A stretch of 64,000 nt of DNA from Nocardioides marmoriginsengisoli (GTDB taxonomy: Bacteria; Actinomycetota; Actinomycetes; Propionibacteriales; Nocardioidaceae): positions 758,963 through 822,962 of the forward strand of contig NZ_RJSE01000007.1 in assembly GCF_003725695.1 (NCBI RefSeq), read 5' to 3'. The position numbers were made by a program, and so were the translations under genes. Below are positions 1-64,000 of the stretch, piece after piece. Numbering within the stretch: position 1 is the stretch's first letter; each line of letters begins with the position of its first letter. The notes under the pieces were generated by a model. It worked only from the letters and a program-made list of their open reading frames with translations, searched no databases and had not been told where the DNA came from.

Positions 1-1
1 T

Positions 2-79
2 GGGTTGGGCGAGGCCATGGTCGGCATCAACGTCGAGGACATCCCCCAGCCCCACCGCCTCGCCGAACGCGGCTGGTAG
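2..79 (+). CDS. C-terminal 25 residues of a truncated gene, function unknown
   Basis: An open frame enters from the left edge and stops at TAG 77-79. It ends in a peptide reading ...DIPQPHRLAERGW. The fragment is too short to place in a family. Codon use has the same strong GC third-position bias as the neighbours, and a frame ending convergently 63 bases before the WYL regulator fits a real gene end. It could be a chance open frame. No function is proposed. Confidence 0.45.
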   Translation, partial: GLGEAMVGINVEDIPQPHRLAERGW

Positions 80-142
80 CCCGCCGCCTCAACTCTTCCG
101 TTGCCTCGGGCCTTGCGGTGCCCGGGCATCCCGCGGACGGTG

Positions 143-1093
143 CTAGGTGCGGGCAGCCCGCGCGTACCGCTGCGCCAGCACGCTCAGGTGCTGCACCAGC
201 TCCGCCGGTTCCTCGACGGTGAAGTCCAGGCCGAGCATGCCGATCCAGACCGCCACCACCTCCAGGCTGTCGCCGCCGGTCACCAGCACGCTGCGGCCGT
301 CGGGCAGCGGCTCGACGGTGCCGACGGCGGGGTTGATCCGGGAGATGACCTCGTCGGCGGAGGCCTCGATGACCAGCCGCGCGTGGATCGCCCACCCGGT
401 GCGGGCCACTTCGCGCACCACGAACTCGGTCAGGTCGCCGGGGAAGTCCGCCGGGGTGAACGGGCGGCCACCGGGGGTGCGCAGGGTCAGCCAGTCCACC
501 CGGTACGGCGCCCAGTCGCCGGAGGAGCGGTCGCGTCCGACCAGGTACCAGCGGCGCTGCCAGGCGACCAGCCGGTACGGCTCGAGCTCCAGGCGCTGGT
601 CCTGGTAGTCGCAGCGCAGTCCCTGGTGGTCCCGGATCGCCGCCGCGAGCTCGGTGAGCACGGCAGGGTCGACCGCCGGGTCCTCGACGTTCGAGTCGGT
701 GTTGACCGGGCCGGTCGTCGTCGCCTCGCGGAGTGCGGTGACCTGACGGCGCAACCGGTGGGGCAGCACCTGCTCGAGCTTGCCCAGCGCACGGGCGCTG
801 CTCTCCTCGACCCCGGTGATCCCGGTGGCGGCCTGCAGCCCGATCGCGACGGCGACCGCCTCCGCGTCGTCGAGCAGGAGGGGCGGCAGCTTGCCGCCGA
901 CGCCGAGCCGGTACGAGCCGCTGCGCCCGCGGACGGTGTCCACCGGGTAGCCCAGGGCGCGCAACCGCACGATGTCGTTGCGGACGGTCCGGCCGGTGAC
1001 ATCGAGGCGCTGAGCCAGCTCGGTGCCCGACCAGTCCGGGCGGGACTGGAGCAGGCCGAGGAGCGCCAGCAGGCGCGCAGAAGTTTCTCGCAC
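143..1093 (-). CDS. WYL-domain transcriptional regulator (HTH-11/YafY type)
   Basis: A 316-residue regulator with a DeoR-like winged helix at about residues 5-60 and a WYL ligand-sensing domain in the middle, where the signature W-Y-L is at 182-184 followed by a PYRVDW segment. A C-terminal WCX-like region follows. WYL proteins bind DNA and sense ligands that are often unknown. It starts at GTG 1093; TATTCT lies 7 nt upstream on the same strand and there is no Shine-Dalgarno, suggesting a leaderless transcript. It is divergent from the epoxide hydrolase-like gene, which it may control from the shared 101-bp gap. Confidence 0.88.
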   Translation of the reverse strand: MRETSARLLALLGLLQSRPDWSGTELAQRLDVTGRTVRNDIVRLRALGYPVDTVRGRSGSYRLGVGGKLPPLLLDDAEAVAVAIGLQAATGITGVEESSARALGKLEQVLPHRLRRQVTALREATTTGPVNTDSNVEDPAVDPAVLTELAAAIRDHQGLRCDYQDQRLELEPYRLVAWQRRWYLVGRDRSSGDWAPYRVDWLTLRTPGGRPFTPADFPGDLTEFVVREVARTGWAIHARLVIEASADEVISRINPAVGTVEPLPDGRSVLVTGGDSLEVVAVWIGMLGLDFTVEEPAELVQHLSVLAQRYARAART

Positions 1094-1100
1094 GAGGTCG

Positions 1101-1106
1101 AGAATA
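1101..1106 (-). promoter_or_regulatory. -10 box of the WYL regulator, leaderless
   Basis: Read on the minus strand this is TATTCT, 7 nt before the GTG start at 1093. With that spacing transcription would begin at or next to the start codon. No convincing -35 element was found. Confidence 0.45.
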
Positions 1107-1107
1107 C

Positions 1108-1135
1108 AGGAACGTATCTTTCCTAATAGGTTCCT
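1108..1135. promoter_or_regulatory. Candidate operator between WYL regulator and epoxide hydrolase
   Basis: AGGAAC at 1108-1113 and GTTCCT at 1130-1135 are perfect inverted arms separated by 16 bp. On the minus strand the interval also shows two TTAGGAA direct repeats. The position, in the divergent promoter next to the WYL gene, suggests an autoregulatory operator. This is inference from symmetry only. Confidence 0.35.
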
Positions 1136-1194
1136 AACGTGGTCTCACCGGGTCGACGAGGACCCGGGAACCCGACCAGACCGAGGAGCACGAC

Positions 1195-2328
1195 ATGAGC
1201 ACCACGCAGATCCTTCCCTTCACCGTCAGCGTCCCGCAGGCCGAGCTCGACGACCTCCGCGACCGGCTCGCGCGGACCCGTTTCGCGGCGGCAGTCCCGG
1301 GCGACGACTGGACCTACGGGACGCCGACCGGCTACCTGCGGGACATGGTCCAGCGGTGGCAGGACTTCGACTGGCGCGCGGTCGAGGAGCGGATCAACGC
1401 CCACCCGAACTTCGTCACCGAGATCGACGGCCAGACGATCCACTTCGTGCACGTGCGTTCCGCGGTGCCGAACGCGACCCCGTTGCTGCTCGCGCACACC
1501 TACCCCGGTTCGTTCGTGGAGTTCCTCGACGTGATCGGCCCGCTGACCGACCCGGAGAGCCACGGCGGCCGGGCCGAGGACGCCTTCGACCTGGTGATCC
1601 CGTCGATGCCCGGCTTCGGCTTCAGCACCCCGGTGGTCGACACCGGCTGGACGATGGCGCGGGTCGCCCGCACCTACGACACGTTGATGCGCGAGCTCGG
1701 CTACTCGTCGTACGGGGTGCACGGCTCGGACGGCGGCGCGATGATCGGCCGCGAGCTCGCGGTCCTCGACCCGGAGGGCTTCCTGGGCGCGCACGTGCTG
1801 CAGCTGTTCTCGTTCCCGTCGGGCGACCCCGCGGAGTTCGAGGGCTTCGGGCCGAAGGAGTACGCCGCCCTGGAGCACATGCAGTGGTTCCAGAGCGTCG
1901 GCGGCTACAACACGATGAACGGCACCCGGCCGCAGACCGTCGCGGCCGGACTCTCCGACTCACCCGTCGGCCAGCTCGCCTACTCCGAGCTGTTCGAGAG
2001 CTTCGGCAACGGGACCTCGCTGGTCACCCCGGAGCAGGTGCTGGAGCAGGTGTCGCTCTACTGGCTGACGAACACCTCGGCCGGGTCGGTGCGCTACCAC
2101 TACGAGGAGCAGCACGCCGGCGCGGAGCCGGTGGTGAGCCAGGGCCGGATCGGGGTCGCGGTCTTCCGGGACGACTTCCAGACGATCCGGTCGCTGGCCG
2201 AGCGCGACAACGCGAACATCCAGCACTGGTCGGAGTTCGACCACGGTGGCCACTTCGCGGTGCTGGAGAACCCGGACGCGGTCGTCGCCGATCTGCGGTT
2301 CTTCTTCGCGGGCACCGCAGTGCGCTGA
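1195..2328 (+). CDS. Epoxide hydrolase family alpha/beta hydrolase
   Basis: A 377-residue protein with the N-terminal epoxide hydrolase (EHN) region at about 6-110 and an alpha/beta hydrolase fold. The oxyanion segment reads HTYPGS (101-106), where relatives usually have HG[YW]PG. The nucleophile is probably D179 in GSDGG, and the catalytic His is H353 in GGHFA close to the C-terminus. Such enzymes open epoxides through an alkyl-enzyme ester; the substrate cannot be told. ATG 1195 follows a clear GAGGAG site. It is a single gene divergent from the WYL regulator. Confidence 0.85.
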   Translation: MSTTQILPFTVSVPQAELDDLRDRLARTRFAAAVPGDDWTYGTPTGYLRDMVQRWQDFDWRAVEERINAHPNFVTEIDGQTIHFVHVRSAVPNATPLLLAHTYPGSFVEFLDVIGPLTDPESHGGRAEDAFDLVIPSMPGFGFSTPVVDTGWTMARVARTYDTLMRELGYSSYGVHGSDGGAMIGRELAVLDPEGFLGAHVLQLFSFPSGDPAEFEGFGPKEYAALEHMQWFQSVGGYNTMNGTRPQTVAAGLSDSPVGQLAYSELFESFGNGTSLVTPEQVLEQVSLYWLTNTSAGSVRYHYEEQHAGAEPVVSQGRIGVAVFRDDFQTIRSLAERDNANIQHWSEFDHGGHFAVLENPDAVVADLRFFFAGTAVR

Positions 2329-2349
2329 AACGCGTGCACGCCGTACCCC

Positions 2350-2379
2350 TTGACACCCGGTAGGACGCCCTCCTAGGTT
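2350..2379 (+). promoter_or_regulatory. SigA-type promoter of the Ehu-like transporter operon
   Basis: TTGACA at 2350-2355 matches the -35 consensus exactly. An 18-bp spacer leads to TAGGTT at 2374-2379 as the -10. Transcription would start near 2386, giving a leader of about 45 nt that contains the GATATATCGAAC element and the ribosome binding site. Confidence 0.6.
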
Positions 2380-2404
2380 TGGTACGAAATCTCGGATAGT
2401 GTCT

Positions 2405-2416
2405 GATATATCGAAC
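2405..2416 (+). promoter_or_regulatory. Candidate IclR operator half, copy 1
   Basis: GATATATCGAAC lies just downstream of the predicted start of transcription. An 11/12 match (GAGATATCGAAC) occurs at 12866-12877 in the acetoacetyl-CoA synthetase promoter. Both operons carry an IclR gene, so a shared regulator site is inferred. Confidence 0.35.
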
Positions 2417-2430
2417 GAAGGGTGTTTCTA

Positions 2431-3345
2431 GTGACTTCTCGACAGACATGGGGCCGGGCCGTGGCGTCTGCCTCGCTGGCTGCCCTGGTGCTCGCCACTG
2501 CCGGGTGTGGATCCTCCGACAAGGAATCGGCATCGAACTCCGCAGGTTCCCTCGCCGAGCTGAAGAAGACCGGAACGATCCGGTCCGCCTTCATCAACGC
2601 CAAGCCGCTGGCCTACATGGACGAGAAGTCCGGACTCCTCGACGGCAGCGGGCCGACGGTGCTGAAGGCGATCATGACCAGCATCGGCGTCAAGAACGTC
2701 GATCCGATCCTCACCGAGTTCGACGCGATCATCCCCGGCCTCAAGGCCAATCGCTGGCGGATGTCCGCGTTCCCGTTCTACGTGACCCCCGAGCGGTGCA
2801 AGGAGGTCGCGTTCACCAACCCGACCGCCCAGTACCTCGAGGGCGCGCTGGTGCAGTCCGGCAACCCGCTGGGCCTGGCCAGCTACAAGGACCTCGCGAA
2901 GCCGGGTGTGCGCGTCGGCATCCAGTCCGGCAACGCCGAGATCGAGTGGGCCAAGGACAACGGCGTGAAGCAGTCGCAGATCAAGCTGTTCTCCGAGGAG
3001 GCCCTCGCGGTCGAGGCCGTCCGCAACAAGCAGATCGACGTCTACCTGAACGCCGAATTCTCCGTGATCCAGGCGCTGAAGACCTACGGTGACAAGGGCT
3101 TGGAGATGGCGTCTCCGTTCGAGGGCCCGATCGTCGACGGCAAGGAGGTCGTGGCGTACGGCGCCTGGGCGCTCGGCTCCGACGACAACGAGCTGCGGGA
3201 GGCATTCAACGAGAAGCTGGCCGAGATGCTCGCGAGCGGCGAGCTGCTCAAGCTCCAGGAGCCCTTCGGCTACAACGCCGACGCGATGCCGGACCCGGCA
3301 GTGACCTCCGCGTCGCTCTGCCCGGACGCCGACTGGGCCAAGTAG
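2431..3345 (+). CDS. Amino acid/ectoine-type ABC transporter substrate-binding lipoprotein (EhuB-like)
   Basis: Family 3 solute-binding protein, 304 residues from GTG 2431, which has GAAGG 9 nt upstream; an in-frame GTG at 2422 sits too close to that site. The N-terminus is a signal peptide with lipobox ATAGC, lipidated at C26. The body keeps the family pattern LTEFDAIIPGLKANR and TPERCKEVAFTNPT, which I recognise from ectoine-binding EhuB and relatives. It should deliver a small zwitterionic or amino-acid-like substrate to the two permeases that follow. The ectoine degradation genes themselves are absent, so the true ligand is probably something else, set by the downstream enzymes. Confidence 0.85.
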   Translation: MTSRQTWGRAVASASLAALVLATAGCGSSDKESASNSAGSLAELKKTGTIRSAFINAKPLAYMDEKSGLLDGSGPTVLKAIMTSIGVKNVDPILTEFDAIIPGLKANRWRMSAFPFYVTPERCKEVAFTNPTAQYLEGALVQSGNPLGLASYKDLAKPGVRVGIQSGNAEIEWAKDNGVKQSQIKLFSEEALAVEAVRNKQIDVYLNAEFSVIQALKTYGDKGLEMASPFEGPIVDGKEVVAYGAWALGSDDNELREAFNEKLAEMLASGELLKLQEPFGYNADAMPDPAVTSASLCPDADWAK

Positions 3346-3398
3346 GCCGACCGGATGGGTCCCGACGTGTGCAGTACCAACGGTGAGCAGGAGGATGC

Positions 3399-4058
3399 GT
3401 GAACGAAGTCGTACTGCGGTCGATCCTCGACGGTGTCGTCGTCACGGCCGAAGTCGTCACGCTGGCGATCCTGGTCGCCGCTCCGCTCGCCCTCACCGTT
3501 GCCCTGGCACGCGTCAGCCGCTTCAAGCTGGTCCGGGGTGCCGCGCTGGTCTACGTCGAATTCCTGCGCGGCACCTCGGCACTGGTCCAGCTGTTCTGGG
3601 TCTACTTCGTCCTCCCCGAGCTCGGCTTCGCGATCAGCGCGTTCGTCGCCGGCTTCGTCGTCCTCGGCGTCAACGCCAGCGCGTACGCCGCCGAGGTGAT
3701 CCGAGGAGCGATCCTCGCCGTACCGCGTCCGCAGCTGGAGGCCGCCGGTGTGCTCGGGCTCTCCACCACCACGACGATGAGCCGGGTGGTGCTGCCCCAG
3801 GCCTGGCCGGTGATGCTGCCCGCCCTCGGCAACGTCGCGATCGACGTCCTCAAGGCCTCGGCGCTGGTCTCCCTGATCACGGTCTCCGACTTCACCAGGG
3901 AGGTCACCCGGTGGGCGACCACCGGCGTCATCGACGTCACCCTGGCGTTCTCGCTGCTGCTGGTCGGCTACCTGCTCCTCTCCGTCCCGATCACCTGGGG
4001 CGGACACCTGCTGGAGAAGCGCTCCCGCCGCCACCTCTCGACGTTCGGGGAGGGGTAG
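3399..4058 (+). CDS. Amino acid-type ABC transporter permease (EhuC-like)
   Basis: A 219-residue HisM/GlnP-type membrane permease with about five hydrophobic segments. The cytoplasmic EAA loop reads EAAGVLGLSTTTTMSRVVLPQ-like at roughly residues 113-133 and contacts the ATPase. GTG 3399 follows AGGAGGA. It should pair with the second permease two bases downstream as a heterodimeric channel. Confidence 0.9.
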   Translation: MNEVVLRSILDGVVVTAEVVTLAILVAAPLALTVALARVSRFKLVRGAALVYVEFLRGTSALVQLFWVYFVLPELGFAISAFVAGFVVLGVNASAYAAEVIRGAILAVPRPQLEAAGVLGLSTTTTMSRVVLPQAWPVMLPALGNVAIDVLKASALVSLITVSDFTREVTRWATTGVIDVTLAFSLLLVGYLLLSVPITWGGHLLEKRSRRHLSTFGEG

Positions 4059-4060
4059 GG

Positions 4061-4720
4061 ATGGATCTCGACTACTTGCAGTCGGTGTTCCCCGAGCTGC
4101 TCGGCGGCCTTCGGGTCACGGTCGTCGCCACGCTCCTCGGTGCCGCGATCGCGCTGGTCCTCGGGCTGCTGATCGCCTGCGTCCAGGTGTTCCGGGTGCC
4201 GGTCGTGCACCAGGTCGTGACGGTCCTGGTCCTGGCGATCCGCAACACCCCGCTGCTGGCCCAGCTCTTCTTCATGTACTACGTGCTGCCGCGCTACGGG
4301 ATCCGCTTCGACGCGTTCACCATCGGGGCGCTGGCACTCGGGCTGCACTTCTCCTGCTACGCGGCACAAGCGCTGAAGGGCGGCTTCCTCGCGGTCCCGA
4401 AGGGTCAGTGGGAGGCGTGCCAGGTGCTCGGGCTCGGCAACCTGACGACGCTGCGCAGCGTCGTCCTGCCCCAGGCCCTGCCGCCGGTGATCCCGACCCT
4501 GACGAACCTGCTGATCTCGATGTTCAAGGACTCGGCGGTGCTCTACGCGATCACCATCATGGAGCTCCTCGGCACCACCCGGAACCTGGCATCGACCTCC
4601 TTCCAGTACACGACACTGTTCACGGCGATGGGTCTGATGTACCTGGTGATCGCCCTGCCCGCGTCGATCGGTGTCCGGCGCTACGAACGACGACTCAACG
4701 ACAGGACGGTGCGAGCATGA
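4061..4720 (+). CDS. Amino acid-type ABC transporter permease (EhuD-like)
   Basis: A 219-residue second permease of the importer. ATG 4061 is two bases after the stop of the first permease. It has a HisM-like fold, an EACQVLGLGNLTTLRSVVLPQ-type EAA loop, and a typical 'MFKDSAVLYAI' stretch near the C-terminus. Its stop overlaps the ATPase start (ATGA at 4717-4720), so the two are translationally coupled. Confidence 0.9.
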   Translation: MDLDYLQSVFPELLGGLRVTVVATLLGAAIALVLGLLIACVQVFRVPVVHQVVTVLVLAIRNTPLLAQLFFMYYVLPRYGIRFDAFTIGALALGLHFSCYAAQALKGGFLAVPKGQWEACQVLGLGNLTTLRSVVLPQALPPVIPTLTNLLISMFKDSAVLYAITIMELLGTTRNLASTSFQYTTLFTAMGLMYLVIALPASIGVRRYERRLNDRTVRA

Positions 4721-5502
4721 CCGAGCTCAGCGGCAAGGCCGGCAGCGGCATCGCGATGGCCGGCGTGACCAAGCAGTACGGCGATCACCGCGTCCTGGAC
4801 GCCATCGACCTCGACGTCCGCGGCGGCGAACGGGTGGCGCTGATCGGGCCGAGCGGCTCCGGGAAGACGACGGTGCTGCGCTGCATCGCCCGGCTCGAGG
4901 CGATCGAGTCGGGGTCGATCAGGATCGAGGGTCACGAGATCGCCCGGATGGCCGACGCACGCTCCGGCAAGGCGTCCGCAGAGGTCGCCGCCGCGATGCG
5001 CGGCGTCGGGATGGTCTTCCAGCAGTACAACCTCTTCCCGAACATGACGGTGCTGGACAACCTGACCATCGCGCCGGTCAAGGTGCTCGGCGTCGACAAG
5101 GCGGAGGCGCGGGAGCGCGCCGCCGGGCTGCTCGACCTCGTCGGCCTCGGCGCCAAGGCGGACGCCTACCCGGCCCGGCTCTCCGGCGGCCAGCAGCAGC
5201 GGGTCGCGATCGCCCGGTCGCTGGCGATGCAGCCGTCGGTCCTGCTCTTCGACGAGGTCACCTCGGCGCTCGACCCCGAGCTCGTCGGCGAGGTGCTCGA
5301 GGTGATCCGCGGCGTCGCGGCCCAGAGTGATGTGACGATGCTGATCGTCACCCACGAGATGCAGTTCGCCCGCGACATCGGCGACCGGGTGGTCTTCATG
5401 GAGGGCGGTTCGGTCGTCGAGCAGGGGCCGCCGGAGAAGGTGCTGGCCGACCCGGAGAACGAACGGACCCAGCGCTTCCTCCGCCGGCTCCTCAACCACT
5501 GA
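4717..5502 (+). CDS. Amino acid-type ABC transporter ATP-binding protein (EhuA/GlnQ-like)
   Basis: A 261-residue ATPase with Walker A GPSGSGKTT (44-52), Q-loop in FQQYNLFPNM, signature LSGGQQQ (155-161), Walker B LLFDE (176-180) and the H-loop in IVTHEM. It powers uptake through the two upstream permeases. The final segment ERTQRFLRRLL is typical of GlnQ-type importers. It is the last transport gene before the regulator and the catabolic enzymes of the same operon. Confidence 0.92.
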   Translation: MTELSGKAGSGIAMAGVTKQYGDHRVLDAIDLDVRGGERVALIGPSGSGKTTVLRCIARLEAIESGSIRIEGHEIARMADARSGKASAEVAAAMRGVGMVFQQYNLFPNMTVLDNLTIAPVKVLGVDKAEARERAAGLLDLVGLGAKADAYPARLSGGQQQRVAIARSLAMQPSVLLFDEVTSALDPELVGEVLEVIRGVAAQSDVTMLIVTHEMQFARDIGDRVVFMEGGSVVEQGPPEKVLADPENERTQRFLRRLLNH

Positions 5503-5529
5503 CCGACAGCGATTCGAAAGGAGGAGCCC

Positions 5530-6318
5530 GTGCGCAAAGTGCCCGCGCTCCAAAGAGCAGTGGCGATCCTGGACATGGTGACCGCGGCGCCCGAGCCGAT
5601 CAAGGTCGCCGAGCTGGCCGCCGCGCTCGCCATTCCGCGCAACAGCGCCTACGAGCTGGTCGGCACCCTGGCCGACGCCCGGTTGGTCAACGTGCTCGAC
5701 GGCGGCACCCTGGTGCCCGGCCCGCGCCTGCTCGAGTGGGGGAGCGCCTACGCCCGGGGCATCGACCTGGTCTCCGAGGCCGCGGCGCTGGCCGGCGGGT
5801 TCGCGCGCCGGGCCGATTCCACCGTGCACGTCGCGCGCCTCGACGGCGAGGACGTGGTCTACCTGGTCAAGGAGGAGGGCAGCCAGCACATCCGGATGGG
5901 ATCCGAGGTCGGCGGCCGGGTGCCCGCGCACGCCACCGGCGTCGGCAAGGCGATCCTCGGTGCGCTTCCGCCCGAGGAGCTGTCGGCCTTCCTGCGGCGC
6001 TCGCCGCTGGACCGGCTGACGCCGTCGACGATCGTCGACGCCGACCTGCTCCGGGCCGACATCGCCTCGGTGGCCCGCCTCGGTGTCGCCTACGACCGGG
6101 AGGAGTCCAGCCGCGACGTGTGCTGCGTGGCCAGCCCGGTCCGGGACAGCAACGGCACCGTCGTCGCCGGGATCAGCATCTCGACGCTCGCCAACCGGAT
6201 GACGCCCGAGACCGAGGAGCGGCTCAGCGTCCTGGTCGTCGAGGCGGCCCGCGAGCTGTCCTCCCGGCTCGGCTACGTCAGCCCGGGCGAGATCCACGAC
6301 GAGGGGAACGAGCAGTGA
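5530..6318 (+). CDS. IclR family transcriptional regulator
   Basis: A 262-residue regulator with an N-terminal winged helix (about 6-62, 'VPALQRAVAILDMV' start) and a GAF-like effector domain with the usual GSRVPAHATGVGKAIL-type strand (here GGRVPAHATGVGKAIL) and a conserved 'CCVASPVRD' segment. GTG 5530 follows AAAGGAGGAG. It sits inside the importer/enzyme operon and its stop overlaps the next gene by four bases. It probably responds to the substrate of this locus. Confidence 0.9.
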   Translation: MRKVPALQRAVAILDMVTAAPEPIKVAELAAALAIPRNSAYELVGTLADARLVNVLDGGTLVPGPRLLEWGSAYARGIDLVSEAAALAGGFARRADSTVHVARLDGEDVVYLVKEEGSQHIRMGSEVGGRVPAHATGVGKAILGALPPEELSAFLRRSPLDRLTPSTIVDADLLRADIASVARLGVAYDREESSRDVCCVASPVRDSNGTVVAGISISTLANRMTPETEERLSVLVVEAARELSSRLGYVSPGEIHDEGNEQ

Positions 6319-7475
6319 ACGTGTACGAGCGCATCGGAGCGGTCCGGGTCGTCAACGCGGTCGGGCCGGCCACCAGGTTCGGCGGCGTGCCGCTCAGCGC
6401 CGGGGTGCTCACCGCGATGTCCGAGGCGACCGCGGTCGCGATCGACATCGAGCAGCTGCAGCTGACTGCCGGCCGGCACCTGGCCGGACTGCTCGGCGTG
6501 CCGGGTGCCTACGTGACACCGGGTGCGTCCGCCGCCCTGCTGCTCGGTACCGCCGCCGCGCTGACCCGGACGGAGGCGCGCCTGATCGACGCGCTGCCGA
6601 CGGTCCTCGGCACCCGGGACACCGTGGTCGTCCAGGCCGCCCATCGCGATCCGTACGACCACGCGATCACGGCCACCGGCGCCCGGCTGGTCGAGGTCGG
6701 CTATCCGGGGACGACCCGCGCCGGCGAGGTGGCCCGCGCGCTCGACGAGCGCACCGCGGCGGTGCTCTACCGTCCGGGACGGCCGGGGGAGCACGTCGGC
6801 CTGCGGGAGCTCGCCGACCTGGCGCACCGTGCCGGAGCCGTCGTGATCGTCGACGGGGCGCTGCACGTGCCGCCGGTCGACCGGCTGCACGAGTACTTCG
6901 AGCAGGGCGCCGACCTGGTCGCGGTGAGCGGCGGCAAGTGCTTCCGCGGCCCGCAGGCCAGCGGCCTCCTGCTCGGCGACCCGGCGCTGCTGACGGCGGC
7001 GGCGCTGCACCACCAGGACATGGACGTGCGCGACGCGACCTGGGGCCGGCGCCCCGGCCGGGACGGCGGCGGTGCACCGCGGCAGGGGATCGGCCGGTCG
7101 CTGAAGCTCGGCCGCGAGCAGCTCCTGGGCCTCGTCGTCGCGGTCGAGGAGTACCTCGCCGGCACCTCGGCCGACGCGCTCGGGGAGGCCGAGCTCGCCG
7201 TGGTCGCCGAGCGCCTCGCCGCAGCCGGTACGACGGCCACCTGGCACCACGATCCCGCGCTCGACGTACGGAACCTCGAGGTGCCGCTCCCGGAGACCGG
7301 CGCCGACGACCTGCTGGTGCGGCTGGCCGGCAGGCCGGTCCCGGTCTTCGTCGAGGAGGGCACCGCCTGGCGCGGCGTGCTGGCGCTCAACCCGATGGCC
7401 CTGGTCGAGGGCGACGGGGCGATCCTCGCCGACGCGCTCCTCGAGGAGCTCGCCCGCTCCGGCCGACCCGCCTGA
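6315..7475 (+). CDS. SelA-like PLP-dependent enzyme (COG1921 family)
   Basis: A 386-residue fold-type I PLP protein. The Schiff-base lysine is expected at K208 in SGGKCFRGPQASG, with the cofactor aspartate at D180 in VIVDGA; the N-terminal 'RVVNAVGPAT' is typical of the group. Members include bacterial selenocysteine synthase and D-glucosaminate-6-phosphate ammonia-lyase. No tRNA(Sec) machinery is seen and the context is catabolic, so an ammonia-lyase or related elimination is more likely (inference). GTG 6315 overlaps the IclR stop. Family is secure; reaction is open. Confidence 0.8.
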   Translation: MNVYERIGAVRVVNAVGPATRFGGVPLSAGVLTAMSEATAVAIDIEQLQLTAGRHLAGLLGVPGAYVTPGASAALLLGTAAALTRTEARLIDALPTVLGTRDTVVVQAAHRDPYDHAITATGARLVEVGYPGTTRAGEVARALDERTAAVLYRPGRPGEHVGLRELADLAHRAGAVVIVDGALHVPPVDRLHEYFEQGADLVAVSGGKCFRGPQASGLLLGDPALLTAAALHHQDMDVRDATWGRRPGRDGGGAPRQGIGRSLKLGREQLLGLVVAVEEYLAGTSADALGEAELAVVAERLAAAGTTATWHHDPALDVRNLEVPLPETGADDLLVRLAGRPVPVFVEEGTAWRGVLALNPMALVEGDGAILADALLEELARSGRPA

Positions 7476-7501
7476 CCCCCGAGACGAAGGAACCACCGGA
7501 C

Positions 7502-8428
7502 ATGCCCGACATCATCACCGTCAACGGCACCATCGATGCCGCGGACCTCGGCATCACCCACAGCCACGAGCACATCCTCTGGGACTACTGGGACCTGCTG
7601 CCGTCGTACAACCACATCCACGACGACGTCGCCCTCGCGTGCGCGGAGCTGGACCTGTTCAAGGCGTCCGGCGGCGGCGCGATGGTCGACGCGAGCACGG
7701 TCGGCATCCGGGTCGACCCGCTCCGAATCCGGCAGATCTCCGCGCGCACCGGGGTGCACCTGGTCGCCGGTGCCGGGTGGTACCGCGAGCGCCTCTACCC
7801 GCAGGTGGTCCGCGACCGGACCTCGGAGCACCTCGCCGACGTCCTGGTCGAGGAGATCGAGCAGGGCATGGACGGCACCGACGTCCGGGCCGGCGTCATC
7901 GGCGAGATCGGGACCGAGCGCTACCGGATCACGCCGGCCGAGGAGCGGGTCTTCCGGGCGGCGGCGATCGCCAGCCAGCGCACCGGCGTCGCGATCCTCA
8001 CCCACACCACCCACTTCGGCGAGCTGGCGGTCGAGCAGATCGAGCTGCTCACCGGCACCGGGGTCGCACCCGATCGGATCATCGTCAGCCACCTCGGCGA
8101 CCGGCGCGACGTCGACCACCTGCTCCGGATCGCCGAGACCGGCGTCTACCTGAGCATCGACAACATCGGGTACGAGCGCGACGGGTACCCGGCCGACGAG
8201 GTCCGCCTGCAGAACATCGCCGCCCTCGTCGAGCGCGGGCACCGCGCGCAGATCGTCCTGGGCACCGACATATCGACCGTCGATGCCCTGCACGCCGGCG
8301 GCGGTCGCGGGTACTCCTGGCTGATCGACTCCTTCGTCCCGCGGATGCGGTCCGCCGGCCTGGACGCAGCCGTCGTCGACGACCTGCTGGTCCACAACAT
8401 CGCCCGCGCTCTGTCGGTCACCCGGTAG
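7502..8428 (+). CDS. Phosphotriesterase-family metallohydrolase
   Basis: A 308-residue TIM-barrel hydrolase of the PTE/PHP group. Binuclear metal ligands are visible: H22 and H24 in HSHEH, E135 in GVIGEIG in place of the carbamylated lysine of true phosphotriesterases (as in the PHP subgroup), H168 in THTTH, H197 in SHLGD, and D256 in LGTDIS. This glutamate form is more typical of lactonases or unknown hydrolases than of organophosphate enzymes. ATG 7502 follows GAAGGAACC. In this operon it probably opens a lactone or hydrolyses an intermediate; the substrate is unknown. Confidence 0.85.
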   Translation: MPDIITVNGTIDAADLGITHSHEHILWDYWDLLPSYNHIHDDVALACAELDLFKASGGGAMVDASTVGIRVDPLRIRQISARTGVHLVAGAGWYRERLYPQVVRDRTSEHLADVLVEEIEQGMDGTDVRAGVIGEIGTERYRITPAEERVFRAAAIASQRTGVAILTHTTHFGELAVEQIELLTGTGVAPDRIIVSHLGDRRDVDHLLRIAETGVYLSIDNIGYERDGYPADEVRLQNIAALVERGHRAQIVLGTDISTVDALHAGGGRGYSWLIDSFVPRMRSAGLDAAVVDDLLVHNIARALSVTR

Positions 8429-8454
8429 CGCCCGTCCACGGAAAGGTCAGTCGC

Positions 8455-8844
8455 ATGCCGCGCACCGTCGCCACCGGGGAGGGCCTCGCGCCCCCCGCCG
8501 GCCCCTACTCGCCCTGCGTCCGGATCGGCGACACGATCGCCTGCTCCGGCCAGGCCGCGATCGACGCGGACGGCGAGATCGTCCGTGCCGGGATCGAGCG
8601 CCAGACCGAGATAACGCTCGCGAACATGGTCGCCGCGCTCGCCACCGCCGGGGTGGACGAGAGCGACGTCCTGCACGTGCGGGTCTACCTCACCGACGTC
8701 GAGCACTTCGCGCCGATGAACAAGGTCTACGAGACCTTCTTCTCGGCGCCGTACCCGGCCCGGACCACCGTGTACGTCGGCCTGCCGGAAGGACTCCTCG
8801 TCGAGATCGACGCGCTGGCGGTGCTGCCCGAGGACCGGCGGTGA
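8455..8844 (+). CDS. RidA family enamine/imine deaminase
   Basis: A 129-residue RidA protein with the hallmark arginine (R103 in YPARTTVYV) and the following E117 in GLLVEIDALAVLP. RidA proteins hydrolyse reactive enamines and imines released by PLP enzymes. Its place right after a PLP enzyme suggests it finishes that reaction, giving a 2-oxo acid and ammonia (inference). ATG 8455 follows GAAAGG. Confidence 0.9.
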   Translation: MPRTVATGEGLAPPAGPYSPCVRIGDTIACSGQAAIDADGEIVRAGIERQTEITLANMVAALATAGVDESDVLHVRVYLTDVEHFAPMNKVYETFFSAPYPARTTVYVGLPEGLLVEIDALAVLPEDRR

Positions 8845-8851
8845 CCGTGCC

Positions 8852-9991
8852 GTGATCCTCCTGAACGGCAGCGTCCTGCCGCCGGGCGCGGGTGACCTCG
8901 CGCCGGGGGCGGTGCGCCTCGACGGCGGAGCGATCGCCGATCCCGGGCCGCCGCCGGCAGCGGACGAGCAGGTCGTCGACGTCACCGGCCTGGTCGTCGT
9001 CCCCGGGCTGGTCGACCTGCACACGCACGTCTTCCTCGGCCAGGACGCCGGCGTCGACGCCCAGGCCATCGGGCCGGCCACCGGGGTCACCACGATGGTC
9101 GACGCGGGCAGCGTCGGCGCGCACCTGCTCGGCGCGTTCCGGCGTACCTCGATGCCGGCCGACGGTCCGGTGCGGGTGCTCGCCTTCCTGAACGTCGCCA
9201 CGATCGGCATCACCAGCCTGACCCTCTCCGGTGAGCTCAAGACGCCGGCGTACCTCTCCCGGGAGGCGGCGCTGGCGGTGCTGACCTCCGGCGACGACAC
9301 CATCGTCGGGGTCAAGGTGCGGCCCTCCGCCGACGTGGCCGGATCGCACGGACCGGCCGCCCTGCGCGCGGCGCGGGAGCTGGCCACCGAGGCGGGCCTG
9401 CCGCTGATGGTGCACCTGGGTCCGCCCCCGGCCACGGCCGAGGAGGTCCTCGAGCTGCTCGGTCCCGGCGACATCCTGACCCACTGCTTCACCGGCTTCG
9501 AGGGCAACCACCTGGCGCGTCCCGCCGTCGCCGAGGCGCTCGTCGCGGCCCGCGAGCGCGGCGTCCGCTTCGACCTCGGGCACGGACAGTCCGGGTTCGA
9601 CGCGACCGTCGCCGCCCGGATGCTGGCCCGAGGCTTCCCGCCGGACACGATCAGTACCGACCTGCACGCCTACTCGGCGGTCTCGGTCGGCGGGCTGCCC
9701 CAGGTGATCTGCCGGTTGGTCGCCCTCGGGATGCCGCTCGCGGACGCGCTGCGGGCGGCGAGCGAGGCGCCCGTCGCGGCGATCGGGCGCGCGGACAGCG
9801 GACTCGGCACCTTGCGCGTCGGCGCCCCGGCCGACGTCGCGGTCTTCGACCGGGTCGAGCGGCCGCGCACCCTGTACGACGGCTTCGGCAACCCGATCGA
9901 GTCGAGCACCGAGCTGGTGCCGGTGCTGACGATCCGGGGCGGCCGGGTCGTCCACGACCCGCGCGGGCTGGCCGGCGACCCGATCGGGTGA
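8852..9991 (+). CDS. Amidohydrolase superfamily enzyme (COG3964-like deacetylase/esterase)
   Basis: A 379-residue amidohydrolase with the binuclear centre in order: H57 and H59 in LHTH, K155 in GVKVRPS as the bridging carbamylated lysine, H188, H211, and D270 in STDLHAYS. The SMPADGPVRVLAFLN stretch and final GGRVVHDP strand suit the COG3964 group. Characterised relatives such as Atu3266 cleave acetyl esters of 2-hydroxy acids, and genes of this group are known beside SelA-like genes. The start is GTG 8852, seven bases after the ridA stop. It ends the operon, 4 bases before a convergent gene. Confidence 0.82.
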   Translation: MILLNGSVLPPGAGDLAPGAVRLDGGAIADPGPPPAADEQVVDVTGLVVVPGLVDLHTHVFLGQDAGVDAQAIGPATGVTTMVDAGSVGAHLLGAFRRTSMPADGPVRVLAFLNVATIGITSLTLSGELKTPAYLSREAALAVLTSGDDTIVGVKVRPSADVAGSHGPAALRAARELATEAGLPLMVHLGPPPATAEEVLELLGPGDILTHCFTGFEGNHLARPAVAEALVAARERGVRFDLGHGQSGFDATVAARMLARGFPPDTISTDLHAYSAVSVGGLPQVICRLVALGMPLADALRAASEAPVAAIGRADSGLGTLRVGAPADVAVFDRVERPRTLYDGFGNPIESSTELVPVLTIRGGRVVHDPRGLAGDPIG

Positions 9992-9995
9992 GGTG

Positions 9996-10841
9996 CTAGA
10001 GGGCTTCGGAGATCGCGTCGGCGCAGGTCCGGAGCACGGCCAGCGCGCGCTCGCGGGTCGCGTGCGCGTCCTGCAACCGTGCCGAGGGGATCGAGCAGCT
10101 GACCGCGGCGACGGTCGCGCCGGCGGCGTTGCGGATCGGGACCGCCACGCAGTAGACACCCTCGGTGAACTCGCCGTGGTCCTCCGCGAACCCCTGCGCC
10201 CGGACCTCGTCGAGCTGGCTCTTGAGCGCGTCGTACGAGGCCACCGTGCTCGGCGTGAAGGTCACGAACTCGCGCCCGCGGAAGCGGTCCTCCACCTCCT
10301 CGACGGTCAGGCCGGCGAGGAGGACCTTGCCCAGGCCGGTCGTGTACGCCGGCAGTCGCGAGCCGACCTCGGAGACGAGGCGCAGCGGCTGGTCGGACTC
10401 CTCCTTGGTGATGTAGACGTTGTCGACGCCGTCCAGGATCGACACCTGGAAGGTCTCGTTGAGGTCGACCCGGGCCTGCCGCAGGTGGATCCGGGCGACG
10501 GTCGCGAGCTGCTCGGCGAAGAGGAAGCTCCGTCCGACCTGCCAGGCGCTGACCCCGATCCGGTAGCTCTTGTCGTCGGGGTCGAGGTCGAGGTAGCCGC
10601 GGTCGGTGAGGACGCGGAGCAGTCCGTGCAGGCTGCTCTTCGGCAGGTCCAGGCGGGCCCGGAGGTCGCTGAAGGTCCAGGCCTGCGAGCCCTCGGAGGC
10701 GATCAGCTGGAGCAGGTCGAGGACGCGTTCGGCCGACTTGATCGACCCCGCTCCGGCCGCTTGCGGAGGGCCTGCGTTCGCTGCGTCCACGTCTCCGTCG
10801 CTTCCTGCCGGGCCGGCGGCCCTTGCCGTGGCCGGACTCAT
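9996..10841 (-). CDS. IclR family transcriptional regulator
   Basis: A 281-residue regulator with a low-complexity Ala/Gly-rich N-tail of about 30 residues, then an IclR winged helix ('SAERVLDLLQLIA' start) and an effector domain containing GSRLPAYTTGLGKVLL and VYCVAVPIRN. The ATG at 10841 overlaps the stop of the upstream acetoacetyl-CoA synthetase (ATGA), so both come from one transcript. It probably controls its own operon and possibly the divergent Dpp operon. Confidence 0.9.
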   Translation of the reverse strand: MSPATARAAGPAGSDGDVDAANAGPPQAAGAGSIKSAERVLDLLQLIASEGSQAWTFSDLRARLDLPKSSLHGLLRVLTDRGYLDLDPDDKSYRIGVSAWQVGRSFLFAEQLATVARIHLRQARVDLNETFQVSILDGVDNVYITKEESDQPLRLVSEVGSRLPAYTTGLGKVLLAGLTVEEVEDRFRGREFVTFTPSTVASYDALKSQLDEVRAQGFAEDHGEFTEGVYCVAVPIRNAAGATVAAVSCSIPSARLQDAHATRERALAVLRTCADAISEAL

Positions 10842-12850
10842 GATGGCACGCGCTTCGGGCCGGGTCCGGAGGGCGCCTGCTCCCGGGCATCCGTGATCGC
10901 GTGGCGGGCGATCTCGTCCACGGCGTCGGGGTGGGTCACCGATCCCCGGTCGAGGCAGAGGTCCGGGTCGGCGCCGCCGAGGATCCGCTTGACCGGCACC
11001 TCGAGCCGCTTGCCGGAGAGCGTCCGGGGCAGGTGCGCGAGGTGGATCACCCGGTCCGGCCGGTGCCGCGGCGAGAGCCGTCGCGCCAGCTCGTCGACGA
11101 CCCGGCCCAGGTCGTCGTCGGCCAGCCGGCCGCTCGGCGGATCGGCGACCAGCAGCACCAGGGCATCCGCCCGCCCGGCACCTGCTTCGAGGTGGACGAC
11201 CAGGCTGTCCCCGACGGCGGACTCCTCGTCCAGCACCGCGTAGAACTCGGCCGTGCCGATCCGGACGCCGTGCCGGTTCAGGGTCGCGTCGCTGCGCCCG
11301 TGCACGACCCAGCCGCCCGCCGCGGTGGTGGTGACCAGGTCGCCGTGGGTCCACACCCCGGGGCGCTCGGCGAAGTACGCCGACCGGTACCGGTCGCCCC
11401 CGGCGTCGCCCCAGAAGCCGACCGGCATCGAGGGCATCGGAGCGGTCACCACCAGCTCGCCGACCTCGTCGGTCAGGGAGTTGCCGTCGTCGTCCCAGGC
11501 CGCGACCGCGCAGCCGAGCCACGCGCACGGGATCTCGCCGGCGCGGACCGGCACCGTGGGCGCACCGCCCAGGAAGGCGGTGCAGACGTCGGTGCCCCCG
11601 GAGATCGGGACCACCTGCACCCGGTCCGGAACGTTGCGCGCGGCCCAGGTGTGCAGCTCCGCGCTCAGCGGTGCCCCGGTGACGCCGACCAGGCGCAACC
11701 CGTCCAGGGCGCCGACCTCGCCGGGGACGACACCCGCGTCTCGGCACTGCGCCAGGAAGGCCGGGCTGAGGCCGAGGGCGGTCAGCTGCCAGCGATCCGC
11801 GAGCTCCCACAGCGCCGCCGGCCCCGGGTACGCCGGATCGCCGTCGACCAGGCCGATCGTGGTCCCGGCGCCGAGCGCGGAGGCCAGGAAGTTCCACATC
11901 ATCCAGCCGGTGGTCGTGAACCAGAGGAACCGGTCGCCGGCGCCCAGGTCGAGGTGCAACCGGTGCGCTTTGAGGTGCTCGACCACGATGCCGCCGTGGC
12001 CGTGCACGATCGCCTTGGGCAGGCCGGTGGTCCCGGAGGAGAACAGCACGACCAGGGGAGCGTCGAAGGGGAGCCGGGTGAAGGCGGGTGCCGCCGGCTC
12101 GCCGACGAACGACGACCAGGGGATCGCGCCGTCCGGCCCCTCGGCGTCCGGGTCGAGGTAGGGGAGCCACACCACGGACCGGATGCTCGGCAGGCCGGCG
12201 AGGACCTCCGCGACCGCCGCTTCGCGGGAGACCGGTTTGGCGCCGTACCGGTAGCCGTCGACGGCCAGCAGCAGGGTCGGTTCGAGCTGGCGCCAACGGT
12301 CCAGCACGCTGCTCGGTCCGAACTCGGGCGGGCAGGAGCTGAAGACCGCGCCGAGGCTCGCGGCGGCGAGCATCAGCACCAGGGTCTCGGGGATGTTCGG
12401 CGCGTAGGCGGCGACCCGGTCGCCGGTGCCGACGCCGGCCCGGAGGAGGCCGGCGCGGGCGCGCGCGACGGCGTCGCGGAGCTCGGCAGCGGTGAGCTCG
12501 ACATCGGGCCGGGTCTGCGAGGTGGCCCGGACGACGACGTCGGCGTCGGCGCGGCCGGGCATCGCCAGCACCGCCTCGGCGTAGTTCAGGCGGACGTCGG
12601 GGAACCAGGCGGCGCCGGGCATGGCCGTGCTCGCGAGCACCGTCCGCGGGTCGCCGTCGTACGGGATCGCGAGCTCCTGCCACCACGCTCCCCAGAAGCC
12701 GGCGGGGTCGCTGACCGACCACTTCCAGAGCTGCGGGTAGTCCGGAACGGGTACGCCGCGGCGGGCCGCGGTCGTCGTCGCGAACGCCTCGAGCTGCGAG
12801 CCGCCGTCGCTCGCGGGCTGCCACAGAGCCTGCGGATTCGGGGGTTGCAC
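10838..12850 (-). CDS. aacS: Acetoacetyl-CoA synthetase
   Basis: A 670-residue ANL-superfamily enzyme that activates acetoacetate to acetoacetyl-CoA with ATP. Visible motifs are LFSSGTTGLPKAIVHGHGG (AMP binding), WFTTTGWMMWN, which is characteristic of this subfamily and acetyl-CoA synthetases, a THGD motif, GRSDATLNRHGVRIG, and LSGKRLEVPVK with the C-terminal catalytic lysine. Start is GTG 12850, preceded by AAAGGAG; a longer frame reaches further upstream but lacks such a site. The linkage to an IclR regulator suggests inducible use of acetoacetate or of a related 3-oxo acid made by neighbouring pathways. Confidence 0.9.
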   Translation of the reverse strand: MQPPNPQALWQPASDGGSQLEAFATTTAARRGVPVPDYPQLWKWSVSDPAGFWGAWWQELAIPYDGDPRTVLASTAMPGAAWFPDVRLNYAEAVLAMPGRADADVVVRATSQTRPDVELTAAELRDAVARARAGLLRAGVGTGDRVAAYAPNIPETLVLMLAAASLGAVFSSCPPEFGPSSVLDRWRQLEPTLLLAVDGYRYGAKPVSREAAVAEVLAGLPSIRSVVWLPYLDPDAEGPDGAIPWSSFVGEPAAPAFTRLPFDAPLVVLFSSGTTGLPKAIVHGHGGIVVEHLKAHRLHLDLGAGDRFLWFTTTGWMMWNFLASALGAGTTIGLVDGDPAYPGPAALWELADRWQLTALGLSPAFLAQCRDAGVVPGEVGALDGLRLVGVTGAPLSAELHTWAARNVPDRVQVVPISGGTDVCTAFLGGAPTVPVRAGEIPCAWLGCAVAAWDDDGNSLTDEVGELVVTAPMPSMPVGFWGDAGGDRYRSAYFAERPGVWTHGDLVTTTAAGGWVVHGRSDATLNRHGVRIGTAEFYAVLDEESAVGDSLVVHLEAGAGRADALVLLVADPPSGRLADDDLGRVVDELARRLSPRHRPDRVIHLAHLPRTLSGKRLEVPVKRILGGADPDLCLDRGSVTHPDAVDEIARHAITDAREQAPSGPGPKRVPS

Positions 12851-12865
12851 CGCACTCCTTTGATC

Positions 12866-12877
12866 GAGATATCGAAC
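12866..12877 (+). promoter_or_regulatory. Candidate IclR operator half, copy 2
   Basis: GAGATATCGAAC matches the element at 2405-2416 in 11 of 12 positions. It is joined to the palindrome GAACA-g-TGTTC (12874-12884), and a further GAACA lies at 12893-12897. It covers the expected promoter of aacS, just upstream of its ribosome binding site. Confidence 0.4.
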
Positions 12878-13000
12878 AGTGTTCAGTGGGACGAACACAA
12901 CGTAAATCCGATGGTGTCACGCGTCAAGGTCGGAAATCTTTCGCCCGGGGCCTTGTGGGCCGTCTTCCGGAGGTGCTATAAACCGTCCACCGATTGATTG

Positions 13001-13014
13001 TGAACTCAAGTTCA
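13001..13014. promoter_or_regulatory. Palindromic operator before the Dpp-type operon
   Basis: TGAACTCAAGTTCA is a perfect inverted repeat of 6-bp arms with a 2-bp centre. A third half-site TGAACT follows at 13021-13026. It lies 40 bp before the first gene start, in the promoter region of the transporter operon, so an IclR- or TetR-type repressor site is likely. The binding protein is not known. Confidence 0.45.
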
Positions 13015-13054
13015 TAACTATGAACTACGCGAACCGTACCTCCTAGGAGTCCTC

Positions 13055-14665
13055 GTGAAGAAGAGCATCTCGATCTCGATGGCAGCCGTGCTGGCGGCGA
13101 CCATCGGTCTCTCGGCCTGTTCCAGTGACGACAAGGATCCGGACAAGGCCACGCTGCCGTCGGCCGGTGCCGAGTCCGCGGCCTGCCAGGGCGAGCCGAA
13201 GACGGGAGGCAAGCTGGTCGCGGCCAAGCAGAACGAGACGCTCTCGCTCAGCCCGTACAACACCCCGGGCGGCTTCGGTGACACCGAGGCGATCAACATG
13301 ATCTTCGAGGGCCTGGTCCGGATGGACCCGACCGGCGCCACCCAGGACATCGTCCCGGCCATCGCCGAGAAGTGGACCGTCGCGCCGGACGGTAAGTCCT
13401 ACACGTTCAACATCCGCTCCAACGCGGCGTTCTCCAACGGCGACCCGGTGACGGCCGCTGACGTCAAGTACTCGCTGGACACCTGGGCGGACCCGGAGAA
13501 GAACTCCTGGGCCACCTTCGCGGCCGGCTACAAGGGGACGACCGTGATCGACCCCGCCACCGTCCGGATCGACCTCTCCGAGCCGACCGGCGGGTTCCTG
13601 TACTCGCTGGCGATGATCTCGGCGAGCATCCTGCCGGAGAAGCTGGCGAAGGCGCAGGGTGCCGACTTCTTCGAGAAGCCGATCGGCAGCGGCCCGTTCC
13701 AGGTCGCCACCTGGAACAAGGGTTCGTCGATCAGCTACACCCGGAACGAGCACTACTGGGAGGAAGGCGTCCCGAAGCTCGACGAGGTGCTCGTCAACTT
13801 CGTCACCGATGACAACACCCGGATGCTGGCACTGCGCTCCGGTGAGGCGCAGCTGGTCGACTCGGTGCCGTTCGCCCAGGTGACCTCGCTGCAGAAGCAG
13901 AAGGACGTCAAGCTCGACGCCCTCACCATCGCGTCCTGGATCCTGCTGTCCATCAACAACAAGAAGCCGCAGTTCAAGGACGTCCAGGTGCGCCAGGCGC
14001 TCTCGCTCGCGATCGACCGGGAGGGCGTCAACAAGAGCATCTACTCCGGTCTGGGCGAGCTGCCGAACAGCGCGCTCCCGCGGCTGAAGTACGACGCCCC
14101 GGACTCCGAGATCCCGCCGACGCCGTACGACGTCGAGAAGGCGAAGAGCCTGATCGCCGGCTCCGACTTCGCCGACGGCTTCAAGGCCCGGCTGGAGTTC
14201 CCGAGCGGCAACGCGGCGTTCCAGAGTCTGGCACTGGTGCTGCAGAGCGCCTGGGCCGAGATCGGGGTCGAGCTCACCCTCCACCCGGAGGACCAGGCCA
14301 CGCTGAGCAAGAGCTTCAACGGCGGCACCTACGACCTGATCCTCCCGTACGCCTTCGCCGCCAGCGACGTGCCGATCCCGGACGAGTTCGGGGCGTTCTA
14401 CGCGATCCCCGGCGGCACCAACGGGTTCTTCACCTGGTGGGCCGACCCGGCGATCGAGGCGCTGACCAAGACCTTCGTGCACACCACCGACGAGGCGTCC
14501 CGCGCCGAGCAGTGGCCGAAGATCCAGGCCGCGCTGCTGGAGCAGCAGCCGGCGATCAACGTCCTCGACCTGCCGCTGCTCGAGGCCCGGCAGCAGAACG
14601 TCTGCGACTTCAAGGCGAACGCCACCGGCAACAGCTCGCTGGGACTCACGTGGATCGCAGGCTAG
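13055..14665 (+). CDS. Oligopeptide-type ABC transporter substrate-binding lipoprotein (SBP family 5)
   Basis: A 536-residue lipoprotein with signal peptide and lipobox LSAC, lipidated at C22. The body has the family 5 pattern ([10 protein letters not shown], ..[15 protein letters not shown].., DVKYSLDTW). Such proteins bind peptides, but also nickel complexes, opines and oligosaccharides. Because the operon ends in sugar-type dehydrogenases, the ligand may be a glycoside or sugar derivative instead of a peptide (inference). GTG 13055 follows CTAGGAG. Confidence 0.9.
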
Positions 14666-14693
14666 GCACCGGCACCGGAGGAGGTGGTGCGCG

Positions 14694-15641
14694 ATGACCG
14701 GCTACCTCCTCCGGCGCCTCTCCACGAGCCTGGTCCAGCTCGTCGCCCTCGCGGTGATCGCGTTCCTGATCATGCAGATCGTGCCCGGGGACCCGGTGCG
14801 CACGATGCTGGGCGATCGGGTCTCGCAGGACTACGTCGACCAGGTGCGGGGCGAGCTCGGGCTCGACCGGCCCCTCTGGTCGCAGCTGGGGGCCTTCCTC
14901 GGCAACCTCCTCACCGGTGACTTCGGCCAGTCGTTCACCCTGAACCGGTCGATCGGCTCCCTGCTCGGCGACCGGATCGGGCCCAGCGTCTTCCTGATCG
15001 TCTACGGGCTGCTGGTCGCCGTCGTCATCGGCGTGCCGCTGGCGATGATCTCGGCGGTGCGGCCCGGGCGTCCGGTCGACTACCTGATCCGGATCCTGGT
15101 GACCGCCACGTTCACGATGCCGGCGTTCTGGCTGGGCCTGGTGCTGGCGCTGGTGTTCGGGCTTCAGCTCGGCTGGTTCCCGGTGCTGGGCTACGAGTCC
15201 GGGTTCGGCGGGCACGTCCGCTCGACGACCCTGCCGGCGTTCGCGCTCGGGCTCTCGTTGCTCGCCGTCGTCGTCCGCACGCTGCGCGGCAGCATGCGGC
15301 GCGAGCTGTCGACCGAGTACGCCGAGGCGGCGACCGCCCGGGGGCTGAGCAGCACCCGGGTAGTGGCCCGGCACGCCGCGCGCAACGCCGCGATGCCGAC
15401 GATCTCGGTGCTGGCGGTCTCCGTCGGCGCCCTGGTCGGCGGTACGGCGGTCCTGGAGCAGGTCTTCCAGATCCCCGGGATCGGCTCGTTGCTGATCCAG
15501 GCGGTGCAGCGCCGCGACTACCCGACGATCCAGGTGATCTCCGTGCTCGCCGGCGCCGTGGTGATCCTCGCCGGACTGGCCGCGGACCTGATCCAGGCCG
15601 CCATCGACCCGCGGGTCCGGATCGCGGTGTCCCGTGGATAG
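14694..15641 (+). CDS. Dpp/Opp-type ABC transporter permease (DppB-like)
   Basis: A 315-residue permease with the N-terminal '[25 protein letters not shown]' membrane segment, the extracellular [10 protein letters not shown] region found in DppB/OppB proteins, five more membrane helices, and the EAA loop [25 protein letters not shown] 14694 follows GGAGGAGG. It overlaps the next permease gene by eight bases. Confidence 0.92.
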
Positions 15642-16479
15642 CCGGCGGAGTCGCGCGCTGCGCAGGGTCAAGGGCCTGCCCCGCGAGGTCCAGGTAGGCG
15701 CCACGATCGTGCTGGTGATCGGCTTCGCCGCGCTGCTGGCGCCGGTGATCGCGCCCTACGAGCCGAACGCCCCGAACGTCCTCGACAGCCTGCTGCCGCC
15801 GTCCGGATCGCACTGGATGGGCACCGACTTCGTCGGCCGCGACGTCTTCTCCCGGGTGCTGTACGGGATGCGGGCGGACCTGCTGATCGTGCTCGCGGTG
15901 ACCACGATCGGGTTCGTCGTCGGCACCCTCGCCGGTGCCGTCGCCGCCTACTTCGGCCGCTGGCCCGACGTGATCGTCTCCCGGGTCGCCGACACCGCGA
16001 TCGCGCTGCCGTTCCTGGTCGTCGTGCTGGCGATCGTCGCCGTGATCGGAGCCGGCACCCTGGGCGTCTGCCTCGGCATCGTCGCCGTCGGCTGGGCCGT
16101 CTACGCCCGGATCGCGCGGGCCGAGATGCTGGCGCTGCGGGAGCAGGAGTTCATCCTGGCGACCCGCGCGCTGGGGTACAGCCACACCCGGATCATCCTG
16201 CGGCACGTGCTCCCGAACGTGGCGCACTCCGGGCTGACCTACACGACGATGGACTCGGTCTCGAACCTCGTCGCGCTGGCCGCGATGTCCTACCTGGGCT
16301 TCGGCGCCCAGCCTCCCGCGGCCAACCTCGGGTCGATCATCGCCAGCGGCCAGCCCTACCTGCTGACCGCGTGGTGGATCTGCACGCTGCCCGCCCTGCT
16401 GCTGGTGCTGCTCGGCATCGGGATCGGCCTGATCGGCGACGGCCTGACCGGTCGCGGTCTCAACACGAGGGAGGGGTGA
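15634..16479 (+). CDS. Dpp/Opp-type ABC transporter permease (DppC-like)
   Basis: A 281-residue partner permease. It has the DppC hallmarks: an N-terminal helix, then '[21 protein letters not shown]', and an EAA loop with [19 protein letters not shown] and 'RHVLPN'. GTG 15634 lies inside the end of the DppB-like gene, so translation is coupled. Confidence 0.92.
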
Positions 16480-16481
16480 GG

Positions 16482-17504
16482 ATGACCGAGCAGGACGCTC
16501 CGCTGCTGCGGATCGAGAACCTGGAGATCGGCTTCGGCAACGGCGCCGGCCGGCACACCGCGGTCCACGACGTCAGCCTGACGGTGAACCCGGCGGAGAT
16601 CGTCGGGCTGGTCGGCGAGTCCGGCTCCGGCAAGAGCCTGACCTGCCGCTCGGTGCTCCGGCTGATCCCGGTCGGCGGCCGGATCACCTCCGGCGACGTC
16701 CGGCTCGGCGGGCAGGAGCTGCTGGACCTCTCGGCCAAGGAGATGCGCGAGGTCCGGGCGCACCAGGTGGGGATGGTCTTCCAGGACCCGTTCACCTCGC
16801 TGAACCCGACGCTGCGGATCGGCACCCAGGTGATCGAGACGCTGCGGGCCAACGGCGGACTCTCCCGCGAGGCGGCCCGCCGGCGCGCGGTGGAGCTGCT
16901 CACCCAGGTCGAGATCCCGTTGCCCGAGGAGCGGCTCCGGGCCTACCCGCACGAGCTCAGCGGCGGCATGCGGCAGCGGGTGATGATCGCGCTGGCGATG
17001 GCTGCCGACCCGCAGCTCCTGATCGCCGACGAGCCGACCACGGCGCTGGACGTCTCGACCCAGGCGCAGGTGCTGGCGCTGCTGCGCCGGATCCGGGACG
17101 AGCGCGGGATGTCGATCCTGCTGGTCTCCCACGACTTCGGCGTCGTCGCCGCGATCTGCGACCGGGTGGTCGTGATGTACGGCGGCTTCGTGGTCGAGTC
17201 CGGCTCCATCGAGCAGGTCTACGGCGCGCCGGCGCACCCGTACACGCGGGCGCTGCTGAACGCCGTACCGGACCTGACGCTGCCGCCGCCCGGGTACCGG
17301 CGTCCGGCCATCCCCGGTCCGCCGCTCGGGTCGGTGCCCTACGAGGCCGGCTGTCCGTTCGCCCCGCGGTGCCGGTTCGCCCGGGACGCGTGCGGCTCGG
17401 TCCCGATGAGCCTGGAGCCGGTCGCCGGGGACCACCTGACCGCGTGCCCGTTCGCCGACGACGCCGGTGCCGGCGTCGCGGCCGTCGTCCAGGAGGTGTC
17501 GTGA
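16482..17504 (+). CDS. Dpp/Opp-type ABC transporter ATPase (DppD-like)
   Basis: A 340-residue ATPase with Walker A GESGSGKS, signature LSGGMRQRV, Walker [13 protein letters not shown] and H-loop VSHDFG. The C-terminal oligopeptide-transporter extension carries spaced cysteines ([14 protein letters not shown] ... CPF) that bind an iron-sulfur cluster in some relatives. ATG 16482 follows the previous stop by two bases. Confidence 0.92.
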
Positions 17505-18325
17505 GCGAGGAGATCCTCCGGGTGGAGGGCCTGATGAAGACCTTCGCGACCCGTCCGTCCCTGCTCCAGCGCGCGCGACGCCGGGAGACGGTGCCGGTCC
17601 GGGCGGTCGACGACGTCGGCTTCACCCTCGGCCGCGGCGAGATCCTCGGCATCGCGGGCGAGTCCGGGAGCGGCAAGTCGACCACCGCCCGCTGTCTGAA
17701 CCGGCTGGTCGAACCGGACGGCGGGACGATCGTCTTCGACGGGATCGACGTGCGCGCCCTCGCCGGGCGCGAGCTGCGCGAGGTCCGGCGGCGGATCCAG
17801 ATGGTCTTCCAGGACCCGTACGCCTCGTTGAACCCGCGGATGTCGATCGGCAACGCGATCCTGGAGGCGGGCCGGGTGCACCGCCAGCTCGGTACGACGG
17901 CGCCGCGGCAGTTCGTCCGCGAGCGGCTGGACATGGTCCGGCTGCCGGAGTCGTTCGCCGACCGGCGCCCGCGCGACCTCAGCGGCGGTCAGCGCCAGCG
18001 GGTGGCGATCGCCCGGGCGCTGGCGACCGATCCGGAGATCATCGTCGCCGACGAGGCGGTGAGCGCGCTGGACGTCTCGGTGCAGACCGAGATCGTGAAC
18101 CTCTTCCTCGACCTGCGCGACGAGATGGGGTTGTCGATCGTCTTCGTCTCGCACCAGCTGCCGGTCCTGGCCGCGCTGACCGACCGGATCGCGGTGATGC
18201 GGTCCGGCGCGCTCGTCGAGCTCGCGACCACCCGCGCGATCTTCGAGGACCCGCAGCACCCCTATACCCAGGGGCTCCTGGCGGCGCACCCGCACCCGAG
18301 ATTCCAGCGGGAGCCGTCGCCCTGA
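17501..18325 (+). CDS. Dpp/Opp-type ABC transporter ATPase (DppF-like)
   Basis: A 274-residue second ATPase, starting at GTG 17501 within the end of the previous gene and after AGGAGG. Motifs: [44 protein letters not shown]. It is short for the family: the chain ends soon after the LLAAHPHP segment and lacks the Cys-rich extension seen in its partner. Confidence 0.92.
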   Translation: MSEEILRVEGLMKTFATRPSLLQRARRRETVPVRAVDDVGFTLGRGEILGIAGESGSGKSTTARCLNRLVEPDGGTIVFDGIDVRALAGRELREVRRRIQMVFQDPYASLNPRMSIGNAILEAGRVHRQLGTTAPRQFVRERLDMVRLPESFADRRPRDLSGGQRQRVAIARALATDPEIIVADEAVSALDVSVQTEIVNLFLDLRDEMGLSIVFVSHQLPVLAALTDRIAVMRSGALVELATTRAIFEDPQHPYTQGLLAAHPHPRFQREPSP

Positions 18326-18370
18326 GCCCCGGACCGACTCCCAGGAACCGCACCACCCTCACCCGCACCA

Positions 18371-18388
18371 CCACGCCCCCGGGCGTGG
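18371..18388 (+). terminator. GC-rich stem-loop between dppF-like gene and SDR
   Basis: CCACGCCC at 18371-18378 and GGGCGTGG at 18381-18388 form a perfect 8-bp stem with a 2-base loop. No T-run follows. The loop may only be partial attenuation or a processing point that lowers expression of the three enzyme genes relative to the transporter. Confidence 0.35.
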
Positions 18389-18410
18389 CCTCACTACGGA
18401 AAGTAAGCCG

Positions 18411-19169
18411 ATGAGTCTTAGTGTCGTTGTAGGCGCAGCACGTGGGATCGGGCGCGCGATCGCCGAGGATCTCGCCCGCGCCGAGCCCGATCGTCCCCTT
18501 CTCCTGGCCGACATCGACGGCGCCGCCGTCGAGCAGGTCGCCGCCGAGCTGGCGGCCCGCGGGGTGAAGGCCACCGCGCGCACCGTCGACGTCGGGTCGC
18601 CGAGCTCGGTCGCCGACCTGGTCGCCGAGAGCCGGGAGGCCGACCGGGTCGCGATCGCTGCCGGGATCTTCCGGAGCTCCTCCGCCCTGGTCACCCCGCC
18701 GGCCGAGTTCGAGGAGGTGCTCTCGGTCAACACGGTCGGCTGCTTCCACGTCGCCCAGCTCTACGCCGCGGCGATGGTGGAGAACGGCGGCGGAGCGGTC
18801 GTCGCGGTCGCCTCGATCTCGGCGCGGATGCCGCGGATGCGCCAGGCGGCGTACTCGGCTTCCAAGGCCGCGCTGCGCCAGGGCCTCCGGGTGCTGGCGA
18901 TGGAGGTCGCCGGCCAGGGGGTGCGGATCAACACGGTCTCGCCGGGCCCCACCGACACCGAGATGATGCGCGAGCTCGCCAGCGACCACAAGTCGGTGGT
19001 GGACCTCGCCAGCGGTTCGCTGGAGGCGTCCCGCCCGCGGATCCCGGCCGGGCACGTCGCCACCGCGGAGGACATCAGTGCCGCGGTCGCGTTCCTGCTC
19101 TCGCCGGCCAGTCGGCACATCGTGATGGCCGATCTGGTCGTCGACGGCGGCGAACTCCTCGGGATGTGA
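18411..19169 (+). CDS. Short-chain dehydrogenase/reductase
   Basis: A 252-residue classical SDR. The nucleotide motif reads GAARGIG (8-14), the catalytic Tyr-Lys is Y148-xxx-K152 in YSASK, and the serine is S135 or S137. The acidic residue in LLADID at the end of the second strand favours NAD over NADP. It resembles dihydrodiol and polyol dehydrogenases in general pattern, with no closer assignment possible. ATG 18411 follows GGAAAG, and its stop overlaps the next frame. Confidence 0.87.
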   Translation: MSLSVVVGAARGIGRAIAEDLARAEPDRPLLLADIDGAAVEQVAAELAARGVKATARTVDVGSPSSVADLVAESREADRVAIAAGIFRSSSALVTPPAEFEEVLSVNTVGCFHVAQLYAAAMVENGGGAVVAVASISARMPRMRQAAYSASKAALRQGLRVLAMEVAGQGVRINTVSPGPTDTEMMRELASDHKSVVDLASGSLEASRPRIPAGHVATAEDISAAVAFLLSPASRHIVMADLVVDGGELLGM

Positions 19170-19174
19170 CGGGG

Positions 19175-20152
19175 ATGGCAACCACGATCCGCCTGGGCGT
19201 CCTGGGCGCGGGGATCATGGGCCGCAGGGTCGCGGCGGCCGCCGTCGGGACCGGGCGGTTCGAGGTGGTCGCGGTCGCCGACGCCGACCGGGTCCGCGCC
19301 GAGTCGCTGGCCGGCGAGTACGGCGCGAGCGCCCACGGCGGCGTCGCCGACCTGTGCGCGGTGCCGGATCTGGACGCCGTCTACGTCGGCCTGCCGCACG
19401 CGTTGCACCTGGAGGCGTGCGCCGCGGCCGCGGCGGCCGGGGTGCACGTCCTCGTCGACAAGCCGCTGTGCACGACGGCCGCGGAGGCCGACCGGATCGG
19501 CGCGCTCGCCGCCGCCTCGGACCGGGTCTGGATGGTCGGCTTCAGCTACCGCTACCGCGCCGAGTGGCAGCGGGCCCAGCAGATCATCGCCGGCGGCGAG
19601 CTCGGGCTGCCGTACTTCGTCCTGGACACCGCGATCGAGGCCTACGTCTCGACGCCCGGCTGGTACTGGGACGCGGCGGCGGGCGGCGGCACGATCCAGC
19701 TGCAGTCGCACCACAGCTTCGACCGGATCGCCTGGCTGATCGACAGCGACGCGACCGGCGTCTCCTGCCGGATCGTCCGCCCGCCCGGCTCCGCGGAGGT
19801 GTCCGCGCAGATCTCGGCGACCTACCGGTCCGGGCTGGTCGCCGGCATCTCGCTCTCCTTCGGCAGGACGTACGACGCGGTGCCCCGCACGCTCTTCGTC
19901 CTCCAGGCCGAGCGCGGGATGCTCGAGATCGACGAGGACCGGACCCTCCGGGTGACGACGGCCGACGGGGTCCTGACCGAGTCGCACGCGGACGACGACT
20001 GGCTCGGTCACGAGCTGGGTGCCTTCGCCGGCGCGGTCGACGGGGACGGGTTCCCCTTCCCCGGGATCGCGGCCGGACGCGCGGCGCTGCAGTGCGCGCT
20101 CGCCGCCGAGCGCGCCGCCACCTCGGACTCCTGGATGGTGCCGGATGCCTGA
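19175..20152 (+). CDS. Gfo/Idh/MocA family oxidoreductase
   Basis: A 325-residue NAD(P)-dependent dehydrogenase with a Rossmann motif GVLGAGIMG (8-16), the catalytic lysine in DKP (95-97), and a His pair at 179-180 in QSHHSFDR. Members oxidise or reduce sugars, inositols and sugar acids. An alternative GTG start at 19166 overlaps the upstream stop and would add three residues; neither start has a strong ribosome site. It is followed by an overlapping gene. Confidence 0.87.
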   Translation: MATTIRLGVLGAGIMGRRVAAAAVGTGRFEVVAVADADRVRAESLAGEYGASAHGGVADLCAVPDLDAVYVGLPHALHLEACAAAAAAGVHVLVDKPLCTTAAEADRIGALAAASDRVWMVGFSYRYRAEWQRAQQIIAGGELGLPYFVLDTAIEAYVSTPGWYWDAAAGGGTIQLQSHHSFDRIAWLIDSDATGVSCRIVRPPGSAEVSAQISATYRSGLVAGISLSFGRTYDAVPRTLFVLQAERGMLEIDEDRTLRVTTADGVLTESHADDDWLGHELGAFAGAVDGDGFPFPGIAAGRAALQCALAAERAATSDSWMVPDA

Positions 20153-20939
20153 TCCCGGCGCTGCCGGAGGTGCCGGCGAGGACCGGGTCTGGCGGCTCCG
20201 GGCGCTCCCGGTCGGGGTGCTGCCGACGCCGCGGTGGGCGACCACCTTCGGCGCCCACGACACGTCGCTCCAGGACCTCGGGTTCTACGTCTGGATCGTG
20301 ACCGACGGCGCGACCGTCGGCCTGATCGACCTGGGCCTCCCGCTGGACGCCGCCGACGCGCAGGCGATCAGCGACTCGAACCGGGTCTTCGGCGACGGGT
20401 TCCGGGACGTCGTGCTGCTGCCCGAGCTGCTGCGGTCCGCCGGCCTGGACGGCGCCGACGTGGACTTCGCGCTGGTCACCCAGACGGTGACGTACCACTC
20501 CGGCGGCCTCGACGCGGAGCTGCTCCCGAACGCGACGTTCTACCTGGCGCGCGGCGGCGTCGACGAGCTGCTGGGCGGTCCGCCCGGGCACCCGGCTCCG
20601 GAGTTCTACTTCACCGAGCGTTCCTGGCGCTCGCTCCGCACGCTCGCGATCCAGGGCCGGCTGCGGCTGGTCGACGAACCGGTGGTCGTCGTACCGGGGG
20701 TGACGTTCGAGGCGACCGGCGGGCACCATCCCGGCTCTGCCGGTGTCCGGGTCCGGACCGCCGAGGGCGTCGTCGGCCTGCTGGAGACGGCGTTCCTGCA
20801 GGCCGACCTCGACAACGGCGTGCCGATCGGCATCGCCGAGGACGTCGCCGGCTGCCGCCGGGCGATACAGCGCTACCGGGCGGAGTGCGACCACGCGGTC
20901 GCCCTGCACGACCTCGCGAACGCGACGCGTTTCGGCTAG
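20145..20939 (+). CDS. Metallo-beta-lactamase fold protein with degenerate metal site
   Basis: A 264-residue protein whose layout follows the N-acyl-homoserine lactonase/MBL fold, including 'IDLGLP', 'GGL..LLPNATFYLARG' and GHHPGS. The signature HxHxDH is replaced: residues 113-118 read QTVTYH, so two His and the Asp are lost and only H118 remains. The bridging-Asp region is LLETA (213-217) instead of a GDA motif. His at 194-195 and 255 remain. It may be a pseudoenzyme, a mononuclear form or a binding protein. It overlaps the previous gene by eight bases and ends the transporter operon. Confidence 0.75.
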   Translation: MPDPGAAGGAGEDRVWRLRALPVGVLPTPRWATTFGAHDTSLQDLGFYVWIVTDGATVGLIDLGLPLDAADAQAISDSNRVFGDGFRDVVLLPELLRSAGLDGADVDFALVTQTVTYHSGGLDAELLPNATFYLARGGVDELLGGPPGHPAPEFYFTERSWRSLRTLAIQGRLRLVDEPVVVVPGVTFEATGGHHPGSAGVRVRTAEGVVGLLETAFLQADLDNGVPIGIAEDVAGCRRAIQRYRAECDHAVALHDLANATRFG

Positions 20940-20954
20940 GTCGTCGTGGAGCGC

Positions 20955-21638
20955 CTAGTCCTGCTCGGCGAGGTTCTGGCGGATCCAGCCCTCGATCCCG
21001 GCCACGTGCGCGAGCGAGTACGCGGCGGCGATGCTGGGCTGCCGGTCGCCGATCGCCCGGGCGATCGCGCGGTGCTCGCGCTGCGTCTGCTCGAGCGCGT
21101 CCTGCTGGGTGACGCCCCGCCAGATCCGGGCCCGCTGGGTCCTGCCGGACACGCCGTCGATGAAGGAGCACAGCACCGCGTTGCCCGACGCCTCGGCGAT
21201 CCGGTGGTGGAACTCAAGGTCGTTGGCGACCAGGTCCTCGATCGAGGAGTCCGGCCCGATCTCGTCGACCAGCGCGAGCAGGCGCGCGGTCTCGTCGTCG
21301 GTCATCAGCCGGGCCGCCTTCTCCGCGGCCATCGGCTCGAGGGCGCGGCGGACCTCGAACAGGTCGAGGATGCTGGCGTCCTGGTGGAAGTCGATGACGA
21401 AGGCCATCGTCTCCAGCAGGATCTCGGGAGTGAGGCCGGAGACGTAGGTGCCGTCGCCCTGGCGGACGTCGATGATCCGCATCATCGAGAGGGCGCGCAC
21501 GGCTTCGCGGAGGGAGCCTCGCGAGATGCCGAGCTGCTCGGCCAGGTCGGCCTCGCGGGGGAGACGGTCCCCCGGCTTCAGGCTGCCGTCGATGATCATC
21601 GCCTTGATCTTCTCGATCGCGTCGTCGGTGAGGGCCAT
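20955..21638 (-). CDS. GntR family regulator, FCD/FadR type
   Basis: A 227-residue regulator with a GntR winged helix (about 8-70, 'LPREADLAEQLGISRGSLREAVRAL') and an all-helical FCD effector domain. Likely metal/ligand residues are the Asp and His of NDLEFHHR, the His of REHRAIA, and the His of SLAHV. ATG 21638 follows AAAGGGGA. It is the third gene of the FAH-SDR-GntR operon and probably controls that operon and the divergent lut operon. Confidence 0.9.
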   Translation of the reverse strand: MALTDDAIEKIKAMIIDGSLKPGDRLPREADLAEQLGISRGSLREAVRALSMMRIIDVRQGDGTYVSGLTPEILLETMAFVIDFHQDASILDLFEVRRALEPMAAEKAARLMTDDETARLLALVDEIGPDSSIEDLVANDLEFHHRIAEASGNAVLCSFIDGVSGRTQRARIWRGVTQQDALEQTQREHRAIARAIGDRQPSIAAAYSLAHVAGIEGWIRQNLAEQD

Positions 21639-21689
21639 CGGTCTCCCCTTTCTCCGGAGCGTCAGGTTGCCGGCAGGTGCCGGGCCGGG

Positions 21690-22442
21690 TCAGGTGGCGG
21701 GTCGGAGTCGCAGCGTAGCCATGCCGCCGTCGACGGCCAGCGTCGTCCCGGCCGTCGAGCCCGAGCCGGGGCCGGCCAGGTAGGCCACCGCTCCGGCGAT
21801 CTCGTCGGCGCGGACCAGGCGGCCGTGCGGCTGGCGGGCGTCGAGCGCGGCCCGCTCGGCGGCTGGGTCGGCGGCGGTGTCCAGCAGCCGCTGCACCCAG
21901 GGCGTGTCCGTGGTCCCCGGGTTGACGCAGTTCACCCGGATCCCCTCGCGCAGGTGGTCCGCGGCCATCGCGAGCGTGAGCGCCTGGACGGCCCCCTTGG
22001 TCGCCGCGTACAGCGCCCGTTCGGGCAGTCCGGTGGTCGCGGCGACCGAGGCGATGTTGACCACCGCGGCGGCCGGCGACCGGCGCAGGTGCGGGAGCGC
22101 TGCCCGGGTCACCCGGACGATGCCGAGCACGTTGACGTCGTACACCTGGTGCCAGAGGGCGTCGGGGTGGGACTCGATGGTGCCCTGGGCGCCGATCCCG
22201 GCGTTGTTCACCACGACGTCGAGGCGCCCGAACTCGTCGACGACCTCGGCCACCGCCTGCCGGACGCTGTCGTCGTCGGTCACGTCCGCGCGGACCGGCA
22301 GCACCCCGTCCGGACCGTACGACGGGTCGAGGTCGAGCGCGGCGACCCGGGCACCGCGGGCGAGCAGCGCCGTGCAGACGGCGGCGCCGATCCCCGAGCC
22401 GCCGCCGGTGACGATCGCGGCCAGGCCGTCGAGCTCGCTCAT
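21690..22442 (-). CDS. SDR, probable 2-keto-3-deoxy-sugar-acid 4-dehydrogenase
   Basis: A 250-residue classical SDR with TGGGSGIG (12-19), S132, Y145 and K149 (YAATK). The C-terminal 'ARQPHGRLVRADEIAGAVAYLA' and 'GTTLAVDGG' look like 2-keto-3-deoxy-L-fuconate dehydrogenases. Those enzymes make 2,4-diketo-3-deoxy acids, which are the substrates of the FAH-type hydrolase encoded just upstream with a four-base overlap. The pairing gives good support for this role; the exact sugar (fucose, rhamnose or other) is unknown. Confidence 0.8.
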   Translation of the reverse strand: MSELDGLAAIVTGGGSGIGAAVCTALLARGARVAALDLDPSYGPDGVLPVRADVTDDDSVRQAVAEVVDEFGRLDVVVNNAGIGAQGTIESHPDALWHQVYDVNVLGIVRVTRAALPHLRRSPAAAVVNIASVAATTGLPERALYAATKGAVQALTLAMAADHLREGIRVNCVNPGTTDTPWVQRLLDTAADPAAERAALDARQPHGRLVRADEIAGAVAYLAGPGSGSTAGTTLAVDGGMATLRLRPAT

Positions 22443-23299
22443 CGGCCGGCGTCGTACGCGAGGTACTCCTGGCGCTGGCGGCCGAGTCCGTCGATCTCGA
22501 TCTCGACGACGTCACCGGGGACGAGGTACGGGAAGCGGCCGGAGAGGGCCACCCCCTCCGGGGTCCCGGTCAGGACGAGGTCGCCCGGGTCCAGGGCCAT
22601 GAACTGGCTCAGGTGGTGGATCACGTGAGCGACGTCGAAGAGCTGGTCGGCCGTGGTCGAGTCCTGCCGCGGCTCGCCGTTGACGAAGCTGCGCAGGCCG
22701 AGCTTCTGGTGCTCGACCTCGTCCGGGGTGACCAGCCACGGACCGAGCGGGCTGAACCCGGGCGCGATCTTGCCCTTGCTCCACTGACCGCCGGACAGGT
22801 CGAGCTGGAAGGCGCGCTCGGAGAGGTCGTTGGCGACCACGAAGCCGGCGACGTGCTCGAGGCTGTCCGCGGGGGAGTCGAGGTAGGAGGCGCGCTTGCC
22901 GATCACGATGCCGAGCTCGACCTCCCAGTCGGTCTTGGTGCTGCCCTTGGGGATGGTCACCGGGTCGTTCGGTCCGGCCATCGTGTTGGGGGCCTTGAAG
23001 AAGATCACCGGGACCGGCGGCGGCTCGGCGCCCGACTCGGCCGCGTGCGCCGCGTAGTTCATCCCGATGCAGACGATCGCTCCGGGCCGGGCGATCGGCG
23101 AGCCGATCCGCAGCCGGTCGGCGTCCTCGACGACGGGCAGCGTGCCGGCCTCCAGGGCCGCGCGGACGCGAGCGGGGCCGTCGGTCTCCCAGAAGTCGGC
23201 GTTGATGTCGGCGACCAGTCCGGCCAGGCTGTAGACGGCGTCCTCGCGGACGACGACCGGCTGCTCGTGGCCCGCCGGGCCCAGTCGAGCGAACTTCAT
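22439..23299 (-). CDS. Fumarylacetoacetate hydrolase family, probable 2,4-diketo-3-deoxy acid hydrolase
   Basis: A 286-residue FAH enzyme. The metal site is visible as E126 and E128 in DWEVELG and D158 in VANDLS, with the GMNY motif at 79-82 and GTPEGVALS near the C-terminus. The N-terminal opening 'FARLGPAGHEQPVV' is typical of the hydrolases of the L-rhamnose/L-fucose diketo pathway (LRA6 type), which split a 2,4-diketo-3-deoxy acid to pyruvate and lactate. The adjacent SDR and the divergent lactate-oxidation operon support this. Confidence 0.8.
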   Translation of the reverse strand: MKFARLGPAGHEQPVVVREDAVYSLAGLVADINADFWETDGPARVRAALEAGTLPVVEDADRLRIGSPIARPGAIVCIGMNYAAHAAESGAEPPPVPVIFFKAPNTMAGPNDPVTIPKGSTKTDWEVELGIVIGKRASYLDSPADSLEHVAGFVVANDLSERAFQLDLSGGQWSKGKIAPGFSPLGPWLVTPDEVEHQKLGLRSFVNGEPRQDSTTADQLFDVAHVIHHLSQFMALDPGDLVLTGTPEGVALSGRFPYLVPGDVVEIEIDGLGRQRQEYLAYDAGR

Positions 23300-23383
23300 G
23301 CGACTACCTCCACGACTAGAGATTCGATCTTTACAGAGAACAACGCCTGATCAAGCGGACGTGTTCCGCGTATGGCCTCGATG

Positions 23384-23413
23384 TTGACAGATGAAACATC
23401 CGATGTCTAGCCT
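23384..23413 (+). promoter_or_regulatory. lutA promoter with operator in the spacer
   Basis: TTGACA (23384-23389) and TAGCCT (23408-23413) are -35 and -10 elements separated by 18 bp. The spacer starts with GATGAAACATC, a perfect inverted repeat (23390-23400), so a bound repressor would block RNA polymerase. The GntR regulator of the divergent operon is the natural candidate. Confidence 0.6.
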
Positions 23414-23442
23414 CAGGCATCGATCCGACCCAAGGAGCTCCG

Positions 23443-24183
23443 ATGACTCGAGTAGCCCTCCTGGTGACCTGTCTGAACGACGCGCTGTACCCGGAGACCG
23501 GCCGGAACGTCGTGCGGCTGCTGCGCCGGCTCGGGGTCGAGGTCGACTTCCCGGAGGCGCAGACCTGTTGCGCCCAGCCGATGATCAACACCGGCTACCT
23601 CGACGAGGCGGTCCCGGTGGTGCGCACCTTCGTCGAGGCGTTCGCCGGGTACGACGCCGTGGTGGCCCCGTCCGGATCGTGCGCCGGCTCGGTCCGGCAC
23701 CAGCACCGGCTGGTCGCCGCCCGCTCCGGAGATGCGACGCTCGCCGACCGGGTCGCCGAGCTCTCGCCCCGGGTCTACGAGCTCTCCGAGTTCCTCGTCG
23801 ACGTGCTCGGCGTCGTGGACGTCGGCGCCTACTTCCCGCACACCGTCGCCTACCACCCGACCTGCCACTCGCTGCGGATGCTCGGTGTCGGCGACCGTCC
23901 GACCCGGCTGCTCGAGGCGGTGCGCGGGTTGACGCTGGTCGACCTCCCGGCGGCGGAGCAGTGCTGCGGTTTCGGCGGCACCTTCGCCGTCAAGAACTCC
24001 GAGGTGTCGGTGGCGATGGGCACGGACAAGGTGCGACAGGTGCAGGAGACCGGTGCCGAGGTGCTCGTGGCCGGCGACCGGTCCTGCCTGATGCACCTCG
24101 GCGGCCTGCTCGGACGCCAGGGCTCCGGGATCCGGGCGCTGCACCTGGCCGACGTGCTCGCGGCGACCGAGGCCGGCTCGTGA
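23443..24183 (+). CDS. lutA: L-lactate oxidation iron-sulfur protein LutA
   Basis: A 246-residue CCG-domain protein, one of three parts of the LutABC complex that oxidises L-lactate to pyruvate. The two CCG-type motifs are CCAQP (C42-C43; the usual Gly is Ala) and CCGFGG (C174-C175), with further cysteines C80 and C141. ATG 23443 follows AAGGAG. Its stop overlaps lutB by one base step (GTGA). Confidence 0.9.
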   Translation: MTRVALLVTCLNDALYPETGRNVVRLLRRLGVEVDFPEAQTCCAQPMINTGYLDEAVPVVRTFVEAFAGYDAVVAPSGSCAGSVRHQHRLVAARSGDATLADRVAELSPRVYELSEFLVDVLGVVDVGAYFPHTVAYHPTCHSLRMLGVGDRPTRLLEAVRGLTLVDLPAAEQCCGFGGTFAVKNSEVSVAMGTDKVRQVQETGAEVLVAGDRSCLMHLGGLLGRQGSGIRALHLADVLAATEAGS

Positions 24184-25619
24184 GCGGGACCTTCGTGGGG
24201 ATGCCGGCCTTCCCCGAGGCGGCGGCGGAAGCGTTGCGGAACGCCCAGCTGCGCACCAACCTGGCGCACGCCACCGGGACGATCCGGGCGAAGCGGCTCG
24301 CGGTGGTCGGTGAGGTCGAGGGGTGGGAGGACTTGCGTCGGGCGGGTGCGGCGATCAAGGACGAGGTGTTGCTGCACCTCGACGAGCACCTGGTCGAGCT
24401 CGAGCGGAACCTGCAGGCGGCCGGTGCCACGGTGCACTGGGCGCGCGACGCCGCGGAGGCCTGCCGGATCGTCTCCGGGATCGCCCGGTCGCACCGGGTC
24501 GAGGAGGTGCTGAAGATCAAGTCGATGGTCACCCAGGAGATCGGCCTCAACGAGGCGCTCGCCGCTGACGGCATCGCGGCCTGGGAGACCGACCTCGCCG
24601 AGCTGATCGTGCAGCTCGGCGACGACCTGCCCAGCCACATCCTGGTGCCGGCGATCCATCGCAACCGGGCCGAGATCCGGGAGATCTTCCTGCGCGAGAT
24701 GGGCGGCGTCGGCCGCCCGGCGCCGGCCGACCTGACCGACGACCCGGCACGGCTGGCCGAGGCCGCCCGGCTGCACCTGCGGGAGAAGTTCCTCCGCGCC
24801 AAGGTCGCCGTCTCCGGTGCCAACTTCGCCGTCGCCGACTCCGGCGCGCTGGTCGTCGTGGAGTCCGAGGGCAACGGCCGGATGTGCCTGACCCTGCCGG
24901 AGGTGCTGATCTCGGTCGTCGGCATCGAGAAGGTGGTGCCGACCTGGTCGGACCTCGAGGTGTTCCTGCAGCTGCTGCCGCGGTCCTCGACGGGGGAGCG
25001 GATGAACCCGTACACGTCGACCTGGACCGGGGTCGTCCCCGGCGACGGGCCGCAGGAGGTGCACGTCGTCCTGCTCGACAACGGCCGCACCCGGGCACTC
25101 GCCGACGAGGTCGGTCGCCAGGCCCTCCGCTGCATCCGCTGCTCGGCCTGCCTGAACGTCTGCCCGGTCTACGAGCGCACGGGAGGGCACGCCTACGGGT
25201 CGGTCTACCCCGGTCCGATCGGCGCGATCCTGAACCCGTTGCTCCAGGGGCCCGGGCACGACGAGCAGACCGACTCGCTGCCGTACGCCTCGACGCTGTG
25301 CGGCGCCTGCTTCGAGGCCTGCCCGGTGCTGATCGACATCCCGAGCATCCTGGTCGACCTGCGTGCGCAGGTGGTGGATGCCCGTCGCGGGGGCGTGCCC
25401 GGAGGTGAGGCGCTCGCGATGAAGGCGGCGGCGCGCACGCTCGGCTCGGCACGGAAGGTCCGTCGTGCGGAACGGATCGCGGGCCTGGTCGGGCGTCTCG
25501 ACCTCCGCGGCCGGCGTCTCCCCGGTCCCGGCAAGGGATGGACCCGCGAGCGGGACCTGCCGCAGCCCGCGCGGGAGCCGTTCCGGGCCTGGTGGAAGCG
25601 CACCGGAGGACGCGGATGA
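24180..25619 (+). CDS. lutB: L-lactate oxidation iron-sulfur protein LutB
   Basis: A 479-residue protein with an N-terminal LUD domain and two ferredoxin-type clusters: C318, C321, C324, C328 and C374, C377, C381 with a following CP. It transfers electrons within the LutABC complex. GTG 24180 overlaps lutA. The C-terminal basic segment ending FRAWWKRTGGRG is typical of LutB. Confidence 0.92.
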   Translation: MSGTFVGMPAFPEAAAEALRNAQLRTNLAHATGTIRAKRLAVVGEVEGWEDLRRAGAAIKDEVLLHLDEHLVELERNLQAAGATVHWARDAAEACRIVSGIARSHRVEEVLKIKSMVTQEIGLNEALAADGIAAWETDLAELIVQLGDDLPSHILVPAIHRNRAEIREIFLREMGGVGRPAPADLTDDPARLAEAARLHLREKFLRAKVAVSGANFAVADSGALVVVESEGNGRMCLTLPEVLISVVGIEKVVPTWSDLEVFLQLLPRSSTGERMNPYTSTWTGVVPGDGPQEVHVVLLDNGRTRALADEVGRQALRCIRCSACLNVCPVYERTGGHAYGSVYPGPIGAILNPLLQGPGHDEQTDSLPYASTLCGACFEACPVLIDIPSILVDLRAQVVDARRGGVPGGEALAMKAAARTLGSARKVRRAERIAGLVGRLDLRGRRLPGPGKGWTRERDLPQPAREPFRAWWKRTGGRG

Positions 25620-26239
25620 GCCCCGGGGAGAGCTCAGGAACGAACCCGGCGCGCGACGCCGTCCTCGCCGCGGTACGACGGGCGCTGGCCGGCACCGATC
25701 GGGCTCCGCGGGCCGCGCGGCACCGGCCCGCGGCGGGTCGCCCCGCGGACGTGGACCTGTTCGTCGAGCGGGTGCGCGACTACCGCGCCGAGGTGGTCCG
25801 CTGCCGGCCGGACGAGGTCGCCGGCTCCGTGGGGTCGGCACTGACCGGGGTCGCCGGCGTGGTGGTGCCCGAGGGTCTCGGGTTCGACGTCGACGGCGCG
25901 CTGGTCGACGACGGTCTCGGTGCGCGCGAGCTCGACGCGATCGAGGGCGTGGTCACGCTGGCCGCGGCGGCCGTCGCCGAGACCGGCACCATCGTCCTGA
26001 CCCACGGTCCCGGCCAGGGCCGGCGGGCCCTCTCCCTGGTCCCCGACCTGCACGTCTGCGTGGTCGCGGCCGAGCAGGTCCTCGCCGACGTGCCCGCCGC
26101 CATCGAGGCGGTCGCGGGGCAGCCGGTGACCACCTGGATCAGCGGCCCGTCCGCGACCAGCGACATCGAGCTGATCAGGGTCGAGGGCGTGCACGGCCCG
26201 CGCCGGCTCGTGGTCGTGCTCGTCGAGCCGAGGAGTTGA
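25616..26239 (+). CDS. lutC: L-lactate oxidation protein LutC
   Basis: A 207-residue LUD-domain protein, third part of the LutABC lactate dehydrogenase complex. The central 'ALAAAAVAETGTIVLTHGPGQGRRALSLVPDLHVCVV'-like region and 'TTWISGPSATSDIEL' near the end identify it. ATG 25616 overlaps the lutB stop (ATGA). Only three bases separate its stop from the pyruvate carboxylase start. Confidence 0.9.
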   Translation: MSPGESSGTNPARDAVLAAVRRALAGTDRAPRAARHRPAAGRPADVDLFVERVRDYRAEVVRCRPDEVAGSVGSALTGVAGVVVPEGLGFDVDGALVDDGLGARELDAIEGVVTLAAAAVAETGTIVLTHGPGQGRRALSLVPDLHVCVVAAEQVLADVPAAIEAVAGQPVTTWISGPSATSDIELIRVEGVHGPRRLVVVLVEPRS

Positions 26240-26242
26240 GCG

Positions 26243-29200
26243 ATGTTCAACAAGGTCCTGGTGGCGAACCGAGGCGAGATCGCGATCCGCGCGTTCCGGT
26301 CGGCGTACGAGCTCGGCGCGGAGACGGTCGCCGTGTTCCCGTGGGAGGACCGCGGCTCCGACCACCGGCTCAAGGCGGACGAGGCCTACCAGGTCGGCGA
26401 GCGCGGGCACCCGGTGCGGGCGTACCTCGACGCCGCGCTGATGGTGCGGACGGCGGTGGAGGCCGGTGCCGACGCCGTCTACCCCGGGTACGGGTTCCTC
26501 TCGGAGAACCCGGAGCTCGCCGAGGCCTGCACGGCCGCGGGCATCACCTTCGTCGGTCCGCCGGCCGAGATCCTGACCCTGACCGGCAACAAGGCCCGGG
26601 CGATCGCCGCGGCGCGCGCTGCCGGCGTACCGACGTTGCGCGGTATCGATCCGGGCACCGACGTGGACGCGCTGGTCGAGGCGGCCTCGGCGCTGCCGTT
26701 CCCGGTCTTCGTCAAGGCCGTCGCCGGCGGCGGGGGCCGCGGGATGCGCCGGGTCGAGCGCGTCGCCGACCTGCGCGAGGCGATCGAGACCTGCATGCGC
26801 GAGGGCAGTGCGGCGTTCGGCGACCCGACCGTGTTCGTGGAGCAGGCCGTCGTGGATCCGCGGCACATCGAGGTGCAGATCCTGGCGGACGCGCACGGCG
26901 AGGTGATCCACCTCTTCGAGCGGGACTGCTCGGTCCAGCGCCGGCACCAGAAGGTCGTCGAGATCGCGCCGGCGCCGAACCTGGACCCGGAGGTGCGCGA
27001 CCGGATCTGTGCCGACGCGGTCCGGTTCGCGCGCGAGATCGGCTACGTCAACGCCGGCACCGTGGAGTTCCTGCTCGACCCGGCCGGCGACTACGTATTC
27101 ATCGAGATGAACCCGCGGATCCAGGTCGAGCACACCGTGACCGAGGAGGTCACCGACGTCGACCTGGTCCAGGCCCAGCTCCGGATCGCGTCCGGCGAGT
27201 CCCTGGCCGACCTGGGCCTGACCCAGGAGTCGGTGCGGCTGCGCGGCACCGCGCTGCAGTGCCGGATCACCACCGAGGATCCGGCGAACGGCTTCCGCCC
27301 GGACACCGGGGTGATCACGACGTACCGGTCGCCCGGCGGAGCCGGGATCCGGCTGGACGGCGGCACGACGTACACCGGTGCCGAGGTCTCCGCGCACTTC
27401 GACTCGATGCTCACCAAGCTGACCTGCCGCGGCCGCGACTTCACCGCGGCGGTCGCCCGGGCGCGGCGCGCGGTCGCCGAGTTCAGGATCCGCGGCGTGG
27501 CGACCAACATCCCGTTCCTGCAGGCGGTCCTGGACGACCCCGACTTCCGGGCCGGGCGCGCGACGACCGGGTTCATCGAGACGCACCCGGGGCTGCTCCG
27601 TGCCCGGTCGAGCGCGGACCGCGGGACGAAGCTGCTCACCTACCTGGCCGACGTCACCGTGAACCGCCCGTACGGCGACCTGCCGAGCACCACCGAGCCG
27701 ACCTCCAAGCTGCCCGCGCTCTCCGGGCCGCCGGTCCCCGGGTCGCGGCAGCTGCTCCTCGAGCTCGGACCCGAGCGGTTCGCCCGGGCGCTGCGCGACC
27801 AGGAGGCGGTCGCGGTCACCGACACCACCTTCCGGGACGCGCACCAGTCGCTGCTGGCGACCCGGGTCCGGACCCGGGACCTGCTCGACGTGGCCGGCCA
27901 CGTGGCCGCGAACACGCCGCAGCTGTGGTCGGTGGAGTGCTGGGGCGGGGCGACGTACGACGTCGGGCTCCGGTTCCTGGCCGAGGATCCGTGGGAGCGG
28001 CTGGAGGCACTGCGCGCCGCGGTGCCGAACCTCTGCCTGCAGATGCTGCTGCGGGGGCGCAACACCGTGGGCTACACGCCGTACCCGACCGAGGTCACCC
28101 AGGCCTTCGTGGAGGAGGCGACGGCGACCGGGATCGACGTGTTCCGGATCTTCGACGCGCTCAACGACGTCGAGCAGATGCGCCCCGCGATCGAGGCCGT
28201 GCGCGCCACCGGGACCGCGGTGGCGGAGGTCGCGCTCTGCTACACCGGCGACCTGTCCGATCCGGCCGAGTCGCTCTACACGCTGGACTACTACCTCGGC
28301 CTGGCGCGGCGCATCGTCGACGCCGGGGCGCACGTGCTGGCGATCAAGGACATGGCCGGCCTGCTTCGCGCGCCGGCCGCCCGGACCCTGGTCGGCGCGC
28401 TCCGCAGCGAGTTCGACCTCCCGGTCCACCTGCACACCCACGACACCGCTGGCGGTCAGCTCGCGACCCTGCTGGCCGCGATCGATGCCGGGGTGGACGC
28501 GGTCGACGCGGCCTCCGCGGCGATGGCCGGAACGACCTCGCAGCCGTCGCTCTCGGCGCTGGTCGCGGCGACGGACCACACCGCGCGGGCGACCGGGCTG
28601 GACCTGACCGAGGTGTGCGACCTCGAGCCGTACTGGGAAGCGACCCGGCGGCTCTACCGGCCGTTCGAGTCCGGCCTGCCGGCGCCGACCGGGCGGGTCT
28701 ACCGGCACGAGATCCCCGGCGGCCAGCTGTCGAACCTGCGGCAGCAGGCGATCGCGCTCGGGCTCGGTGACCGGTTCGAGCAGGTCGAGGAGCTGTACGC
28801 CGCGGCCGACGACATCCTCGGCAACATCGTCAAGGTCACCCCCAGCTCCAAGGTGGTCGGCGATCTCGCGCTGCACCTGGTCGCGGTCGGGGCCGACCCG
28901 GCGGAGTTCGCCGCCGAACCGGGGCGGTTCGACGTACCGGACTCGGTGATCGGGTTCCTCGCCGGCGAGCTCGGCGACCCGCCGGGAGGGTGGCCGGAGC
29001 CGTTCCGGACGAAGGCCCTCGCCGGGCGGAACCGGCCGGCCCCGGTCGCGGCGCTGACCGACGAGGAGCGCCGCGGTCTGGCCGTGGACCGGCGCCGGAC
29101 GCTCAACCGGCTGCTCTTCCCGGGGCCGACCCGGGACTTCGCGGAATCCCGGGCGAACTACGGCGACCTGACCGCGCTCGCGACCCGGGACTACCTCTAC

Positions 29201-29620
29201 GGGCTGCGCCCGGGCGAGGTGCACGAGGTCGAGATCGAGGCGGGCAAGACCTTGCACCTCGGCCTCCAGTCGGTGACCGAGCCGGACGAGCGCGGCATCC
29301 GCACGGTGATGTGCACGATCAACGGGCAGCTCCGCCCGATCCCGGCCCGCGATCGCGGCGTCGCCGCCGCGGCACCGGCCCAGGAGCGCGCCGACGCGAA
29401 CGTTCCGGGTCAGATCGCCGCGCCCTTCGGGGGCGTGGTCACCACGGTGGTCTCGGCGGGCGACCTGGTCGAGGCCGGTGCGACGGTGGCCACCATCGAG
29501 GCGATGAAGATGGAAGCGTCGATCACCACCCCGATCGCGGGCCGGGTCGGGCGGGTGGCGCTCAGCGGCCCCCAGCAGGTCGACGGCGGCGACCTGGTGC
29601 TGACGGTGGAGAAGGCCTGA
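26243..29620 (+). CDS. pyc: Pyruvate carboxylase
   Basis: A full-length 1125-residue single-chain enzyme that converts pyruvate, bicarbonate and ATP to oxaloacetate. Order of domains: biotin carboxylase (about 1-450, FNKVLVANRGEIAIR, KAVAGGGGRGMR, EMNPRIQVEHTVTEE), carboxyltransferase (about 525-800, TDTTFRDAHQSLLATRVRT, HTHDTAGG), tetramerisation region, and a biotinyl domain with K1089 in EAMKME. ATG 26243 has GAGG-type spacing right after lutC. Transcription together with lutABC ties lactate-derived pyruvate to anaplerosis. Confidence 0.96.
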   Translation: MFNKVLVANRGEIAIRAFRSAYELGAETVAVFPWEDRGSDHRLKADEAYQVGERGHPVRAYLDAALMVRTAVEAGADAVYPGYGFLSENPELAEACTAAGITFVGPPAEILTLTGNKARAIAAARAAGVPTLRGIDPGTDVDALVEAASALPFPVFVKAVAGGGGRGMRRVERVADLREAIETCMREGSAAFGDPTVFVEQAVVDPRHIEVQILADAHGEVIHLFERDCSVQRRHQKVVEIAPAPNLDPEVRDRICADAVRFAREIGYVNAGTVEFLLDPAGDYVFIEMNPRIQVEHTVTEEVTDVDLVQAQLRIASGESLADLGLTQESVRLRGTALQCRITTEDPANGFRPDTGVITTYRSPGGAGIRLDGGTTYTGAEVSAHFDSMLTKLTCRGRDFTAAVARARRAVAEFRIRGVATNIPFLQAVLDDPDFRAGRATTGFIETHPGLLRARSSADRGTKLLTYLADVTVNRPYGDLPSTTEPTSKLPALSGPPVPGSRQLLLELGPERFARALRDQEAVAVTDTTFRDAHQSLLATRVRTRDLLDVAGHVAANTPQLWSVECWGGATYDVGLRFLAEDPWERLEALRAAVPNLCLQMLLRGRNTVGYTPYPTEVTQAFVEEATATGIDVFRIFDALNDVEQMRPAIEAVRATGTAVAEVALCYTGDLSDPAESLYTLDYYLGLARRIVDAGAHVLAIKDMAGLLRAPAARTLVGALRSEFDLPVHLHTHDTAGGQLATLLAAIDAGVDAVDAASAAMAGTTSQPSLSALVAATDHTARATGLDLTEVCDLEPYWEATRRLYRPFESGLPAPTGRVYRHEIPGGQLSNLRQQAIALGLGDRFEQVEELYAAADDILGNIVKVTPSSKVVGDLALHLVAVGADPAEFAAEPGRFDVPDSVIGFLAGELGDPPGGWPEPFRTKALAGRNRPAPVAALTDEERRGLAVDRRRTLNRLLFPGPTRDFAESRANYGDLTALATRDYLYGLRPGEVHEVEIEAGKTLHLGLQSVTEPDERGIRTVMCTINGQLRPIPARDRGVAAAAPAQERADANVPGQIAAPFGGVVTTVVSAGDLVEAGATVATIEAMKMEASITTPIAGRVGRVALSGPQQVDGGDLVLTVEKA

Positions 29621-29657
29621 GCGTTCCCGGCGGGTGTGCGTGACCGGCGAACGGGAG

Positions 29658-29663
29658 TAGGTT
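29658..29663 (+). promoter_or_regulatory. -10 box of methyltransferase gene, leaderless
   Basis: TAGGTT lies 6 nt before ATG 29670, which would place the transcript start at the start codon. A GGGAG at 29653-29657 is too far away to be a good ribosome site. Confidence 0.45.
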
Positions 29664-29669
29664 CGCAGG

Positions 29670-30491
29670 ATGGACGATCGGCGGTCCAGCGGTGACGCGC
29701 AGTTCGGGGGATCGATCCCCGACCTGTACGAGCGCCTGCTGGTCCCGATGATCTTCCAGGGGCCGGCGACCCGGCTGGCCGGCGTCGTCGCGGCGACCTC
29801 GCCGCGGACGATCCTCGAGACCGCCGCCGGGACCGGAGTGCTGACCCGGGCGCTGGTGCAGCAGTGCCCGGACGCGCGGATCACGGCCACCGACTTGAAC
29901 CAGCCGATGCTGGATGCCGCCGCCACGAGGACTGCCGCAAGGGTCCGGTGGCAGCAGGCGGATGCGCTGGACCTGCCGTTCGAGGACGGGTCGTTCGACG
30001 TGGTCGTCTGCCAGTTCGGCGCGATGTTCTTCCCGAACCGAAGCGCCGGCTACCGGGAGGCGGGCCGGGTGCTCGCTCCGGGCGGCACCTTCGTCCTCAA
30101 CGTCTGGGACCGGATCGAGAACAACGAGGTCACCTACGTGATCGAGTCCGCGATGGCGCTGGCGGCGCCCGCCGATCCGCCCCGGTTCATGAGCCGCACC
30201 CCGCACGGGTACTTCGACCCCGACCGGATCCGGGCCGACCTCGCGGTGGCGGGGATGACCGACGTGGAGATCGTTGCGGTCGACGGCATCGGCGTCACCA
30301 CCGCGGCGGACGCGGCGGTCGCGTTCTGCCAGGGCACGCCGTGGAGCGGAGAGCTCGCCCGGCATCCGACGCTGGACGTCGCGACCGCGACCGGGATCGC
30401 CGAGCAGGCGCTGCTCGACCACTTCGGGTCCGGGACGATCGACGGCCGGATCCGCTGGTTCGAGGTGGTCGCGCGGCCGGGGACCGCCTAG
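29670..30491 (+). CDS. SAM-dependent class I methyltransferase (UbiE/COQ5 type)
   Basis: A 273-residue methyltransferase with motif I ILETAAGTGVLTRAL, an acidic loop ATDLNQPML, and QADALDLPFEDGSFDVVVCQFG, the typical motif of the Methyltransf_11 group. No neighbour suggests a substrate. It ends four bases inside the convergent DUF1905 gene. Confidence 0.82.
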   Translation: MDDRRSSGDAQFGGSIPDLYERLLVPMIFQGPATRLAGVVAATSPRTILETAAGTGVLTRALVQQCPDARITATDLNQPMLDAAATRTAARVRWQQADALDLPFEDGSFDVVVCQFGAMFFPNRSAGYREAGRVLAPGGTFVLNVWDRIENNEVTYVIESAMALAAPADPPRFMSRTPHGYFDPDRIRADLAVAGMTDVEIVAVDGIGVTTAADAAVAFCQGTPWSGELARHPTLDVATATGIAEQALLDHFGSGTIDGRIRWFEVVARPGTA

Positions 30492-30787
30492 GGCCGGCCG
30501 ACGTTCAGGGCAACCGCCAGCACCTGGTCGGGTTCGATCCCGGCCTCCTTGCGGACGGCGCTCTTCAACGGGATCAGGTAGCGGCCGTCCTTCGGGAACA
30601 GCGCGGTGCTGAACTCGGTGTCGCCGATCCGCGCGATCACGGGGACCTGGCCCCAGTACTCCAGTCCCTTGGCGGCGAACTTGATGTCCGCGCTCTCCTC
30701 CTCCGGCACGCGCAGGAAGTAGTACGGCGCCGGACCGCGCCACTCGACGACCGGGCCCTCGAACTCGAAATCCATCGTCGCCATCAT
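30488..30787 (-). CDS. DUF1905 domain protein
   Basis: A 99-residue protein that is almost entirely a DUF1905 domain (FEFEGPVVEWRGPAPYYFLRV at the start, GDTEFSTALFPKDGRYLIPLK in the middle). The family has no established function. The ATG at 30787 overlaps the stop of the TetR gene (ATGA), so the two are coupled; in-frame ATGs at 30784 and 30775 are alternatives. Confidence 0.78.
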   Translation of the reverse strand: MMATMDFEFEGPVVEWRGPAPYYFLRVPEEESADIKFAAKGLEYWGQVPVIARIGDTEFSTALFPKDGRYLIPLKSAVRKEAGIEPDQVLAVALNVGRP

Positions 30788-31344
30788 GCCCGACCGAAGG
30801 CCGGCGCGACGTACGCCGTCACCAGCGCCCGCTCGGTCGCGGCGTCCTGGGCCGGCCAGGCCAGCAGCATCAGCACGACCCGCACCACCCACTGGGCGCC
30901 CAGGGCGTCGGTGGCCGGGAGGCCGGTGAGCGCGGACGCGACCGAGGTCAGCTCCGCGGAGCCGCGCAGGTAGTCGTCGGCGAAGGAGTTGCGGCGGCTT
31001 CCGAACCAGGCGGCCAGCGCCCGGTCGGCACGGACCGCCGCGACCGAGACCAGGATCGCCTCGACGACCCGCTCCGGTCCGGAGATCCCGCGCAGCTTCT
31101 CCTCGACCCGGTCGCCGACCCGGGACGCGGCGTCGGCCAGCACCATCGCCAGCAGCGCGCTCTTCCCGCCGACGTGGCGGTAGAGCGTTGCCCGGGAGCA
31201 GCCGGCCCGCGCGGCGACCGCCTCGGCGGTGAACTTGTCGAGTCCGCGCTCGGTCAGCAGGTCCCGGGCGGCGCCGCGGATCCGGGCGATCGCGAGCTCG
31301 TGGCGCTCGCCGCCGGTGAGCCAATCGGTGCTCGGCGTGCTCAT
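30784..31344 (-). CDS. TetR family transcriptional regulator
   Basis: A 186-residue regulator. The N-terminal HTH is clear ('LDKFTAEAVAARAGCSRATLYRHVGGKSALLAMVL'). ATG 31344 follows GGAGGTGGG. A near-perfect 25-bp operator lies directly upstream, fitting autoregulation. It is divergent from the P450 gene, the likely target, and its transcript also carries the DUF1905 gene. Confidence 0.9.
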   Translation of the reverse strand: MSTPSTDWLTGGERHELAIARIRGAARDLLTERGLDKFTAEAVAARAGCSRATLYRHVGGKSALLAMVLADAASRVGDRVEEKLRGISGPERVVEAILVSVAAVRADRALAAWFGSRRNSFADDYLRGSAELTSVASALTGLPATDALGAQWVVRVVLMLLAWPAQDAATERALVTAYVAPAFGRA

Positions 31345-31367
31345 CCCACCTCCGTGACAGGTGAACC

Positions 31368-31392
31368 AATTTGTCTCACTCTAAGACAGATT
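31368..31392. promoter_or_regulatory. TetR operator
   Basis: Arms AATTTGTCT (31368-31376) and AGACAGATT (31384-31392) are inverted repeats with 8 of 9 matching positions and a 7-bp centre. The site lies 24 bp before the TetR start and about 160 bp before the P450 start. It is the best operator-like sequence in this gap. Confidence 0.6.
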
Positions 31393-31552
31393 CGGCTCCA
31401 CTGTCGCCCGGGTTCGGGCTCGGTCCGGGACCGCGGTGAGAGGGCCCGTCGGGTACGCCGGACCGCCCGCGTCTCAGTCCTCCCGAACGCCTTGTCCGGA
31501 GCATCGCGCGGCACCACGATTGCCGGCAAGCACCCGCCCGTTCGGAGGAACC

Positions 31553-32770
31553 ATGACCGCGACCACCGTGCCCCTCGACCTGTTCGCCCCCGAGCACGTC
31601 GACGATCCGGCTGCGCTGTTCGAGCGCCTCCGCCGTACCGCCGCCGTGCACCGAGTGCCGGGCACGAGCTTCCACCTGGTCTCCACCTGGGACCTGGTCC
31701 AGGAGGCGGTTGCCCGGACCGAGGACTTCTCCTCCGAGCTGCGCTCGGTGATCCTGCAGGGGGCCGACGGTGCCGCCACCGAGCTGGGCATGGACGGCGG
31801 CGGCACGATCGAGCAGGTGCTGGCCACCGCGGACGACCCGTCGCACAAGCTCCACCGCGGCCTGGTGCTGCAGACGCTCGGCAAGCGGATCCGCGCGCTG
31901 GACCAGGACGTGACCGCGTTCGCCGGCGAGCTCTGGGAGGCGCACGCCCGGGACGGTCACGTCGACTGGGCGGACGCGATGGCCGACCGGCTGCCGCTCG
32001 CCATGGTCGCGCGCCTGATCGGGCTTCCCGAAGCCGACGTGCCGCGGCTCCTGGACCTCGCCTACGAGAGCACCGAGCTGCTCGGCGGCATCGTCGCCGC
32101 GGACCGGATGGACCGCCTCGTCGCCGCCTCGATCGAGCTGTACGGCTACCTCGCCGAGCACTTCGACCGGGCACGTCGGCATCCGGGCGACGACCTGCTC
32201 GGCACCCTGGCCGCAGCCTGTGCCGACGGCGGCCTGCAGCCGGAGACGGCCGTCCTGATCCTGCTCCAGCTGGTCGGCGCCGGAGGTGAGTCCACCGCCG
32301 GGTTGATCGCGACCTCGGCCCGGCGGATGGCGGAGGACCCGGTGGTCCAGGCCCGGCTCCGCTCCGACCCGGCCCTGATCGACCCGTTCCTCGACGAGTG
32401 CCTGCGCCTGGAGTCGCCGTTCCGCGGGCACTACCGCGTCGTCACCCGCGACACCGCGCTCGGCGGCGTGCCGCTGCCGGCGGGCAGCCACCTGCTGCTG
32501 CTCTGGGGTGCGGCCAACCGGGACCCGGCGCGCTTCACCGACCCCGACGTCCTCGACCTCGACCGGCCGGGCATCCGCCAGCACCTCGCGTTCGGGAAGG
32601 GGGCCCACTTCTGCGTCGGGTCGTCGCTGGCCCGGATGGAGGCGACGGCGGCGCTCCGCCTGCTGCTCGACCGGACCGAGCACGTCGATCTCGACCCGGA
32701 GGCCCTGCCGACGTGGGTGCCGAGCATCTTCGTACGCCGGCACCGCACCCTCCCGCTGCGGTTCCGCTGA
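31553..32770 (+). CDS. Cytochrome P450
   Basis: A 405-residue soluble bacterial P450. The heme ligand is C354 in FGKGAHFCVG, the K-helix motif is ECLRLE, and the oxygen-activation segment of the I-helix reads GAGGEST, where the usual acid-threonine pair is E-S-T. It needs a ferredoxin partner, and none is encoded nearby. ATG 31553 follows GGAGGAACC. Substrate is unknown; a TetR gene and its operator suggest induction by a small hydrophobic compound. Confidence 0.92.
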   Translation: MTATTVPLDLFAPEHVDDPAALFERLRRTAAVHRVPGTSFHLVSTWDLVQEAVARTEDFSSELRSVILQGADGAATELGMDGGGTIEQVLATADDPSHKLHRGLVLQTLGKRIRALDQDVTAFAGELWEAHARDGHVDWADAMADRLPLAMVARLIGLPEADVPRLLDLAYESTELLGGIVAADRMDRLVAASIELYGYLAEHFDRARRHPGDDLLGTLAAACADGGLQPETAVLILLQLVGAGGESTAGLIATSARRMAEDPVVQARLRSDPALIDPFLDECLRLESPFRGHYRVVTRDTALGGVPLPAGSHLLLLWGAANRDPARFTDPDVLDLDRPGIRQHLAFGKGAHFCVGSSLARMEATAALRLLLDRTEHVDLDPEALPTWVPSIFVRRHRTLPLRFR

Positions 32771-32776
32771 CGCCGG

Positions 32777-34369
32777 TCAGAGCCACCCGGCGCTCCGGGC
32801 GAGCGCGGCCGCCTCGCCGGTCTTCGCCACCCCCAGCTTCTGCCGGATCGATCGCAGGTGGGTCTTGACGGTGTTCAGGGACACGTACAGCTCCTCGGCG
32901 ATCCCGGACTGGCTGTGGCCGCGGCTGACCAGGGCGAGCACCTCGAGCTCCCGGCTGGTCAGCGGGGTGTCGCCGGTGAGGTCCACGGGTGCCGGCGCCG
33001 GCACCGCGACGTGCGAGCTCCCTCCCTCGAGGAAGGCGACGATCTCGGCGGCCCAGGCGTTGCCGGGCGACGCTGCCAGGGCCCGCCGGGCAAGCACCAG
33101 GTTCTGGGTCGGGAGGAAGAGGGCGAACACCCGGCGAGCGTTGACAGGTTCGGTCCACGCCAGCGCCTGCTGCATGCTGGCATCCGCGTCCTCGGAGCGA
33201 CCGAGCTTCTCCAGCAGGCCGGACTCGTACGCGCAGGCGCAGGCGAAGGTCAGCGAGAGGTGCCGCACCCGACCGGAGGTGATCGGGTCGAGCAGCGCCA
33301 GGGCCTCGTCGAGGTCACCGCGCTTGCCGGCGATCATGGCGCGCACCATGATCGCCTCCGCCGGTGCCGGGACCAGGTCGAGCCGGGACGTGTACGCCTG
33401 CGCGCGGGCCCGGTCGCCCTGCTGCACCGCCAGGTAGGCATCCAGCATCATCAGGGGCAGTGCCCAGACTCCGCCGCGGGCGACCCGGTGGTCCACCGAG
33501 GCGCTGGCGAGCACGCTCCTGGCGGCCTGCATCTGCCCGGTGTGGAGAGCGTCGTGGGCAGCCATCGCGATCGCGAGCGAGGCCAGGGTCGGATCGGCCT
33601 CGGCCTCCGGCCGGACGGTCGGGAGCTGGGCCAGCAGGTCCCAGGCGACCGGTGCGCCCTGGAAGTGGTCGGCCCAGCCGAGGGTGAGCTGGGCGCGGAC
33701 CTTCCAGAACGGCGGCGGTCCGCTCGCGGCGTCGTGGTGGCCGAGGTCGAGCGCGGCCCGGGCGAACTGGGCGGCCATGCTCGGCCGGCCGCGCGGAATC
33801 TCGGCGAGCGCCAGCCGCGAGAGGATCGACGCCTCCGGGCCGCGGACCCCCAGCACCTTGACCAGGGTCAGGGCGGCGACCAGGTGCTCCGTCGCCGAGT
33901 CGATCGCGTCCAGGTCCGCGGTCATGTCGGCCTGGATGCAGGCAGCGATGTTCAGGTGCAGCAGCACGCGTTGCCACGGGTGCAGTGCCGCCGGTGCCGT
34001 CAGCAGCTCCGCAGCCAGGGCGTAGGCCTCCGGGTCCGGACGCAGCTGGACCCGGGCGGACCACAGGCGCAGCGTGACGACGTCGCACCGGTGGGTGAGG
34101 TCCTCGCTCAGCGACTGGTACCGGAGTCGTTCGACCAGCTGCAGGCTCGCGCCGAGGTGACCGGTCCGGGCGAGCGCGAAGATCAGGTACGGCGCCGCGG
34201 CCGTGTTCGCGGCGGTCGCCGACTCGGCCTCCAGCCAGGCGATCACCTCCGGGTCGTCGTACGGGTCGGGCGCGATCCGACTATCCCCGTCGCCGTCGGC
34301 GCTCGGGAGCTCGTCCGAAGGAACCCAGGGTTGCCCAGCCACACCAGTACAGACTCCGGCAGCGCGCAC
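32777..34369 (-). CDS. LuxR family regulator with large TPR-like sensor region
   Basis: A regulator of up to 530 residues. The C-terminal 65 residues are a LuxR HTH (TSRELEVLALVSRGHSQSGIAEELYVSLNTVKTHLRSI). The rest is Ala/Leu-rich helical repeat sequence like that of LAL/MalT-type proteins, but no N-terminal ATPase Walker motif is present, so it is a shortened relative. The start is uncertain: GTG 34369 or GTG 34342. It is next to an ECF sigma factor on the same strand, 33 bases downstream of it. Confidence 0.8.
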   Translation of the reverse strand: MRAAGVCTGVAGQPWVPSDELPSADGDGDSRIAPDPYDDPEVIAWLEAESATAANTAAAPYLIFALARTGHLGASLQLVERLRYQSLSEDLTHRCDVVTLRLWSARVQLRPDPEAYALAAELLTAPAALHPWQRVLLHLNIAACIQADMTADLDAIDSATEHLVAALTLVKVLGVRGPEASILSRLALAEIPRGRPSMAAQFARAALDLGHHDAASGPPPFWKVRAQLTLGWADHFQGAPVAWDLLAQLPTVRPEAEADPTLASLAIAMAAHDALHTGQMQAARSVLASASVDHRVARGGVWALPLMMLDAYLAVQQGDRARAQAYTSRLDLVPAPAEAIMVRAMIAGKRGDLDEALALLDPITSGRVRHLSLTFACACAYESGLLEKLGRSEDADASMQQALAWTEPVNARRVFALFLPTQNLVLARRALAASPGNAWAAEIVAFLEGGSSHVAVPAPAPVDLTGDTPLTSRELEVLALVSRGHSQSGIAEELYVSLNTVKTHLRSIRQKLGVAKTGEAAALARSAGWL

Positions 34370-34402
34370 GCATTACGCGGAACGTCCAAGATCTGATGGT
34401 CA

Positions 34403-34975
34403 TCAGGCGCAGGCGCGTCGCCGGTGGAGGTCCTCCAGGCTCGGGTGGCTGCGGAGCCGGTGCCGAGCCCGGGTGGCCATCGCCGAGATCGCCCCGGTGG
34501 ACTTCCCGAGGTCGAGCGCCAGCTCCAGGATGCTCTCGTTCTCGACCTCCAGGCGCCAGAGCAGGGTGCGCCAGGCCTCCGGGAGGTCGCGGAGGGCGTC
34601 GAGCACCGGCGACGCCGGAGGCAGGTCGATCTCGACGACCTGGGTGTCGAGGAAACCGGTGTCGTCGGTCGGCCGGCACCGGGACCGTTCCTTGCTGTGC
34701 TGCCAGGCGACCCGAGTCGTCGTGATCGACAGGTAGCCGGCGAAGTTCGTCGTCGGACCGTTGCCGCCGTGGATCGCGCGCAAGGTCCGGGCGAACCCCT
34801 CCGCGACGACGTCCTCGACCTGGTCGGCCGGGGTGCCGGCCCGCCGGGCGGCACGCGCCCCGCAGTCGAAGTGCCGGGTGTAGAGGACGCCGAAGCAGTC
34901 CAGGTCTCCTTGCCGGACGCCGGTGACGAGCGTCGCGTCGTCCAGCTCCTCCAGGTCCGTCCCCAGCTCCACCAT
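34403..34975 (-). CDS. ECF-type RNA polymerase sigma factor
   Basis: A 190-residue sigma-70 family protein with a region 2 (DLDCFGVLYTRHFDCGARAARRAG ... VEDVVAEGFARTLRAI) and a region 4 helix-turn-helix (LPEAWRTLLWRLEVENESILELALDLGKSTGAISAMATRARHRL). ATG 34975 follows GGAAGGGA; a longer frame lacks a start signal. No anti-sigma gene follows; instead a LuxR regulator does. Confidence 0.85.
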   Translation of the reverse strand: MVELGTDLEELDDATLVTGVRQGDLDCFGVLYTRHFDCGARAARRAGTPADQVEDVVAEGFARTLRAIHGGNGPTTNFAGYLSITTTRVAWQHSKERSRCRPTDDTGFLDTQVVEIDLPPASPVLDALRDLPEAWRTLLWRLEVENESILELALDLGKSTGAISAMATRARHRLRSHPSLEDLHRRRACA

Positions 34976-35226
34976 GCTGCCGATCCCTTCCTCGTGCGGC
35001 CACAGGTCGGGCCCCCGGGATCGATGCTCGGCGCGAGGACATAGCCGCCGAATCACACAAAAGGGTGATCTTGCGTCGAAAAGGAGGAGGAAAAGGATGA
35101 GATCCGGCCTCCGCCCCGCGGGTTCGTCCACAACTGCCCGGGCAAGCGCGTCACGAATGGCGCGTCGGGCGATCAATCGAGGTGAGCGCGGTTGCACAGC
35201 CGTGCCGCGTCGTCAGGAGGAGAGCT

Positions 35227-35565
35227 GTGAGCGAGTCAGTCGAACGAGCCTGGTCGTCGGAACGCGAGGATGACCTGGAGGCACTCGAGGTCCTGGTCCG
35301 GGGAGTCCTCGGCGACATCGATCGCTACGAGGCGCAGCTGCCGCACCTGGTGGTGTGCGTCGACCTGTCGCTGGGGGATGCCACCTTCTCCGGGCCGTTC
35401 GCGTCCTACGCCCAGGCCCAGCAGGTGGCCGACCACGAACGGCGCTCGGTCGGGCCGTCGAGCCAGATGATCTTCCGGGTCACCCCGCTGTACCCGCCGC
35501 TCCGGCTGGCGCCGGCGATCGACGGGGCGGTCGGCGACGCCGCGGTCGGTGCCGGCGAACGGTGA
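35227..35565 (+). CDS. Small acidic hypothetical protein
   Basis: A 112-residue protein not recognised. It has an acidic helical N-terminus, a central strand-rich segment (HLVVCVDLSLGDATFSGPF) and a conserved-looking 'YAQAQQVADHE' helix. GTG 35227 has an excellent AGGAGGAG site 5 nt upstream, so it is a real gene. It is divergent from the ECF sigma gene across a 251-bp gap and could belong to that regulon. Confidence 0.65.
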   Translation: MSESVERAWSSEREDDLEALEVLVRGVLGDIDRYEAQLPHLVVCVDLSLGDATFSGPFASYAQAQQVADHERRSVGPSSQMIFRVTPLYPPLRLAPAIDGAVGDAAVGAGER

Positions 35566-35575
35566 TCGGGGAGCG

Positions 35576-36049
35576 TCAGGGACGCAGGCCGACGCCGGGG
35601 CCGTGGAACTGCTCCAGGTCGGCGCGGACGGCGTCGTCCATCTCCCACGACGTCGCCGTCTCCGAGTTCCAGAAGACGAACGACGACTCGGCGACGAGGG
35701 CGGGCGGGTGCTCGGCGGAGGTCCGCATCTGGGTCGCGACGGTGAACGAGGACCGGCCGAGACGGCTCACCCAGATCCGGACCAGGAACGGCGTGTAAGG
35801 GATGAATCGCATCTCCGCGTGGTAGTCGACGCGCTGCGACCCCATCAGCTCGACGATGCCGGCCGGCCGGTTCCGGAGCAGGCCCGGCCGGCTCTCCGGC
35901 GAGCGGTCGTCGAAGACCGGGGCGAACATGAAGAACTGGATCCGGGCCTCGTCGATCACCCGGACCGCCTCGACGTTGTCGACGTGCCCGCCGACGTTGA
36001 TGTCGCGGAAGCGGGTCTGGATCTCGGTGTCGAACCGGCGGCCGGTCAT
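35576..36049 (-). CDS. Hotdog-fold thioesterase (4HBT-like)
   Basis: A 157-residue hotdog protein with the typical 'TRFRDINVGGHVDNVEAVRVIDEARIQFF' opening of 4-hydroxybenzoyl-CoA thioesterase-like enzymes. It should hydrolyse an acyl-CoA. It follows the ketosteroid isomerase-like gene by one base and so lies under the same KstR-type box, which suggests steroid or lipid acyl-CoA substrates (inference). Confidence 0.8.
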   Translation of the reverse strand: MTGRRFDTEIQTRFRDINVGGHVDNVEAVRVIDEARIQFFMFAPVFDDRSPESRPGLLRNRPAGIVELMGSQRVDYHAEMRFIPYTPFLVRIWVSRLGRSSFTVATQMRTSAEHPPALVAESSFVFWNSETATSWEMDDAVRADLEQFHGPGVGLRP

Positions 36050-36050
36050 C

Positions 36051-36425
36051 TCAGCCGAAGGTCATGTCGCCGTCGTTCCACCAGGCGCGCATCGAGCGGA
36101 TCAGCCCGTCCTCGTCGAAGGCCATCATCTCCATCGGGTCGAGGACGGCGACGCCGGCGCCGGTGTCGGTCTCGATGTGGAAGTGGAAGGCCGCCTCGCC
36201 GCCGGAGGCGCGGATGGCGAGCAGCTCGGTGGTGACCTTCATCGGCTCGAGGGTCGCGTAGAAGCCCTGGATCGCCTCGCGGCCGACCAGCGGCTCCGAT
36301 CCGACCGGGTCCTCCAGGACGCCGTCGGGGGCGTAGAGCGCCACGATCTCGGCGGCCGTGCCGGTGGCGACCAGCTCGAGGTAGCGACGGACGTTGGCTT
36401 CGGCCTGCTCGTTCGTGATGGGCAT
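36051..36425 (-). CDS. Ketosteroid isomerase-like (SnoaL-fold) protein
   Basis: A 124-residue protein of the NTF2/SnoaL fold. The 'LYAPDGVLEDPVGSEPLVGREAIQGFY' segment is the hallmark of delta-5-3-ketosteroid isomerases; the acid in LEDPVG matches the general base Asp, and D in MMAFDEDGLI is near the second catalytic acid. Steroid isomerisation is plausible but not certain. ATG 36425 overlaps a palindrome that matches the KstR operator. Confidence 0.78.
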   Translation of the reverse strand: MPITNEQAEANVRRYLELVATGTAAEIVALYAPDGVLEDPVGSEPLVGREAIQGFYATLEPMKVTTELLAIRASGGEAAFHFHIETDTGAGVAVLDPMEMMAFDEDGLIRSMRAWWNDGDMTFG

Positions 36426-36438
36426 AGAACATGTTCTA
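36425..36438. promoter_or_regulatory. KstR-type operator
   Basis: TAGAACATGTTCTA is a perfect 14-bp palindrome and an exact match to the pattern TnnAACnnGTTnnA described for KstR, the TetR repressor of cholesterol catabolism in mycobacteria and relatives. It covers the start codon and presumed -10 region of the isomerase/thioesterase pair. Confidence 0.7.
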
Positions 36439-36463
36439 CCACTGCCCGGGCCCTGGCTGTTGA

Positions 36464-36482
36464 TTAGGTAAGGCTACCCTTT
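36464..36482 (+). promoter_or_regulatory. DtxR/IdeR iron box with leaderless promoter of the SIP gene
   Basis: TTAGGTAAGGCTACCCTTT matches 15 of 19 bases of the DtxR/IdeR consensus. Its right half includes TACCCT (36475-36480), a -10 element 7 nt before ATG 36488. Iron-loaded repressor would block this promoter directly. Confidence 0.75.
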
Positions 36483-36487
36483 GTTAC

Positions 36488-37417
36488 ATGGTCACGACTT
36501 CGTCCTTGCCGTTGCTGTTCGTCGAGCTGGAGACGCTCAGCGTCGAGCGGCTCTCGCCGTCCTTCGTCCGGGTCGTCCTCGGCAGTCCCGAGCTCGCCGA
36601 CTACGGCATCGAGGGTCCGCGCTACGACCAGCGGATCAAGCTGATCTTCCCCGGCGCGCGGCAGACCGCTCCGGCCGCGCTCGACGAGGAGTCGATGCAG
36701 GCCTGGTGGGGCCTTCCGGAGGAGGAGCGCGGGCACATGCGCACCTACACGATCCGCGACGTCCTCGGCAGCGGCCGGGAAACCCGTTTCGTGGTCGACA
36801 TCGTCGTGCACGAGGACGGCCTCGCCGGCCCCGGCGGCAGCTGGGCGCTCCGGGCGGTCCCGGGTGACCGGGTGCAGGTGATGGCGCCCCGCCGCGGCGT
36901 ACCGTTCGGCGGGATTGAGTTCGCGCCGCCGCAGGTCAACCACCTGCTACTGGTCGGCGACGAGACCGCGCTGCCGGCGATCGCGAGCATCCTGGCCGAC
37001 CTCGACGCTACCAGTGTCGGCCGGGTCTTCCTCGAGGTCCCGGACGTCGGCGACATCCTCGACCTGGCGGCGCCTCCCGGGATGGAGCTCTGCTGGCTGC
37101 CGCGCGGGCACACCGACGCCGGCGCCCGGCTGGTCCCGGCGATCCGGGCGCACTTCGGTCTCGGCGCCGGGGAGTGGGCCACCGACGCCGAGATCGACCC
37201 GGACCTCTGGGAGACGCCGACCTGGTCCTCCTCGGGGGCCGATCTCGACCAGGACGCGCGCTCGGACGGGCCGCTCGCCGACCTCTACGCGTGGATCGCC
37301 GGCGAGTCCCGGATGGTCACGACGCTGCGCCGGGCGCTGGTCAAGGAGCTCGGCGTCGAGCGCTCCCAGGTCGCCTTCATGGGCTACTGGCGCAAGGGCG
37401 TCTCGATGAAGTCCTGA
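36488..37417 (+). CDS. Siderophore-interacting protein (FAD-dependent ferric reductase)
   Basis: A 309-residue SIP/ViuB-like flavoprotein that releases iron from ferric siderophores in the cytoplasm. It has an FAD-binding RTYT motif (85-88), the GPGGSWAL strand, a 'LLLVGDETALPAIASIL' NAD(P)H-binding segment, and the 'AWIAGESRMVTTLRRALVKELGV.R..VAFMGYWRKG' end that defines the family. The iron box directly upstream agrees with the role. The transcript is probably leaderless. Confidence 0.92.
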   Translation: MVTTSSLPLLFVELETLSVERLSPSFVRVVLGSPELADYGIEGPRYDQRIKLIFPGARQTAPAALDEESMQAWWGLPEEERGHMRTYTIRDVLGSGRETRFVVDIVVHEDGLAGPGGSWALRAVPGDRVQVMAPRRGVPFGGIEFAPPQVNHLLLVGDETALPAIASILADLDATSVGRVFLEVPDVGDILDLAAPPGMELCWLPRGHTDAGARLVPAIRAHFGLGAGEWATDAEIDPDLWETPTWSSSGADLDQDARSDGPLADLYAWIAGESRMVTTLRRALVKELGVERSQVAFMGYWRKGVSMKS

Positions 37418-37522
37418 CCGCTCCCGGGGAACTCTCCTCGGCCCGGGCCCGTTGTCGGTGCGGCTGACTAAGGTCGGCCGGGCCGGCGAATGGCTGTCGC
37501 CGGCAACGACGGAGATGAGGGT

Positions 37523-38518
37523 GTGGACGAGTTGACAGAGATGATCAGCGCGACCGGATTGGTCAAGCGCTACAAGAACGTCGAGGCCCTCCGCGGCCTC
37601 GACCTGAGTGTTCCCGAGGGCAAGGTGCTGGCCCTGCTCGGCCCCAACGGTGCCGGCAAGACGACGGCGGTGCGCATCCTTGCCACCCTGATCAAGCCCG
37701 ACGAGGGCACCGCGGTCGTCGCCGGCCGCGACGTCCTCAACGACGCCGAGGGCGTCCGTCGCAGCATCGGCCTCTCCGGCCAGTACGCCGCGGTCGACGA
37801 GCACCTGACCGGGTTCGAGAACCTGGAGATGGTCGGCCGGCTCTACGGGCTCGGCGGGGTGGCGTCGAAGGCGCGCGCCCGGGAGCTGCTCGAGCGCTTC
37901 GACCTGAGCGACGCCGGCGACCGTCCGTCCAAGACCTACTCCGGCGGCATGCGCCGCCGGCTCGACCTGGCCGGTGCGCTGGTCGCCGCGCCGCCGGTGC
38001 TGATCCTCGACGAGCCGACCACCGGGCTCGACCCGCGCAGCCGGCAGCAGATGTGGGAGGTCATCCGCGAGCTGGTGGGTGCGGGCTCGACGCTGCTGCT
38101 GACCACCCAGTACCTCGAGGAGGCGGACAAGCTCGCCGACGACATCGTGGTGATCGACCACGGCCGGCAGATCGCCCGCGGCACCGCCGACGAGCTCAAG
38201 TCGCAGACCGGCGGCGAGCGGATCGAGGTCGTCCTGGTCGACGACGGCGATCGCGACGCCGCGGTGGCGGTGCTGGGTCAGGTCGCCACCGGCGAGGTCC
38301 AGTCCGGGGACAGCGAGCGTGCGCTGACCGCCGCGGTCACCGGGGGAGCCGACTCGCTGAGCCAGGTGCTCGCCGGATTCGCCGCCGGCGGCATCGCGGT
38401 GCTCGACATCGGCCTGCGTCGCCCGACGCTGGACGACGTCTTCCTGTCCCTGACCGGACACGCCACCGAGTCCGATACCGACTCCGATGCCGGCTCCGCC
38501 GGAGGGGAGGGCGCATGA
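37523..38518 (+). CDS. Daunorubicin-resistance-type ABC transporter ATPase (DrrA family)
   Basis: A 331-residue ATPase with Walker A GPNGAGKTT (40-48), signature YSGGMRRRLDLAGAL, Walker B LILDEPTTGLD and TTQYLEEAD, plus the C-terminal DrrA domain ending in RRPTLDDVFLSLTG. It exports an unknown hydrophobic compound together with the next gene. GTG 37523 with GGAG 8 nt upstream is chosen over a longer frame. The C-terminal tail is Asp/Ser-rich. Confidence 0.9.
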   Translation: MDELTEMISATGLVKRYKNVEALRGLDLSVPEGKVLALLGPNGAGKTTAVRILATLIKPDEGTAVVAGRDVLNDAEGVRRSIGLSGQYAAVDEHLTGFENLEMVGRLYGLGGVASKARARELLERFDLSDAGDRPSKTYSGGMRRRLDLAGALVAAPPVLILDEPTTGLDPRSRQQMWEVIRELVGAGSTLLLTTQYLEEADKLADDIVVIDHGRQIARGTADELKSQTGGERIEVVLVDDGDRDAAVAVLGQVATGEVQSGDSERALTAAVTGGADSLSQVLAGFAAGGIAVLDIGLRRPTLDDVFLSLTGHATESDTDSDAGSAGGEGA

Positions 38519-39321
38519 ACGCCGTGTCCCGCGCGCTGACCGATGGCTGGGTCATCACCAAGCGCAACCTGATCAAGATCAAGCGCGTGCCCGAGGTGCT
38601 GATCTTCGTGCTGATCTCGCCGATCATGTTCGTGCTGCTGTTCGCCTTCGTGTTCGGCGGCGCGATCAACCCGGGTGACGGGGTCTCCTACAAGGAGTTC
38701 CTGATCGGTGGCATCTTCGCCCAGACGGTCGTCTTCGGGGCGACCTTCACCGGTGCGGGTCTGGCCGAGGACATGCAGAAGGGGATCATCGACCGGTTCC
38801 GGTCGCTGCCGATGTCCCCGGCTGCCGTCCTGGTCGGGAGGACCACCTCGGACGTCGTCTACAACGTGCTGTCGCTGATCATCATGGCGCTGACCGGACT
38901 GCTGGTCGGCTGGCGGATCCGGGACGGGGCGCTGGACGCCCTGGCCGGGTTCGGGCTGCTGCTGCTCTTCGCCTACGCGATCAGCTGGGTGATGGCGTGG
39001 GTGGGCCTGCTGGTCCCGAGCGTCGAGGTGATCAACAACGCCTCGTTCATCGTGATCATGCCGCTGACCTTCGTCTCCAACGCCTTCGTGCCGATCCAGT
39101 CCTTCGACGGGGTGCTGCGCACGATCGTCGAGTGGAACCCGGTGTCGGCGCTGACCCAGGCGGCCCGGGACCTCTTCGGCAACCTGCCGCCGGGCGAGAC
39201 CGTCTCCGACGCGTGGTCGTTGCAGCACCCGGCGCTCTACACGCTGCTCTGGGTGGTCGGCATCCTGCTGGTGTTCGTGCCGCTCTCGGTGCGGCAGTAC
39301 CGGCTCGCGTCGAGCAAGTGA
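38515..39321 (+). CDS. ABC-2 type transporter permease (DrrB family)
   Basis: A 268-residue membrane protein with six hydrophobic segments and the DrrB-type 'GLAEDMQKGIIDRFRSLPMSPAAVLVGRT' cytoplasmic loop. ATG 38515 overlaps the ATPase stop (ATGA), so the pair is coupled. No biosynthetic cluster is next to it, so the substrate is open. Confidence 0.9.
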   Translation: MNAVSRALTDGWVITKRNLIKIKRVPEVLIFVLISPIMFVLLFAFVFGGAINPGDGVSYKEFLIGGIFAQTVVFGATFTGAGLAEDMQKGIIDRFRSLPMSPAAVLVGRTTSDVVYNVLSLIIMALTGLLVGWRIRDGALDALAGFGLLLLFAYAISWVMAWVGLLVPSVEVINNASFIVIMPLTFVSNAFVPIQSFDGVLRTIVEWNPVSALTQAARDLFGNLPPGETVSDAWSLQHPALYTLLWVVGILLVFVPLSVRQYRLASSK

Positions 39322-39330
39322 TCGAGTAGC

Positions 39331-40359
39331 TCAACCGAGCCGGACGACGGTCCGGCCGACCGCGCGGCGCTGGAGGTGATCCTCCAGCGCCGCGCCGGCT
39401 TCGTCGAGGGAGACCACCCGGCCGACGTGCGGGCGCAGTTCGGTCGTGACCAGGTCGGTCAGGGCCGCGTGCACCCGGTCGCCCTCCTCGCGGAGGAACG
39501 GGTTGAAGCCGAACCGGCGCATCCCGGGGTCGACGGCGTCGACCCAGGCGCAGACGACGCCGACGACCGAGAAGTTGCCGATGCTGATCATCCGCAGCGG
39601 GCGTCCGCTCATCCCGTTCTCCGGGTCGTCGGTGAAGCCGACCGGCAGGTAGCGGCCGCCGCGCGCCACGCAGGTCCAGGACTTGCCGACGAACTCGCCG
39701 CCGGCGAGGTCCAGGATCACGTCGGCACCCGCGTCGCCGGTCGCGGAGAGGACGGCCTCGACCCAGTCCTCGGCGGTGTGGTCGATGACCAGGTCCGCTC
39801 CCAGGGAGCGGCACAGCGCGGCCTTCTCCGGTGAGCTCACGGTGGCCAGCACCCGGGCGCCGGCGGCGACACCGAGCTTGATCGCGGCGGTGCCGAGACC
39901 GCTGGCCCCGGAGTGCACCAGCAGCGTCTCCCCGGCCCCCAGCCCGGCTCGCACGTGCAGGGCCAGGTAGGTGGTGTGGAACGGCAGCAGGAAGGCGGCC
40001 GCCTCGGTGTCGGTCAGCTCGGCCGGCGCGGCGAACACGCCCGCGGCCGGGGCGACGACGTACTCGGCGAGACCGCCGAGCGCGTCCTTGGCGACCGCCA
40101 GCACGCGCTGGCCGGTCCAGCTCTCGGCTCCTGCGCCGGCCGCTTCGACGACTCCGCAGAGATCCATCCCGAGGGTGAACGGCGGATCCTGGGTGACTGA
40201 GACCAGTCCGCCCTGGCAGCGCAGGATGTCGTTGTAGTTGAGCGCCGCGGCGGAGGTCCTGATCAGCACCTCGCCGGGTCCCGGCGCCGGCCGTTCGATG
40301 TCGTTGACGGCCAGGACGTCGATCGGATCGCCGTGCCGGGTGACCTGCAGCGCGCGCAT
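39331..40359 (-). CDS. MDR-family quinone oxidoreductase/alcohol dehydrogenase
   Basis: A 342-residue zinc-free type medium-chain reductase. Features: 'ALNYNDILRCQG' substrate site, GMDLCGVVEAAG, and the NADPH-binding HSGASGLGTAAIKLG. It lacks the structural zinc cysteines. ATG 40359 follows GAGGAG. It is divergent from a TetR gene, whose operator probably lies in the 54-bp gap, so regulation by that TetR is expected. Confidence 0.87.
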   Translation of the reverse strand: MRALQVTRHGDPIDVLAVNDIERPAPGPGEVLIRTSAAALNYNDILRCQGGLVSVTQDPPFTLGMDLCGVVEAAGAGAESWTGQRVLAVAKDALGGLAEYVVAPAAGVFAAPAELTDTEAAAFLLPFHTTYLALHVRAGLGAGETLLVHSGASGLGTAAIKLGVAAGARVLATVSSPEKAALCRSLGADLVIDHTAEDWVEAVLSATGDAGADVILDLAGGEFVGKSWTCVARGGRYLPVGFTDDPENGMSGRPLRMISIGNFSVVGVVCAWVDAVDPGMRRFGFNPFLREEGDRVHAALTDLVTTELRPHVGRVVSLDEAGAALEDHLQRRAVGRTVVRLG

Positions 40360-40384
40360 TGTGCTCCTCGGGGGCTGGACAAGA

Positions 40385-40405
40385 ATGTGAGACTCAGTAT
40401 CATTC
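40385..40405. promoter_or_regulatory. Candidate TetR operator and -10 in the MDR/TetR gap
   Basis: The gap contains an imperfect inverted repeat with outer arms AATG (40384-40387) and CATT (40401-40404) and inner GAGAC and GTATC halves. TATCAT (40398-40403) is a possible -10 element of the TetR gene, 10 nt before its ATG. Symmetry is only partial. Confidence 0.35.
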
Positions 40406-40413
40406 GAGTCACC

Positions 40414-41079
40414 ATGGTGGTCAAGGGAACGACGTCTCGACAGGCTCGGCGTCCGGGTGCGGAGCCCGGCCTGCGGGAGCGGAAGCGTTCGGCCACCCAG
40501 CAGCGGATCGCCGAGGCCGCCGCCCGGCTGGCCACCGACCAGGGCATCGCCGAGACGACGGTCGACGAGATCGCGACCGCTGCGGGGATCGGCCGCGCCA
40601 CTTTCTTCCGGTACTTCGACTCCAAGGAGCTCGCGATCGCGACCGGGCTCTCCGACGCCGGGGCCTACGTGCTCGCCGGGGTGCTGGCCGACGTACCGGC
40701 TCGGCTGGGGCCGCTGGACGCGGTCCGCGCCGCCTACGCCCGGCTCGGGGAGGACTTCGAGGCGTACCGGCCGATGTTCCTGGAGCAGGCGCAGCTGAGC
40801 CGGTCGTCGCCGGCGATGCTCGCCTGGACGCTCTACCTGTACGTCGACTGGGAGGTCGCGATCGCCGAGGCGGTCGCCTCCCGGTTCACCGACCTGCGCC
40901 CCGGTGACCCGCGCCCGCGGATGCTCGGCGCCCACACCATGACCGCCGCCCGGCTGGCCTGCGACGAGTGGGTCGCCGACGCCGGACGCGGTGATCTCCC
41001 CGCGCTCATCCAGCAGTACCTCGCCGCGTCCCCGACGAGCACCCCGACCAGCCCGACCAGCCCGCAAGGAGAGTCATGA
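40414..41079 (+). CDS. TetR family transcriptional regulator
   Basis: A 221-residue regulator with HTH 'IAETTVDEIATAAGIGRATFFRYFDSKELAI' at about 45-75, and a Thr/Ser/Pro-rich C-terminal tail. Its stop overlaps the sulfotransferase start (ATGA at 41076-41079), so the two are co-expressed. It probably also controls the divergent MDR gene. Confidence 0.9.
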   Translation: MVVKGTTSRQARRPGAEPGLRERKRSATQQRIAEAAARLATDQGIAETTVDEIATAAGIGRATFFRYFDSKELAIATGLSDAGAYVLAGVLADVPARLGPLDAVRAAYARLGEDFEAYRPMFLEQAQLSRSSPAMLAWTLYLYVDWEVAIAEAVASRFTDLRPGDPRPRMLGAHTMTAARLACDEWVADAGRGDLPALIQQYLAASPTSTPTSPTSPQGES

Positions 41080-42272
41080 CCGAGAGCACTCTGCAACGCC
41101 GCGACCGCCTCGTCGACGCCGCCATCGCGGCAGCGGGTTCCGACGACTTCGGCGCCGACTCCTGGCAGGAGGGCCTGGAGATCTATCTCGCCTCCCTCGC
41201 CGAGAGCGCCCGGCTCAACGAGGTCGGCGTCGGTGTCGCCGAGGACGGCATCGTCGGCGACCTGGCCAACCGGCTGCGGATCGAGGAGTGGCGCAAGACC
41301 CATCCGGCTGTCGCGGAGCAGGAGGTCCGGGCGCCGATCATCATCGTCGGGCAGCCGCGCACCGGCACCACCATCCTGCTCGACCTGATGGCCCAGGACC
41401 CGGCCAACCGGGCACCGCTGAGCTGGGAGATCGAGCGGCCGGTCCCGGCGCCGCGGACCGCCAGCTTCGACACCGACCCGCGGATCGCCGAGGCCCAGGC
41501 CGGGTTCGACCTGGTCGACGCGTTCATCCCGGGCTTCGCGTCGTTCCACGAGCTCGGCGCCCAGCTGGCGCAGGAGGACGTCCGGATCTTCACGAGCGAC
41601 TTCCGCTCGATGCAGCACTCGCTGCAGTTCGAGGTGCCGGCGTACAACCGCTGGCTGATGCACGAGGCGGACATGGCGCCGGCGTACCGGTGGCACCGGC
41701 GCTTCCTGCAGCACCTGCAGTCCGAGCACCACTCCGAGCGCTGGCTGCTGAAGTCGCCGGCGCACCTGTGGAGCCTGCCCGCGCTGATGGCGGAGTACCC
41801 GGACGCGATCGTGATCCAGAACCACCGCGACCCGCTCAAGGTGATCGCCTCGATCAGCGCCCTCGGCGCCAGCCTGCGCGAGATGACCACCGACCACTTC
41901 GAGGTGACCCGGCTGGCGGCGCAGTACGGCGAGGACATCGTCCTCGGCCTGGATCGCGCGCTGGAGGCTCGGCGCGACGGGGTGTTCGCCGACGCGGACG
42001 GTGCGGGCGGCCGGGTGATCGACATCCGCTACCAGGACATCCGGCACGACCTGATCGGCGGGGTCGCGCGGATCTACGACGAGATCGGCCTGGAGCTCAC
42101 CGCGGAGGCGGAGGCTCGGATGCGGACCTTCCTGGCGGCGCATCCGGGCGACCAGGGCGGCAGCCTGAAGCGGTACTCGTTCGCGGAGACCGGGCTCGAC
42201 GAGGGCGAGTACCGGGAGCGGGCACGGGCGTACCAGGAGTACTTCGACGTGGAGTCCGAAGAACTGGGCTAG
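41076..42272 (+). CDS. Sulfotransferase family protein
   Basis: A 398-residue protein with a P-loop-like PAPS-binding motif GQPRTGTT (92-99) and a second phosphosulfate segment 'VIQNHRDPLKVIASI' (3'-phosphate binding). It is of the actinobacterial Sulfotransfer_3 type, used to sulfate lipids or small molecules, although many of these paralogues have no known substrate. It is coupled to the TetR gene. Confidence 0.85.
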   Translation: MTESTLQRRDRLVDAAIAAAGSDDFGADSWQEGLEIYLASLAESARLNEVGVGVAEDGIVGDLANRLRIEEWRKTHPAVAEQEVRAPIIIVGQPRTGTTILLDLMAQDPANRAPLSWEIERPVPAPRTASFDTDPRIAEAQAGFDLVDAFIPGFASFHELGAQLAQEDVRIFTSDFRSMQHSLQFEVPAYNRWLMHEADMAPAYRWHRRFLQHLQSEHHSERWLLKSPAHLWSLPALMAEYPDAIVIQNHRDPLKVIASISALGASLREMTTDHFEVTRLAAQYGEDIVLGLDRALEARRDGVFADADGAGGRVIDIRYQDIRHDLIGGVARIYDEIGLELTAEAEARMRTFLAAHPGDQGGSLKRYSFAETGLDEGEYRERARAYQEYFDVESEELG

Positions 42273-42284
42273 TGGCTGAGACCC

Positions 42285-42548
42285 CTAGTGCGGCAGGTGC
42301 GCGAGCCGGAACGAGGCCGTGGAGCGGCGGCGGCGACGCAGCGCACGGGCCCGCTGCAGCCGGCGGACGAGGGTCGGGTCGTGCTCCAGCGCGCCCGGAA
42401 GGTCGATGATCTCGTTGAGCGTGCGGTAGTACTCCGAGGCCGTCATCGCCAGCTGCTGCTCCAGCTCGTGGGCCTTGCCCCCGGAGTAGCGCCACCACTG
42501 GCGCTCGAAGTCCAGGATCGCCTGCTGCTGCTGTGTCAGTTCGGCCAC
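42285..42548 (-). CDS. DUF3263 domain protein
   Basis: A small protein of 87 residues from GTG 42548. The core 'ILDFERQWWRYSGGKAHELEQQLAMTASEYYRTLNEIID' with a following basic 'RRLQRARALRRRRR' matches the actinobacterial DUF3263 family, which resembles a DNA-binding helix bundle but has no proven function. A longer frame to ATG 42668 exists with AGGAAG at no spacing; family length favours the shorter form. Confidence 0.75.
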   Translation of the reverse strand: MAELTQQQQAILDFERQWWRYSGGKAHELEQQLAMTASEYYRTLNEIIDLPGALEHDPTLVRRLQRARALRRRRRSTASFRLAHLPH

Positions 42549-42772
42549 GGGGAAGAGACTGCCATGCCGACCTGAGCGGTCGGGTTTCGGGTCCTTGAAC
42601 TCTGCGTTACGAGGTTCTCTCACCCGGGCGGTGTCAGCGAGATCACACGCTTTCCGGCACAACTTCATCTTCCTGAAACATTGCGGAGACAGGCGGCGTC
42701 GTCGCGACTCCTACGGTGACGACCGCGCCTGAGTTCGGCGCAGCACCGACCTACTTCACCTAGGGGTTCACC

Positions 42773-44947
<2,175 letters not shown>

Positions 44948-44975
44948 GGCTTCTAGGCGGGCGGGGTCCCGGGCG

Positions 44976-44981
44976 TAGCGT
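44976..44981 (+). promoter_or_regulatory. -10 box of LLM oxidoreductase gene, leaderless
   Basis: TAGCGT lies 6 nt before ATG 44988. No ribosome site of normal strength is present, so a leaderless transcript is likely. Confidence 0.45.
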
Positions 44982-44987
44982 GCAGGT

Positions 44988-45842
44988 ATGCGCCTGGGAC
45001 TCCACCTCGTCAACTTCGACTTCGAGGGCCCGGTCGGCCCGGCCCTGGCCGAGATCGGTGCCGCGGTCGAGGAGGCCGGGTTCGACAACCTGTCGGTGAT
45101 GGACCACTACCTCCAGCTGGAGTTCATGGGTCCGCCGAGCAGCTCCATGCTGGAGGGGTACACGACGCTCGGTTTCCTGGCGGCGCACACCTCGACCGTC
45201 GACCTGCAGCTGCTGGTCACCGGAGTGACCTACCGGCACCCGGGCGTGCTGGGCAAGATCGTCGCCACCCTGGACGCGCTCTCCGGCGGGCGTGCGGTGC
45301 TCGGTCTCGGCGCGGCCTGGTACGAACGCGAGCACCGTGCCCTGGGCATCCCGTACCCGCCCTTGAGCGAGCGGTTCGAGCGGCTGGAGGAGACTGTCCA
45401 GGTCGTCCGGCAGCTCTGGTCCGACGACGACGGGCCGTACGACGGCCGGCACTACCAGCTCGCCGAGACGATCTGCTCGCCGAAGCCGGTGCGCCCGGTG
45501 CCGATCATGATCGGCGGGTCCGGCGAGCAGAAGACGCTGCGGCTCGTCGCCCGGTACGCCGACGCCTGCAACCTCTTCGCCAGCGCCGAGTCGGGCCCGG
45601 AGGCGATCGCGGCCAAGCTGGAGGTGCTCCGCCGCCACTGCGCCGACCTCGGCCGCGACTACGACGCGGTCGCGAAGACGATCCTGTGGACCGGCGACTG
45701 CGAACCGGCGGGTTTCGTCGAGGCGATGAAGCCTTACGCCGACCTCGGGGTCAGCGAGGTGCACGTGATGCACCTCGGCGCCGAGCCGCTCGCCCTGGTT
45801 CGCGCCCTTGCCCCGCAGGTGGGCGAGCTCCGCTCCCTATAG
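44988..45842 (+). CDS. LLM-class F420-dependent oxidoreductase
   Basis: A 284-residue luciferase-like barrel protein of the actinobacterial F420 type. Typical segments are 'MRLGLHLVNFDFEG', 'DNLSVMDHYLQLEFMG', 'GVTYRHPGVLGKIVATLDALSGGRAVLGLGAAWYEREHRALG' and 'RPVPIMIGGSGEQKTLRLVARYAD'. It transfers hydride between F420 and an unknown substrate. Its end overlaps the convergent acyl-CoA synthetase by six bases. Confidence 0.88.
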   Translation: MRLGLHLVNFDFEGPVGPALAEIGAAVEEAGFDNLSVMDHYLQLEFMGPPSSSMLEGYTTLGFLAAHTSTVDLQLLVTGVTYRHPGVLGKIVATLDALSGGRAVLGLGAAWYEREHRALGIPYPPLSERFERLEETVQVVRQLWSDDDGPYDGRHYQLAETICSPKPVRPVPIMIGGSGEQKTLRLVARYADACNLFASAESGPEAIAAKLEVLRRHCADLGRDYDAVAKTILWTGDCEPAGFVEAMKPYADLGVSEVHVMHLGAEPLALVRALAPQVGELRSL

Positions 45843-47447
45843 CTGGGCGAGCTCGCGCTTGAGCACCTTCCCGGTGGGGTTACGGGGGAGCTCGTCGAGG
45901 AAGAGCACGTCCCGCGGCGACTTGTAGCGCGCCAGGTTGTCCTTGACGAAGTCCTGGACCTCGACCACCTCGAGGGTCTCGCCGGGACGGAGCACGACGA
46001 AGGCGCGCAGCCGCTGGCCGAAGGACTCGTCCTCGGCGCCGAGCACGGCGGCGTCCGCGATCGCCGGGTGCGTGACGAGCAGCTCCTCGACCTCGCGCGG
46101 GAAGACGTTCTCGCCGCCGGAGACGATCATCTCGTCGTCGCGGCCGTCGATGTAGAGCCGGCCCTGCGCGTCGAAGTGGCCCACGTCGCCGGTCGCCATC
46201 AGGCCGTCGATGACGTCCTTGCCGCCACCGCCGGTGTATCCCTCGAACGGCGAGGTGGTGCCGACGAAGATCCGCCCGGTCTCTCCTTGCGGCAGGACCT
46301 GGCCGTTGTCGCCGAGGATCTTGATCCGCACGCCCAGGGTCGGCCGGCCGACCGACGTCGGCGCCTCCCGCACGTCGACCGGGGTGGCGATCGTGGCGAC
46401 CGAGACCTCCGTCGAGCCGTACAGGTTGTAGATGACGTCGCCGACCTGGTCGGAGAACTGCTTCGAGAGCGCCGCCGGCAGCTGGGACCCGGCGGTGAAC
46501 GCGCACTTCAGCGAGCGGGTGTCGTACTCGGCGAGGACGTCCGGACCGAGCTCGACCATCCGCTGGAGCATCACCGGGACCACGCAGATCGTGCTCGCCC
46601 GGTGGGTGTCGATGTCGGCGAGCATCTGCCGGGGGTCGAACTTCGTCCGCAGCACCAGCTTGTTGCCGACCGAGATGGCGAGCGTGGCGAGCAGCAGCCC
46701 GGTGCCGTGGAAGAGCGGCGGCCCCATCACGGTCGACTCGCCGGACCGCATCGGCATCCGCTCCAGGACGCCGCCCGGGATCGCGAAGCCCTTCGGATCG
46801 GCTCGCGGGGCGCCCTTCGGCGTACCGGTGGTGCCGCTGGTCAGCAGCACGATCCGGCCCGGCTTCGCCGGCGCGGGCGGCAGGTCGGGGGAGCCCTCGG
46901 CGATCAGCGCGTCCAGGTCGTCGCCGCCGGCGGCCACGTCGATCGCGAACTTGCCGTGCGGCGGGGTGACATCGGCGAGCAGCTCGGTGAACTCGGCGTC
47001 GTGGATCAGCAGGTCGACGCCCTCACGGGCGCAGACCTCGGTCGCCTGCCGCGCCGAGAAGGAGGTGTTCAGCCAGAGGCTGCGCAGGCCCGCGCGGGAG
47101 GCCGCGAAGCCGATCAGCAGCGGCGCGCGGTGGTTCTTGCAGAGCATCGCGATCCCGTCGCCCTGCTGGAGGCCGCGGGCGAGCAGGGCGTTCGCGAGCC
47201 GGTTGATCAGCTCGTCGAACTCGAGGTACGTCAGCTCGCCGCGCTCGTCGGCGATCGCCGGGGAGTCCGGGTGCCGGATCGCGGCCAGGTGCACCGCGGA
47301 TCCGAACGGGCCGAAGGCGCGCAGCGTCTTGAGGATCGCCACCGTCTTGGCCGGCGAGGAGCCGCCGATGGCCCCGGCCCGGAGCAGCGCGGTCAGCGCG
47401 CGCGCCTCGATGCCGGCGCGGTTGATCAGCTCGAGCGGGTTCGGCAT
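45837..47447 (-). CDS. Acyl-CoA synthetase (AMP-forming, FadD family)
   Basis: A 536-residue ANL ligase with the motif LLTSGTTGTPKG, 'YGSTEVS', TGDVGHFDAQGRLYIDGRDDEMIVSGGENVFPREVE and the C-terminal lysine in NPTGKVLKREL. It activates a fatty or other carboxylic acid to its CoA ester. ATG 47447 follows GAGGAG. A clean palindrome 13 bp upstream suggests repression by a TetR-type regulator. Confidence 0.9.
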   Translation of the reverse strand: MPNPLELINRAGIEARALTALLRAGAIGGSSPAKTVAILKTLRAFGPFGSAVHLAAIRHPDSPAIADERGELTYLEFDELINRLANALLARGLQQGDGIAMLCKNHRAPLLIGFAASRAGLRSLWLNTSFSARQATEVCAREGVDLLIHDAEFTELLADVTPPHGKFAIDVAAGGDDLDALIAEGSPDLPPAPAKPGRIVLLTSGTTGTPKGAPRADPKGFAIPGGVLERMPMRSGESTVMGPPLFHGTGLLLATLAISVGNKLVLRTKFDPRQMLADIDTHRASTICVVPVMLQRMVELGPDVLAEYDTRSLKCAFTAGSQLPAALSKQFSDQVGDVIYNLYGSTEVSVATIATPVDVREAPTSVGRPTLGVRIKILGDNGQVLPQGETGRIFVGTTSPFEGYTGGGGKDVIDGLMATGDVGHFDAQGRLYIDGRDDEMIVSGGENVFPREVEELLVTHPAIADAAVLGAEDESFGQRLRAFVVLRPGETLEVVEVQDFVKDNLARYKSPRDVLFLDELPRNPTGKVLKRELAQL

Positions 47448-47459
47448 GGGACTCCTCGG

Positions 47460-47471
47460 TACTGGTCAGTA
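47460..47471. promoter_or_regulatory. Palindromic operator before the acyl-CoA synthetase
   Basis: TACTGGTCAGTA consists of TACTG and CAGTA arms around GT, a perfect inverted repeat. It lies just upstream of the ribosome site of the acyl-CoA synthetase. Such sites are typical of TetR-type fatty acid regulators; the regulator is not identified. Confidence 0.45.
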
Positions 47472-47542
47472 ACGTGAATCCGACCATGGTAGGGACAGTC
47501 GGAGGGTTCGCCTAGGGAATGTCCATCTGCTTGACTCGCGAC

Positions 47543-48049
47543 ATGGCCGAGATTCCCGATGAGTTCTGGGGCAACCGCGACGGCGCGCTGGCGCGGATCG
47601 GCACCCGGGTCGCCTCGACCAGGCCGGGGTCCTGGACCATTCGGAAGCTGATGCCTCTCGATCGGCGGCTGATGCTGCGCTCGGACGGGCGGCGGACGAT
47701 CCTCGGCCCGGTCGGAGCGCCGACGCTGCTGCTGGAGACGCTCGGGCGGAAGAGCGGGCAGGTCCGGGTGAGCCCGCTGCTGTTCGCTCGCGACGGCGGG
47801 TCCGCGATCGTGGTCGGATCGAACTTCGGGCAGCAGCACCATCCGGCCTGGACCGGCAACCTGCTCGCGTCGCCGGAGACCGCGATCGTCGTACGGGGCC
47901 AGCGGATCCCGGTGCGGGCGGAGCTGCTCGCCGGCGAGGAGGCCGAGGCGGCGTACCAGCGGATGGTCGCGGTGACCAGCGTCTATGCGTCGTACCGAGG
48001 CCGGACCGACCGGGAGATCCGGGTCTTCCGGCTCACGCCGGTGGAGTGA
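47543..48049 (+). CDS. Nitroreductase/deazaflavin (F420)-dependent family protein (Ddn-like)
   Basis: A 168-residue protein of the Ddn/FDOR family with split beta-barrel. The diagnostic stretch is 'LLLETLGRKSGQVRVSPLLFARDGGSAIVVGSNFGQQHHPAWTGNLLASPET', with the F420-binding N and the usual HHPAW. The start is not certain: ATG 47543 is the family-like start; an in-frame ATG at 47519 adds eight residues. Neither has a ribosome site. Confidence 0.82.
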   Translation: MAEIPDEFWGNRDGALARIGTRVASTRPGSWTIRKLMPLDRRLMLRSDGRRTILGPVGAPTLLLETLGRKSGQVRVSPLLFARDGGSAIVVGSNFGQQHHPAWTGNLLASPETAIVVRGQRIPVRAELLAGEEAEAAYQRMVAVTSVYASYRGRTDREIRVFRLTPVE

Positions 48050-48062
48050 GTCCGGTCTCACC

Positions 48063-48081
48063 TTAGGTAAGGCACCCCTAA
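48063..48081 (+). promoter_or_regulatory. DtxR/IdeR iron box upstream of the small Cys/Lys protein and ferritin
   Basis: TTAGGTAAGGCACCCCTAA matches 15 of 19 bases of the consensus and shares its first 11 bases with the box at 36464. It lies at about -40 to -22 relative to a transcript starting at 48103, over the expected -35 region. Confidence 0.7.
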
Positions 48082-48089
48082 GCGAATGT

Positions 48090-48095
48090 TAGGGT
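48090..48095 (+). promoter_or_regulatory. -10 box of the small Cys/Lys-rich gene, leaderless
   Basis: TAGGGT, preceded by TGT, lies 7 nt before GTG 48103. This fits an extended -10 promoter giving a leaderless mRNA that starts immediately downstream of the iron box. Confidence 0.5.
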
Positions 48096-48102
48096 CCTCG
48101 GC

Positions 48103-48390
48103 GTGGGCAAGGCCATCAAGCTTCCGAAGACGAAGTGCTGCGTGTCGAAATCACGCTGCGATCGCTGCCCCCTGCGCATGCTCAAGGAAGGCGACCTCCC
48201 CACCGGATACGGTGTGCACAGGCGCGCGCTCGTCCGGGTGGACTCCGAGGGCCGACCGCTGACCAAGAAGACGGCCAAGAAGGTCCGTCCGAAGGTCAAG
48301 GTCACCAAGAAGATCACCAAGTCCGAGCTGGCCGCCGCCGTGAAGATCCAGAAGAAGAAGTCGGGCAAGAAGAAGTCTCTGGCCGCCTGA
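48103..48390 (+). CDS. Small Cys- and Lys-rich protein, iron-box controlled
   Basis: A 95-residue basic protein of unknown function. The N-terminal part has a compact cysteine set, C12-C13, C19 and C22 (CC-x5-C-x2-C), in a stretch that looks like a small metal-binding knuckle. The C-terminal half is very rich in lysine (KKTAKK, KKITKS, KKKSGKKK), as in nucleic-acid-binding tails. Similar short 'KCC..KxRCxRCP' proteins are, to my knowledge, common but uncharacterised in actinobacteria. It is followed after 21 bases by ferritin. Confidence 0.7.
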   Translation: MGKAIKLPKTKCCVSKSRCDRCPLRMLKEGDLPTGYGVHRRALVRVDSEGRPLTKKTAKKVRPKVKVTKKITKSELAAAVKIQKKKSGKKKSLAA

Positions 48391-48411
48391 CCCCAACCGG
48401 GAGGACCCGCC

Positions 48412-48936
48412 GTGACCGCACCTCGATTCGCTGCCCAGCTCAACGAGCAGATCGGCAACGAGTTCGCCGCCCACCAGCAGTACATCGCGTGCGCGATCCA
48501 CTACGACGCCCTAACGATGCCGCAGATGGCCGCCTTCTTCTACGGTCAGGCGCTCGAGGAGCGCGACCACGCGATGATGATGGTGCAGTTCCTGCTCGAC
48601 ACCGACTGCGAGGTGCAGATCCCGGGCGTCGAGGCGCCGCTGACCGCGTTCGAGTCGATCGTCGCGCCGGTGGAGCTGGCGCTGGCCCAGGAGAAGCGGG
48701 TCTCCGAGCAGATCTTCGCGCTCACCCGCACGGCCCGCGAGGAGAACGACTTCGCCGCCGAGCAGTTCATGCAGTGGTTCATCAAGGAGCAGGTCGAAGA
48801 GGTCTCGACCATGAACGACCTGCTCACCGTGGTGACCCGTGCCAAGGACGACGTCAACGCGATCGAGGAGTACATGCGGCGCGAGCAGGGCGGCGAGGGC
48901 GCCGACGCCACCGCGCCCCCGATCGCCGGCGTCTGA
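48412..48936 (+). CDS. ftn: Ferritin
   Basis: A 174-residue non-heme ferritin that stores iron. Ferroxidase residues align with E. coli FtnA by number: E17, E50, H53, E94, Q127 and E130. There is a short disordered tail of about 15 residues. GTG 48412 follows GGGAGGACC. It is probably expressed with the small Cys/Lys-rich gene from the iron-boxed promoter and possibly from its own. Confidence 0.93.
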   Translation: MTAPRFAAQLNEQIGNEFAAHQQYIACAIHYDALTMPQMAAFFYGQALEERDHAMMMVQFLLDTDCEVQIPGVEAPLTAFESIVAPVELALAQEKRVSEQIFALTRTAREENDFAAEQFMQWFIKEQVEEVSTMNDLLTVVTRAKDDVNAIEEYMRREQGGEGADATAPPIAGV

Positions 48937-48965
48937 CGAGAACAGCCGACTCAACGGGTCGGAAC

Positions 48966-48991
48966 GGCCTCTTGAACGGGCAAGAAGGGCC
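48966..48991. terminator. Possible bidirectional terminator
   Basis: GGCCTCTTG (48966-48974) and CAAGAAGGGCC (48981-48991) form an interrupted stem around a six-base loop, between the ends of ferritin and the mannosyltransferase. No U-run follows on either strand. Confidence 0.3.
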
Positions 48992-49000
48992 TCTTCGACG

Positions 49001-50626
49001 TCAGATCCAGCGGGAGAACCAGATCCGCTGCATCCACTCGGACTCGGTGAGCAGGCCGTCGGTGTAGATCGGCCAGAACCAGGCGAAGTTCACCGCGATG
49101 GTCACGACGATCGCGCCGGCGGCGATCGCGCCGATCCGGCGTCTCCGGGTGCCCGGTGCCGCACGGCCGAGGATCTCGCCGAGGAGCAGCACCGCGCCGA
49201 GGATCAGGAACGGCTCGATCACGATTGCGTAGTAGCTGAAGATCGGGCGGTCGTCGTACCGGAGCCAGGGCAGCCAGGTGACCAGGACGCCGACCACGAC
49301 GATGCCGTAGCGCCAGTCGCGCTTGCCGATCCAGCAGACCGCCGACCAGAGGAACGCGATCGTCGCGAACCACCACAGTGCCGGGGTGCCGAGCAGGATC
49401 ACCTGGCGCAGGCAGGTCTCCGAGCCGGTCGCGTCGCAGCCCTGCGCGCCCTGGGCGATGTCGAGCTGCGCGTCCACGCCGACCGGGCGGTTCAGGACCA
49501 GCCAGCCCAGCGGGTTCGACTGGTAGACGTGGTGGGCGTCGTTGAGGAAGTGCGTGTGGAACGTGTACACGTCGTGGTGGTAGTGCCACAGCGACCGGAG
49601 CGACTGGAAGAGCTCGGGGAAGAACCCGTGCGCGTCGGTCTTGATGTAGCTGCCCCAGTAGGGCCCGTACTGGGTGTTGGAGAGGTGCTGCTCGTAGACG
49701 TCGGCGTGCATCAGCCAGCCGGTCCAGCTCACGACGTACACGATCAGCGGCAGCACGACGACGTAGAGCAGCGCCGGCGCGGCGTCGATCAGCGCCGACT
49801 TCACCCACGCCCACCGGATGCCGAAGGAGCGGCGCGCGCCGGAGCTCCAGAGCCAGAAGAGGATGCCGAACGCGGCCAGCGGGAAGATCGAGGACCACTT
49901 GGTGCCGATCGCCAGCCCCCACCAGACCCCGGTGGCGAGCAGCCAGGGCCGCCAGAGCACCCGCGGCCCCCAGCCGGACAGGGTGCCGTTGGTGTCCGCC
50001 GCCAGCCGGGCCAGCCGGGCGCGGAACCAGTCCCGGTCCGCGACCAGGCAGCTGACCGCGCAGAGCACGAAGAACGCTTGGAAGATGTCCAGCAGCGCGA
50101 GCCGGGAGAGCACCAGCTGCAGGCCGTCGAAGGTCATCAGGAGGCCGGCGACCAGGCCGAGCATCGTCGAGCCGGTCACCCGGCGGGCGAGCCGGATCAT
50201 CACGAAGACCATCAGCGAGCCGACGATCGCCGGGGCGAACCGCCAGCCCGACGGGTCCATTCCGAAGATCAGCTCGCCGAGCCCGATCAGCCACTTGCCG
50301 ACCTCGGGGTGCACCACCATGCTCGGGTCGTTGGTCCAGAGGCCGTGCAGGTCGCCGGCGAGGATCTTGGTGTCCGCGCCCTCGACGTACCCGCTGACGT
50401 AGCCCTTGTGGACCAGCGACCAGGCGTCCTTGGCGTAGTACGTCTCGTCGAAGAGGAACGAACTCGGTTTGCTCAGGTCCTGGAGCCGGAGGAACGCGGC
50501 GATGAAGGTGATCCCCAGGGTGGCGGCCCACGAGATCACCGGGTCGAGGTCGCGTGCCCGGGGCTTCGCGCGCTCGGTGGCGGTCGGGACCCGATCGCCC
50601 TGCGCGGTCCGGGAGAGGGTCGTCAC
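49001..50626 (-). CDS. pmt: Dolichyl-phosphate-mannose--protein mannosyltransferase (GT39)
   Basis: A 541-residue polytopic membrane enzyme that transfers mannose from a polyprenyl phosphate to exported proteins. The essential acidic pair is D60-E61 in FLFDETYYAKDAW, followed by about ten further hydrophobic segments and the Pmt C-terminal four-helix domain. GTG 50626 follows GGAGGAGGAG by nine bases; a GTG at 50662 is an alternative. The divergent arrangement with rsmI is conserved in actinobacteria. Confidence 0.9.
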   Translation of the reverse strand: MTTLSRTAQGDRVPTATERAKPRARDLDPVISWAATLGITFIAAFLRLQDLSKPSSFLFDETYYAKDAWSLVHKGYVSGYVEGADTKILAGDLHGLWTNDPSMVVHPEVGKWLIGLGELIFGMDPSGWRFAPAIVGSLMVFVMIRLARRVTGSTMLGLVAGLLMTFDGLQLVLSRLALLDIFQAFFVLCAVSCLVADRDWFRARLARLAADTNGTLSGWGPRVLWRPWLLATGVWWGLAIGTKWSSIFPLAAFGILFWLWSSGARRSFGIRWAWVKSALIDAAPALLYVVVLPLIVYVVSWTGWLMHADVYEQHLSNTQYGPYWGSYIKTDAHGFFPELFQSLRSLWHYHHDVYTFHTHFLNDAHHVYQSNPLGWLVLNRPVGVDAQLDIAQGAQGCDATGSETCLRQVILLGTPALWWFATIAFLWSAVCWIGKRDWRYGIVVVGVLVTWLPWLRYDDRPIFSYYAIVIEPFLILGAVLLLGEILGRAAPGTRRRRIGAIAAGAIVVTIAVNFAWFWPIYTDGLLTESEWMQRIWFSRWI

Positions 50627-50714
50627 GGAGACGGTCTCCTCCTCCACGTCTGCTCGCGCCACGGCGCCCACCCTACGAGGTCGAGCGCAGCGACCGGACT
50701 GACATGATCGGGAC

Positions 50715-51572
50715 ATGACCGATTCTGAGACGGCAGGCGTGCTGGTCCTCGCCGGCACCCCCATCGGTCGGGTGGAGGACGCGCCGCCCCGATTGGCCCG
50801 CGAGCTCGCCGAGGCGGACGTGATCGCTGCCGAGGACACCCGCCGGCTCAAGCGGCTCACCAGCGACCTCGGCATCGAGCCCGCCGGCCGGGTGATCTCG
50901 TACTTCGAGGGCAACGAGCAGGGCCGGACGCCGCAGCTGCTGGAGCTGCTACGGGCCGGGGATCGCGTGGTGCTGGTGACCGATGCCGGGATGCCGAGCG
51001 TCTCCGACCCGGGCTACCGGCTGGTCGCGGCGGCCGTCGAGGCCGGGATCGAGGTGACCTCGGTGCCGGGGCCTTCGGCGGTGCTCACCGCGCTCGCCGT
51101 CAGCGGGCTCCCGGTCGACCGGTTCTGCTTCGAGGGCTTCCTGCCGCGCAAGCCGGGGGAGCGCTCGCGCCGCCTGGCCGGACTGGCGTCCGAGAGCCGG
51201 ACGATGGTGTTCTTCGAGGCGCCGCACCGGACCGAGGCCGCCCTGGCGGCGATGGCGACCGCGTTCGGGGCCGACCGGGCCGCGGCGGTCTGCCGGGAGC
51301 TGACCAAGACCCATGAAGAGGTACGCCGCGACGGTCTGGGCGCGCTGGCCGCCTGGGCCGCGGACGGCATCCGCGGCGAGGTGACCATCGTGGTCACCGG
51401 TGCTCCCGAGAGCGGCCCCGTCGACGACCCGGAGACCCTGGTCGCCTGGGTCGCCGAGGAGGAGCTGCTCGGGGCGACCCGCAAGGACGCCATCGCGGAG
51501 GTGGCGCGCCGGGCCGGCGTCCCGAAGCGCGAGGTGTACGACCTGGTCCACAACAAGAAGGCAGCCCGATGA
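50715..51572 (+). CDS. rsmI: 16S rRNA 2'-O-methyltransferase RsmI
   Basis: A 285-residue SAM-dependent enzyme of the tetrapyrrole methylase fold that methylates the ribose of C1402 in 16S rRNA. Motifs are VLAGTPIGRVEDAPPRL, AEDTRRLKRL, 'VLVTDAGMPSVSDPGYRLV', FLPRKPGERSRRL and FFEAPHR. CATGAT lies 6 nt before the ATG, so the mRNA may be leaderless. Its stop overlaps tatD (ATGA). Confidence 0.95.
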   Translation: MTDSETAGVLVLAGTPIGRVEDAPPRLARELAEADVIAAEDTRRLKRLTSDLGIEPAGRVISYFEGNEQGRTPQLLELLRAGDRVVLVTDAGMPSVSDPGYRLVAAAVEAGIEVTSVPGPSAVLTALAVSGLPVDRFCFEGFLPRKPGERSRRLAGLASESRTMVFFEAPHRTEAALAAMATAFGADRAAAVCRELTKTHEEVRRDGLGALAAWAADGIRGEVTIVVTGAPESGPVDDPETLVAWVAEEELLGATRKDAIAEVARRAGVPKREVYDLVHNKKAAR

Positions 51573-52435
51573 CCCGCACCGCCCAGCGAGCCGGAGACCG
51601 CCCCGAACCGCCGGAGCCGCTCCCGCACCCGGTCGTGGACAACCACTGCCACCTGGACATCGGGGCTCACGACGGTCCCGGCGAACCGGTCCCGGTCCTC
51701 GACGCGCTCGCCCGCTCGGCGGCGGTCGGGGTCCCGCGGATCGTGCAGATCGGCTGCGACCTGCCCGGTGCCCGCTGGGCTGTCGAGACCGCGCGGGAGC
51801 ACCCGGCGATCGTCGCCGGCGTGGCGCTCCACCCCAACGAAGCCCCTCGGCTCGATGCCGACGGCCGGCTGGACGCGGCATGGGCGGAGATCGCAGAGCT
51901 CGCCACCGACCCGCGGGTGCGCGCCGTCGGCGAGACCGGCCTGGACAACTTCCGGACCGGTGCGGACGGCCGGGAGGCCCAGGTCCGGTCGTTCCGCCGG
52001 CACATCGAGCTCGCCCACGAGCTCGACAAGACCCTGGTGATCCACGACCGGGACGCGCACGCCGAGGTGCTCGAGGTCCTCGACGAGGTCGGACCGCCGC
52101 CGCGCTGGGTGATGCACTGCTTCTCCGGGGACGCCGCGTTCGCGGAGCGGTGCCTGGAGCGCGGCGCGCACCTGTCGTTCGCGGGCACGGTGACGTTCAA
52201 GAACGCGGAGCCGCTGCGGGAGGCGCTCCGGGTCACGCCGCTGGACAGGATCCTGGTGGAGACCGACGCCCCGTTCCTGACGCCCGAGCCGTGGCGCGGC
52301 CGGCCCAACGCGTCGTACCTGATCCCGACCACGGTCCGGGCGATGGCCACGACCCGGGGGACCGACCTTCTCGAGCTCTGCCGGGCGATCGAGGCAAACA
52401 CCGACCGGGCCTTCGGCGGGGCCTGGGGCGCGTGA
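51569..52435 (+). CDS. tatD: TatD family deoxyribonuclease
   Basis: A 288-residue metal-dependent hydrolase. The metal ligands are seen in VVDNHCHLD (HxH), AVGETGLDN (E), 'LVIHDRDAH' (H), 'VMHCFSGD' (H) and VETDAPFL (D). It has a Pro/Arg-rich N-terminal tail. The four-base overlap with rsmI is unusual only because a metG gene often lies between them in relatives. Confidence 0.93.
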   Translation: MTRTAQRAGDRPEPPEPLPHPVVDNHCHLDIGAHDGPGEPVPVLDALARSAAVGVPRIVQIGCDLPGARWAVETAREHPAIVAGVALHPNEAPRLDADGRLDAAWAEIAELATDPRVRAVGETGLDNFRTGADGREAQVRSFRRHIELAHELDKTLVIHDRDAHAEVLEVLDEVGPPPRWVMHCFSGDAAFAERCLERGAHLSFAGTVTFKNAEPLREALRVTPLDRILVETDAPFLTPEPWRGRPNASYLIPTTVRAMATTRGTDLLELCRAIEANTDRAFGGAWGA

Positions 52436-52505
52436 CCCAGGCCACAATTCGGACTTCTCGGCGTGACCTGGACCACGGCGACACGCTCAACGACGCGCTA
52501 GCGGT

Positions 52506-52526
52506 TTGCTAACTCCTTGTTAGCAA
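52506..52526 (+). promoter_or_regulatory. Perfect stem-loop upstream of rpf
   Basis: TTGCTAAC (52506-52513) and GTTAGCAA (52519-52526) form a perfect 8-bp inverted repeat with five bases between, about 130 bases before the rpf start. It may be an operator or leader hairpin of the rpf transcript. Confidence 0.4.
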
Positions 52527-52611
52527 TGTCAGGGTCAACCCCGTTGGCCGGGAACGGGGAAGTAGGACATCTCGGACATCGCCGCAGCAAGCGACGCGAA
52601 CAGCGCCGTAG

Positions 52612-53769
<1,158 letters not shown>

Positions 53770-53890
53770 CCGCCATACGCGGCACCTGGCCGCGTTGTCG
53801 TCGCTCGAAGTCCGCTCCGCAAGAGGACTCCTTCGCTCCTCCGCCTTGCCCTGCACCACGTCTGACGACTACGTACCTGTCGGTCACGGA

Positions 53891-53896
53891 TACTCT
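53891..53896 (+). promoter_or_regulatory. -10 box of rsmA, leaderless
   Basis: TACTCT lies 6 nt before GTG 53903 and no Shine-Dalgarno precedes the start. A leaderless rsmA transcript independent of rpf is suggested. The 133-bp gap holds no other clear signal. Confidence 0.45.
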
Positions 53897-53902
53897 TCGT
53901 CC

Positions 53903-54778
53903 GTGACCGACAGTGCTGCCTCCCCGCCGACGATGCTGGGGGCGGCGGAGATCCGGACCCTCGCTGCCGGGCTGGATCTGCGGCCGACGAAGCAGAAGGG
54001 CCAGAACTTCGTCATCGACGGCAACACCGTACGGCGGATCGTGACCGACTCCGGGATCACCGGCGACGACGTCGTGCTCGAGGTGGGTCCCGGGCTGGGG
54101 TCGCTGACCCTGGCGCTGCTCGCGGTCGCCCGCCGGGTGATCGCGGTGGAGATCGACCCGCTGCTCGCGGGCGCACTGCCGGCCACGATCGCCGCTCACG
54201 CCCCGGACCAGGTCGATGCGTTCGAGGTCGTCCTCGCCGACGCGCTGCGGATCACCGAGGTCCCCGGGCCGGCGCCCACCGCCCTGGTCGCGAACCTGCC
54301 GTACAACGTCTCGGTCCCGGTGCTACTGCACCTGCTGGCGCTGCTGCCCTCGCTGGAGCGCGGGATGGTGATGGTGCAGGCCGAGGTCGCCGACCGGCTG
54401 GCCGCGGTCCCCGGATCCAAGACGTACGGCGTCCCGTCGGTCAAGGCCTCCTGGTACGCCGACGTCCGCCGGGCGGGCTCGATCGGCCGCAACGTGTTCT
54501 GGCCGGCCCCGAACGTGGACTCCGGGCTCGTCGCCTGGACCCGACGCGAGCCGCCTGCGACCACCGCCACCCGGGAGCAGGTGTTCGCGGTCGTCGACGC
54601 GGCCTTCGCGCACCGGCGCAAGGCGCTGCGGCCGTCGTTGCGCGACCTGGCCGGCTCCGCCGAGGCGGCCGAAGCAGCGCTGGCCCGCGCCGGCATCGAC
54701 CCGATGGCCCGGGGCGAGCAGCTCAGGATCGACGAGTTCGTCAGGATCGCCGAGGCCCTCGGCGCGGAGGCGGCATGA
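53903..54778 (+). CDS. rsmA: 16S rRNA dimethyladenosine transferase RsmA (KsgA)
   Basis: A 291-residue SAM-dependent enzyme that dimethylates two adjacent adenosines near the 3' end of 16S rRNA during 30S assembly. Motifs: [35 protein letters not shown] and a C-terminal '[13 protein letters not shown]' helix pair. Its stop overlaps ispE by four bases (ATGA), the order seen across actinobacteria. Confidence 0.95.
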
Positions 54779-55689
54779 CCGCCCCGACCTCCGCGCGCTC
54801 GGTCACCGTCCGCGCGCCCGCGAAGATCAACCTGGTCCTCGGGGTTGGTCCGGTCCGTGACGACGGCTACCACCCGCTGGACACCGTCTACCAGGCGATC
54901 AGCCTGTACGACGACATCACCGTCAGCACGGCCGCCGGCTGGTCGGTCGGCGTCGAGCCGATCGGCGACGTCGACGTCTCCGAGGTGCCGCTCGACGAGA
55001 CCAACATCGTCGTCCGGGCCGGCGTGCTGCTGACCGAGCACCACGGGATCGCCCGGCGGGCGTCGATCGGGATCAGCAAGGGCATCCCGGTCGCCGGCGG
55101 GATGGCCGGCGGGAGTGCCGACGCCGCCGCGACCCTGGTCGCGCTGGACCGGCTGTGGGACCTGCGGACCAGTGACGAGGACCTGCTGGCGATCGCTGCG
55201 GAGCTCGGCAGCGACGTACCGTTCGCGCTCCTCGGCGGGACCGCGCACGGGACCGGTCGCGGTGAGCTGGTGGAGTCGGTCGGCGACGCCGGCACCTGGT
55301 GGTGGGTGGTGGTGCCGAACGCGACCGGGATGTCGACACCGGCGGTCTACGCGGCCTTCGACGACCATGGCGGCGGTGGCAGCGACTCGGCCGCCGTGCT
55401 CGCGGCGCTGGCGGGCACCGACCTCGACGCCCTCACCGCGGGCGTCCGCAACGACCTGCAATCCGTCGCGCTGGAGCTCCGGGCGGACCTGCGCCTGACC
55501 GAGTCCGACCTGGTCGGCGCGGGAGCGCGGGCCGCTCTGCTGTCCGGCTCCGGTCCGACGTTCCTCGGGCTGGTCGAGGACCAGGACTCCGCGCACGAGG
55601 TGCGTGAGGCGCTGCTCGACGCCGGCCATCCCGGCGTCCTGGTCGCGACCGGTCCGGTCGCCGGCGCCCACGTCGTCCAGTACGCCTAG
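54775..55689 (+). CDS. ispE: 4-diphosphocytidyl-2-C-methyl-D-erythritol kinase
   Basis: A 304-residue GHMP kinase of the MEP isoprenoid pathway. The N-terminal [24 protein letters not shown] contains the catalytic Lys and the substrate-binding region, [18 protein letters not shown] is the ATP loop, and [13 protein letters not shown] is the GHMP C-terminal motif. It is coupled to rsmA. Confidence 0.96.
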
Positions 55690-55723
55690 CCAGAACGCCC
55701 GACTCAACGATGAAAGATAGTGC

Positions 55724-57505
55724 ATGAGCAACCTGCTCAACCTCGAGAAGGTCTCCAAGTCCTTCGGCATCCGGATCCTGCTCGACGAGATCAGCCTCGG
55801 CGTGGGGGTCGGGGAGCGGATCGGCATCGTCGGGCGCAACGGCGACGGCAAGACCACCCTGCTGAACCTGATGACCGGCCGCGAGGAGCCCGACAGCGGC
55901 CGGGTCTCGCGCTCCCGCGACCTGCACCTGGGGTACCTCGACCAGCGCGACCTGCTCGACGACACCCACACCGTCCGCGAGGTCGTCCTCGGCGGCAAGG
56001 CGGACCACGAGTGGGCGGCGGACGCGACCACCCGTGAGGTCGTCGAGGTGCTCCTGGACGGGATCGGCCTGGACCGCGAGGTGCACGGGCTCTCCGGCGG
56101 TGAGCGCCGGCGCTGCTCGCTCGCGAAGCTGCTGCTCGAGCCGGACGACCTGCTGATCCTCGACGAGCCGACCAACCACCTCGACGTCGAGGCGATCGCC
56201 TGGCTCGCCGACCACCTCAAGCGTCGTACGTCGGCCCTGGTCGTCGTCACCCACGACCGGTGGTTCCTCGACGAGGTCTGCGAGCAGACCTGGGAGGTCC
56301 ACGACGGCACCATCGACTACTACGAGGGCGGGTACGCCGCCTTCGTGCTCGCCAAGAACGAGCGGATGCGGCAGGCGGCCGCCAGCGAGCAGCGCCGGCA
56401 GAACCTGATGCGCAAGGAGCTCGCCTGGTTGCGCCGCGGCGCGCCCGCCCGTACGTCGAAGCCCAAGTTCCGCATCGACGCCGCCAACGAGCTGATCGCC
56501 GACGAGCCGCCGCCGCGGGACCGGCTGGCGCTGGAGCGGTTCGCCACCCAGCGCCTCGGCAAGGACGTGATCGACGTCGAGGACGTCGACCTGGTCCGGG
56601 GCGAGCGCACTCTCCTCCAGCACGCCACCTGGCGGCTCGGTCCGGGCGACCGGGTCGGTGTCGTCGGCGTCAACGGCGCCGGCAAGACCTCGCTGCTCTC
56701 GCTGGTCTCCGGGACGCTCGCGCCGACCAGGGGAAAGGTGAAGCAGGGCAGGACGGTGGCGCTGCAGCACCTGACCCAGAACGTGACCCCCGAGGACCCG
56801 AGCCAACGGGTGCTCGGCGCGATCGAGGACATCCGCCGGGTCGCGAAGAACGCCGGCGGGCAGGAGATCTCGGCGACCTCGATGCTGGAACGGTTCGGCT
56901 TCACCGGCGACCGGCTGACGGCTCGCCTCGGCGACCTCTCCGGTGGTGAGCGGCGGCGCTTCCAGCTGCTCAAGCTGCTGCTCTCCGAGCCGAACGTGCT
57001 GCTGCTCGACGAGCCGACCAACGACCTGGACATCGAGACGCTCGCGGTCCTGGAGGACTTCCTGGACGGGTGGCCCGGGACGCTGATCGTGGTCTCCCAC
57101 GACCGGTACTTCCTGGAGCGGGTCACCGACTCGATCTGGGCGCTGATGGGCGACGGGACCATCGGGATGCTGGCCAACGGGGTCGACCAGTACCTGGAGC
57201 TGCGGAAGTCGCAGGCCGCTCTTGTGGGCTCGGACATCGAGCCTGTCGAGATGCCCGGTGGTAGCGCCAAGTCCAAGGCGAGGATCGGCGGCGCCGAGGA
57301 GCGCGCGGCTCGCAAGACGATCGCCCGGGTCGAGAAGCAGATCGCCCGGCTGCTGGCGAGGGAGACCGAGCTGAACACCGCGATCGCCGAGGTCGCCGAC
57401 GACTACGAGGCGATGGCGAAGCTGGCCGAGGAGCTGCGCGCCGCCCAGGCCGAGCGGGACGTCCTGGAGCTGGAGTGGCTGGAGGCTTCGGCCGTCCTCG
57501 AGTGA
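55724..57505 (+). CDS. ABC-F family ATPase (Uup/Ettl-like)
   Basis: A 593-residue soluble protein with two ATPase domains and no membrane segment. Domain 1: GRNGDGKTT, LSGGERRR, LDEPTNHLD. Domain 2: GVNGAGKTS, LSGGERRRFQ, LDEPTNDLD. The C-terminal 90 residues form a charged coiled coil (ARKTIARVEKQIARLLARETEL). ABC-F proteins act on the ribosome in translation or antibiotic protection. ATG 55724 is 34 bases after ispE; its leader is short. Location next to ispE is conserved in actinobacteria. Confidence 0.93.
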   Translation: MSNLLNLEKVSKSFGIRILLDEISLGVGVGERIGIVGRNGDGKTTLLNLMTGREEPDSGRVSRSRDLHLGYLDQRDLLDDTHTVREVVLGGKADHEWAADATTREVVEVLLDGIGLDREVHGLSGGERRRCSLAKLLLEPDDLLILDEPTNHLDVEAIAWLADHLKRRTSALVVVTHDRWFLDEVCEQTWEVHDGTIDYYEGGYAAFVLAKNERMRQAAASEQRRQNLMRKELAWLRRGAPARTSKPKFRIDAANELIADEPPPRDRLALERFATQRLGKDVIDVEDVDLVRGERTLLQHATWRLGPGDRVGVVGVNGAGKTSLLSLVSGTLAPTRGKVKQGRTVALQHLTQNVTPEDPSQRVLGAIEDIRRVAKNAGGQEISATSMLERFGFTGDRLTARLGDLSGGERRRFQLLKLLLSEPNVLLLDEPTNDLDIETLAVLEDFLDGWPGTLIVVSHDRYFLERVTDSIWALMGDGTIGMLANGVDQYLELRKSQAALVGSDIEPVEMPGGSAKSKARIGGAEERAARKTIARVEKQIARLLARETELNTAIAEVADDYEAMAKLAEELRAAQAERDVLELEWLEASAVLE

Positions 57506-57547
57506 GACAGCGGCCGGATATGGCTCGACCGCCGGGGGTGCCGTCGG

Positions 57548-57553
57548 TACCGT
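57548..57553 (+). promoter_or_regulatory. -10 box of LysE-family gene, leaderless
   Basis: TACCGT lies 6 nt before GTG 57560 and no ribosome site is present. Confidence 0.4.
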
Positions 57554-57559
57554 GACCGG

Positions 57560-58204
57560 GTGATCTCGATCGACCAGTTCCTGACGTTCGGCCTCGCCGC
57601 GTTCATCATCATCGTGATCCCGGGACCGAGCGTGGTGTTCGTCGTCGGCCGGGCGCTCGCCTACGGCCGCGGGGTCGCGCTGGCCTCGGTGATCGGCAAC
57701 ACCCTCGGACTGGTCACGATCGTGGTGCTCGTCGCGGCCGGCCTCGGCGTGATCGTGCAGGAGTCGATCGTGGTGTTCACGATCCTCAAGCTCGCCGGGG
57801 CGGCGTACCTGATCTACCTCGGTGTCGAAGCGGTACGTCGGCGCAAGGAGTTCCTGACCGCGGGCGGTCCCGACGACGCCGGGCCGCGGATGACCTGGCC
57901 GCGCGCGATCCGGCAGGGCTTCGTCGTCGGCGCGTCGAACCCCAAGGGCTACATGATGATGGCGGCCGTACTGCCGCAGTTCATCGACCGTGGCGAGGGT
58001 CACCTGCAGCTGCAGATGCTGCTGCTCGGCCTGGTGGCCACCACGATCGGCCTGCTCTCGGACAGCATCTGGGCGCTGATCGCCTCGCAGCTGCGGACCT
58101 GGTTCAACCGCTCCGCCAAGCGCGGCGAGGCGATGGGGACGGTCGGCGGCGTCTCGATGATCGGCCTCGGCGTCGCGCTCGCCGTCACCGGCGACGGACA
58201 CTGA
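57560..58204 (+). CDS. LysE/RhtB family exporter
   Basis: A 214-residue membrane protein with six hydrophobic segments and the family signature 'VIPGPSVVFVVGRALAYGRGVALASVIGNTLG'. 'FVVGASNPKGYMMMAAVLPQF' is the second diagnostic stretch. It should export amino acids or related compounds. GTG 57560 is chosen. It ends 18 bases before the convergent LuxR gene. Confidence 0.88.
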   Translation: MISIDQFLTFGLAAFIIIVIPGPSVVFVVGRALAYGRGVALASVIGNTLGLVTIVVLVAAGLGVIVQESIVVFTILKLAGAAYLIYLGVEAVRRRKEFLTAGGPDDAGPRMTWPRAIRQGFVVGASNPKGYMMMAAVLPQFIDRGEGHLQLQMLLLGLVATTIGLLSDSIWALIASQLRTWFNRSAKRGEAMGTVGGVSMIGLGVALAVTGDGH

Positions 58205-58222
58205 CCTCGGGCCGGGCCGCGC

Positions 58223-59251
58223 TCAGGCGGCTCCGGCGATCCGGGCCAGCAGCACCTGCCGGGTGCGCGCCCCGGCCTTTGCCAGTACCGCCTTCACGTG
58301 GTCGTTGACGGTGTGCTCGGAGAGGAAGAGCTGTCCGGCGATCTCGCGGGTGTCCAGACCGATGCCGAGCAGGCCGATCACCTGGGCCTCGCGGTCCGAG
58401 AGACCGTGCGCCCGGGCGAACAGGTCGAGTCGCTCGGCGGTGGTGGCGGGCTCGATCGAGACCGCGATCTCCGCGCCGAGCCGGGACGCCTTCACCGTCA
58501 CCCAGCGGCTGCCGCCGAGGTGCACCCGGGACCACGGCTCGCCGACCGGGATGCCGGCTTCCTCGGCGAGGAGCGCGGCGGCGAGGTTGTAGGCGGCCGC
58601 CGGGATCGGTGCCCGGAGCTCGTCCGGCGGGAGCAGCGTGAACAGCGCGGTGGCGGCGCCCTCGGTCAGCTGGTGGACGACCAGGTCCGGCCCCAGCAGC
58701 ACGACCGCCGGCCCGACCGGGAGCAGCTGCTCGGCCGGGTCGACGAAGGTGCGGGCGAGGGCGGCCCGCAGGCCGGCGGTCACCGGGCCGACCAGGCCGG
58801 TCAGCACGGCGAGGTCGGCGGCGGTGAACGGCTCCGTCGTACGCCACAGGTCGAGGTACGCCCAGGTCCCGTACGGGTCGGCGAAGGCGACCGTCGCGGT
58901 GTCCACGACGCCGACCTCCCGCAGCACGTGCTGCCAGAGCGGCGAGTCCGATGCGTCGCCGGTGCCGAGCAGGGAGGCTGCCGGTCGGCCGACCAGCTGG
59001 TCGACCCGGTTCAGCGTGGTCAGGTAGCGCCAGCGGATCGTCTCCGGGAGCCGGTCCCACGGCAGCATCGGTACGTCGGCGTGCGGGGCCGTCGCCACCC
59101 TCGTCACCGGGTCGGTGAGCGCGAAGACGTGGCCGTCGTACGGGACCGCCGGGCGCAGCAGCTCCAGCACCCGTTCGCGCAGGGCCTTCGCGGTGTGCCG
59201 CTCGGAGCACAGCCGTTCGATCCGGCCGTTCAGGCCGCCTGTCGCCCTCAC
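58223..59251 (-). CDS. LuxR family regulator with N-terminal sensor region
   Basis: A 342-residue regulator. The C-terminal HTH is clear (GLSDREAQVIGLLGIGLDTREIAGQLFLSEHTVNDHVKAVLAKAG); the N-terminal 270 residues resemble a GAF/PAS-type sensor and have no receiver aspartate. GTG 59251 is chosen because TAGGGT lies 7 nt upstream; GTG 59260 falls inside that box. It is divergent from the small monooxygenase-like gene. Confidence 0.87.
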   Translation of the reverse strand: MRATGGLNGRIERLCSERHTAKALRERVLELLRPAVPYDGHVFALTDPVTRVATAPHADVPMLPWDRLPETIRWRYLTTLNRVDQLVGRPAASLLGTGDASDSPLWQHVLREVGVVDTATVAFADPYGTWAYLDLWRTTEPFTAADLAVLTGLVGPVTAGLRAALARTFVDPAEQLLPVGPAVVLLGPDLVVHQLTEGAATALFTLLPPDELRAPIPAAAYNLAAALLAEEAGIPVGEPWSRVHLGGSRWVTVKASRLGAEIAVSIEPATTAERLDLFARAHGLSDREAQVIGLLGIGLDTREIAGQLFLSEHTVNDHVKAVLAKAGARTRQVLLARIAGAA

Positions 59252-59258
59252 CCGCCCC

Positions 59259-59264
59259 ACCCTA
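59259..59264 (-). promoter_or_regulatory. -10 box of the LuxR gene, leaderless
   Basis: On the minus strand this reads TAGGGT, 7 nt before GTG 59251. It decides the start codon in favour of 59251 over 59260. Confidence 0.5.
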
Positions 59265-59365
59265 GGGGCGTGCCGGAGGCGGCGGAATCCCCAGGATCAG
59301 GGATACCGCGGCGTCGGCAGGCGGCACAGGCTGGTGGTCCGATCCGGCAACCCGAGGAGCCCGTG

Positions 59366-59680
59366 ATGATCACCTTGCACATCGAGAACACCGTCCACGA
59401 CTACGAGTCCTGGAAGGCGGCCTTCGACAAGTTCGACCGCTTCCGTGCCGACCAGGGGGTGCGGTCGTACCGCCTGACCCGTCGGGTCGAGGACGGCAAC
59501 CAGGTGGCGATCGACCTGACCTTCGACACCGCCGAGGAGGCGACCGCCTTCCGCGGTGCCCTGGAGCAGATCTGGCGGACGCCGCAGTCCCAGGAGCAGC
59601 TGGTGGCGCACGGTTCGCCGACGCTCCACGAGCTCGTCGAGGAGCGGGTGCCTACCGCAGCGGCCCCATCAGCCGTTTGA
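59366..59680 (+). CDS. Small ferredoxin-like fold protein (antibiotic biosynthesis monooxygenase/cyclase type)
   Basis: A 104-residue protein with an alternating strand-helix pattern (MITLHIENTVHDYESWKAAF ... YRLTRRVEDGNQVAIDLTFDTAEEATAF) like dimeric alpha-beta barrel proteins. Function is unknown. ATG 59366 follows GAGGAG; GTG 59363 is an alternative one codon earlier. Its last 29 bases overlap the convergent MarR gene. Confidence 0.72.
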   Translation: MITLHIENTVHDYESWKAAFDKFDRFRADQGVRSYRLTRRVEDGNQVAIDLTFDTAEEATAFRGALEQIWRTPQSQEQLVAHGSPTLHELVEERVPTAAAPSAV

Positions 59681-60149
59681 GCAGGCCGGCCAGGTCGCGA
59701 CGCTCGGCCGCGGACAGCTCCGCAAGCAGGTCGCGCTCGCTGGCGATCAGGGTCTCGAAGGCGCCGTCGACGGCGCTCTTGCCGGAGGCCGTGAGCCCGA
59801 CCAGGACGCCGCGCCGGTCGTCCGGATCAGGGGAGCGGTCGACGAAGCCGCGCTGGGTGAGCCGGTCGATCCGGTTGGTCATGGTGCCGCTGGTCACCAT
59901 CGTCTCGCGGAGGAGCTGGCCGGGGCTGAGCTGGTAGGGCTCGCCGGCGCGGCGCAGCGCCGCGAGGACGTCGAACTCCCAGGGCTCGATGGACTCGGCC
60001 GTGAACGCCTCTCGCCGGGCCAGGTCGAGCAGCCGGGCGAGCCGGCTGATCCGGCTGAACACCTCGACCGGTGCCAGGTCGAGGTCGTTCCGCTCGCGCT
60101 TCCACGCCTGGACCAGGGCGTCGACCTCGTCGGACTCGCTGGCTGGCAT
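59652..60149 (-). CDS. MarR family transcriptional regulator
   Basis: A 165-residue winged-helix regulator with MarR pattern 'LSPGQLLRETMVTSGTMTNRIDRLTQRGFVDRSPDPDDRRGVLVGLTASGKSAV'. TAAGAT lies 6 nt before ATG 60149 on its strand (60156-60161), so the mRNA is probably leaderless. A near-palindrome 24 bp upstream is the likely operator. It is divergent from a VOC gene that it may control. Confidence 0.9.
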   Translation of the reverse strand: MPASESDEVDALVQAWKRERNDLDLAPVEVFSRISRLARLLDLARREAFTAESIEPWEFDVLAALRRAGEPYQLSPGQLLRETMVTSGTMTNRIDRLTQRGFVDRSPDPDDRRGVLVGLTASGKSAVDGAFETLIASERDLLAELSAAERRDLAGLLKRLMGPLR

Positions 60150-60155
60150 GCAGGC

Positions 60156-60161
60156 ATCTTA
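60156..60161 (-). promoter_or_regulatory. -10 box of marR gene, leaderless
   Basis: Read on the minus strand this is TAAGAT, 6 nt before ATG 60149. The palindrome at 60173-60186 would lie over the -20 to -35 region. Confidence 0.5.
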
Positions 60162-60172
60162 GTCGGAAAGAT

Positions 60173-60186
60173 TCTTGATATCGAGA
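60173..60186. promoter_or_regulatory. MarR operator candidate
   Basis: TCTTGATATCGAGA is symmetric around GATATC with 12 of 14 positions in agreement. Its position between the divergent marR and VOC genes and its form (like the ATCTCGA-type sites of MhqR-class MarR proteins) suggest autoregulation. Confidence 0.5.
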
Positions 60187-60227
60187 GAAGTCTGGGAACT
60201 GTCGGCGACCCGGGCGACGATGGCGGC

Positions 60228-60620
60228 ATGATCGATCACTTCGGCATCAACTGCGCAGACCTGGACGCCGCCACGACGTTCTACGACACCGTGCTGGCCA
60301 CCCTCGGGCACACCCGGCTCAAGGAGTTCTCCGACGACCAGGGGCACGGCGCCATCGGGTACGGCACCACCAAGCCGGACTTCTGGATCTCCCGGTTCAG
60401 CGACGACCTCGGACCCAACCGGGAGATGCACCTGGCGTTCAGCGCCCCGGACGCGGCGACGGTCCGTGCGTTCGTCGAGGCCGCGGTCGGCCTCGGGGCC
60501 GAGGTGCTGCACGAGCCGCGGCACTTCCCGGAGTACCACGACCACTACTACGGCGGGTTCGTGCGCGACCCGGACGGCAACAACGTCGAGGCGGTCTGCC
60601 ACCGGGTGGCGCCGGAGTGA
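60228..60620 (+). CDS. VOC family protein (glyoxalase/dioxygenase fold)
   Basis: A 130-residue VOC protein with 'MIDHFGINCADLDAATTFYDTVLATLGH', 'REMHLAFSAPDAATVRAFVEAAVGLGA' and 'YYGGFVRDPDGNNVEAVCH'; the metal-binding His in the first strand (H4), His in the third and E near the end are typical. It may detoxify an electrophile or act as a dioxygenase. It is divergent from the MarR gene. Confidence 0.85.
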   Translation: MIDHFGINCADLDAATTFYDTVLATLGHTRLKEFSDDQGHGAIGYGTTKPDFWISRFSDDLGPNREMHLAFSAPDAATVRAFVEAAVGLGAEVLHEPRHFPEYHDHYYGGFVRDPDGNNVEAVCHRVAPE

Positions 60621-60635
60621 GCCGGGGACCGCGGA

Positions 60636-61277
60636 TCAGTTCTTGAGCCGCAGCTCCGGCTTGGCCTCCAGCCCGGAGAGGCCGTTCCAGGCGAGGTTGA
60701 CCAGGTTGGCGGCGACGACCTCCTTGGCCGGCTTGCGCGCGTCCAGCCACCACTGCCCGGTGGTGCCGACCATGCCGACCAGCATCTGCGCGTACATCGG
60801 CGCCGCCTTCGGATCGAAGCCGCGGCGCTTGAACTGGTCGACCAGGATCCCTTCGACCCGGGTGGCGATGTCGCTGATGATCGAGACGTAGGAGCCGGAC
60901 GCGGACCCGAGCGGGGTGTCGCGGACCAGGATCCTGAAGCCCTCCGAGGACTGCTCGATGTAGGTGAGCAGCGCGAAGGCGGCCTGCTCGATGAGCACCC
61001 GAGGGGAATCGGCGGTCAGCGCCTGGCGCATCATGTCGAGCAGCTGCCGGACCTCGCGGTCGACGACGACGGCGTACAGGCCTTCCTTGCCGCCGAAGTG
61101 CTCGTAGACGACCGGCTTCGAGACCTCGGCGCGGGAGGCGATCTCCTCGACCGACGCCCCGTCGAAGCCCTTCTCGGAGAAGACGGTGCGGGCGATCTCG
61201 ATGAGCTGCTCGCGGCGCTCGGCCGCCGTCATCCGGCTGCGGGCAGGCTTCTTGGATCGTTCGTCGCGGGAGGGCAC
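60636..61277 (-). CDS. TetR family transcriptional regulator
   Basis: A 213-residue regulator with HTH 'FDGASVEEIASRAEVSKPVVYEHFGGKEGLYAVVVDREV' and a TetR_C-like domain. GTG 61277 has CAGGAT 6 nt upstream. It is divergent from the DinB gene with a 44-bp gap where both promoters overlap. Confidence 0.9.
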   Translation of the reverse strand: MPSRDERSKKPARSRMTAAERREQLIEIARTVFSEKGFDGASVEEIASRAEVSKPVVYEHFGGKEGLYAVVVDREVRQLLDMMRQALTADSPRVLIEQAAFALLTYIEQSSEGFRILVRDTPLGSASGSYVSIISDIATRVEGILVDQFKRRGFDPKAAPMYAQMLVGMVGTTGQWWLDARKPAKEVVAANLVNLAWNGLSGLEAKPELRLKN

Positions 61278-61309
61278 CCGGCCATCCTGCCAGTGTCGGC
61301 ACCGCTGAC

Positions 61310-61315
61310 TAGGGT
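61310..61315 (+). promoter_or_regulatory. -10 box of DinB gene, leaderless
   Basis: TAGGGT lies 6 nt before ATG 61322. The promoter overlaps that of the divergent TetR gene, allowing joint control by one operator. Confidence 0.45.
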
Positions 61316-61321
61316 CGGAGC

Positions 61322-61894
61322 ATGACGGACCTGAAGGCGGAGCTGCACGAGAAGCTGAGGAGCACCCGGGCGGTGCTCCTGGACAAGCTCGCGGGTCTGA
61401 GCGAGTACGACGCCCGCCGGCCGATGACCGCGAGCGGCACCAACCTGCTCGGCCTGGTCAAGCACATGACCGGCAACGAGCACGTCTACCTCGGGGAGGC
61501 GTTCGGGCGCACGCCGCCGGACGTGCTGCCGTGGGTCGCGGACGGCTCGATCTGGGACGGCGCCGACATGTGGGCGACGGCGGAGGAGTCCCGCGAGCAC
61601 CTGATCGCGCTCTACGAGCGTGCCTGCGCCCACGGCGACGCCACCCTCGCCGCGCTCGACCTGGACGCGGTCGGCTCGGTGCCGCACTGGCCCGAGGAGC
61701 GCCGGGCGACGACGCTGGGCGTGCTGCTGATCCGGATGGTCAGCGAGACCGCGCAGCACGCCGGGCACGCCGATCTCTGCCGGGAGCTAATCGACGGGTC
61801 CGGGCAGGCGGACCGGGCCGAGATCGGCGACGCTGCCTACTGGGACGACTACGTCGCGACGATCCAGGCGGCCGCGGAGAGGTTCAGGAGCTGA
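61322..61894 (+). CDS. DinB family protein (DUF664/mycothiol-transferase-like)
   Basis: A 190-residue four-helix bundle protein. Three metal-binding histidines are expected: one in LGLVKHMTGNE and two in TAQHAGHAD. This is the actinobacterial DinB/DUF664 pattern related to mycothiol-dependent enzymes. Its last 11 bases overlap the convergent desaturase gene. Confidence 0.85.
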   Translation: MTDLKAELHEKLRSTRAVLLDKLAGLSEYDARRPMTASGTNLLGLVKHMTGNEHVYLGEAFGRTPPDVLPWVADGSIWDGADMWATAEESREHLIALYERACAHGDATLAALDLDAVGSVPHWPEERRATTLGVLLIRMVSETAQHAGHADLCRELIDGSGQADRAEIGDAAYWDDYVATIQAAAERFRS

Positions 61895-62843
61895 CCGGCT
61901 GCGCGCTGACCAGCTTGGCCTGGATCCGCTCGGCGACGGGCCAGCGGACCTCCTTGACCCAGCCGGCCTTCTCCAGCAGCCAGATCAGTCGCGCGGAGGT
62001 GTCCAGCTGACCGCGCTGCACGCCGTGCCGGGCGCAGGTCGGGTCGGCGTGGTGCAGGTTGTGCCAGGACTCGCCCATCGACGGGATCGCCAGCCACCAG
62101 ACGTTGGCGGACTTGTCGCGGGAGACGAACGGGCGGTCGCCGATGGTGTGGCAGATCGAGTTGATCGACCAGGTCACGTGGTGCAGCAGCGCGACCCGGA
62201 CCAGGGAGCCCCAGAAGAACGCGGTCAGCGCGCCCTGCCAGGACCAGGTGATCAGGCCGCCGAGGGCGGCGGGCAGCAGCATCGAGAGCAGCACGAAGGC
62301 CCAGAAGTGCCGGGAGATCCGGATCAGGTCGCGGTCCTTGAGCAGGTCCGGGGCGTACTTGCGCTGCACGGTCTGCTCGGAGTCGAAGAGCCACATCATG
62401 TGCGCGTGCCAGAAGCCCTTCCAGAGCGCGCGCAGGTTGGTGCCGTACTTCCACGGGCTGTGCGGGTCGCCGTCGCGGTCGGAGAACTTGTGGTGCTTGC
62501 GGTGGTCGGCGACCCAGCGCACCAGCGGCCCCTGGACGGCCATCGAGCCGGCGACGGCGAGGGCGTTCTTCACGAACCGATTGGGCTTGAAGGACTTGTG
62601 CGTGAAGAGCCGGTGGAAGCCGACCGTGATGCCGTGCCCGGTGAACCAGTACATCGCCCCCATGATCAGCAGGTCCGACCAGCCGAGCCAACCGCCCCAG
62701 GCGATCGGGATCGCGGCGAGCAGCGCCAGGAACGGAACGGCGATGAAGATGCCCAGAGCAACCTGTTCGGTCAGCGACTGGGTGTCGCCGCCCATGGTGG
62801 CGTGCTGGGTGATCGGCTCGTCCAGGACGGGGGAGGCGGTCAT
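61884..62843 (-). CDS. Acyl-CoA delta-9 desaturase (membrane fatty acid desaturase)
   Basis: A 319-residue membrane di-iron enzyme that introduces a double bond in saturated acyl chains. The three histidine boxes are HRLFTH (77-82), HRKHH (114-118) and HNLHH (261-265). Hydrophobic segments lie between them. ATG 62843 follows GAAGGA. A palindrome about 75 bp upstream suggests regulation by membrane lipid state. Confidence 0.92.
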   Translation of the reverse strand: MTASPVLDEPITQHATMGGDTQSLTEQVALGIFIAVPFLALLAAIPIAWGGWLGWSDLLIMGAMYWFTGHGITVGFHRLFTHKSFKPNRFVKNALAVAGSMAVQGPLVRWVADHRKHHKFSDRDGDPHSPWKYGTNLRALWKGFWHAHMMWLFDSEQTVQRKYAPDLLKDRDLIRISRHFWAFVLLSMLLPAALGGLITWSWQGALTAFFWGSLVRVALLHHVTWSINSICHTIGDRPFVSRDKSANVWWLAIPSMGESWHNLHHADPTCARHGVQRGQLDTSARLIWLLEKAGWVKEVRWPVAERIQAKLVSAQPVSS

Positions 62844-62915
62844 CGTTCATCCTTCACGGAGGTGCCCCTACGGGCAGGTCTCCACCGGCATGGAGACGCA
62901 GATGCGAAAACCGTA

Positions 62916-62933
62916 ACCTACGGCTGCGTAGGT
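62916..62933. promoter_or_regulatory. Operator candidate upstream of the desaturase
   Basis: ACCTACG (62916-62922) and CGTAGGT (62927-62933) are perfect 7-bp inverted arms around GCTG. It lies 73 bp upstream of the desaturase start and 78 bp before the divergent thioesterase gene. A TetR-type fatty acid regulator is the probable binder. Confidence 0.55.
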
Positions 62934-63010
62934 CGGGAATCGATGAGGCCTATTGCACATCGGGCCGGGGTCCGTGACGGGGTCCGTTAGCTCGCCGGGA
63001 GAATGGCGCC

Positions 63011-63871
63011 ATGACGCAGAGCACGCCGGCCGCCACGAAGTACGCGCTGTTCCGGGCCGAGGGAGACCTGCTGGTTCCCCAGGACATCGCCCGCAGCCTC
63101 TGGCGCGAGGACCAGATGCACGGGGTCGCCACCAGTGGCGCGCTCGCCCGTGAGCTGGAGCGGGCGGTGGCCGCGGCGGGTCGCGACGACCTGCGGCCGG
63201 CGCGCTACACCGTGGACCTCTTCCGGGCGCCGAGCATGGGTCCGTGCCGCCTGGAGTCGACCGTGGTCCGGGAGGGCTCGCGGCTGATGCTGGTCGACGC
63301 GACCCTCTCCCAGGACGGCGACATCGTGGCCCGGGGGAGCGCGATGTTCCTCAAGGCCACCGAGAACCCGCCCGGCCAGGTCTGGGCGCCCACCGACGAG
63401 CCGACCCCGCCACCGCTGGAGATCGCCCCCGTCTCCGAGGAGCCGCGGGTGCCGATCTTCTTCAGCGACGGCATCGGCTGGTCGCAGAACTTCGCCGAGC
63501 ACCAGAACGGCGGCCGCAAGCAGACCTGGCAGTCGGCGCTGGCGATCGTGGTCGGGGAGAAGCCGACCCCGTTCCAGGGCCTCGCGGGTGCGGCCGACTC
63601 GACCAGCATGGTGGTGAACTGGGGCACCGAGGGCGTGCAGTACATCAACACCGACATCACCCTGGCGATCTCCCGGGTGCCGGTCAGCCAGGAGATCGGG
63701 CTGTCCGCGACCAGCTGGACCTCGCACGACGGCATCTCCACCGGTACGGCGCGGGTCTTCGACCGCCAGGGGCCGATCGGCACCAGCACGGTCACCTCGG
63801 TCTCGAACGCCCGTCGGGCGGTCGACTTCACCCAGCACGACTTCACCGAGGACTCGATCAACGGCGCCTAG
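63011..63871 (+). CDS. TesB-like acyl-CoA thioesterase (double hotdog)
   Basis: A 286-residue protein with an N-terminal hotdog (about 25-125, 'MHGVATSGALARELERAVAA') and a C-terminal hotdog ending in 'LSATSWTSHDGISTGTARVFDRQGPIGTSTVTSVSN'. The N-terminal region 'RYTVDLFRAP' is characteristic of Acyl-CoA thioesterase 3/TesB. Substrate is probably a fatty acyl-CoA. The weak GGAG site upstream of ATG 63011 fits the start. It is divergent from the desaturase. Confidence 0.82.
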   Translation: MTQSTPAATKYALFRAEGDLLVPQDIARSLWREDQMHGVATSGALARELERAVAAAGRDDLRPARYTVDLFRAPSMGPCRLESTVVREGSRLMLVDATLSQDGDIVARGSAMFLKATENPPGQVWAPTDEPTPPPLEIAPVSEEPRVPIFFSDGIGWSQNFAEHQNGGRKQTWQSALAIVVGEKPTPFQGLAGAADSTSMVVNWGTEGVQYINTDITLAISRVPVSQEIGLSATSWTSHDGISTGTARVFDRQGPIGTSTVTSVSNARRAVDFTQHDFTEDSINGA

Positions 63872-63873
63872 GG

Positions 63874-64000
63874 TCAGCGCCGGGTGAGCGCCCGTCGTAC
63901 GGCGTCGGCGGCGCGCTTCCCGGGCCGCCGGTCCACCTGGGCGCGCAGCCGCGCCGAGCGGTCCCGCTCGACCGCGAGCTTCCGGGTGAGGCGGTCGACC
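63874..64000 (-). CDS. Partial gene, C-terminal 41 residues, basic coiled coil-like end
   Basis: A minus-strand frame enters from the right edge and stops at TGA 63876-63874, two bases before the end of the thioesterase gene. The visible end is very rich in arginine (LTRKLAVERDRSARLRAQVDR..., then RRPGKRAADAVRRALTRR) and looks like a charged helix. No family can be named. Confidence 0.5.
   Translation of the reverse strand, partial: VDRLTRKLAVERDRSARLRAQVDRRPGKRAADAVRRALTRR

Follow-up and report, generated by a model that had tools for sequence, protein, structure and literature searches.

The window, the whole 64 kb stretch of Nocardioides marmoriginsengisoli DNA analysed here, contains a predicted ketosteroid isomerase gene that is followed by a thioesterase-like gene and lies divergent from a siderophore-interacting reductase-like gene. 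The features of the locus are listed in Table 1. The two divergent start codons are 62 bp apart. A KstR-type operator, TAGAACATGTTCTA, lies at the isomerase end of this interval, and an iron box, TTAGGTAAGGCTACCCTTT, lies directly before the reductase gene and 25 bp from the operator. On the other side of the isomerase gene, a single base separates its stop codon from the thioesterase ATG.

Table 1. Coordinates of the features at the isomerase locus, given as positions in the window.
Feature	Position	Strand	Evidence or remark
4HBT_2 thioesterase-like gene, second in operon	35576..36049	minus	PF13279 2.9e-11
Predicted Delta5-3-ketosteroid isomerase, 124 aa, Tyr15/Asp39/Glu99	36051..36425	minus	PF12680 (SnoaL_2) 1.7e-16; structure relatives
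KstR-type operator	36425..36438	.	exact palindrome; overlaps isomerase start codon by one base
IdeR/DtxR-type iron box	36464..36482	plus	36464-36480 fits relaxed iron-box pattern, no mismatch
Siderophore-interacting FAD reductase-like gene	36488..37417	plus	PF08021 9.6e-28, PF04954 7.6e-34; divergent from isomerase

The operator is a perfect 14-bp palindrome. Read on the minus strand it gives TAGAACATGTTCT-ATG, so that its final base is the A of the isomerase ATG, and the KstR palindrome TnnAACnnGTTnnA is matched exactly at the start of the gene. It is the sole TnnAACnnGTTnnA site in the window, where dinucleotide shuffles yield a mean of 0.05 matches, and likewise the sole match to TNNAACNNGTTNNA. 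A preliminary description of the locus had reported a complete and fully palindromic motif match that overlaps the start of a ketosteroid isomerase-like gene, with a thioesterase next in line, and the positions and domains bear this out. A sigma-70 promoter scan recognised none.

Among solved structures, the isomerase is closest to a mycobacterial protein (6p3l, 1.4e-27) and to the steroid delta-isomerases of Comamonas testosteroni (1ocv, 5e-17) and Pseudomonas putida (1w6y, 6e-17), with which it shares the fold, the length, the catalytic tyrosine (Tyr15, in the oxyanion hole) and the general-base aspartate (Asp39). The third catalytic residue, equivalent to position 103 of the P. putida enzyme, is Glu99 here, whereas 1ocv and 1w6y have Asp and 6p3l has Ser. 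Natural isomerases with Asp, Ser or Glu at position 103 were all active in survey assays (PMC8754429). The gene product combines the fold and homology of assayed enzymes with Tyr, Asp and one of the three residues accepted at position 103, and no other protein of the genome is a strong isomerase homologue. It is unlikely, in our view, that the operator is functional while the product is a SnoaL-like protein with a different substrate, for example an acyl-CoA ester on which it would act together with the thioesterase. SnoaL-like folds do serve many reactions, the protein falls far short of the cut-off of an NCBIfam isomerase-related model, its third catalytic residue is Glu and not Asp, and other SnoaL_4 genes without an assigned role also lie at strict KstR sites, but the nearest solved relatives are steroid isomerases, their Tyr and Asp are kept, and a Glu at position 103 is compatible with activity.

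We counted KstR motifs across the 4.46 Mb genome (16 contigs), with the motif pattern read backwards as the control. The motif TnnAACnnGTTnnA occurs 57 times versus 8 for the reversed control, and the stricter motif TNGAACNNGTTCNA occurs 28 times versus 4; the isomerase operator is one of these 28 strict sites. A KstR orthologue is encoded at G000:C14:19794-20363. Its score on the KstR model, 272 bits, falls slightly short of the curated cut-off of 280, and structures of M. tuberculosis KstR match it at about 1e-58. In the N-terminal part, which holds the DNA-binding helices, 48 of 63 residues are identical to M. tuberculosis KstR. The preliminary description had proposed searching the genome for kstR and for further copies of the motif, and had named the lack of a KstR homologue as fatal to its reading; the orthologue is present and the copies are in clear excess over the control.

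The motif is enriched genome-wide and is placed at steroid genes, in the manner of a regulon. The kstR gene has two short-chain dehydrogenases and an mce operon as neighbours, and nearby a strict KstR site separates a reductase-like gene from the mce genes. This locus has the same gene kinds in the same order as cluster B of Nocardioides (Pimelobacter) simplex. A cluster on contig C12 encodes HsaA, HsaC and a 3-ketosteroid dehydrogenase (kstD) with several KstR sites around them, and a strict site lies upstream of hsaA. The cholesterol oxidase gene (1e-217 to structure 1coy) has two strict sites. Gene calling was confined to the surroundings of sites and followed a simple ORF/GC3 rule; 24 of the 27 strict sites examined lie at gene starts versus 14% of random positions in the same DNA, a figure that is approximate because of this gene calling and because the loci were chosen for holding sites. 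Many strict sites lie 2-14 bases before a called start codon, so the arrangement of the isomerase operator is typical in this genome. The kstR gene itself has no exact operator and carries a one-mismatch form, TGCAACGTGTTTCT(A), upstream (L016 around 1337-1352, G000:C14); its autoregulation may therefore be weaker than in mycobacteria. The KstR2 motif shows no excess in the genome (3 exact sites versus 6 controls), and two of the three sites fall in the C12 steroid cluster.

Two clusters were read, on contigs C12 and C14, and the majority of the 28 strict sites fall elsewhere in the genome. The preliminary description had placed the operator far from any evident steroid cluster, which is correct, the rest of the steroid pathway being elsewhere in the same genome, but the distance is not unusual, since most strict sites and both N. 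simplex isomerase genes are found outside clusters. Two SnoaL_4-domain genes (L075:10103-10540 and L080:9538-10020) have a strict site 10 or 80 bases before the start and are candidate new steroid-regulon genes. Another strict site is immediately before a gene for a DUF1295 membrane protein (L068:8272, G000:C4:488272), a domain that resembles steroid 5-alpha-reductases. A further strict site lies 5 bases before a sulfate adenylyltransferase gene, cysD-like as read by eye (L076:10005, G000:C5:43005), which would be an odd target for a cholesterol repressor.

Motif number follows KstR presence across the family. Of 61 family genomes, 25 encode KstR, and their median number of strict sites is 15; in the other 36 the median is 1.5. 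For the reversed control it is 2 in either group. The associated p value of 5e-8 is indicative only, the species being related. These data bear on which protein binds the palindrome. The genome holds 43 TetR-like matches to the KstR model, one of them at 90.7 bits, and two TetR genes lie in the window, so another TetR-family regulator of similar specificity and different ligand could be envisaged, such as the KstR paralogue at G000:C2:918687 or the local genes at 40333-41079 and 30784-31344. We regard this as very unlikely. Only one protein comes near the KstR cut-off, its DNA-binding part is almost the same as in M. tuberculosis KstR, and the same motif both marks steroid genes genome-wide and tracks KstR through the family. 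The two local TetR genes, which are MftR-like or without assignment, are not favoured as the operator's regulator.

The operator is also conserved at the isomerase gene itself. Orthologues in two other species of the genus, G012 (77% identity) and G019 (76%), have exactly TAGAACATGTTCTATG at the start codon. The DNA farther upstream is different in G019 and patchily similar in G012, and the neighbouring genes differ as well. An operator that stays identical amid diverged flanks clearly points to selection acting on it. Exact sites also lie immediately upstream of more distant isomerase-like loci in G050 and G035, and a one-mismatch site accompanies another such locus in G028. Most other KstR-bearing species of the genus have no close isomerase, and the gene is therefore an optional part of the regulon. 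Mycobacteroides relatives of the isomerase (46-50% identity, contig search) have no exact site within 5 kb, so the link to KstR is not universal for the isomerase family. That the palindrome arose by chance, or is a relic without regulatory effect, is extremely improbable in this light. The reversed control does imply about 8 loose chance matches in a genome of this size, and 5 of the 31 sites predicted in M. smegmatis were considered perhaps irrelevant. Here, however, the palindrome is perfect, the gene whose start it marks is relevant to the pathway, and two other species with diverged flanks have every letter of it at the corresponding place. On grounds of rarity, position and conservation we reject a chance origin.

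The thioesterase is less consistently connected. The isomerase-thioesterase pair is kept closely coupled in G012, and in G035 the thioesterase orthologue is the convergent neighbour of an isomerase. No operator lies within about 1.5 kb of the orthologues in G018, G019, G021 and G028, and linkage of thioesterase orthologues to an isomerase or a KstR operator is thus inconsistent. In G019 the gene lies between an ABC-transporter gene and a quinone-oxidoreductase-like gene, both types of which are also neighbours in this window. A role of the thioesterase as a core steroid gene is not supported, its orthologues in four relatives being elsewhere without the operator. Its place in the operon is real; any steroid function is putative. 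The small steroid/lipid module of the preliminary description accordingly stands for the isomerase under its KstR-type operator and only in part for the thioesterase, which belongs to the operon here and in G012.

The divergent reductase gene probably lies outside the steroid operon. We take TTAGGTAAGGCTACCCTTT to be of IdeR/DtxR type from the consensus of that family; matches with up to 2 mismatches are expected by chance 0.01 times. A second iron-box-like sequence, TTAGGTAAGGCACCCCT (2 mismatches), is present at 48063-48079, upstream of an ORF at 48412-48936 that appears ferritin-like by eye. The G012 isomerase is near genes that, read by eye, resemble an iron-siderophore transport system. 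The simplest reading of the intergenic region is that two independent operators serve two divergent genes. Since 25 bp separate the steroid operator from the iron box, joint control of the isomerase operon and the reductase gene by KstR and an IdeR/DtxR regulator can be considered, and we hold it to be unlikely. If true, joint control would couple steroid catabolism, in which iron enzymes abound, to the iron supply through a shared divergent promoter.

The KstR motif and regulon are well established in M. smegmatis and M. tuberculosis (PMC1995591). The system described here is similar in its palindrome (TAGAAC-NN-GTTCTA), in its orthologous repressor and in having some operators that overlap coding regions. 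It differs in that most sites are scattered over the genome and kstR has a one-mismatch upstream site only, and the word 'isomerase' is absent from the mycobacterial regulon paper (PMC1995591). A closer precedent is N. simplex VKM Ac-2033D, in which two isomerases, KR76_23530 and KR76_24125, are listed in the KstR regulon; both are cholesterol-induced and one is phytosterol-induced (PMC7807495, PMC7593942). Only about one third of N. simplex operons with predicted KstR sites are phytosterol-induced. The two species are alike, compared by gene kind and not by orthology, in having ketosteroid isomerase genes outside steroid clusters with predicted KstR sites. Here, unlike in N. simplex, the isomerase gene is single, its start codon is overlapped by the operator and a thioesterase gene comes next. 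Our literature searches returned no paper linking KstR with SnoaL, and the titles and abstracts on Rv0760c make no mention of KstR.

The presence of KstR and of a whole KstR-type regulon, conservation in orthologues, the catalytic residues and the N. simplex precedent together give strong support to a KstR-type operator controlling a ketosteroid isomerase. We put the probability at roughly 0.88 that a genuine KstR operator controls this stand-alone Delta5-3-ketosteroid isomerase gene, with the thioesterase co-transcribed behind it, a judgement made at the level of sequence.

In mycobacteria, a KstR dimer binds the palindrome, which at the kstR promoter overlaps the -10 region; a small number of operators there reach into coding regions or lie within them, an arrangement interpreted by the authors as a block to the polymerase (PMC1995591). 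By analogy, when steroid is absent a dimer of the KstR encoded on contig C14 would occupy the palindrome at the isomerase gene. Because the palindrome ends on the ATG, the most likely arrangement is a leaderless or very short-leader mRNA whose promoter or start site would be covered by the repressor, or a roadblock to the polymerase. Sterol uptake and oxidation would then generate an inducer that releases KstR; in the mycobacterial literature this is 3-oxo-cholestenoic acid or its CoA ester. The derepressed isomerase would be made together with the cholesterol oxidase and the ring-degrading enzymes, and would convert 3-oxo-5-ene steroids, from cholesterol oxidase or hydroxysteroid dehydrogenases, to 3-oxo-4-ene products. 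Cholesterol oxidases of this family isomerise their own product. A separate isomerase may therefore serve chiefly other 5-ene steroids or leaked intermediates and be partly redundant.

Through these results, a gene for which SnoaL-like would otherwise be the only label gains a likely function, regulator and inducer. That the isomerase gene is a new member of the KstR regulon is well supported, and in other respects the findings confirm what is known from N. simplex. They depict the cholesterol regulon of the genus as one that is spread over many contigs and held together by one operator.
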